From a virus: a stretch of DNA of 28,912 nucleotides. The notes under the pieces are model-generated. The model made no database searches. It had not been told where the DNA came from and saw nothing but the letters and a program-made list of their open reading frames with translations. Below are positions 1-28,912 of this stretch, piece by piece (the stretch's first letter is position 1; each line of letters starts with the position of its first letter). The position numbers and the translations under genes were made by a program. The stretch spans positions 1 to 28,912 of IMG/VR virus record IMGVR_UViG_3300031162_001394; one strand, given 5' to 3'.

Positions 1-464
1 CCAGCAACACCGGACATTGTCCGACAAATCAGGTACGTGCCTGCACCGGTCGTTAACGACGGAGACTCGCCGCCAACACCCCACGATAATCTCCGATAGG
101 AAGCCCCCTCGAGAGACGCCGGGGCGGCATCCGTCCCCTGCACCGACCACGTCAACCAGGTGTAGAACGTCGACGTGGAAGCGGTAACCGTAATGGAATC
201 GCCCGAGTCGCCAGATACCGCTTCTTTTGCATACAGGAAAGCAGTGTGGAAATACGAAGCCCCAAGGTCTTCCTCATCGACCAAAGTCCAACCAGACGGG
301 GTCGTAATATTCCCCGTCTCCTGGGCCAGCGGGGAGTTGATGAGCAGAAGAATCCGGTCGCCGACGACAGTGGTCGGCAGGGTCACACTGATCGACGTGG
401 TTGTAGTTGTTTCAGTGCCCGAGTTTGAGTCTCTGACACCGACTGGGCCAGCCGAAACAGGCAT
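1..464 (-). CDS. Tail or fibre-associated protein, cut by the left window edge
   Basis: An open frame starts with ATG at 464, overlapping the TAA stop of the preceding gene by one base (TAATG), and runs off the left edge with no stop, giving 154 visible residues. It begins MPVSAGPVGVRDSNSGTE and continues with a beta-strand-rich, Thr/Ser-rich sequence containing TLPTTVVGDRILLLIN, TTPSGWTLVDEE and SITVTASTSTFYTWLTW. The pattern of a GDRILLLI strand, then a PSGWTLV strand, then alternating Thr/Val strands resembles a domain common in phage tail fibre and minor tail proteins. That family placement is from memory. Codons have GC-rich third positions, as in neighbouring genes. Position after the lysis block and fibre genes fits a receptor-binding or tail-tip accessory protein. 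The C-terminus and exact role cannot be seen. Confidence 0.75.
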   Translation of the reverse strand, partial: MPVSAGPVGVRDSNSGTETTTTTSISVTLPTTVVGDRILLLINSPLAQETGNITTPSGWTLVDEEDLGASYFHTAFLYAKEAVSGDSGDSITVTASTSTFYTWLTWSVQGTDAAPASLEGASYRRLSWGVGGESPSLTTGAGTYLICRTMSGVA

Positions 465-892
465 TAAATTTCACCTAACCGCAACACTTCAGAGTCGATG
501 AACGCAGCCCTGGCCGTCTGCATGTCGAGACGGGCAGGGGCCAGGGTGAACGTCGTCTCGGCGTCTAGCTGACGTGTCCGATCAATCTGCATCCAATTCC
601 CAGGGGAAGCCTGCAACGGTGGCGGAATGAATGGGCCCCGAATGAACCAGTCGTTTCGCACGAAGACTCGACCGTCTTCGGGCCGGTTCCCAAATTGGAG
701 CTGCTGGGAACCGTGGAACGCTACAGGGTCAGCGTCGACCGTATTCGGGTCACGCCAGACCAGAAAGAAGATGGCGAGGAACTCGATGCGGGTACACCCA
801 TCCGGCAGCATGGCGTCGCGGACACGATCGAAGAACCCGACAGCACGGGTCTCGTCGTTCTCCAACCCCTGAATCCGACGCCTGATACCCAC
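464..892 (-). CDS. Hypothetical protein, tail-fibre region
   Basis: This encodes 142 residues from GTG at 892 (MGIRRRIQGLENDETRA) and ends in TAATG, coupling it to the next gene. Third positions are mostly G or C over the first 28 codons, which supports coding. A hydrophobic stretch (IEFLAIFFLVW, about residues 37-47) lies in an otherwise soluble sequence with no signal peptide. The C-terminal half (RTRQLDAETTFTLAPARLD, then TARAAFIDSEVLRLGEI) looks like a mixed alpha/beta domain. I do not recognise the family. No clear Shine-Dalgarno sequence precedes the GTG, so translation may depend on coupling to the gene upstream. It sits between fibre-type genes, so a minor structural or assembly role is possible, but this is context only. 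Confidence 0.7.
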   Translation of the reverse strand: MGIRRRIQGLENDETRAVGFFDRVRDAMLPDGCTRIEFLAIFFLVWRDPNTVDADPVAFHGSQQLQFGNRPEDGRVFVRNDWFIRGPFIPPPLQASPGNWMQIDRTRQLDAETTFTLAPARLDMQTARAAFIDSEVLRLGEI

Positions 893-898
893 ACTGGT

Positions 899-1183
899 TC
901 ACTTAAACCAGCGAGATTCGTAGAATCCCAGTGTTTGCCCAGGTGATCGTGAAATCGCCGCCCGACACCTGATAGTTCGCAGCGCAGTGTCTGCGCTCCC
1001 TGTCGTGAGCTGACGCTGAGCAAGGTCACCAGTATCGGCGCGCCCATCGCAGGAGAAGCAGCTGACCTCGTAGATCCCTGAACGCGAACGATCCCCCACC
1101 TCGCGCTTTACCCGGCAAAGAGGTTGAGGGACCGCCTTACACCCCCGTGAAGGGGAGAAAGTTGCTGCCAGACTATCACACAT
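899..1183 (-). CDS. Doubtful small ORF, possibly frameshifted fibre-type gene
   Basis: The longest frame starts with ATG one base after the stop of the fibre gene and would give 94 residues, including YEVSCFSCDGRADTGD, a segment with strongly GC-rich third positions. Its C-terminus does not look like protein. In the -1 frame the DNA at about 970-903 reads NYQVSGGDFTITWANTGI and ends RISLV-stop. That resembles the beta-strand ending of the adjacent fibre gene (AGDDFTIPSGSLTVALD). A third frame from ATG 1047 (MGAPILVTLLSVSS) also shows GC-rich third positions for about 23 codons. I cannot decide which frame is translated. A single-base error or true frameshift around 970-1000, or a decaying fibre paralog, are all possible. 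The alternative start GTG 1099 shares the first frame. Confidence 0.35.
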   Translation of the reverse strand: MCDSLAATFSPSRGCKAVPQPLCRVKREVGDRSRSGIYEVSCFSCDGRADTGDLAQRQLTTGSADTALRTIRCRAAISRSPGQTLGFYESRWFK

Positions 1184-1184
1184 G

Positions 1185-1574
1185 TCAGTCGAGCGCCACT
1201 GTCAGAGATCCCGATGGGATCGTGAAATCATCGCCAGCGGTCAACGAAACGCTAGAAGTCAGATCACCGTAGAACAACGGATTGCCGACCGCCCCAGCCG
1301 TGTTCCCATCCCAGATCGAGATGTGCGTGATGACCTCGGTGGTCGACACCGAGGTCCATGTGATGTCGGCACTGGTCGCCTTCGACCCAGCCGAAGCAGC
1401 AGCCCACGTAATCGCGGCCGACTTCGTGTTCTCAATCGCCACGAACGCGCTGCAATCCTCGCCAGGATCACCAGTGTGAAGCAACGCATAGTTGTTGACG
1501 GGCTGGGTGAAGGTCGTGCCTCCCAGAACATGATCCAGCAGCGCGGTTTCAAGGTAGTTTGCAAAATCGGTCAT
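1185..1574 (-). CDS. Phage tail fibre-type protein (paralog of 4249-4602)
   Basis: This encodes 129 residues from ATG at 1574 (MTDFANYLETALLDHVLGG), preceded by AAAGGGG six bases upstream; the longer TTG start at 1577 is less likely. The layout matches a small fibre or appendage family: an N-terminal helix ending LLDHVLGGTTF, then a strand with YALLHTGDPGED, a Thr/Ser/Ala-rich middle including AITWAAASAGS, then IWDGNTAGAVGNPLFYGDL and a closing beta-strand (AGDDFTIPSGSLTVALD). The same order occurs in the product of 4249-4602 (LYVSAHTVNDPGETG, LTWAAASGG, LGLWDALSGGSFW), so the two are paralogs flanking the lysis block. The likely place is the virion tip or side fibres. Receptor specificity cannot be inferred. 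Confidence 0.75.
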   Translation of the reverse strand: MTDFANYLETALLDHVLGGTTFTQPVNNYALLHTGDPGEDCSAFVAIENTKSAAITWAAASAGSKATSADITWTSVSTTEVITHISIWDGNTAGAVGNPLFYGDLTSSVSLTAGDDFTIPSGSLTVALD

Positions 1575-1601
1575 CAACGACCCCTTTCGTAAGAACAGAT
1601 T

Positions 1602-2036
1602 TTAGTAGCCCGATATCCCAGCAGTTGAAGATTTCACGACGCCTGGGCCTGTCACATCGTTCAACCCCTTACCCCTCGCAGCTAGCCCAACCGCAGCATC
1701 GACCCACACGTAAGCGCGGTTCGACACTGCCCCCAGAGCAAGCACCCCAGCAAGGATCGCCGAGTTCGATTCCGGGAAAGCTTCGACCACCCAGTAAGCG
1801 ATGCATGCCACGATCGAGATCAAGCCCGGCACTAGCTGCTTCAACCTCTTTGAAGCTTCCGGCGAAAGAACTAGAGCCGCTGCGGCCACGACCAGTGGGG
1901 CAAGCGCGAGAAGCTGGGTCTCAACTTCGGGAATCAGCGCCGCCGTGTCTTCAGTTTCAGTCGTTGCCGCCACGGCACCGGGAATCAGGACAACAAGAAC
2001 CGCGGCAGTCACAAGCAGCCCAAAGCGTTTCCACAT
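1602..2036 (-). CDS. Multi-pass membrane protein of the lysis block, possible holin
   Basis: From ATG 2036 this gives 144 residues beginning MWKRFGLLVTAAVLVVLIPG, a basic N-terminus followed by a hydrophobic core ending GAVA, which may be a signal peptide or first membrane segment. Further hydrophobic segments follow: LLALAPLVVAAAALVLS, LVPGLISIVACIAYWVVEAF and ILAGVLALGAVSNRAYVWV. Three or four membrane spans, small size and position directly after the endolysin gene make it a holin or lysis-accessory candidate, but I see no diagnostic holin motif. GGAGG lies 12 bases before the chosen ATG. An alternative GTG at 2081, directly after the endolysin stop, would add 15 residues; its lack of a Shine-Dalgarno sequence and the placement of the signal-like segment favour the ATG. 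Confidence 0.7.
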   Translation of the reverse strand: MWKRFGLLVTAAVLVVLIPGAVAATTETEDTAALIPEVETQLLALAPLVVAAAALVLSPEASKRLKQLVPGLISIVACIAYWVVEAFPESNSAILAGVLALGAVSNRAYVWVDAAVGLAARGKGLNDVTGPGVVKSSTAGISGY

Positions 2037-2081
2037 GCCTAGTACCGTCCTCCACACAGATCCCGTCGGCTGGGATGCCAC

Positions 2082-3032
2082 CTACCCAGCTTCTGGGGAG
2101 GTCGCAATGAATTTGCGAACTTTTTCAGCAGGCATGCCGTTGATGATCATCTGTGTCATCCAGTAATTCAGCCCCTTGGCGTCTGGTGGCCGATCGAGAA
2201 TGTCGACGTAAGCTTTCGTAACCTCGATAACCGCGTGCCGCCAATCGTTGATTGACACCTCGCCCAACTGGATCGACTCTGTATGGGCCGTCACCAGCTC
2301 CTTAGCCGGTTTCCTCTGCAGCGCCTTGTGCAACTGAGGGCCAACGACATCGTGGCGGAGGTCGAAGACATACGGCATCGTCGCCCGGATCTCGTTGATC
2401 GCCGCAAGGACATCGTTGAGCTTCTTCTCTTGCTCTGGAGTCATAGAATCCTGGTCTTTCTGGGAGTGATCTTCAACCGCCGCAAAGAAGCGACCCCAGG
2501 GAAAGTTCTCCCCAGGATCAGACCTGCGTCCGGGATCGCGTTCACCGTGGCTGATGAACCCTGGGCGTCGGTACTCCGACATTTGCCGAGTAATCCGTTC
2601 CAGTGGAATCGTAATCCCAAACTGGGTTGACACCCAATCTCTGAGCTTGGCCACCTCGGCCCCAGCCTGCTCCAACGCCCCCTCGACCCACTCGCTTGGC
2701 AGCTGCGACCATTGATCAGCTCTGCAAGCAAACGAAATCGCGATGGCGTGCGAATTTGAACCCGTCCCGTCCTGCCACGCTTCCATCCATGGCGGGATCA
2801 ACGGCACAGTCGAGTCCGAATCAACAAGCGAATGGTAACTGCCTGGCGTCCGTCGGCTCTGAATGAACCTCGCTACGCTTTCAGCTCCGCTGTCCGGCAG
2901 AGCTAGATCGGTGGCGTTTTCCGCGGTGTGAACGACGATCACTCCCGAAACAGGGGAGCGTCGCACGCGACGGAACTGGCTCCGAACCGGAGGGTGCTGT
3001 AACAGAAAGTACGACCGATCGCTGATGGTCAT
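2082..3032 (-). CDS. Endolysin: N-acetylmuramoyl-L-alanine amidase with DUF4214-like C-terminus
   Basis: A 316-residue lysin expected to cut the amide bond between N-acetylmuramic acid and the peptide stem of peptidoglycan at the end of infection. Residues about 25-185 fit the Amidase_2 zinc fold: VIVVHTAEN places His35, SYHSLVDSD is the central strand, and SHGERDPGRRSDPG followed by ENFPW places His162 and Asp172. His35, His162 and Asp172 are the likely zinc ligands. A helical, charged linker (about 190-265) joins a C-terminal segment at 274-313 (AYVDILDRPPDAKGLNYW, then VRKFIATSPEAG) that matches the DUF4214 pattern of Y-x-x-x-L-x-R-x-P-D-x-x-G-x-x-Y-W. No signal peptide is visible, so a holin is needed for release. 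GAGG lies too close to the ATG to be an ideal ribosome site. Confidence 0.88.
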   Translation of the reverse strand: MTISDRSYFLLQHPPVRSQFRRVRRSPVSGVIVVHTAENATDLALPDSGAESVARFIQSRRTPGSYHSLVDSDSTVPLIPPWMEAWQDGTGSNSHAIAISFACRADQWSQLPSEWVEGALEQAGAEVAKLRDWVSTQFGITIPLERITRQMSEYRRPGFISHGERDPGRRSDPGENFPWGRFFAAVEDHSQKDQDSMTPEQEKKLNDVLAAINEIRATMPYVFDLRHDVVGPQLHKALQRKPAKELVTAHTESIQLGEVSINDWRHAVIEVTKAYVDILDRPPDAKGLNYWMTQMIINGMPAEKVRKFIATSPEAG

Positions 3033-3056
3033 ACCTCATCTTACGTTGGCTGAGTG

Positions 3057-3368
3057 TCAAGGCCAGTTTGGTTTGTGACCGAGATCAAGGAGTTGGCCCG
3101 TCAACGTCGCAACGCCTTCCTCACGGTGCGTGATTCTGATTCCGTCGGCAGCGCACCTAGCTGACAAGGCGTCGACCTTCTGTTCGAGGGTTTTGACCCG
3201 TTCCCGCAGCGGGTCGATCAAAGACAAAGCTGTTTCGACGGTGATGTCTGCGGCTGTGGCTTCGTGCTCGGACACCGCTGCTGTTGTTTGCCGACGCTGG
3301 AACGCAACACCCACGCCGGACACGATCGACGCCACCGCAGCCGAGTAGATGGCGATCCATTCATTCAT
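3057..3368 (-). CDS. Small membrane-anchored coiled-coil protein, lysis block
   Basis: This encodes 103 residues. Its ATG overlaps the upstream stop by 4 nt (ATGA). The N-terminus (MNEWIAIYSAAVASIVSGVG) forms one membrane segment, followed by a basic FQRRQ stop-transfer and a long helix with heptad-like spacing (ALSLIDPLRERVKTLEQKVD, about residues 47-66). Such single-span proteins with a coiled-coil tail are common beside phage holins and endolysins, and some are second holins or spanin-like helpers. The sequence alone does not decide between these. It lies between the three-span membrane protein and the endolysin, so it is probably translated with them. No catalytic motif is visible. Confidence 0.75.
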   Translation of the reverse strand: MNEWIAIYSAAVASIVSGVGVAFQRRQTTAAVSEHEATAADITVETALSLIDPLRERVKTLEQKVDALSARCAADGIRITHREEGVATLTGQLLDLGHKPNWP

Positions 3369-3757
3369 TCATCGCCGTCACCTTCTGCAATCTCGGTTCG
3401 TGCCACCCCTGCCAGGCGCAGCACCCGCTCGACAAGATCCCGCATCAGTAAGGAACGCAATGAGGACATGACAAGGTAGAGCCCGACGCTTGGACGCAAC
3501 CACAGCGCCGTTGGTAGCCCGTGGTCATGTGCTAGCCCGTGGTCGTCCTCCAACGCCAGCACACCGAACGCCAACCCGGTCCACAGACTGACCGCCAGCA
3601 GCCCGGCGGTTAGTGGGACAGTCCACGGGACAGCCAACCGGATCGTTGCCCGCAGCGCCACCCACCAGTAAGCGGCGACACCAGCACAGACCGCGACCAT
3701 CAGCCACTGTGAAACGTGGTCGAAATCGTCCAACCACGCGCTTGCGTAAACGCTCAC
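3365..3757 (-). CDS. Three-span membrane protein, holin candidate
   Basis: The GTG start at 3757 is chosen because it overlaps the preceding stop as GTGA; a longer reading from 3931 would lie over the DUF1353 gene. The 130-residue product has three hydrophobic segments: LMVAVCAGVAAYWWVAL, VPLTAGLLAVSLWTGLAFG and a weaker one around LRPSVGLYLVMSSL. It ends with a charged tail (VARTEIAEGDGDE). Three spans, a short N-terminus, a charged C-terminus and location two genes before an endolysin fit a class I-like holin. Family membership is not demonstrated by any motif I recognise. The stop overlaps the next gene's ATG by 4 nt. Confidence 0.72.
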   Translation of the reverse strand: MSVYASAWLDDFDHVSQWLMVAVCAGVAAYWWVALRATIRLAVPWTVPLTAGLLAVSLWTGLAFGVLALEDDHGLAHDHGLPTALWLRPSVGLYLVMSSLRSLLMRDLVERVLRLAGVARTEIAEGDGDE

Positions 3758-4137
3758 CAGTCGCCCGCCCAGAACGCCAACCTCACTGCCGCCCACATCG
3801 ACCACACGCGCCACGTCGGAGTCCCCAAGGCAACCATCATGTGCCGGAACTCTCGATCCACTTCCCTCTTGGTTCGACAACCGAGCAACCGATGCCGGGG
3901 TTTTCTGTAGAGAAAGTCGTGTGCAACGCACGCTTGCAACTGGGGTTGGCCGTGTGGAGAAATGATCGGCCAGAACACCCGAGGGATCGAACCAAGGTCA
4001 GTCCTAAACCCGACTTGCACCGTCACAAACTTCCCCGACCCGATTACACCGACCTCCCAAACAAGCTCGTCGGTTACCTTCCATTCCTTGCCGCCCACAG
4101 GTTGGATCGAAGTTTGAGCGTCTGTCCATCTACTCAC
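3754..4137 (-). CDS. DUF1353 family protein
   Basis: This encodes 127 residues with the hallmarks of DUF1353, a small phage and prophage family of unknown function often found near lysis or tail-tip genes. GFRTDLGSIPR at 43-53 corresponds to the conserved F-x-T-D-x-A/G-S-I-P-R motif. AHDFLYRK at 72-79 is the conserved H-D-x-L-Y motif, and REVDREFRHMMVALG follows with the conserved acidic and Met residues. The C-terminal helix (VWSMWAAVRLAFWAG) is hydrophobic and matches the usual ending. Start GTG 4137 overlaps the stop of the tiny membrane gene upstream (GTGA), and its stop overlaps the next start the same way, so four lysis-block genes form one coupled translational unit. The biochemical role is unknown; the context suggests lysis or host-envelope interaction. 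Confidence 0.85.
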   Translation of the reverse strand: MSRWTDAQTSIQPVGGKEWKVTDELVWEVGVIGSGKFVTVQVGFRTDLGSIPRVFWPIISPHGQPQLQACVAHDFLYRKPRHRLLGCRTKREVDREFRHMMVALGTPTWRVWSMWAAVRLAFWAGDW

Positions 4138-4241
4138 GGGACTCGTCCTTCTGCGACAAAGTGCCCGAACATGCCGAGCCCGAACAACAACACCAGTAAG
4201 GCCACACCTAAGGCCATGTCCACGACTCGCCGCCTATCCAC
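4134..4241 (-). CDS. 35-residue single-span membrane peptide
   Basis: This short gene runs from GTG 4241 to a TGA that overlaps the start of the DUF1353 gene by 4 nt. The product starts MDRRRVVDMALGVALLVLLF and ends GLGMFGHFVAEGRVP: three arginines, then an uninterrupted hydrophobic segment of about 20 residues, then a short polar tail. This is the layout of a one-span phage membrane peptide. It fills an otherwise empty 111-nt gap between the fibre gene and the DUF1353 gene, and the GTGA coupling matches all its neighbours; these are the main reasons to call it. An internal ATG at 4217 is an alternative start. No good Shine-Dalgarno sequence is visible, so expression is uncertain. A holin, antiholin or lysis-modulator role is only inference. 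Confidence 0.6.
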   Translation of the reverse strand: MDRRRVVDMALGVALLVLLFGLGMFGHFVAEGRVP

Positions 4242-4248
4242 GTCATGA

Positions 4249-4602
4249 CTACGTGTAGTCGTAGGTCAACGAGTTGAACGAAAGGTTCCCGTCTGCTCCG
4301 AACGCCTCATCAGGAATATCGTGAGAACCCCAGAAACTGCCGCCAGACAATGCGTCCCAAAGCCCTAACGACCGAACCGTGCTCCCACTTGGGATGGGAA
4401 TCGAAACCGTCCCGCCCGTAGTAGTTGCAGCACCACCGGAAGCAGCCGCCCACGTCAACGCCTGCCTGGCGTAGCTGCCGCCAGTCACTTCGCTCGTCCC
4501 AGTTTCTCCGGGATCGTTGACCGTGTGCGCCGACACGTAAAGAAACCTGTTGCCGCAAAGTTGATCGACTGCGTAATTCTGTGCTGCGGTATTAGCTCCC
4601 AT
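4249..4602 (-). CDS. Phage tail fibre-type protein (paralog of 1185-1574)
   Basis: This encodes 117 residues from ATG 4602 (MGANTAAQNYAVDQLCGNRF). It has LYVSAHTVNDPGETGTSEV and GGSYARQALTWAAASGG, motifs of a small fibre family (x-Y-x-x-x-x-T-x-x-P-G-x-x-G followed by G-x-Y-A-R). A Gly/Ser-rich region (LGLWDALSGGSFWGSHDI) and a final strand follow. The order of elements is shared with the product at 1185-1574, although overall identity is low. Upstream there is only a weak AAAGG 14 bases from the start. It lies between the tail-tip genes and the lysis block, the normal place for a fibre or tip-decoration protein in phages of this layout. Receptor or host range cannot be read from the sequence. 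Confidence 0.75.
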   Translation of the reverse strand: MGANTAAQNYAVDQLCGNRFLYVSAHTVNDPGETGTSEVTGGSYARQALTWAAASGGAATTTGGTVSIPIPSGSTVRSLGLWDALSGGSFWGSHDIPDEAFGADGNLSFNSLTYDYT

Positions 4603-4658
4603 ACCGGAATGTTCGGCCTTTCAAAGAGTTTCTTGAGGATGCACCCGCTGCGACACTC

Positions 4659-4889
4659 TTACGGGAATCGCGCAGTGACAATAGCCGTGCCCACTGACAG
4701 TCGCTCCACCAAAACCTTGTCGGACGCTGTGATCGCCGTCGGCGTTTCGACATAGCGGTACACCTTCCCATCGATCGTGACAGTGTGATTCACGCCATCG
4801 ACCGAATCGACTGTCGCCACCCAGGAGCGGCGCACATCTTTCTTGGGCCGACGATCGATGGCCCGTGCTAGACGGTTGACCGAACTCAT
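4659..4889 (-). CDS. Small OB-like tail-tip protein
   Basis: The start ATG 4889 is chosen over an upstream start at 4976 because it overlaps the preceding stop as ATGA. The 76-residue product begins MSSVNRLARAIDRRPKKDVR, a basic helix, followed by five short strands (SWVATVDSVDG, HTVTIDGKVYRYVET, KVLVERLSVGTAIVTARF). This short beta-barrel pattern, with a V-D-G turn and a V-L-V-E strand, resembles the OB-like domains of small phage baseplate or tail-tip proteins. I infer the fold from strand pattern only. It lies directly downstream of the minor tail genes and probably belongs to the same assembly. A 56-nt gap with no recognisable signal follows. Confidence 0.7.
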   Translation of the reverse strand: MSSVNRLARAIDRRPKKDVRRSWVATVDSVDGVNHTVTIDGKVYRYVETPTAITASDKVLVERLSVGTAIVTARFP

Positions 4890-5323
4890 ACAGGGTTCAT
4901 CACAATCTGAGTGTCGCTCTGGTCGAGATCCCCGGCAGCCACAAATCGCAGGGCAGCAGGCGTCGGCGGCACCCACAAGCCATCAGCAAACAGGAGCGTC
5001 TCCGAGTCAGTGCCGGTCCCCTCCCGAATGAGAACCTCATGCCTACGACCGCGGCCCTCGCACGCAACCCATCCGACGCCCACACCTACGACCCTCAACG
5101 GCTCGGACAACTGCAGCTGTGCTGCACCCCGGGTAATGCCACGAACCACATCGTCCATCCTGATCGGGCGAGCACCGACAGCATCAACTGACTCTTGGTA
5201 CAGCTGCTCGTAAATCACTTCCTGCTCGGAGGGTAAGAGACTCTCCAAGGTAGAGATCCGACCATCGCGGAACTTGCGGGCCAGTTCGTCGCTGAGTGTC
5301 AGCGTTACATCAATATCGGTCAT
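4886..5323 (-). CDS. Hypothetical tail-associated protein
   Basis: The true start is ATG 5323: it overlaps the previous stop by 4 nt (ATGA) and has AAGGAG eight bases upstream, unlike the longer reading from 5401 that begins inside the preceding gene. The 146-residue product starts MTDIDVTLTLSDELARKFRD, then has a helical, acidic stretch (LPSEQEVIYEQLYQESVDAV). The second half is strand-rich (LRVVGVGVGWVACEGRGRRH, then TLLFADGLWVPPTPAALRFV). I do not recognise the family. An N-terminal helical part joined to a C-terminal beta domain, located between a minor tail protein and a small OB-like protein, suggests a tail-tip component. No enzymatic motif is visible. Confidence 0.78.
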   Translation of the reverse strand: MTDIDVTLTLSDELARKFRDGRISTLESLLPSEQEVIYEQLYQESVDAVGARPIRMDDVVRGITRGAAQLQLSEPLRVVGVGVGWVACEGRGRRHEVLIREGTGTDSETLLFADGLWVPPTPAALRFVAAGDLDQSDTQIVMNPV

Positions 5324-7431
5324 GGGTGATCTCCTTGCCCAGCGGAGGGATCCCACGATGGTCGCGCAGTCACCGCCATCTTCCCAGGACGCATTGGGCA
5401 CGACAACGACTCAACCGTGAACCACCCGTCGTTTACCCCCAACTGTGGGCAGTCAATCAAGATCGGCATACCTGCCAGCAACTGGGGCACAGGCACAGAC
5501 GAGAACTCGATCACGTTCCCACCACCCCGACCCGATCGCCGCAGAATTGCCCACGCAGCCATCGTCGCCATCTGCTCTCCGTCAATAGCTTCAGACGACA
5601 CCGACTCAACCAAAGGCTGGTGAGTCCCGCCCCCGTTGGGATCCCAGTACGTCGGCGACGACGGATCCGAATCCCACACCTCGACCTCGATTTCGTCTGC
5701 GTCCTCAGGTACAGAAGACACAGTCAAACGGACGCCCGACGGAGCGCCATCCGAGAACAGGTTTGCTGCCGGGGGGGCAAGCTCGTAGCCGCGATCAGAG
5801 CTGGTCGTGAACTGGTAACGAGGTTCGTATCCGACCTCGACATCGAGCTGCGGACCGATCACGCATCGGCCAAACACGTCGAACGAGACTCCGTAGCCGG
5901 ACCCTTGTTCGATCTCTTCGATCACCTGCAACCGCGACGTGCCCGGATCGATTTCCATTGTGGGCAACGTCCACGTAGTCCCGGTCACCTGAACGTCCAA
6001 GCCTTCGTCAAACCGGTCTCTTACGAGTTCCTCCAACGCGTCCGCGACGTTGTCGCCGGAAGTGATTGTCCAGCCCGAATCGAGATCGTCATCCAGAAGT
6101 TCCCGCATATCGATGAGATCGATATTCAACTGGTGCCCGGCCCCGTCCAACCGCCATGTCGTGCGACCGACTGCGAGCGTCGCGCGACGGGCGATACGTC
6201 GGACGATCGAGTACGTCGACTCCTCTTCTTCCCAACCGGCGTACACCTCGACCAGTGAACCTGACCACGACCTGAGAGGATGGTCGAGAGTCAGCGGAGC
6301 ATTCTCCGGGGCTTGGTCTGCGTCGGCATCCAGCCACAAAGAGACCGATCCTGATCTCGTGACAAAACCGTCGGCAGTTTCGTCAATGTCCTCAAGCTGA
6401 AATGGCAGCTTTATCGCGTCGTCTTCATCGAACGTGGAGTAGAGAGCACGGCCGTCCGAAGAAAGCACCCGAACGCCAGTAGCCATAACCGTTCCGCGAT
6501 CTGGCAGCGACCCGAGCGACACCTCTTCGATCGAGTATTCGATTTGCGGGATCTCCCACTCGAACACCAGCAGCGCGGGCACAAACGAACCAGGCCCGTC
6601 GGCCAACGTCTGATGACCAAGGTCACGCGATGTGCTTTGAGACGTGACCGTAAATCCAGCCGGGACATCGTTGATGTCGTGGTAGAAGACGACATCGATC
6701 CCAGACACCGTGAAGCCCGACGGGTTGTCCTCGAACGCAACATCGCCGATGTTGACGCCTCGACCGTCTGGTGTGCCAGTGACCGATGTGCCGGTAACCG
6801 TCCAAGTGTTTCCTTGCGGATCGTTCCACGACGTGTCCCCGGGGCCGTCAGCGTCTCCGTTCGGGTAGAAGTCGGCCTCGACAACCCCGTCGAACTCCCA
6901 GACGGCCCGGATCAAATCGCACGTAATGATGTCCGACCCGAGCGCGTACGGGACCGCTCCCAGAACGAACTGGCCATTCGGGTTGACAGGCACAGACAAG
7001 CCCGTCACCGATGTCGAGTTTGCTTCGACCAGGCTCCACGAGACGGCCGAATAGTCTTCGGTGTCGTCGTTCGATTCGTAGATGCGGACAAACAGCGACC
7101 CTGTACCGGACGGCGGGTACTCGATGTTCACCCGCAACCAGCGGAGCGACACCCCACCCGTCTGGGAGAGCGAACTGGACGACGGACCGTAGTTGCCGGG
7201 ATCAGTCTGAACGACCGCGGCGTAACTGCCCGCCGAGCTACGAGTCCACCATGTGAACCCGTTACTCGTTGATGTCGTCTGGAAACCGCCGACTGCCTGC
7301 CAGCTGCTGGTGTTCAGGTTGAAGTTGTCGACGCGGAGGTAGAGGTTGATTTCCTCGTAGCTGCCACCGGAATCGGGGGCTGTTACCCGATCGCCGGACC
7401 CAGGACCGTCGAGATGTACATAAGCCGCCAC
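5320..7431 (-). CDS. Minor tail protein with LamG-like N-terminus and hub-like C-terminus
   Basis: This encodes 703 residues from GTG 7431, four bases after the upstream stop and preceded by GAGGA eight bases away. The N-terminal region (about 1-280) is beta-rich, full of Ser/Thr/Asp and aromatic residues (EINLYLRVDNFNLNTSSW, then WWTRSSAGSYAAVVQ), like concanavalin/LamG-type carbohydrate-binding folds. From about residue 290 the sequence changes to a tail-hub-like module, with SGSLVEVYAGWEEEES, a helix DNVADALEELVRDRFD and TMEIDPGTSRLQVIEEI, the last resembling hub or distal minor tail proteins that connect the tube to fibres. It follows another large minor tail protein and is translationally coupled to it. 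It probably acts in the virion tip in adsorption. The domain assignments are inferred from pattern, not from a search. Confidence 0.82.
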   Translation of the reverse strand: MAAYVHLDGPGSGDRVTAPDSGGSYEEINLYLRVDNFNLNTSSWQAVGGFQTTSTSNGFTWWTRSSAGSYAAVVQTDPGNYGPSSSSLSQTGGVSLRWLRVNIEYPPSGTGSLFVRIYESNDDTEDYSAVSWSLVEANSTSVTGLSVPVNPNGQFVLGAVPYALGSDIITCDLIRAVWEFDGVVEADFYPNGDADGPGDTSWNDPQGNTWTVTGTSVTGTPDGRGVNIGDVAFEDNPSGFTVSGIDVVFYHDINDVPAGFTVTSQSTSRDLGHQTLADGPGSFVPALLVFEWEIPQIEYSIEEVSLGSLPDRGTVMATGVRVLSSDGRALYSTFDEDDAIKLPFQLEDIDETADGFVTRSGSVSLWLDADADQAPENAPLTLDHPLRSWSGSLVEVYAGWEEEESTYSIVRRIARRATLAVGRTTWRLDGAGHQLNIDLIDMRELLDDDLDSGWTITSGDNVADALEELVRDRFDEGLDVQVTGTTWTLPTMEIDPGTSRLQVIEEIEQGSGYGVSFDVFGRCVIGPQLDVEVGYEPRYQFTTSSDRGYELAPPAANLFSDGAPSGVRLTVSSVPEDADEIEVEVWDSDPSSPTYWDPNGGGTHQPLVESVSSEAIDGEQMATMAAWAILRRSGRGGGNVIEFSSVPVPQLLAGMPILIDCPQLGVNDGWFTVESLSCPMRPGKMAVTARPSWDPSAGQGDHP

Positions 7432-7434
7432 AGA

Positions 7435-10431
7435 TCAGTCCTCGACCTCTACGAACGACACTTGCGTCTCGTACAGATCCCGCAGGTTGCCGACATCGGC
7501 TGCTGTCGGCAAAGCCCGGATCCAATTCAGGGTTCGACCCGATGACTGCCGAACCACCCACTCCTCCCCCAAGGAGTTGATCAACCTCCACGGGCCTCGG
7601 GCACCGAGGAAATCCTCAAGGGTGCGACGTTCGGTCTTGTTCATGGTTCGGAACGTCAAGGTCAACCGTGTCGCTTGTGGCCCAGACGTGACCACCACCG
7701 CTTCACGCACCGGGGGCAGCTGGTCTATCACTACGGCCGTCTCGGGGTCCTCGCGTTCGACCGCTATCACAGTCGGTTGCCACACCGCCATAGTTGTGGT
7801 GTGAATCATCCACCAACCAGTCGAGGTCGTCTGGGTCAATGGCCCGGGCACCCACGCCGAAGATCTGGATCGCTCAGCATTTACGCCACGAACCCGGTAC
7901 AGCAACGAAGCGTTGTGGGCAGGCTGCTCCGACACAAGCCACCGGCGGAACAATCTGCGACCCGCGAGGAAAGGATTCTGCAAAGCTTCGATCTCCGCCT
8001 CAGTCAAAGCTTTCTGAACGATCGCCACCATCGAATGGGTTCCACCGAAATCTTCTTGCGTCAGTGTCCCAGCCCGAGCACCGAGCGTGAAATCTCCAGG
8101 AGTGGGCAAAGCCCCGGCACCAGAAATGTCGACTCCTGTTGTCAGACTGTTGGAGACTGAGTCCCACACATACGCGTTGCCTTGGGCGATCACAACCGCA
8201 ACCACAAGCTGATCATTCGATACCGCTGTACCGCCAGATTCGGAATAACCGGTTGTGGCCCCATCGATTCGGAAACTGATGTTGCCACTAGAAGTCAAAC
8301 GAAGCGACATCGACTCTCCGCCGTTCTCCGTCGACCAGGCCGACCGGATGGTGGGTGCGCCTGTAGCAAGATCAGGCCGCCCCGCCCAGATCACCGTCAG
8401 CTCACCACCCGAAGCAGTGATCGCAGCGAACTTCGCTCTGACGACAGCGTCAGCGAACTCTGCGGCGTCCGTCGAATCAGCCATCGTCGTCATGTACGTG
8501 CCAGACGTGACGATGTGCGCTACCGGAGTCGTATGGGAATTGTGGTCCTGATTCAGGGTCCACGAGTACAGCAGATCGTCAGTCCACCCCGCGTACCCAG
8601 CATCAGGATTCGACTGGTCGCAGCCCACACCCCCAGCCGGGATGAAGTGCAGCTCCTTCGTCAACGACGCGCCCTGCCACGCCACCACCTCGAAGATCCG
8701 TCCCGAACACGGGTTCGTCACCGCCGGATCCTCGCCAACCGTCGCAGTGCCGGAACCCGAAGCCCGGCTTCCCGCCGAAGCGACAGACGGGGTCGTGTCA
8801 GTGTGCGCCAGCGTCCACCCCTGATCAGTGTCGACCGTCAGGCCCGGTGCACAGTAGTCCCGCACGTAGAACTCGGCCTCGTCCGTCGCCAGATCAACCG
8901 TGATCCAGATCTGCAGCCTTGACGAGTACAGCGACACACCCAGCTCGGCCGACGACGCCGACCACGTCACGTTGTTCGTCCCGTCCCAGATCGTGACCTC
9001 CACGCCCTCACTGGAATCAATGAGGTCGACGTGGCCACCGGCCCAGTTCAGGATCCGCTGATCCGCGATGATGTCGTCAAGTTCCACATCGAACGCGATG
9101 TCGACCTGGGTCGAAGACGCTGCGCTCACAGACAAAGCCTGAGCCGAGTTGTCGTCCACCCCAGGCAACGCCAGATAGTGGTCCCCCGGCCAATCCCACA
9201 CTTTGGAAGCGTTGCCCGTAGTCGTGAACGTCCCGTCCGCGACACCAGCGGGGTGCCGGACTGGCCACACCTCTGTGCCAGAAGCAATGTCCTCAGCGCA
9301 GATCAGCACATAGTCGGAGTCGTGGGAGGCCAACAGCTCTTCGAAGGCAGAGGTTGTCTCCTGCCCGTACCCCTCGTCCACATAGGCCCCGCCATCAGTC
9401 GATGACTGCACCTCCACCGCGTCCCAGTACCTCCACCCAGACGATCGAGGCTCTTCCTGGTAGGCGTACACCGACATCGCTGGTGGCACCCACGACGCCA
9501 CCAGCGACGACGGAGCAGACGGCGTCCCCTCGCCCTCGACGTCGGACCACACCGGCACAATAAATGTTTCAGTGTCCCACTTAGAGCGAATCACTTGACC
9601 GCCGGAAGTAGTCGACCACGAACGCACCGACACGTCGTAGGTCGCAGCATCCAACGTCGCGTCAACGGTATGGGACCGAGTTGATTCGCCAGCGACCTTC
9701 CCCGTCCCGTACAGCTCAGACCCGATGCCCGGCGACACACCCGTCGCCGTGACCTCGATCTCCCAGTGAGTTTGCGGGTTGCCCGCGGTGTTCGCATACG
9801 ACCACGTCGGAGTCACCGAACCACCGATAGTTGGCGACCCAGTCGGATACGTCAACGTCGCCGTCACCGAATCCGACTCGCCAGGGTTGCCCGGCTCCCA
9901 CTCGACGTACACCTGGACGTCGTACACCCGGATCTCGCCGGTTCCGTTACCCCAAATCGACTCAATCGTGAAACCAAGACGGTCGAACTCCGACCAGTTC
10001 CTACCGTCAGCGGTCGTGTAACGCGTCGGCCGCGTCGTCCATCCCAGCGCGTAGTCGTACGTTGCAGCCAACGTCGTGTTGTACCAGATGCGGGAATCGT
10101 CTATCCCTCGGACCAGATTGTCGTCTGCATCAAGCGCTGCGGTGTTACAAATCCACGTTCCCGTAGTCGATGAGTTCTTGTCGTGCCGCCACGAGAAATC
10201 CATACGCATCGACACAACCGTCACCGGATTTCCCGAGTTCAACGAGGTCAGATCAATCTCATAAAACTCCAGGCAATCGTTCGACACCGGAGCCGGGTCC
10301 AACCACTTCGCAGTACCTGCAGAATCGATCGCATCAAGCAGGTCAGAGGCTGTACCACCAAGACTCGGGGCCGACTTCGTGAACGAACCCACGACTCGTG
10401 CAGAGGCGCGAAGGGCAGTGACAGTCGACAT
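7435..10431 (-). CDS. Large minor tail protein with FN3- and LamG-like regions
   Basis: A 998-residue protein from ATG 10431 (MSTVTALRASARVVGSFT), 41 nt downstream of the tape measure gene, the usual place for the first large tail-tip protein. Visible parts are: an N-terminal beta domain; a fibronectin-type-III- or Ig-like segment near residues 185-300 (TATLTYPTGSPTIGG, WEIEVTATG); a LamG-like segment around 430-540 (DIAFDVELDDIIADQRILNW, LQIWITVDLATDEAEFY); and a second LamG-like segment around 660-830 ending ALTEAEIEALQ. The C-terminal 120 residues (RTLEDFLGARGPWRLINSL) resemble distal-tail-type domains that contact the tube. The combination suggests an adhesin-like distal tail protein that binds surface polysaccharide. 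No Shine-Dalgarno is optimally placed; a G-run lies about 12 bases upstream. Confidence 0.82.
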   Translation of the reverse strand: MSTVTALRASARVVGSFTKSAPSLGGTASDLLDAIDSAGTAKWLDPAPVSNDCLEFYEIDLTSLNSGNPVTVVSMRMDFSWRHDKNSSTTGTWICNTAALDADDNLVRGIDDSRIWYNTTLAATYDYALGWTTRPTRYTTADGRNWSEFDRLGFTIESIWGNGTGEIRVYDVQVYVEWEPGNPGESDSVTATLTYPTGSPTIGGSVTPTWSYANTAGNPQTHWEIEVTATGVSPGIGSELYGTGKVAGESTRSHTVDATLDAATYDVSVRSWSTTSGGQVIRSKWDTETFIVPVWSDVEGEGTPSAPSSLVASWVPPAMSVYAYQEEPRSSGWRYWDAVEVQSSTDGGAYVDEGYGQETTSAFEELLASHDSDYVLICAEDIASGTEVWPVRHPAGVADGTFTTTGNASKVWDWPGDHYLALPGVDDNSAQALSVSAASSTQVDIAFDVELDDIIADQRILNWAGGHVDLIDSSEGVEVTIWDGTNNVTWSASSAELGVSLYSSRLQIWITVDLATDEAEFYVRDYCAPGLTVDTDQGWTLAHTDTTPSVASAGSRASGSGTATVGEDPAVTNPCSGRIFEVVAWQGASLTKELHFIPAGGVGCDQSNPDAGYAGWTDDLLYSWTLNQDHNSHTTPVAHIVTSGTYMTTMADSTDAAEFADAVVRAKFAAITASGGELTVIWAGRPDLATGAPTIRSAWSTENGGESMSLRLTSSGNISFRIDGATTGYSESGGTAVSNDQLVVAVVIAQGNAYVWDSVSNSLTTGVDISGAGALPTPGDFTLGARAGTLTQEDFGGTHSMVAIVQKALTEAEIEALQNPFLAGRRLFRRWLVSEQPAHNASLLYRVRGVNAERSRSSAWVPGPLTQTTSTGWWMIHTTTMAVWQPTVIAVEREDPETAVVIDQLPPVREAVVVTSGPQATRLTLTFRTMNKTERRTLEDFLGARGPWRLINSLGEEWVVRQSSGRTLNWIRALPTAADVGNLRDLYETQVSFVEVED

Positions 10432-10472
10432 AAGCCAAGGGTGCCCCCCAGATGCCCTTCACGGGCCGATGC

Positions 10473-13400
10473 TCAGCGCCTGGCCAGCTTCCGTTCCAAC
10501 TTGTGCGCCAAACCGTCCACAGCCCTCTCAGCAGCTTCTCCAGCGATTCTGGCGGTCTCAACGGACGCTCCACCCGAGACATTCACCTCGACCGGAGCGT
10601 TCACCACAATCCCACCCCGGTTCGCAGTCAAATTGTTGATCACCCCACCGTTCGCCATTGGAACCAACGAGTGACCAAACAAAGACGCCACCTCCGACAG
10701 AATCTCCATCGATCGATCCCGTTTCTGCGGACTCAGAGGAATGTACGCCTCGCCACCGGTCTCTGCCTCAGCCCACAGCCGGTACGCCCCGGCAGGAGCT
10801 ATCTGAGCAACGTGGTTCTCGAAGCCGCCATCAGCGAACCTCTTGGCCTGATCACTAGACGAACCGAGCACAATCGGGGCCGCAACCACAGTCTGCTGGG
10901 TCGTTGTGACGGTGATGCTCTTGCTAGTGAACCCGGCAAGAGCGCCCGTCGCCGCGCTGATCGCACTCACAGCCTGACCTGATTCCGCAGTCAGCACCGC
11001 GTGGTATGGAGACCCCGCCACAAAACCGTCGGCCGCCGCCTGAGCAGTACCGATCACCTCAGAAGCCGAATCAGTCGCCGTCATCTCGGCGTCGTAAGTC
11101 CCCTCCGCATACGTCGTGGCAAGCGTCGTCAAGTCCAATATCTCAGTGGTCGCGTCCTCGACATCTACCGTAAGGGTCGCCTCGTACGGCTCAGCCACAG
11201 CGGCTTCCAACTCGCTGATGACCCCACCTTCGCCAGTCAACGCGTCCATAGCGTCGTCGGCATCCAACTCCAGGACAATGGTCGTCGGCTCTTCCTCGAA
11301 CGCAAGCAACTCGGTTTCGAGATCCTCTAGCGCAACGTCCAGTTCCTCGGTGTCAGCCTCAAACACGATTTCGTAAGGCTCAGCAGTCAACTCGTCCAGA
11401 ATCGTGACCGTGTCCTCGATATCGATGAGGAACAGCTCTCGTTCCAGTTCCAGCTCTACCTCGTACGGCTCAAGAGTCAGATCTTCTAACAGAGCGACCG
11501 TGTCCTCAAGATCGGTTAGAAGCGCCTCCCGTTCCATCTCCAGCTCAACGATGTAATCCTCTTCAGTCGTTGTCGCTAGCGCCTCATCGACTTCAGCCAA
11601 ATCAGTTTCGAGTTCTTCCTTCTCCAGCTCGATCTCTGCGACATACTCACCGTCCACAAGCTCTTCAAGCTGTTCCACCGCAGCTTCTATGTCCGCTTGC
11701 GATTCCTCGGTGTCAGCCTCAATCGTGACTGTGGTCGGCTCCATCCCCAGCTCTTCGAGAGCGCCTTCGTACGCTTCGACATCAGCCTCGAAATCCTCGC
11801 CCTCCACCTGGATGTCGATGATCATCTGATCCGGGATACCGAACAAAGCCGTTGTCAGCTCCGCAACCTCTTCGGCTGGCAAACCGGCTGCCGTAGCCAA
11901 GTCCGCGAACTGCTGCTCCAGATTCCGGTAAGAGCCGACAGCATCATCAGCAGAATCAGCAGTAGAAGCCACCTCTCGGCCGTACGCCTCCATGTCCTGC
12001 CCTGCCTGGATCAGTGACTCAAGATTCCGACGCGCCTCTTTGTCGTCAAAGCCGAACACCCCGCCCTCATCGACAATCGCGTTGACCTCGTCAATCGCGT
12101 TGAGGTAATCGATCTGCGAACCGATCAAATCCAACTGACGGCCGTACAACACGTCCAACGCGTTTCCAGCAGCGCTAGCAGCGTCCTCAACGTCCTGCAA
12201 CGATTCACTGATCGTGCCGATCGCTACCGCCAGCACCTCAGCAGGTTCAGCCCCACGAGCGAACATCTCCTCGAAGATGAACCCGATATCAAGCCCGGCA
12301 TCTTCCAGCTGGCTGAGGGCGTCGTTAACCGTTCCGTCCCAATCGTCCAACCACTCCACGAACGCTTCCGACGCCCAACCCGTGATGTCTGAGAAGATCG
12401 CAATGAACTGCTCGGGGTCCATCCCCTCTGCCATGCCACGGCCAAGTTCCTGAGCCGCTTCGGAAATATCAAGCGCCGAATCGTTAAACGCATTGAACAT
12501 CTCCGCTGCGGACACGCCAGCACCTTCAGCCATCCCACCCCAGATGTGATCAAGCTCCAAGCCAGCCGCTTCAAGCCTCACGACCATTTCTACGACCGAA
12601 AGATCCCAAGCACCCAACCACTCGACAAACGATTCTTCAGCCCAACCCGAGATCGCCGAGAACTTGTCGATAAACACCTGCTCGTCCATCGCCAACGCCA
12701 TGTCACGGCCAGTGTTGCGAAGATTCTCGGTGATCCCCTTGAACGTCGACTCTGAGTTCTCACTAATGCCTTTGAAGGAATCGTTCCACGGTTTGACGAG
12801 AGACTCTCCGAAACCACCGATCTCGTCAGCAGCGCCCCTGGCGGAATCGGTCCACGCATCGACGAGAGACTCCCCGAAACCACCGATCTCGTCAGCAGCG
12901 CCCCTGAAGGAATCGGTCCACGGTTTGACGAGAGACTCTCCGAAACCACCGATCTCGTCAGCAGTGCCCCGTATCGCGGACGCTGTCCCGCCAAGCGAAC
13001 TCTTCAACTCTTCACCGTCGGCCCGAGTGCCCAGAAACGAAGCACCCAAAGCAGCGACACTGACTGTGCCCGTTGTGGCAGCTTCGCCGATGTCGTAAAG
13101 AGTGTTCGCCACTGGGGCAAGATCGACACCTACCTGTCCCAACGCCTCAGCGTCCACAGCCACCGTGACAGCGATCGACGGCAACCCGACAGAAGTAGCA
13201 AACGTCGCCCCACCATTAGCGAACGAATCAACCAAACCACCCATCGCGAAATCGTGTTGACCCATACCCAACCGTCGAGCAGTTTCCCGAAGAATGTTCC
13301 TGGCACGAGGCCGACGATGATCGTTCGCGAGTGGTATGTAAGCCTCACCCTGAGTTTCTGGCTCTGACCACACTCGGATCGGCGCACCCGGCGACGTGAT

Positions 13401-16118
13401 CTCCGGCGCGTGCCCATTGGCAACATCGCCTTCGGCGTATGTGAGCACCCCACCTCGGGCCAGAACCGACTCGCCGTAACCGCCAGAACCGCCTACTAAG
13501 CCCCCGTTACTCCAATACGCCACCCCCCGGACCGTGATGTTCCGATCCTGGAGGGTGTCAAGAATGTCCTTGAACCTTTGAATCTCAGCTGCATCAGCCT
13601 CACCGTCAACCTCAACGTCCTTGCTGTCCGGCACGTCGTCCAACAAACCAATGAACGCTTCGATCTGCGCGGTGTCTGCCTCAGCGCCGAGGAACGCAAT
13701 CGCTTCGGCTGTATCCCAAAGACCCAGATTGACCATCTCCGCAGCAAACGTCGCATCAGCTTGAGAAGAGTCAGCGTTGATGTACGCAACGGCTTCCTGC
13801 TGGCTCCACATTCCAGATAGGAGCATGACGTTGGCAAACTCCTGCCGAGCCATGCTCCCGTCCGCGTCGATGTAAGTTCGCCACTCCTGAGCAGTGAACA
13901 CCTGCAGATCGTTCTGCAGCATCCCGATGTTCTCTCGGGCAAGAGCAGTCTCGGCAGTCATCCTCGCTTCCCACTCAGACTGCGCCCACTCGTCACCGAT
14001 GAAGATCAGATCAGTGATCTGCTGCTCGGTCATCCCGGTATCAGCCGCGATGTCCATGACGACTTCGGTGCCGTCCAGCTCCACAGCCAAAGCGGCAGCC
14101 TGCCCGAGCTGCTCCTGGACAGCCGCCCACCCCTGGAGCCCCTCCTCCGAAAGCTTCGAAATGTCGACGTTGCTGAGCTTTATGAACTGGCCCGTCAGCG
14201 TGGCGATTTCCACCGCAGACGTGCCTGCTTCCGCAGCAAGCTCCCCGAACGTGGCAACAATCTCGTCCTGTTTCGCTAGCGCCTGCTCGGCAGTGACACC
14301 GGACTGGGCGTATGCGATGTTCAGGTCACCAAATGCAGAGGCCAACTCCTCAACCGAAAGCGATCCGGCTTCGAACGAAGCAACCGCCTCGGCTGCAGCC
14401 TGTTCAGCCTCCCGCAGATACTCAGACTGCTGGGTGAACAAGTCCTGCCTGCCCTGAATCTCGTTGATCGTGTCACTCAACGTCCTCAGAGAGTCGTTCA
14501 TGGTGTTGATCGAACGCGATGCGTCTTCTGCTTGGGCACCGACCGTATCAATCCCAAACGACCCCGCATCAGGGAAAGCGAAAGCGTCGCCTGCCTGGGC
14601 CATCTGACGAAGACCTTCAGCAGCAGCCAGCGCTGCCTGTTCCGTCTCCCAGACCCGACGAGCGTCAGCAGCTTGCTCCTCGGCCGTGTATAGCACGCGC
14701 TCTTCGCGGACAGGAGTCTCAGCAGCTAGGGCTCCAGCCCACCCGTTCTCGGCAGAAGACCCATACGAGTACGACTCGTTCCACCGGTCCTCGTAGAACG
14801 CCGGGTCAAAGCTTCCAATCGGCAACGAAGCCATCGGAGTGAAATCTTGAGCAGGTGGGTTCAGGGCCTCACCGACCTCATTCGTGAGGGCGACGAGATT
14901 AAGAATGCCGTCTCTTAATTTATCGACCTGCCAAAGCGCGGCATCAAGACCAAGGTCGACAACTGGCATAACAATCTGGCCAACGACAATCGCAAGGTTC
15001 TCGTACTTGCCCAGCAAGATATCCCACCTAGCGGCGGTGGTATCGAGCCTTTTCTCGTACTCCTCCTGTCTGGCAGAAGCGTTTAACAGCTCAGCGTTCG
15101 AATCGGCTACCGCCGACTCCATGGTGGAGAAACCCTCCGCCAACGTAAGCAACGTGGCACGAGTCCGCTCATTCGACAGACTCAACGTGTCGAGCGTGCC
15201 AACAACATTGCCGCCCTCAGCCGAGATATCGGACAAACCTTCAACGAAATTCATGAACGCTGCGTCAGCGTCCGTCTCCCACAGCCGGGCGAACTCGTCA
15301 GCGGTCATCCCCGCGACCGTCGCGAAATCTTCGAGCGCACGACCACCCGTCTGGACAGAATCTTCAATCGTCAGAAACGTCTTCTGCATCGCCGTGCCAG
15401 CAGCTTCAGTCGGCAGACCAAGATCTTTCATCGCCGCAGCCAGGCCCAGCACCGTGCCTTCGGTGATCCCAACCACGGCAGCACCCGCCGACATACGAGT
15501 CGTCAGATTCAGGATCTCCGACTCAGTCGCCGCGTAGTTGTTGCCCAACTCAACCAGCACCGAGCTGAGAGCGTCAACTTCTTGCGGAGCACTGCCCATC
15601 ACGTTCATGAAACGCGCCATCGACGTAGCAGCCTCGGTAGCCGCCAGGTTCGTCGTCGCACCCAACTGGGCCATGACTTCGGTGAACTCACCGACATCAT
15701 CAACACGGACACCAAGCTGACCAGCAGCCTCAGCGATCGCAGCCAACTCCATAGCCGTCGCAGGCATATCCGACGACATGTTGAACAGCTCCATACGGAG
15801 CGACGACAGCTGAGCTTCGGATCCGTCGAGCGTCTTCAACGCACCCGTCCAGGCCGTCTCAAACTCGACCGCAGCCTTGACCGACTTAGCCACTCCGGCA
15901 GCCAAAGCGACAGCCGCGACACCGCCAAGGACCATCTTCCCGCTCATCTTCGACGTCGCCTGCTCAAGACCCGACATCGCGTTCGACGCGACACCAAGCT
16001 GACGACCACTCGTCGTGCCGAAACCACCGATCAAGCGAGACGCAACCGCCAACCCCTGCGACAACTTCGCAGTATCAGCGCTCAAAATGACCCGAATATT
16101 GCCCGCGTCAACAGCCAT
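10473..16118 (-). CDS. Tape measure protein
   Basis: At 1881 residues this is the longest gene, located after the tail assembly chaperones, which is diagnostic. It sets tail length and is packed inside the tube. Residues about 60-400 match the TP901-type phage minor tail domain: a hydrophobic helix (VLGGVAAVALAAGVAKSV), FETAWTGALKTLDGSEAQL, AGQLGVRVDDVGEF, and TRMSAGAAVVGITEGTVLGL. A hydrophobic stretch AIVVGQIVMPVVDLGLDAAL follows. The rest is repeat-rich: two modules with GEAYIPL (near residues 926 and 1790), a triplicated 22-residue repeat (about 1050-1115), two copies of an 89-residue unit (about 1140-1317) and about eight strand-helix units of 30 residues (about 1458-1733). The C-terminus is basic (HKLERKLARR). 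No strong Shine-Dalgarno precedes ATG 16118. Confidence 0.95.
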   Translation of the reverse strand: MAVDAGNIRVILSADTAKLSQGLAVASRLIGGFGTTSGRQLGVASNAMSGLEQATSKMSGKMVLGGVAAVALAAGVAKSVKAAVEFETAWTGALKTLDGSEAQLSSLRMELFNMSSDMPATAMELAAIAEAAGQLGVRVDDVGEFTEVMAQLGATTNLAATEAATSMARFMNVMGSAPQEVDALSSVLVELGNNYAATESEILNLTTRMSAGAAVVGITEGTVLGLAAAMKDLGLPTEAAGTAMQKTFLTIEDSVQTGGRALEDFATVAGMTADEFARLWETDADAAFMNFVEGLSDISAEGGNVVGTLDTLSLSNERTRATLLTLAEGFSTMESAVADSNAELLNASARQEEYEKRLDTTAARWDILLGKYENLAIVVGQIVMPVVDLGLDAALWQVDKLRDGILNLVALTNEVGEALNPPAQDFTPMASLPIGSFDPAFYEDRWNESYSYGSSAENGWAGALAAETPVREERVLYTAEEQAADARRVWETEQAALAAAEGLRQMAQAGDAFAFPDAGSFGIDTVGAQAEDASRSINTMNDSLRTLSDTINEIQGRQDLFTQQSEYLREAEQAAAEAVASFEAGSLSVEELASAFGDLNIAYAQSGVTAEQALAKQDEIVATFGELAAEAGTSAVEIATLTGQFIKLSNVDISKLSEEGLQGWAAVQEQLGQAAALAVELDGTEVVMDIAADTGMTEQQITDLIFIGDEWAQSEWEARMTAETALARENIGMLQNDLQVFTAQEWRTYIDADGSMARQEFANVMLLSGMWSQQEAVAYINADSSQADATFAAEMVNLGLWDTAEAIAFLGAEADTAQIEAFIGLLDDVPDSKDVEVDGEADAAEIQRFKDILDTLQDRNITVRGVAYWSNGGLVGGSGGYGESVLARGGVLTYAEGDVANGHAPEITSPGAPIRVWSEPETQGEAYIPLANDHRRPRARNILRETARRLGMGQHDFAMGGLVDSFANGGATFATSVGLPSIAVTVAVDAEALGQVGVDLAPVANTLYDIGEAATTGTVSVAALGASFLGTRADGEELKSSLGGTASAIRGTADEIGGFGESLVKPWTDSFRGAADEIGGFGESLVDAWTDSARGAADEIGGFGESLVKPWNDSFKGISENSESTFKGITENLRNTGRDMALAMDEQVFIDKFSAISGWAEESFVEWLGAWDLSVVEMVVRLEAAGLELDHIWGGMAEGAGVSAAEMFNAFNDSALDISEAAQELGRGMAEGMDPEQFIAIFSDITGWASEAFVEWLDDWDGTVNDALSQLEDAGLDIGFIFEEMFARGAEPAEVLAVAIGTISESLQDVEDAASAAGNALDVLYGRQLDLIGSQIDYLNAIDEVNAIVDEGGVFGFDDKEARRNLESLIQAGQDMEAYGREVASTADSADDAVGSYRNLEQQFADLATAAGLPAEEVAELTTALFGIPDQMIIDIQVEGEDFEADVEAYEGALEELGMEPTTVTIEADTEESQADIEAAVEQLEELVDGEYVAEIELEKEELETDLAEVDEALATTTEEDYIVELEMEREALLTDLEDTVALLEDLTLEPYEVELELERELFLIDIEDTVTILDELTAEPYEIVFEADTEELDVALEDLETELLAFEEEPTTIVLELDADDAMDALTGEGGVISELEAAVAEPYEATLTVDVEDATTEILDLTTLATTYAEGTYDAEMTATDSASEVIGTAQAAADGFVAGSPYHAVLTAESGQAVSAISAATGALAGFTSKSITVTTTQQTVVAAPIVLGSSSDQAKRFADGGFENHVAQIAPAGAYRLWAEAETGGEAYIPLSPQKRDRSMEILSEVASLFGHSLVPMANGGVINNLTANRGGIVVNAPVEVNVSGGASVETARIAGEAAERAVDGLAHKLERKLARR
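10919..11745 (-). repeat. About eight degenerate strand-helix repeats in the tape measure protein
   Basis: The encoded protein shows tandem units of about 30 residues, each a beta-strand of alternating hydrophobic and acidic residues followed by an acidic amphipathic helix. Examples are YIVELEMEREALLTDLEDT, YEVELELERELFLIDIEDT and YEIVFEADTEELDVALEDL, joined by linkers such as LLEDLTLEP and ILDELTAEP. The middle copies are most alike; outer copies (TTVTIEADTEESQADIEAAV, YEATLTVDVEDATTEI, YHAVLTAESGQAVSAI) have diverged. The units are extremely acidic, unlike the rest of the protein. Confidence 0.8.
12168..12701 (-). repeat. Two tandem copies of an 89-residue unit in the tape measure protein
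   Basis: Two adjacent 267-nt units encode related sequences. One has DEQVFIDKFSAISGWAEESF and VEWLGAWDLSVVEMVVRLEA; the next has DPEQFIAIFSDITGWASEAF and VEWLDDWDGTVNDALSQLED. The anchor Met-Asp codons at 12689 and 12422 are exactly 267 nt apart. The copies keep the GWA-x-E-x-F-V-E-W-L core and the following A-G-L-x-I/L motif while differing at many other positions, so the duplication is old. Confidence 0.8.
12774..12971 (-). repeat. Triplicated 66-bp repeat in the tape measure gene
   Basis: Three adjacent 66-bp copies differ at only a few positions. The sequence GACGAGAGACTC on the plus strand recurs at 12795, 12861 and 12927, exactly 66 nt apart. Each copy encodes 22 residues of the form ADEIGGFGESLVKPWTDSFR; the middle copy reads LVDAWTDSAR. 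High nucleotide identity indicates a recent in-frame expansion. In a tape measure protein, length changes of this kind translate into tail length. Confidence 0.9.
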
Positions 16119-16169
16119 TTACCAGTACCAAGTTTCTGTTGGTAGATCGATCGTCACCCGCTCAGCGTG

Positions 16170-16619
16170 TCAGGTTCTGAACCTCACGTCTGGATGCAAC
16201 GGCTCACCGTCGCCCCGAGGTTCAGGCACAAACCGGACGCCGTCCATCGAGGCACCGGACTCTTCCATGTCTTTCGCCAAGCCGCCCCGAATGTCGCACA
16301 CGATGCAGTTGTGCTGAACAACCTTCCACATCGACTGATCCGCGACACGGCCCGCCTCATCGGTCATCTCATCGTTCTTTGTCCCACACGACGGACAACG
16401 ACCTAACTGCTGATCAGCCTTGTATCTGATCCAAGCCAGCTCAGCTACAACGTCCTCAGGGCGAAGCCGATGCTCGGCCTCAGAGAACGTGCAACCCGCA
16501 CGCTCCGCAAACTGCATAGTCGTCCGAGCATCAAGCGAATTCTCGAACAGATCCAGCCACTCATCGACCAGCGACCGATCCGATGGATCGTTCAGCTCAC
16601 CACCGCTGCCGACCGGCAT
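16170..16619 (-). CDS. Tail assembly chaperone, T-like second product
   Basis: This 149-residue reading frame overlaps the end of the preceding chaperone gene by 28 nt in the -1 frame, the arrangement of lambda G/T-type chaperones. It contains RCPSCGTKNDEM and, 30 residues on, HNCIVCDIRGG, a pair of CxxC motifs typical of the T part in actinophage tail chaperones (known from memory of the family). The N-terminal helices (VDEWLDLFENSLDARTTMQF) contain conserved-looking acidic positions. The ATG at 16619 has GGAG about ten bases upstream, and a TGA in this frame nine bases before the ATG limits where a frameshift could enter. It may therefore be started separately instead of by slippage. The product assists tube assembly around the tape measure protein. 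Confidence 0.8.
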   Translation of the reverse strand: MPVGSGGELNDPSDRSLVDEWLDLFENSLDARTTMQFAERAGCTFSEAEHRLRPEDVVAELAWIRYKADQQLGRCPSCGTKNDEMTDEAGRVADQSMWKVVQHNCIVCDIRGGLAKDMEESGASMDGVRFVPEPRGDGEPLHPDVRFRT

Positions 16620-17167
16620 GCCTGTTCAGCTCCAGTCAACAAAACGGCCAGTTCAGTCTCATTCCAGTTGTCGTCTTGCCACCAACTACGAATGGTCTCT
16701 TCGTCAAGTTCAGGTTCGATCAGACAGCGCGACACTAACACCTGCGGGAACGCATCGGCATCGAAACGCAGACCAGACCTTGCCTGCGCCGCCGACAAAC
16801 CCTCGGCCAGCGCCTGCTTCTCGAACTCGGCTTTCTGCTCGTCCGTCGGCGGGTTCTCACGCAACAGCTGCGTGTACAGCTTGTGCGGCAGAGCCCGAAA
16901 CACGAACTCAACCGACGCCTCTTCCAACTGCTCTTCCGCAGCGTCAAGCCGGACCTGAGCCTCAGTCATCTCCAACAAAGCCTCGGTCTCGTTCGGAGAC
17001 CCCTTACGGGCCACCCGCTGCCGAACCTCGATTTCCCGGAGTTCTCTCTTCGCCGCTTCGACCTCAGCCAACACGTCGGCATCCATGCACAGCTTTCGGC
17101 GAACGACATGCGGCTTCTTCGCCGACAGCTTCTCCAGCGCAGAGCGCTTCTTCTTCCTCGTAGCCAT
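16592..17167 (-). CDS. Tail assembly chaperone, G-like first product
   Basis: A 191-residue, highly charged, largely helical protein (MATRKKKRSALEKLSAKKPH) lying between the major tail proteins and the tape measure gene, where the G-like chaperone is always found in siphoviruses. A long helical section (AKRELREIEVRQRVARKG, then MTEAQVRLDAAEEQLEEAS) precedes a compact region ending CLIEPELDEETIRSWW. The stretch FVFRALPHKLYTQLL, about residues 88-102, is a motif pattern seen in G-like chaperones of actinophages. It is not part of the virion; it coats the tape measure protein during tail assembly. The gene overlaps the T-like frame downstream by 28 nt. The long 88-nt gap upstream holds a strong hairpin. 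Confidence 0.82.
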   Translation of the reverse strand: MATRKKKRSALEKLSAKKPHVVRRKLCMDADVLAEVEAAKRELREIEVRQRVARKGSPNETEALLEMTEAQVRLDAAEEQLEEASVEFVFRALPHKLYTQLLRENPPTDEQKAEFEKQALAEGLSAAQARSGLRFDADAFPQVLVSRCLIEPELDEETIRSWWQDDNWNETELAVLLTGAEQACRSAAVVS

Positions 17168-17203
17168 ATTGCCCCCTTATCAGTTGCCCCCAGTAAATCA
17201 TGT

Positions 17204-17249
17204 TCTCCCCGAGACCGAACGGGGGCAGAACTGTTCGGCCTCGGAGAGA
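17204..17249 (-). terminator. 17-bp stem hairpin after the major tail genes
   Basis: The arms TCTCCCCGAGACCGAAC (17204-17220) and GTTCGGCCTCGGAGAGA (17233-17249) pair over 17 positions, two of them G-T wobbles in the minus-strand RNA, with a 12-nt loop. It lies in the only sizeable gap between the second major tail gene and the chaperone gene. No U-tract follows, so it is not a classical intrinsic terminator. It may partially terminate, protect the 3' end of the abundant upstream mRNA, or be an RNA processing site. Confidence 0.75.
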
Positions 17250-17255
17250 GCTAGA

Positions 17256-17726
17256 TCACGCTGCGTACAAGCCCTTGGTGGGCGCAGCGATCGAGAAAGC
17301 AACCTCGTACATGGTCGCCTGCCCCGGATTGGGGTCGTACTCGTTCGAAACCACAGTCGCTACGAACACCTGCGACTCCTCACCGTTGACGGCACCGTTG
17401 AACCCGATCACGAGCCAACCGCTGCCGTCCACCGCCAACAGGTCCCGAATGGTTGTGGACGTGTCATCCGCATAGAACATGAGAGACGACTGCGGGTAGG
17501 TGACCGTGCCACCCACGTTGCCGACACGGGCATCGACGTAGTCCGGGGTGTCGTACACCGACACTGTCGGCTGGAAACCGGTGATACCCGCAAGGGCTTC
17601 ACCAGCCTTTGTGCCGAGCAGATTGGTGCCGCCAGACAGCTCAGTGCTGATGGAAGGGGCAACCAAAGTCGGCGCAGAAGTGAGCCAGTAGACAGACAGC
17701 GTGCCCGGGAGAATGTACCTTGCCAT
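17256..17726 (-). CDS. Major tail (tube) protein, second copy
   Basis: A 156-residue beta-rich protein (MARYILPGTLSVYWLTSAP). By eye it is identical at about 126 of 156 positions to the product of the adjacent gene at 17765-18235, with no gaps; differences lie mainly in residues 11-30 and 95-125. The core GGTNLLGTKAGEALAGITGF, VTYPQSSLMFYADDTST and ATVVSNEYDPNPGQATMYEV are the same. Position immediately before the tail chaperones, small size and beta content indicate a tube protein. The leader ACCGAGGAGGTCT, containing the Shine-Dalgarno sequence, is also duplicated, so the copy likely arose by tandem duplication of gene plus ribosome site. Both copies are intact, suggesting both are used, perhaps as tube and terminal or decorated-tube subunits. 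That split is inference. Confidence 0.88.
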   Translation of the reverse strand: MARYILPGTLSVYWLTSAPTLVAPSISTELSGGTNLLGTKAGEALAGITGFQPTVSVYDTPDYVDARVGNVGGTVTYPQSSLMFYADDTSTTIRDLLAVDGSGWLVIGFNGAVNGEESQVFVATVVSNEYDPNPGQATMYEVAFSIAAPTKGLYAA

Positions 17727-17764
17727 GAATTAGACCTCCTCGGTCGAGTTGATTGAAGGGCCGA

Positions 17765-18235
17765 TCAGGCCCCGAAGACGCCCTTGGTGGGCGCAGAGAT
17801 CGAGAAAGCAACCTCGTACATGGTGGCTTGCCCAGGGTTGGGGTCGTACTCGTTGGAGACCACAGTCGCGGTGAACAGCTGCGACTCCTCGTTCTGAGCC
17901 GACCCGTTGAAACCGAGCAGGAGAAACCCGCTCGTGTCCACTGACAGAAGATCCCGAATGGTTGTGGACGTGTCGTCTGCGTAGAACATCAGAGACGACT
18001 GCGGGTAGGTGACCGTGCCACCCACGTTGCCGACACGGGCATCGACATAATCAGGTGTGTCGTACACCGCCACCGAAGGTTGGAAACCAGTGATACCCGC
18101 AAGAGCTTCACCAGCCTTCGTTCCAAGCAGATTGGTGCCGCCAGACACTTCGGCTTGTGTCGGCGCTGCGGGGTCGACCGGCGTAGACGCCAGCCAGACG
18201 ACAGCAAGGGTTCCAGGAAGGATGTAACGTGCCAC
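17765..18235 (-). CDS. Major tail (tube) protein, first copy
   Basis: This encodes 156 residues from GTG 18235, with GGAGG eight bases upstream. Its sequence (MARYILPGTLAVVWLASTPV) is near-identical to that of the following gene except for two variable stretches. It has the GGTNLLGTKAGEALAGITGF core and VAFSISAPTKGVFGA ending. It should polymerise as rings on the tape measure protein to form the non-contractile tube. The preceding genes are connector and tail-completion proteins, the usual order for siphoviruses. Its ribosome binding site, including GAGGAGGT, is among the strongest in the window, as expected for an abundant virion protein. Confidence 0.88.
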   Translation of the reverse strand: MARYILPGTLAVVWLASTPVDPAAPTQAEVSGGTNLLGTKAGEALAGITGFQPSVAVYDTPDYVDARVGNVGGTVTYPQSSLMFYADDTSTTIRDLLSVDTSGFLLLGFNGSAQNEESQLFTATVVSNEYDPNPGQATMYEVAFSISAPTKGVFGA

Positions 18236-18238
18236 GGG

Positions 18239-18496
18239 TCAGACCTCCTCGGTCTCGTCGGTTGGTTCATCCTGGTCCTCGCCCGTGGCGGGTGAGTCAG
18301 GGATTTCTTCTGCCCCCTGGATTTCAGCCGGATCGTCGTCCCCGAAGATCTCGATGATCGTGAACCCAGCGTCCAGATACCGCTGCGCGGTGCTGGTGCC
18401 AGTGATCTTGATACGCGTCTCGTCGGGAGAGAGGAGCTTGACTTGTTCCATAGGCACAAGCGTCGGCCGCGCCGCAGGTTCGGCAGGGATGCTCAC
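18239..18496 (-). CDS. Hypothetical 85-residue acidic protein
   Basis: It starts at GTG 18496, overlapping the tail terminator-like gene as GTGA, and ends three bases before the first major tail gene. The first half is a small domain (VPMEQVKLLSPDETRIKITG, then AQRYLDAGFTIIEIFGDD) with a strand-helix pattern; the second half is an acidic, disordered tail (ATGEDQDEPTDETEEV). I do not recognise the family. An internal Met at residue 16 is an alternative start. Its place immediately before the tube gene suggests a minor tail or assembly role, but nothing in the sequence proves it. Confidence 0.7.
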   Translation of the reverse strand: MSIPAEPAARPTLVPMEQVKLLSPDETRIKITGTSTAQRYLDAGFTIIEIFGDDDPAEIQGAEEIPDSPATGEDQDEPTDETEEV

Positions 18497-18921
18497 TGGG
18501 TGACAAGCAACCGGATGTGAGCGACCGAAAGCATCGCGCCTTCCGCCCCGATCCCGATGTCTGTCACAACCTCACGTTCGATCACAGAGTGATCCTCAAC
18601 CGTCAACGGGTACGTGTACCCCGTCCCCGAACCCAAGTCAGTCAACCGCACCAACACCCGATCCAGAATCCACTCGGACTGCGCCCGGTTCGCCCCAACC
18701 GCCGACAGCTGATACTTCACATTCCGCATGTCGTCAGGCTGGACGATCGCACCGATCGCACCGTAGCCAGACGCAACCCGGTAAACCACAATGTAAGGAG
18801 GCTCACCCGCCGCCCCGTCAGGTGCCTTTGCGTCGCCAACCAACCCCTCGGCAGCGGTGCCGACCAGAGCCGCCTCGCAGAACGCGAGCAACCCATCAGT
18901 GACTTTTCGGGATTCAATCAA
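18493..18921 (-). CDS. Tail terminator-like protein (lambda gpU type)
   Basis: This encodes 142 residues from TTG 18921, which overlaps the previous stop as TTGA. The sequence alternates helices and strands (MIESRKVTDGLLAFCEAAL, PPYIVVYRVASGYGAIG, VKYQLSAVGANRAQSEWILD, RVLVRLTDLG, VEDHSVIEREVVTDIG). The layout of an N-terminal helix, a strand with PPYIVVYRV, then Y-Q-L-x-x-V-G-x-x-x-x-Q-x-E-x-x-x-D-R-V matches the actinophage tail terminator family as I know it. Such proteins cap the tube and contact the head connector. Location two genes before the tube protein agrees. No distinguishing active site exists for this fold, so the assignment is by pattern and order. Confidence 0.75.
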   Translation of the reverse strand: MIESRKVTDGLLAFCEAALVGTAAEGLVGDAKAPDGAAGEPPYIVVYRVASGYGAIGAIVQPDDMRNVKYQLSAVGANRAQSEWILDRVLVRLTDLGSGTGYTYPLTVEDHSVIEREVVTDIGIGAEGAMLSVAHIRLLVTQ

Positions 18922-19286
18922 AACCCAAGCTCCCTCATAATTTCAGTTTCCAAACGGGCACCCAACTGGTCAGCGACCGGCCCGAAGTGAGGTTGAGGGT
19001 TCACAGGGAACACACGGCCCATCGAGTCCGGCCCGCCAAACCCGAACTCCAACCTGGCCCCGTAAGGCTCCGACGTGCCAATGATCACCGCCTTCCCCTG
19101 CCTACCCATGTTGATCGAATCCCGATACTTCCCGGTGTCGACCGGAGCCAATCGTTTGATCTCTGCCAACGCAGCGTCTCCCACGGTCAACGACGCCTTC
19201 TCAGCCGCCTCCGCCGCCTTTTCACGAGCGTTAAGCAACCAGTTGATGGTCCTCGTCGCACCGACTATCCGAACGAAAATGTTCAC
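18918..19286 (-). CDS. HK97 gp10-like head-tail/tail completion protein
   Basis: This 122-residue protein starts at GTG 19286 (GTGA overlap). A helical N-terminus (AREKAAEAAEKASLTVGDAA) is followed by LAPVDTGKYRDSINMGR, the typical A-P-V-D-T-G-x-x-R-x-S-I motif of gp10-like proteins, and then by AVIIGTSEPYGARLEFGF, the typical strand with Y-A-x-x-x-E-F-G. The ending PQPHFGPVADQLGARLETE is also typical (P-x-P-F/H followed by a terminal helix). The family acts in the neck, joining head and tail. Its position between the head-closure and terminator genes fits. Confidence 0.88.
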   Translation of the reverse strand: MNIFVRIVGATRTINWLLNAREKAAEAAEKASLTVGDAALAEIKRLAPVDTGKYRDSINMGRQGKAVIIGTSEPYGARLEFGFGGPDSMGRVFPVNPQPHFGPVADQLGARLETEIMRELGF

Positions 19287-19675
19287 CCGTGCGACACCTC
19301 CTGAGGCTGGTACATGATCCTCAACCGACGAGTCACCTCATACGTCTGAGTCAACACCGCCTCCACCGTCCACTCCTGCCCCGTCAACGGTCCAGACTCG
19401 AACGACACCTTGTCGTCCACGTTGATCCCGTCAGCGTCGAAAGGCACCCGCAGGATCCCGTGGTGTTCACGCAGATCCGCATACCCAAGATCACGAGGAT
19501 GACCCGACAACCGATCCGAGTACATCGCACACCCCTCCCAGACCTGGGTCGAGGTGAAAGTTACAGCCCCAGTCGACTCATCGACCGAAGTCTGCCGTCG
19601 ATCCTCGCGAGTAATCACCACTCGATCGGTTAAGCGCCGTAGGGCGGCTTGGCGTGCCGGATTGAACATCGTCAT
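19283..19675 (-). CDS. Head-tail adaptor/head-closure protein
   Basis: A 130-residue protein from ATG 19675 (MTMFNPARQAALRRLTDRVV), preceded by GGAGG six bases upstream. RLTDRVVITRE with a following strand is the common opening of siphoviral head-closure proteins. Later parts are VTFTSTQVWEGCAMYSDR, RVPFDADGINVDDKVSFE and GQEWTVEAVLTQTYEVTRR, a beta-barrel-like succession with a terminal hydrophobic strand. It would close the portal vertex after packaging and bind the tail. It overlaps the previous gene by 98 nt, unusually long for this window, yet its own N-terminal motif and Shine-Dalgarno sequence show that the start is real. Confidence 0.8.
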   Translation of the reverse strand: MTMFNPARQAALRRLTDRVVITREDRRQTSVDESTGAVTFTSTQVWEGCAMYSDRLSGHPRDLGYADLREHHGILRVPFDADGINVDDKVSFESGPLTGQEWTVEAVLTQTYEVTRRLRIMYQPQEVSHG

Positions 19676-20021
19676 CGAGATCCTCCGCCATACGGAGTAT
19701 CACGTCGAGCACGATGTCAGCGGGGTGCTCCCTGAACCCGGACTTGTCGACCTGCTTCCGCAACTCGTCACGATCTATCGCTGCGATCAACGGCCTAACC
19801 GGGGCAGCCGGGCGAGAGACATTCACAGTCGCCAACCCTTCGAAATCGAACTCAGTCGACGGTGTAAGCCGGATCCCGACAATCGGCAACGGCGACCCCT
19901 TGCCCGCCATCATCTGGATCTCGGCTATCGCATGCGAAGGGACCTCGACACCTTCGATCTCGATCGTCGGGTGCTCCGCCGCCGAAGGGAAACTCATCTT
20001 CACCTTCGAAACGTGATCCAC
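19578..20021 (-). CDS. Hypothetical head-tail connector-region protein
   Basis: This encodes 147 residues from GTG 20021, immediately after the previous stop, with GGAG seven bases upstream; an ATG at 19997 (MSFPSAAEHPTIEIEGVEV) with AAGGTG before it is a good alternative. The N-terminal part is beta-rich (IVGIRLTPSTEFDFEGLATV), the middle helical (DRDELRKQVDKSGFRE and VLDVILRMAEDLDDD), and the last 30 residues are Ser/Arg-rich (SRPTALNRSSGDYSRGS) and lie within the overlap with the next gene. I do not recognise the family. Its position among neck genes suggests a connector or decoration role. The polar C-terminus may simply be what the overlap permits. Confidence 0.72.
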   Translation of the reverse strand: MDHVSKVKMSFPSAAEHPTIEIEGVEVPSHAIAEIQMMAGKGSPLPIVGIRLTPSTEFDFEGLATVNVSRPAAPVRPLIAAIDRDELRKQVDKSGFREHPADIVLDVILRMAEDLDDDVQSGTPSRPTALNRSSGDYSRGSTADFGR

Positions 20022-20414
20022 CTAGTAGCTCCCGTGCCCAGTACGGCTATGAGCAAAGTTGTAGTCCACCGCGCGAACCGTCTTCCCAGGCTCTGCCAAC
20101 GCCTGAGCACTAGCAATCAGTACTTCCGCCTCAACAGACAGACCAGACTCACCAGCACACAACGATGCCAACTGCCCAATCCGAGCCTCCAAGGCTTTCA
20201 CATTCCGATCCGACTCCCACGTCACGTCCCCGTCCAACCGCATACGCAGCGGCTCAGACAGGAACCCAGACAGCCGGATCGAAAGAATCTCCAACGCCGC
20301 GACACGCGAGGATCCAAGCCTGTCGATCCGTTCCTCCAACGACGCCATGTCGTCAGAAGCAATCGGACCGGTCCAGACTTCGACCCCCGCGAGATCGCCA
20401 GCAGAAAGAGCCAT
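20022..20414 (-). CDS. Head-tail connector-type protein
   Basis: A 130-residue, predominantly helical protein (MALSAGDLAGVEVWTGPIAS) starting in TGATG, overlapping the previous stop by one base. It has helices DMASLEERIDRLGSSRVAAL, ILSIRLSGFLSEPL, VKALEARIGQLASL and EAEVLIASAQALAEPGKTV. Four- to five-helix proteins of this size right after the capsid gene are usually the first head-tail connector (HK97 gp6-like), which sits beneath the portal. The resemblance here is in helix content, size and order, not in a specific motif, so the assignment is moderate. Confidence 0.65.
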   Translation of the reverse strand: MALSAGDLAGVEVWTGPIASDDMASLEERIDRLGSSRVAALEILSIRLSGFLSEPLRMRLDGDVTWESDRNVKALEARIGQLASLCAGESGLSVEAEVLIASAQALAEPGKTVRAVDYNFAHSRTGHGSY

Positions 20415-20734
20415 CAGCCGTTCAACGCCTCAGCAACATCGGTGCCCGTATCAAGCGCCGACTCTGAAACGATCTCAGCCAACGCAGACAGCAGCGTGGT
20501 ACGAGCAGCGCCAGCGGTCTCCCACTCCTGCGCCTTAAGCGCACGAGCATGATCCCCACCAACCCAACCCAACACCTGCTCCACAGTCGTCGTCTCGGGA
20601 TCACCGAGAGAACGACTACCAGACGACGCACGAGGGTTGCTCTTCTTCAACTTCTCGTACACATCGTCCGGCAACTCCTGGCCTGGCAGGTACAACACGC
20701 CAGCGTCCACGATTGTGCGATCTGCAGTTGGCAT
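20414..20734 (-). CDS. Hypothetical 106-residue head/neck-region protein
   Basis: It begins with ATG 20734 with GAGGAG five bases upstream. The N-terminal third (MPTADRTIVDAGVLYLPGQE, then LPDDVYEKLKKSNPRA) is a short beta-hairpin plus helix of a type common in proteins following the actinophage capsid gene. The C-terminal part has helices around VEQVLGWVGGDHARALKAQE and TLLSALAEIVSESAL. I do not recognise a named family. It may correspond to a head-to-tail stopper or be an assembly accessory. Its stop forms TGATG with the next gene, so the two are coupled. Confidence 0.72.
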   Translation of the reverse strand: MPTADRTIVDAGVLYLPGQELPDDVYEKLKKSNPRASSGSRSLGDPETTTVEQVLGWVGGDHARALKAQEWETAGAARTTLLSALAEIVSESALDTGTDVAEALNG

Positions 20735-20769
20735 TACGGCTCCTCAGCTCTCAACGTGCCCTGAACGTA

Positions 20770-21801
20770 TCAGATGCACTCGAATACGGCAGTCCGATCA
20801 AGGTCACCGGCAATAGGCATGCCAATGGCGTCGAACCACACCTGATAGCTCGGCGGCACCTTGCCAACTTCGGCAACGAACACAACCGGTCCACCGATGT
20901 CAGCCTGGATGTTCACCGACGACATGTTCGCCGTAAGCGGACGCCCAAGCATGGTCTCACCCACGCTCGAAGACGGCAGGTAGATCAGCACATCATTGCC
21001 GATCACCTTCGCGGTGGTGCCCGCATAGTCCTCGATCGATGCGTCGTACCGGACCAGCTCGGGAAGCTCCCGAGACCGACGGACACGATTCAGCTCTTCC
21101 AGAGTGAGGAACGCAGGAGCAGCAGCAGCACCAGTCAGAGCCTGGTGGGCAGCGGCGTACTCATCGTTCACCTCCAGATAGTCGATCACCTCAGACGGGG
21201 CGATAGCCACGCCAGGAGCCTTGCCCTCGTCTCGCATGAGACGGTAGACAGTGCGCTCGTCAGTGAGCGGAGTCGAAGCTGACGTGTTGCTCCACAGCGT
21301 CGCCGGAGTGACCTCACGGTTCGCGTTGCGGGTGTAGGTCACCGACAGCGACGAGAGGTTGCCCGAAAGGGTCAACGAAGCGTCCTGAAGGATCTTGCCA
21401 CGAGCAAGCTCCATCCGGTTCTGGAAAGCACGAACGTGGTTGTCCACATCGTCGTACACCTGATCCCGGACCCAGCCCGGCACAGAGCCGCGCATGAGTT
21501 CCATGACTTCCTTCTCACCGAGATCCAGCCAACGGCCCAACGGGGGCAGCTTGCCGGTCTTGGTTTGGAAGCCATACCGAGTACCCGGACCGGGTTCGGC
21601 GTCGAACGCCCGGAAGCCCATGGCAGGAGTGCGTGACCGGAGCGAACCGACCTCGATCTCGTAAGCCATATCGGCATTCATCGACGTGGGAAACCACCGC
21701 TCCAGAATGTGCTCTTCGATCGGAAGATCTTCGAGCACCTGAGTGGCGTAACCGCTGAGAATCTGCGGCTGCAAATCTGGGTGTTGTGTCCAAAGTTCCA
21801 T
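20770..21801 (-). CDS. Major capsid protein (lambda gpE-like)
   Basis: A 343-residue protein with a strong ribosome site (GAGGAGG, eight bases before ATG 21801), as expected of the most abundant protein. The sequence follows the lambda E-type (Phage_cap_E) version of the HK97 fold: an N-terminal arm (YATQVLEDLPIEEHILERWF), the long helix region (ELMRGSVPGWVRDQVYDDVD), NREVTPATLWSNTSAS, YRLMRDEGKAPGVAIAPSEV, LTLEELNRVRRSRELPELVR, and a C-terminus (SYQVWFDAIGMPIAGDLDRT, then AVFECI) typical of this family. The gene directly upstream is a D-like decoration protein, which is the normal partner of E-type capsids. No delta domain is visible, in agreement with the separate scaffold-like gene. Confidence 0.93.
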   Translation of the reverse strand: MELWTQHPDLQPQILSGYATQVLEDLPIEEHILERWFPTSMNADMAYEIEVGSLRSRTPAMGFRAFDAEPGPGTRYGFQTKTGKLPPLGRWLDLGEKEVMELMRGSVPGWVRDQVYDDVDNHVRAFQNRMELARGKILQDASLTLSGNLSSLSVTYTRNANREVTPATLWSNTSASTPLTDERTVYRLMRDEGKAPGVAIAPSEVIDYLEVNDEYAAAHQALTGAAAAPAFLTLEELNRVRRSRELPELVRYDASIEDYAGTTAKVIGNDVLIYLPSSSVGETMLGRPLTANMSSVNIQADIGGPVVFVAEVGKVPPSYQVWFDAIGMPIAGDLDRTAVFECI

Positions 21802-21814
21802 TTGTCAGTCCTCC

Positions 21815-22261
21815 TCAGGCGTCCGCGTTGTGGTTGCGGGCACCGATCATCGCCGGAAGGTCAGCCGCGGTGACTGCCTCCAGGTCGTTGTTGATCGCGG
21901 TGTTGGTGAACCCGTTGACGAGCTGCGGCAGGATCACGAAACCGTGGACCAGGAGGGCACAGCCCACATAGGTCTTCACAGTCCCGTTCTCCGAGATCAC
22001 CGGGGTGTCGTAGACAAACCCGGCAATCGTCTCAGTGCCATCAGAGGCACCCTTGTCCCAAACCCGGTACACACCGGGCGAAGCGGTCACCTCACCGACG
22101 GGAGTCCCGTCTCGGAGAAAACCGTTCGGATAATGCTCAGCCTCAAGGGCTGTGGTGGAATCAAACGTAATGGAATCGTTCGACTCCTTCCCGTGGGTCG
22201 AAGCAAGCCAAAGGCCGCTCCGAACGCCCCACGAGTAACTCTGCGTGGAGATATCAGTCAT
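21815..22261 (-). CDS. Head decoration protein (lambda gpD-like)
   Basis: This encodes 148 residues from ATG 22261, preceded by AAGGA. The sequence has the decoration-protein signature: a strand near GVYRVWDKGASDGTETIAGF, then VYDTPVISENGTVKTYVGCA, and LLVHGFVILPQLVNGF with the conserved late V-I/L-P strand. It precedes the major capsid gene, as D precedes E in lambda. The protein would trimerise on the capsid surface after expansion and stabilise the packaged head. The N-terminus (MTDISTQSYSWGVRSGLWLA) and C-terminus are somewhat longer than in lambda D. Confidence 0.87.
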   Translation of the reverse strand: MTDISTQSYSWGVRSGLWLASTHGKESNDSITFDSTTALEAEHYPNGFLRDGTPVGEVTASPGVYRVWDKGASDGTETIAGFVYDTPVISENGTVKTYVGCALLVHGFVILPQLVNGFTNTAINNDLEAVTAADLPAMIGARNHNADA

Positions 22262-22280
22262 AGATCAGGTTCCTTCCCTG

Positions 22281-23072
22281 TCAACGATTAGTGGGCAACT
22301 CGAACCGCCTGTGGCGGTCCTTTCGGGACTCGAAGATTTCCGTCGAACGCGGAACCTCCGAGGTTTTGCGGCGAGTGCCGCGACGATCCGGGTTCGGGAC
22401 TCCACGGCCAGAGGAGGCCACCCCTGCGTCGTCGTTCGAAGACCCGGAGACAAACCATCCGGCCTCTTCGTCGCGGAGAGCATCTATGACGTCGGCAATG
22501 TCGTCACTGGAAGGGTTGTCGGCAGGATCAAGATCGTCCATCACGATCTTCGTGGCCCGCTTCACCTTCTCTGGACGAATACCAGAACTGGCCAACTCGA
22601 CAGCAACCGAACCGCGAAGCTCAGCTACCACCGACGGATCAGGTCCAGCGACGGCCGGGCGTTGAACAGGGCTGGGCTTAGGTTCACCTTCAGAGGACTC
22701 GCCGTCAGAAGATTCACCCTCAGCACTACCCGATCCCTCGGCTTCGAGCTTTGCCAGCGCCTCTTTCAAAGCACCCACATTCCCAAACCCGAGTTCCCGC
22801 ACCATTTCTCGACGGGCAGCTTTCCGAGCCGAACGCCTGAACTTGGCATCTCGCCGAGCCTGAGCTTTCGCCTCTTCGTCTTCCTCGTCACCTTCGTCAA
22901 GTTCTGCGTCGTCCTCATCGTCACCGTCGTCATCGATGTCCACTGCGCCGCCTCGGATTACCGGCCACTCCAGGCCAGTCTCAGGATCAACGAGGCGATC
23001 TCCGCGATCGACCACACGGTCGAGCAACGCAGCAAACTCTTCATCGGACAATGCGTTCAGTTTCGTTCGCAT
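22281..23072 (-). CDS. Scaffolding-like protein of the prohead
   Basis: ATG 23072 is chosen because GGAG lies seven bases upstream; the longer reading from a TTG at 23114 has no ribosome site. The 263-residue product is strongly charged. An N-terminal helix (NALSDEEFAALLDRVVDRGD) is followed by a very acidic segment (DIDDDGDDEDDAELDEGDEE), a basic helix (RRSARKAARREMVRELGFG) with VGALKEALAKLEAEG, an acidic linker (GSAEGESSDGESSEGEPKP), a helical domain (GPDPSVVAELRGSVAVELAS) and a basic C-terminus (SRKDRHRRFELP). This layout, between the portal and the decoration and capsid genes, is that of a scaffold. I see no protease catalytic motif, so capsid maturation cleavage is not supported. Confidence 0.78.
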   Translation of the reverse strand: MRTKLNALSDEEFAALLDRVVDRGDRLVDPETGLEWPVIRGGAVDIDDDGDDEDDAELDEGDEEDEEAKAQARRDAKFRRSARKAARREMVRELGFGNVGALKEALAKLEAEGSGSAEGESSDGESSEGEPKPSPVQRPAVAGPDPSVVAELRGSVAVELASSGIRPEKVKRATKIVMDDLDPADNPSSDDIADVIDALRDEEAGWFVSGSSNDDAGVASSGRGVPNPDRRGTRRKTSEVPRSTEIFESRKDRHRRFELPTNR

Positions 23073-23223
23073 GATGTTCTCCACCCCGAATCTCGTACCC
23101 CTCGGGAAGGGCAACCTGCTGTCAAACCGTGCAGGCCCGGTCTCCGGGTTACTTCGCCCCGGCGCGAGCTAATTGTGACAATGCCGCAGCCAAACTCCAA
23201 ACAGAAGGATGCAACAGCCTTGC
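23073..23223. other. 151-nt gap between portal and scaffold genes
   Basis: This is the longest gene-free stretch in the window. The only structure I see is a pair of mutually exclusive short hairpins in the minus-strand RNA: CCGGG with CCCGG over a 9-nt loop, or CCCGG-AGA-CCGGG. A TTGACA at about 23120-23125 (minus strand) has no fitting -10 box. It may hold a weak control site for the head genes. Confidence 0.4.
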
Positions 23224-25188
23224 TCACATGGTCCTCACAGGAGATACAGGCTCAGGATCAGGCTCCTGGGACTCCAGATCTGGAGCCTCCACCGCAAACC
23301 CCTGTTGATCCAACGCTTCCAATTCTTCTTCGTCCACATCAGCCGGATCGATCCCCAAGGTCTTAGCCATTGCATACTTCCTACCTGCGATTTGTACCAT
23401 GACCGCCGCTTCATCGACTCGACGCATTTGAAGATCAGCAACAACAGCGTCGATATCGCCGATCTCCATACCGGCATTCTCGATCAGTCGCATCGCTACC
23501 GATTCGGTCATCAGGCCACGATCCGCCAAAGCGACGATGGTGTCGACAAGCGACGACAGATCCGTCGGAATGTACGAACCGAACTGGATTTCAATGTCAT
23601 GCAATTCCGGGTCAGCAACAAATTCCGGCAGACCAGCCACGGTGCTGAGCATCTGCAACAGCCGGTAATGCCGGGCAAGCCTCGGCCCACGCGACAACCG
23701 TCGCCGTTCGATCAGCTGCTTGTACGGCGTGAACGTCAACAGGATCGACACGCCAGCAACCATCTGGTTGGCCTGGACGTGACCCAACACGCCCTCTGGG
23801 AGACCAGTCACAGCCGACAGGTGACGCCGCAGGTACTCCGCCCGTTTCATCAACGCCAGCGTCGCGTCGGCCATCTCGACCTTCGAGATCTTTCCCTCCA
23901 ACACTGAACCGACTTCGTACGTCACCGACCCGGTGCCGTTGTCGGCCAGTTTCCCTTCTTCCAACGCGAGGATCGGTTGGCCTGTCAAGTCGGCAGCTCG
24001 TGCCCCGTCAGAGTCGTTCAAAGCGATCTCGTCAAGCAGTTGAGCGTAGAACGAATAGATCGAACGACCGAAGTGGGTCAGGTACGACAAGTCCGACGGC
24101 TGGTGAACAATCGGCATCTCGTGGATCCACAGATCGAAATCCCTCAACGGGACCGGATTGCCTTCGTCGTCCAACTCCCCAGAGTCAGCCCAGACAGCTG
24201 CTTCCGGCGACAAGTCATCCAACTGCGACATGGTCCGTTTGTTGAACTTGTCCAGTTCCCACGTCCCATCCGACATGACACACGTCTTCCCGGAACGAAT
24301 GTTGACGTTCTCATGCTTATACGGGTATTCCCGAATAATTGGTTCGCCGGTCGTTTCATCTACCACATCAACCAGTTCGTAAGTGACACGCCGCAACATC
24401 CGCTGCGTCTCACCCCGATTATTCAGCGTCTCGTACTCGTACGCGAAATGAACTTTCTCAGGGTCAGCAGTGATGTCGTCCTCAGGGAACACCGGGAAAT
24501 AAGCGTCCGGCTCCCAGATCTTCATCTTCGGCCACAAAGCATCCGGGGTCAGCTCACCAGAACCCTCCGACCGGTGCGGAATCGAGAACACCGCAACCGA
24601 ATCGCCGAGCGGTGTCGTCAACTCGGTCTCCGCCTCCCGAACCTTCCCCTCCCAATTCTCTTCGAACGCCCAATGCCGCATCCACTTCTGGCGGGCACGT
24701 TTCATCGGCTGCGCCATCTGCCGACGTTCCCACTCCTCGATCGCCATCACCGACTGCGCTTCCCAAACCCGCATCTGCGCGTCGTACGAAGCAGCTTCAA
24801 CCGGATGCGGATCACTCGGAACGAACGGCTGTGCAGGAAAATCAGGTTCCGGCGGAAGCCGCAAATCAGCGTCAACCACCTTCACAGTGATGTCGTCACC
24901 AAGAGTCGCCGCCGCAGTCCGATCAGACATCGCAGGAGCGTCGCCCCACTCCCGCCAAACCTTCTGCAGCTCAGTGTTGTCATCAGCCAACGTGAACCGG
25001 GCAACAGTCTCCCGGTAAGCGCGCGCCGTCAGATACGCCAACAACCTCCGACGATCCGTCTCCGGCACCCACGACGGGATCTTGCCGCCCATCGTCCAAT
25101 CGGCGTGCATGGAGTGCTTGTGATCAAACCCGGAATACTGATCAAGCTGGAAAGCTCCACCGTACGGGGAGTGGCTTACATCTGACAT
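23224..25188 (-). CDS. Portal protein
   Basis: A 654-residue protein directly after the large terminase, starting with ATG 25188 with AAGGA upstream. It would form the dodecameric ring through which DNA enters. Parts that fit actinophage portals are the N-terminal arm and helix (ETDRRRLLAYLTARAYRETV), a wing region of alternating strands (KVHFAYEYETLNNRGETQ, MLRRVTYELVDVVDETTG), the WIHEMPIVHQPSDLSYLT strand and FGRSIYSFYAQLLDEIALND helix, LRRHLSAVTGLPEGVLGHVQ in the stem/crown transition, and the long helix ERRRLSRGPRLARHYRLLQM. The acidic C-terminus (DVDEEELEALDQQ, then PDLESQEPDPEPVSPV) is likely disordered. A nearly unbroken frame, family order and length all agree. Confidence 0.92.
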   Translation of the reverse strand: MSDVSHSPYGGAFQLDQYSGFDHKHSMHADWTMGGKIPSWVPETDRRRLLAYLTARAYRETVARFTLADDNTELQKVWREWGDAPAMSDRTAAATLGDDITVKVVDADLRLPPEPDFPAQPFVPSDPHPVEAASYDAQMRVWEAQSVMAIEEWERRQMAQPMKRARQKWMRHWAFEENWEGKVREAETELTTPLGDSVAVFSIPHRSEGSGELTPDALWPKMKIWEPDAYFPVFPEDDITADPEKVHFAYEYETLNNRGETQRMLRRVTYELVDVVDETTGEPIIREYPYKHENVNIRSGKTCVMSDGTWELDKFNKRTMSQLDDLSPEAAVWADSGELDDEGNPVPLRDFDLWIHEMPIVHQPSDLSYLTHFGRSIYSFYAQLLDEIALNDSDGARAADLTGQPILALEEGKLADNGTGSVTYEVGSVLEGKISKVEMADATLALMKRAEYLRRHLSAVTGLPEGVLGHVQANQMVAGVSILLTFTPYKQLIERRRLSRGPRLARHYRLLQMLSTVAGLPEFVADPELHDIEIQFGSYIPTDLSSLVDTIVALADRGLMTESVAMRLIENAGMEIGDIDAVVADLQMRRVDEAAVMVQIAGRKYAMAKTLGIDPADVDEEELEALDQQGFAVEAPDLESQEPDPEPVSPVRTM

Positions 25189-25233
25189 GACTTCACAGTC
25201 CTTGAGGTTCGAGCTGGGTTACAGGATGTTGAA

Positions 25234-28200
25234 TCATTTCCGGTACTTCACAGTCCCCGAAGTGCGCCGCGACACGAGTTCCATCGAAACCTGTTTGGCT
25301 GGCATCAGAAACAAAGTCGCATACACAAACGCATCGAGCCGGTCAGGCGATTTCCTCGACTTGTCCGGTTCGAACGTACAGTTGTGAACGAGCACCCCGT
25401 CAGCGAAGAACTCAGGCAGATGCCCCGTCTCCACCATCAGGTTGTAGACGGGCACGGCGGCAGTAGGTGCGCTTCCTGCACTGGCTTGAGCAGAACTTGG
25501 AGCGAGGCCCCCTGGACCAGTAGGAGGCTTCGCAGCCCTCACAGCAGCGCTCCGTCGGTGCCCGTCGAGCCCACTCGTCCCGCCTGGCCTGGCTAGCGGC
25601 CTCACCGCGGGGGAGGCTGGCCGCCCGATCGTGCTCAACGGCGTGTTCTCCTGGGGTGACCAGGGCAAGGTTGCCGATCTCGTTGTTCCCGGGGTTGTGA
25701 TCGATGTGGTGGACAAAGACCCCGTCAGGGATCTCGCCGTGGTGGCCGCGCCAGATACGTCGGTGGAGCAGCTCACCTTTCGCGTGACGGAAGTGCCCAC
25801 TTGGCATTCGGTGGTACCAGCGCCCCCGGTATTCGATAGGCGGGCCATGCTTGCCCATCTGGGCTCTGCGAGAAGGCGGGTCGAAGCCGTCACACTCCTC
25901 GCAGGAACAAACTTGCCGGACGTCGAATCGAATATCGGATGACATCCGGTCATAACAACACAGCCCTCGACATGAGAGACCATTGTGAGGTCGGCAGAAA
26001 CGCCAGTCTGACCGGACCAGGCAACCGGTGCCCACCCGGCACGGGTCAGCACCGAATCGCCAACAGTGACCTCCTCGATCGGCACATGGCCCCGCTCCGT
26101 CAACACCAGCGTCCCACCAACGAGACACATCTGATCTTCCAACAGAGGATACGAACCAGCGAACTTGACTTGGCCCTGGTCGGAAAGAAGCGCCACCGGT
26201 TCAGCCCTGAGATGTTTGCCCCGTTTGGCGAACACGTCCCGGATCGGAAGGTTTTTCGAGTACCGGCCCAACACTTCGCGAACCAGTTGCCCACCCTGGT
26301 TCGTTTCAGCGATCACGTAATCGGCGTTCCACTCCTCATACTTTTCGGCGACTTTCTTCGCCCATTCGGAAGGTCGGCCACGCATCGACGCGTCATCGAT
26401 CACAGCGATCTGTTCAGAGTTGTAGCCCATGTCGCCAAGCCGACGGCACGCAACAACGATCCCGCATTCGTCGCCGGTCCCATCACCAGTCGACGGATCC
26501 ACCGCCACCACTGTCGTACCCCGTGCGTATGGTTCAAGGATCCGATGCAACGGGACCCGCATCTGCGAGATCGCTTCAGGCGTCCACAAAGCCCCCTCCG
26601 CGACGTCAAGCAATTTCCCTTCCAGCTCCTGCGCGCCGAGACGAGTCCCGTCGTAACGGCCAACAACACGTTTACGGAACGTCTCAGCCAGATTCGCGAC
26701 GTTGTCAAGAGTCCGCATCGAAGAGATCACCGTGTCCGGGTCATCAAACACGCCCGGATAATGCTCATCCTCCTCGTTACGGATCCGCAACAGGCGCACC
26801 GGTTTCGGAGTTGTAGTCGCAATAATCCGAGGCTCCCAACGGCCCCCATCGTCCATACGGACAGCGAACTCCATGTTCGACCAAGTCGAATCCTCAGACG
26901 GGGCCTTATGAGCATCAAGCCAGGCGGCTGGCTCGTCGCAATTGTGGACTCTTATGCCTGAGGCGTAGAACTCTGAGGTGCTGGTGGTGATGTCGTAGAC
27001 GTCAGCGGCCCGCAGTGGAAATGCCGCCGCTACGCAGGTCGGGCCGTCTTCTTGGTCTTGTAGTGTTTCGCCTGGTTGGACTTGGTCGAGTCGGACCCAG
27101 CCTTTCCCAACGACCCACACCGGATGATCCGGCGTCGCATCAACATTCCCGCCCGTATGCGGCAACCGCCACACCTCCGCTGTCTTGCGAGTCAGCCCAG
27201 ACCACGACACCGTCGCAGGCCCAGCCGCGGACGCCACCACGTCACCCACCGCAATCTTCTCGATCGGAACCAGGGAACCATCAGGAAACGTCACAGGAGT
27301 CCCGGCAGGGAAACACCACGACAAATGAAAGTTCGGGCCCCGCAAACGAGACGGCCGCTCCGACGAATACCCCTTCAAATATGCGCCGTTGTCGAGCCAC
27401 ATCTCCACAGACGACCGGTTGAACTGGACGATCCGTCCCCCCTCCGTAGCCATCCCGCCGAACACTTTGAACAGTTGGCCCTCAACCATGTCGATACGGA
27501 CCGCGTCGAGAGTTGTCGACACGAGAGCGCAGCGGGGAGGTTCGTTCCATTCGGTCCCCAAAAGAAGTTCCCGGATCGCCTCAGCACCAGCCCTGGACTT
27601 GCCTGAGTTGTGGTTGACGAAACCGTCGGCGAGGTAGTTCTCGTAGCCGGGGACGGTCAGATCCCAGAAGTCGTCTTCGCCGACTGGTTCGATCGACACC
27701 ACGTTCGAAGCTGTATGCGACGAACGGGGCACATCTCTCTGCGACCCTGACAGGACGTCGGGGGTCGCGGCGATCACAGTCCCGACATCGATATCCGCTA
27801 GACGGACCCACCCCGACGGCGTCAAAAACCGGTGCTGATCGGTTACGACAATCTCATCCCCTCGGGCATTGGCCACACGGTACAACCGGGCACGACCCTT
27901 CCTGAACGACCGCGACCCCACAGCCACCACAACCCGGCCGTATGGGTCGACAGCGTAAAGCTCGCCGCCCCGAAACTTTTCGACCGGAACCTCACCGGCC
28001 GGGGTCCCGATGAGAGTTCCCGCAGCGACACACCCTCTGCCCCCCATGAGAAGCCAACATCGCCAATCGTCGCGGACACTGAACGAACCTTTCGTCCCCG
28101 GCAACAACTGAGACGGCCGGGCCAAACCATTCCGCCACGGGTCGACAGGCGCGGCAGGTTCCTGCAAAACAGCGACCTCGTCCGCGACTAGGTCAGCCAA

Positions 28201-28296
28201 ACCAGGGAACTCGGAATCGATAAACCCCAACACCTGCGGATCGCGGCGAACCTCAGTGAGGAGATCCTGCAAAAGTTGCGACGGAACCCGACTCAC
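25234..28296 (-). CDS. terL: Large terminase subunit with three inteins
   Basis: A 1020-codon frame from GTG 28296 (GTGA overlap with the upstream gene) encodes the packaging ATPase-nuclease. Host parts are residues 1-88, 231-327, 453-723 and 973-1020, together 504 residues, a normal TerL length. ATPase motifs are Walker A (GGRG at 85-88 joined to SGKSRAG at 231), Walker B (HLSW at 324-327 joined to CDEPAAW at 453) and the coupling motif IIATTTPKP (491-499). The nuclease has Asp600 in VVAVDPSTGDGTGDE, Glu664 in YVIAETNQGG, and Asp985/Asp988 in SPDRLDAF. Each break is filled by a class 1 intein with N-terminal Cys and C-terminal His-Asn, followed by Ser, Cys and Cys. Active TerL therefore requires three splicing events. 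The third intein holds an out-of-frame HNH gene. Confidence 0.96.
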   Translation of the reverse strand: MSRVPSQLLQDLLTEVRRDPQVLGFIDSEFPGLADLVADEVAVLQEPAAPVDPWRNGLARPSQLLPGTKGSFSVRDDWRCWLLMGGRGCVAAGTLIGTPAGEVPVEKFRGGELYAVDPYGRVVVAVGSRSFRKGRARLYRVANARGDEIVVTDQHRFLTPSGWVRLADIDVGTVIAATPDVLSGSQRDVPRSSHTASNVVSIEPVGEDDFWDLTVPGYENYLADGFVNHNSGKSRAGAEAIRELLLGTEWNEPPRCALVSTTLDAVRIDMVEGQLFKVFGGMATEGGRIVQFNRSSVEMWLDNGAYLKGYSSERPSRLRGPNFHLSWCFPAGTPVTFPDGSLVPIEKIAVGDVVASAAGPATVSWSGLTRKTAEVWRLPHTGGNVDATPDHPVWVVGKGWVRLDQVQPGETLQDQEDGPTCVAAAFPLRAADVYDITTSTSEFYASGIRVHNCDEPAAWLDAHKAPSEDSTWSNMEFAVRMDDGGRWEPRIIATTTPKPVRLLRIRNEEDEHYPGVFDDPDTVISSMRTLDNVANLAETFRKRVVGRYDGTRLGAQELEGKLLDVAEGALWTPEAISQMRVPLHRILEPYARGTTVVAVDPSTGDGTGDECGIVVACRRLGDMGYNSEQIAVIDDASMRGRPSEWAKKVAEKYEEWNADYVIAETNQGGQLVREVLGRYSKNLPIRDVFAKRGKHLRAEPVALLSDQGQVKFAGSYPLLEDQMCLVGGTLVLTERGHVPIEEVTVGDSVLTRAGWAPVAWSGQTGVSADLTMVSHVEGCVVMTGCHPIFDSTSGKFVPARSVTASTRLLAEPRWASMARLSNTGGAGTTECQVGTSVTRKVSCSTDVSGAATTARSLTGSLSTTSITTPGTTRSATLPWSPQENTPLSTIGRPASPAVRPLARPGGTSGLDGHRRSAAVRAAKPPTGPGGLAPSSAQASAGSAPTAAVPVYNLMVETGHLPEFFADGVLVHNCTFEPDKSRKSPDRLDAFVYATLFLMPAKQVSMELVSRRTSGTVKYRK
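25381..26127 (-). mobile_element. TerL intein 3 (249 residues) hosting an out-of-frame HNH gene
   Basis: The intein runs from Cys724 to Asn972 of the TerL frame, between EDQM and CTFEPDKS, just before the last nuclease aspartates. Block A reads CLVGGTLVLTERGHVPIEEV, block B VMTGCHPIFDSTSGKF with the T-x-x-H His at 786, and the C-terminal blocks VYNLMVETGHLPEFFADG then VLVHN before Cys973. All splicing residues are present. The in-frame middle (about 814-945) is a low-complexity Ser/Thr/Ala/Gly/Pro stretch such as TTARSLTGSLSTTSITTPG, which is not a folded endonuclease. The splicing halves alone sum to about 116 residues, close to intein 2, as if a mini-intein had received a foreign gene. Confidence 0.93.
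25412..25858 (-). CDS. HNH homing endonuclease nested out of frame in TerL intein 3
   Basis: In the -1 frame relative to TerL, a 148-residue protein starts at ATG 25858 (MGKHGPPIEYRGRWYHRMPS). It matches the free-standing phage HNH family from end to end: a strand pair IEYRGRWYHRMPSGHF, LLHRRIWRGHHGEIPDG, the HNH core VHHIDHNPGNNEIGNLALVT then PGEH (residues 49-71), a helical linker, and a C-terminal zinc finger CCEGCEASYWSRGPRSKFCS with SSQC after it. Third positions are GC-rich in this frame. The frame is open upstream to GTG 26128, with another ATG at 25945. No good Shine-Dalgarno precedes 25858; CGAGGAG lies 36 bases upstream. Expression might be by weak internal initiation or by -1 frameshifting. 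The probable role is cutting intein-free terL alleles to drive homing. Its stop falls inside the intein's block F. Confidence 0.9.
   Translation of the reverse strand: MGKHGPPIEYRGRWYHRMPSGHFRHAKGELLHRRIWRGHHGEIPDGVFVHHIDHNPGNNEIGNLALVTPGEHAVEHDRAASLPRGEAASQARRDEWARRAPTERCCEGCEASYWSRGPRSKFCSSQCRKRTYCRRARLQPDGGDGASA
26941..27315 (-). mobile_element. TerL intein 2 (125-residue mini-intein) in Walker B
   Basis: This runs from Cys328 to Asn452, between HLSW and CDEPAAW, so it splits the Walker B motif ahead of the catalytic Asp-Glu. Block A is CFPAGTPVTFPDGSLVPIEK, block B NVDATPDHPVWVVGKGWVRL with T-P-D-H at 388-391, block F ADVYDITTSTSEFYASGI and block G RVHN before Cys453. There is no room for an endonuclease. 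At 125 residues it is near the lower size limit of natural inteins I know of. It probably splices but cannot home by itself. Confidence 0.93.
27607..28032 (-). mobile_element. TerL intein 1 (142-residue mini-intein) in Walker A
   Basis: This runs from Cys89 to Asn230, between GGRG and SGKSRAG, exactly within the ATP-binding P-loop. Block A is CVAAGTLIGTPAGEVPVEKF, block B GDEIVVTDQHRFLTPSGWVR with T-D-Q-H at 152-155, and the C-terminal blocks DDFWDLTVPGYENYLADGF then VNHN before Ser231. The extein nucleophile is Ser, whereas it is Cys for the other two inteins. A loop around residues 178-198 (TPDVLSGSQRDVPRSSHTAS) may mark a lost endonuclease site. No endonuclease domain is present in this or other frames that I can see. 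Confidence 0.93.
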
Positions 28297-28912
28297 TCAG
28301 AGTCCCGGTCTTGGGTCTGGACCCGCCAAGCCTCCAAAGCGACACCCAACTGGTCAGCCACAGACCCGCCACGATGATCATTAACAATCAACGTGTTCGA
28401 CACCGACGTCCCAGCCGAAGCCCGCCGCCGCAACGGCCGATCCTCAACCTCTACAGCCGCCTTCAACAAATCAGCGCCAACCTTCGCGACCCGGACAGCC
28501 TGCTCAGGCCGCCACCCCGCACGAACCTCATCATCCTGAGAAGCCAACCACTCCACAAAAAAAGTGACACCCTCCAACCCGGCATCAGACAACAAACGGC
28601 CCGGCCCCGAAACAAACCCCTCCACCGGCTCAGACAACACAGGAGGAGCCAACAACACCTCCGCCTCCTCCAACGAAACCGAAGGCCGAAACGGGAACTC
28701 CGGCACACACCCATCCCCCCACCAACCACGCCACTGCGCCCGCCACTTCAACAAAACCTTCTCAGAAACCCCCAAAACCTCCACCACACGACCAACCGAC
28801 GCCCCACCCTGAAACAACACAAACGCCTGCCACCGCCGCTCCCCCCAAACCTCATCCCCAAACCAACCCCGCAACGGACGCGGCCCCCCCGCATCAGGAG
28901 CAACACGACCAG
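28293..28912 (-). CDS. Probable small terminase subunit, 5' end beyond the window
   Basis: The frame is open to the right edge with no ATG or GTG start; a TTG at 28874 is the only start codon seen, so the real start probably lies outside. Residues near that TTG read LRGWFGDEVWGERRWQAFVL followed by GGASVGRVVEVLGVSEKVLL and KWRAQWRGWW, a helix-turn-helix of the kind used by small terminases to bind pac or cos DNA. The middle (SLEEAEVLLAPPVLSEPVEG) is less ordered, and a helical segment (RPEQAVRVAKVGADLLKAAV) could form the oligomer core. The stop overlaps the TerL GTG by 4 nt. Small terminases immediately precede TerL, which is the main support. Another DNA-binding protein is possible. Confidence 0.72.
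   Translation of the reverse strand, partial: GRVAPDAGGPRPLRGWFGDEVWGERRWQAFVLFQGGASVGRVVEVLGVSEKVLLKWRAQWRGWWGDGCVPEFPFRPSVSLEEAEVLLAPPVLSEPVEGFVSGPGRLLSDAGLEGVTFFVEWLASQDDEVRAGWRPEQAVRVAKVGADLLKAAVEVEDRPLRRRASAGTSVSNTLIVNDHRGGSVADQLGVALEAWRVQTQDRDSE

Follow-up and report, generated by a model that had tools for sequence, protein, structure and literature searches.

A predicted HNH homing endonuclease gene overprinted in the −1 frame of a phage terminase intein, and recurrence of the layout in other phages and bacteria

In the textbook view, an intein that carries an endonuclease is a single protein in which splicing and endonuclease domains are fused. Dassa et al. are said to have described, in 2009, fractured genes with split inteins, the gene for a homing endonuclease lying between the parts. 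In collaborative homing, an intron is paired with a neighbouring free-standing endonuclease (PMC10448857). An out-of-frame HNH gene has been reported in the ShiLan insertion in a phage DNA methylase (PMC11855218). Arsenault, Gosselin and Gogarten (2025), who reported it, conclude that this insertion is no intein. An out-of-frame HNH gene has also been published for Applejack (PMC12613952). Full-text searches yielded no report of a splicing intein that contains an endonuclease gene out of frame; a prior description is possible, the actinobacteriophage inteins of 'Non-Canonical Architecture' (10.1101/2025.01.02.630785) being outside their coverage. The first-pass annotation of the DNA studied here had tentatively taken its arrangement to be undescribed. 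This holds for splicing inteins in the full texts covered, but out-of-frame HNH genes are on record for non-splicing insertions (PMC11855218), and the arrangement proved to be widespread and not unique.

The stretch of DNA analysed (the window) comprises 28,912 bases of the uncultivated virus record IMGVR_UViG_3300031162_001394. The window TerL DNA had no match in a near-identity search of phages. The terL gene and its inteins are as follows:

25234..28296, minus strand: terL, terminase large subunit gene with three inteins; precursor of 1020 aa, 504 aa if spliced
27607..28032, minus strand: intein 1, mini-intein of 142 aa, inside Walker A (GGRG|SGKS)
26941..27315, minus strand: intein 2, mini-intein of 125 aa, in the Walker B region (LSW|CDEPA)
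25381..26127, minus strand: intein 3, 249 aa, CLVGGT...VHN|C, directly before the RNase H motif SPDRLDA

The TerL frame runs continuously from 28296 to 25234 on the minus strand and is open across all three inteins; hence, the gene is not divided into two separately translated parts, as it is in a fractured gene with a split intein. With the three inteins removed on paper, the resulting 504-aa TerL aligned across the junctions in single pieces to the intein-free TerLs of many phages. An HNH gene is present only in the third of the three inteins in this terL gene (25234-28296).

The intein 3 frame is open from Cys1 to the final His-Asn, which is followed by Cys+1. The diagnostic residues are C1, T60xxH63 of block B, H248-N249 and Cys+1, and the two Hint halves correspond to residues 1-90 and about 221-249. 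The host-frame stretch of the window matches the Hint_2 and intein_Cterm models, and C1, H63 and N249 are invariant across the 56 inteins in an alignment of relatives. In the AlphaFold model of the intein frame, the two Hint halves have pLDDT values of 91-98, and most of the stretch shared with the HNH gene has values of 42-59 and is unstructured. In the terL frame, intein 3 is best classed as a predicted Hint-type mini-intein that is expected to splice and has a long disordered loop where an endonuclease domain would normally sit. The overlapping HNH gene and the intein blocks at its two ends are located as follows:

25412..25945, minus strand: HNH endonuclease gene, 177 aa and a stop, in the −1 frame of intein 3; preferred start ATG 25945
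25412..25858, minus strand: shorter HNH reading of the first-pass annotation, 148 aa, from ATG 25858
25892..25909, minus strand: N-terminal C-x-C-x2-C motif of the HNH protein, common to its closest relatives
25631..25711, minus strand: HNH core H79 H80 ... N88 N92 ... H101 H105 (177-aa numbering), invariant or nearly so in 58 sequences; Pfam HNH_3
25478..25543, minus strand: C-terminal zinc-finger-like C135-x2-C138 ... C152-x3-C156, invariant in 58 sequences
25939..25950, minus strand: intein block B with catalytic T60-x-x-H63; dual-coding, containing the preferred HNH start codon (ATG 25945)
25381..25413, minus strand: intein C-terminal block F/G, EFFADGVLVHN, with the HNH stop codon (25414-25412) at its start

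The HNH frame has an offset of 2 (−1) relative to the intein 3 frame, and the gene ends at 25412, inside block F and 31 nt short of the intein end. The frame coordinates (26127-25381 for the intein, 25412 for the HNH end) thus confirm what had been read initially, namely an intein frame open from Cys1 to His-Asn and an HNH gene in the −1 frame with its stop inside block F. The HNH protein matches Pfam HNH_3 with an E value of 3.5e-15, and has the hallmarks of HNH homing endonucleases, an H-N-H core and a zinc-binding module. The AlphaFold model of the 177-aa protein has a mean pLDDT of 86.7, with the N-terminal stretch at fair confidence. Its best PDB match, a modest one, is I-HmuI (1u3e; Z 7.5, rmsd 10.1, 120 residues aligned, 16% identity), which shares the HNH core and overall arrangement but differs in its zinc-finger additions and is intron-resident, whereas the window HNH is intein-resident. 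The GC content at codon positions 1, 2 and 3 of the HNH gene is 0.667, 0.559 and 0.718, respectively; the third position, previously described as GC-rich, is indeed the highest, but this signal is weak.

The gene had originally been taken as complete at 25412-25858. The presence of an HNH gene in the −1 frame and its end at 25412 are upheld, but its start is probably ATG 25945. The N-terminal stretch MSSDIRFDVRQVCSCEECDGFDPPSRRAQ of the window HNH is kept in its nearest relatives, L006-L008 and L010-L012, with which it has the pattern SDI...VCSCEEC...P.RK.Q.G in common. In these relatives the HNH gene starts 176-194 nt into its intein, and L006-L008 have the same insertion site as window intein 3, EDQM|C. 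Because the N-terminal extension is conserved in the nearest relatives, ATG 25945, giving 177 aa, is very likely the start, and not ATG 25858. With a start at 25945 the HNH gene would overlap block B, and at either end of the overlap the same bases would therefore code for conserved residues of both proteins. The Shine-Dalgarno sequence is weak at both candidate ATGs (25945 and 25858).

Like canonical bifunctional inteins, intein 3 has Hint halves, Cys1, TxxH in block B, His-Asn and Cys/Ser+1, and carries nuclease DNA at the usual endonuclease position. Unlike in those inteins, the endonuclease is in another frame, has its own start and stop, and would have no covalent link to the intein. The ShiLan insertion resembles the window in that its HNH gene is out of frame, the host frame is left open and homing is presumed; by its published coordinates (GTG at base 18 of the insertion), the relative frame is apparently the same, −1. 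However, the ShiLan insertion is without splicing domains, whereas the window HNH lies within a complete intein and shares bases with its catalytic blocks. The element in the window is also like collaborative homing, in which the splicing element and the endonuclease are separate products that spread jointly, except that here the splicing element is an intein, with the endonuclease gene contained in its own bases.

A tblastn search with the HNH protein matched the terL genes of Rhodobacteraceae phage MD07, Tetrasphaera phage TJE1 and Acinetobacter phage Highwayman, and in all three the terL frame includes an intein with an HNH gene in its −1 frame. The public records of TJE1 (L003, 1083-3269), MD07 (L002, 1110-3158) and Highwayman (L004, 906-3188) annotate terL, and the overlapping HNH gene is absent from them. 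A single-sequence search of IMG/VR with the window HNH gave no relatives, and no close relative of it was found; the IMG/VR survey was therefore done with an HNH protein alignment. The best 80 of at least 506 relatives were kept, and the resulting counts are thus no census. Within this scope, a second open frame extends across the whole HNH gene in 70 of the 84 loci examined. Relative to the host frame, the HNH frame is −1 in 69 of these and +1 in one (L040), with the remaining frame closed in all. After removal of copies more than 90% identical, 58 loci were left. The host-frame stretches, that of the window included, match the Pfam models Intein_splicing (62/71) and intein_Cterm (54/71). An endonuclease in frame with the intein, as in canonical bifunctional inteins, was seen in none of the retrieved loci: the offset is 2 in the window, 69 of the 70 overlap loci are alike, and one has its HNH gene in the third frame.

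The host genes are mainly terminases, and include 5 portal genes and 1 gene for a DegT-like aminotransferase. A scan of bacterial and archaeal genomes and a few more phage records revealed 15 further loci with an intein C-terminal motif, one in a phage record and 14 in bacterial genomes, among them that of the cultured Piscinibacter sakaiensis (L119). The overprinted arrangement is therefore widespread in dozens of unrelated phages and prophages, and is neither an assembly error nor a one-off. This recurrence in terminases, portals and bacterial genomes sets the overprinted inteins apart from the ShiLan insertion.

The range of host genes bears on the strongest of the alternatives, in which the HNH protein does exist and is translated on its own, yet is no homing enzyme: it would work for the phage, for example by helping TerL to package the genome, and would simply be housed in the intein. 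HNH nucleases encoded beside terminase genes can act in packaging (HK97, PMC10448857), and many of the HNH relatives adjoin terL. However, the intein-resident family is also found in the 5 portal loci and the DegT-like aminotransferase gene, which mobility fits better. A role of the HNH protein in packaging or regulation may exist, but as the explanation of the arrangement this is improbable.

To assess chance, each HNH gene was shuffled synonymously and the stops in its other frames were counted. Averages of 1.78 stops per HNH gene were expected in the intein frame and 14.4 in the third frame. In the 69 loci with a −1 HNH frame, no intein-frame stops were seen (joint log10 P about −80, with shared ancestry ignored). 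For some AT-rich phages 4-5 intein-frame stops were expected and none seen, and many AT-rich loci singly have P values near or below 0.01. The window HNH is GC-rich, and its intein frame stayed open in 66% of the synonymous shuffles (P 0.66). Thus, the open intein frame in the window alone is not statistically notable, and its significance comes from the relatives. Locus L040 (1512-3611) is the only one with the HNH gene in +1 relative to the intein; 10.6 stops were expected there and none were seen, which suggests a separate origin under strong dual-coding selection.

Substitutions were compared in ten related pairs of loci; the window HNH had no close relative with which to be paired. In the overlap of L065 and L072, the numbers of substitutions at HNH codon positions 1, 2 and 3 are 3, 2 and 30, respectively, where HNH third positions are intein second positions. 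In the intein-only N-domain of the same pair, substitutions at host-frame positions 1, 2 and 3 number 5, 3 and 15. The other pairs point in the same direction, with a weak trend in the overlap of some (L030/L070, chi-square P 0.14). Over the same DNA, the HNH identity exceeded the intein-frame identity in 9 of 9 pairs tested. These data support the view that constraint passes from the intein frame outside the overlap to the HNH frame inside it. Co-inheritance of HNH and intein was assessed by a Mantel r of 0.31, which was reached by 0 of 2000 permutations, a Spearman coefficient of 0.05, and agreement of nearest neighbours in 24 of 56 cases; with such mixed values, either strict co-descent or frequent exchange may apply. 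Across the relatives, both frames are open, conserved and constrained. The first-pass annotation had named lack of conservation of the HNH frame in relatives as a finding that would overturn its proposal; the frame is conserved.

How the HNH frame is translated is relevant to a somewhat less probable alternative, −1 ribosomal frameshifting from the intein frame to give a TerL-IntN-HNH fusion with the endonuclease attached. The HNH gene is nearly always in −1, the direction of the common programmed frameshift, and in the window the −1 frame is open upstream across the whole intein, back to the intein 3 start. However, the stop counts alone (1.8 in the intein frame versus 14.4 in the third) leave −1 as virtually the sole frame open to a stop-free overprinted HNH gene, and this frame preference requires no frameshifting. 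In medians across loci, the HNH gene starts 254 nt into the intein and stops 49 nt before the intein end, and its frame opens only 27 nt upstream of the chosen start. A Shine-Dalgarno match precedes 25 of 51 first in-frame HNH ATGs, as compared with 56 of 466 control ATGs (P=2e-9). In-register slippery heptamers are present near the HNH start in only 8 of 61 loci, and programmed frameshifting is therefore no general solution. Such a fusion is accordingly considered unlikely, and initiation of a separate HNH protein at an internal start codon is preferred.

Two further explanations are very improbable. An ordinary in-frame intein endonuclease broken by two compensating sequencing or assembly indels could be entertained for one uncultivated contig, the more so as a second frame opens by chance fairly easily in the GC-rich window, but the same −1 layout in 69 loci from many assemblies, in the TJE1, MD07 and Highwayman records (TJE1 and Highwayman being isolated phages) and in a cultured bacterium, with the in-frame version in none of the retrieved loci, led to rejection of a sequencing artefact. 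A group I intron with a coincidentally open intein-like frame would fit the HNH genes that phage introns commonly carry, but on either side of the HNH gene there are intein splicing domains, in frame with TerL and complete in their catalytic residues, the intein frame runs beyond the HNH stop to His-Asn, and positions 25100-26400 match no Rfam family at E up to 1, a result that leaves room for an undescribed intron.

Relatives in which the HNH gene is not overprinted on a continuous intein were also found. A free-standing HNH gene of the same family lies beside terL in Pseudomonas phages PAE1 and FBPa53, Sphaerotilus phage SN1, Exiguobacterium phage vB_EauM-23, Lactobacillus phage CL2 and Brevundimonas phage Poludnitsa, and upstream of the terminase genes in Acinetobacter phage BP10. 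In Vibrio phage 1.245.O (L087, NC_055736.1, 2100-3400), the terL frame stops within the intein, the IntC half has its own start, and the HNH frame overlaps both:

end at 2537: TerL-IntN
2423-3133: HNH
start near 3060: IntC-TerL

This phage is like the fractured genes in that TerL-IntN, HNH and IntC-TerL are separate overlapping frames; in the window, by contrast, the intein frame is continuous. The annotation of NC_055736.1 lists the halves as terL and a hedgehog/hint protein, and the HNH gene is missed. The split form in Vibrio phage 1.245.O may have derived from a continuous overprinted intein, and it is plausible that a free-standing gene colonised a mini-intein. As judged from these sequences, the suggested path leads from a free-standing endonuclease through the overprinted intein to the split one, with its direction inferred.

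The first-pass proposal of a separately translated, unfused HNH protein encoded within a mini-intein gains support from the layout in dozens of loci, the switch of the constrained frame, the enrichment of Shine-Dalgarno matches and the free-standing relatives beside terL. The window most probably carries a composite homing element, a single stretch of bases from which, we infer, separate translation yields a splicing part and a cutting part. In the terL frame, intein 3 would excise itself and leave TerL functional. Read in the −1 frame from an internal start codon, the loop DNA and the edges of the splicing blocks would encode a separate HNH homing endonuclease, which would most likely cut terL alleles lacking the intein, at the insertion site or close to it. 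Repair would then copy the whole intein, and the splicing and cutting parts would spread jointly while remaining unfused.

On balance, the overprinted inteins appear to form a widespread unrecognised class, with the homing endonuclease in the −1 frame, and a step between free-standing endonucleases beside terL, mini-inteins, and fractured genes with split inteins. Overprinting offers an answer to how an intein could acquire an endonuclease with no working fusion having to evolve beforehand, and could plausibly lead on to split inteins and fractured genes. With two reading frames, the splicing and endonuclease parts could be selected or lost independently while the DNA moves as one unit. The class would also supply many natural cases of dual coding in which selection is measurable in both frames. 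Overprinted endonucleases escape annotation, as in TJE1, MD07 and Highwayman.

Three other observations concern single loci. L096 and L103, which have long HNH frames, were considered as in-frame fusions and rejected, as no intein was present on inspection. In L111 (1-980, uncultured Selenomonadales), the sequence of an HNH gene with zinc-finger repeats is also fully open in a second frame, with no intein motif in the part available; this frame may be a reading-frame shadow of the repeats, or the locus a truncated element. In L137 (1331-4732, an uncultured Clostridium bin), one terL gene contains two overprinted inteins, with −1-frame HNH frames at 1996-2685 and 3349-4059.
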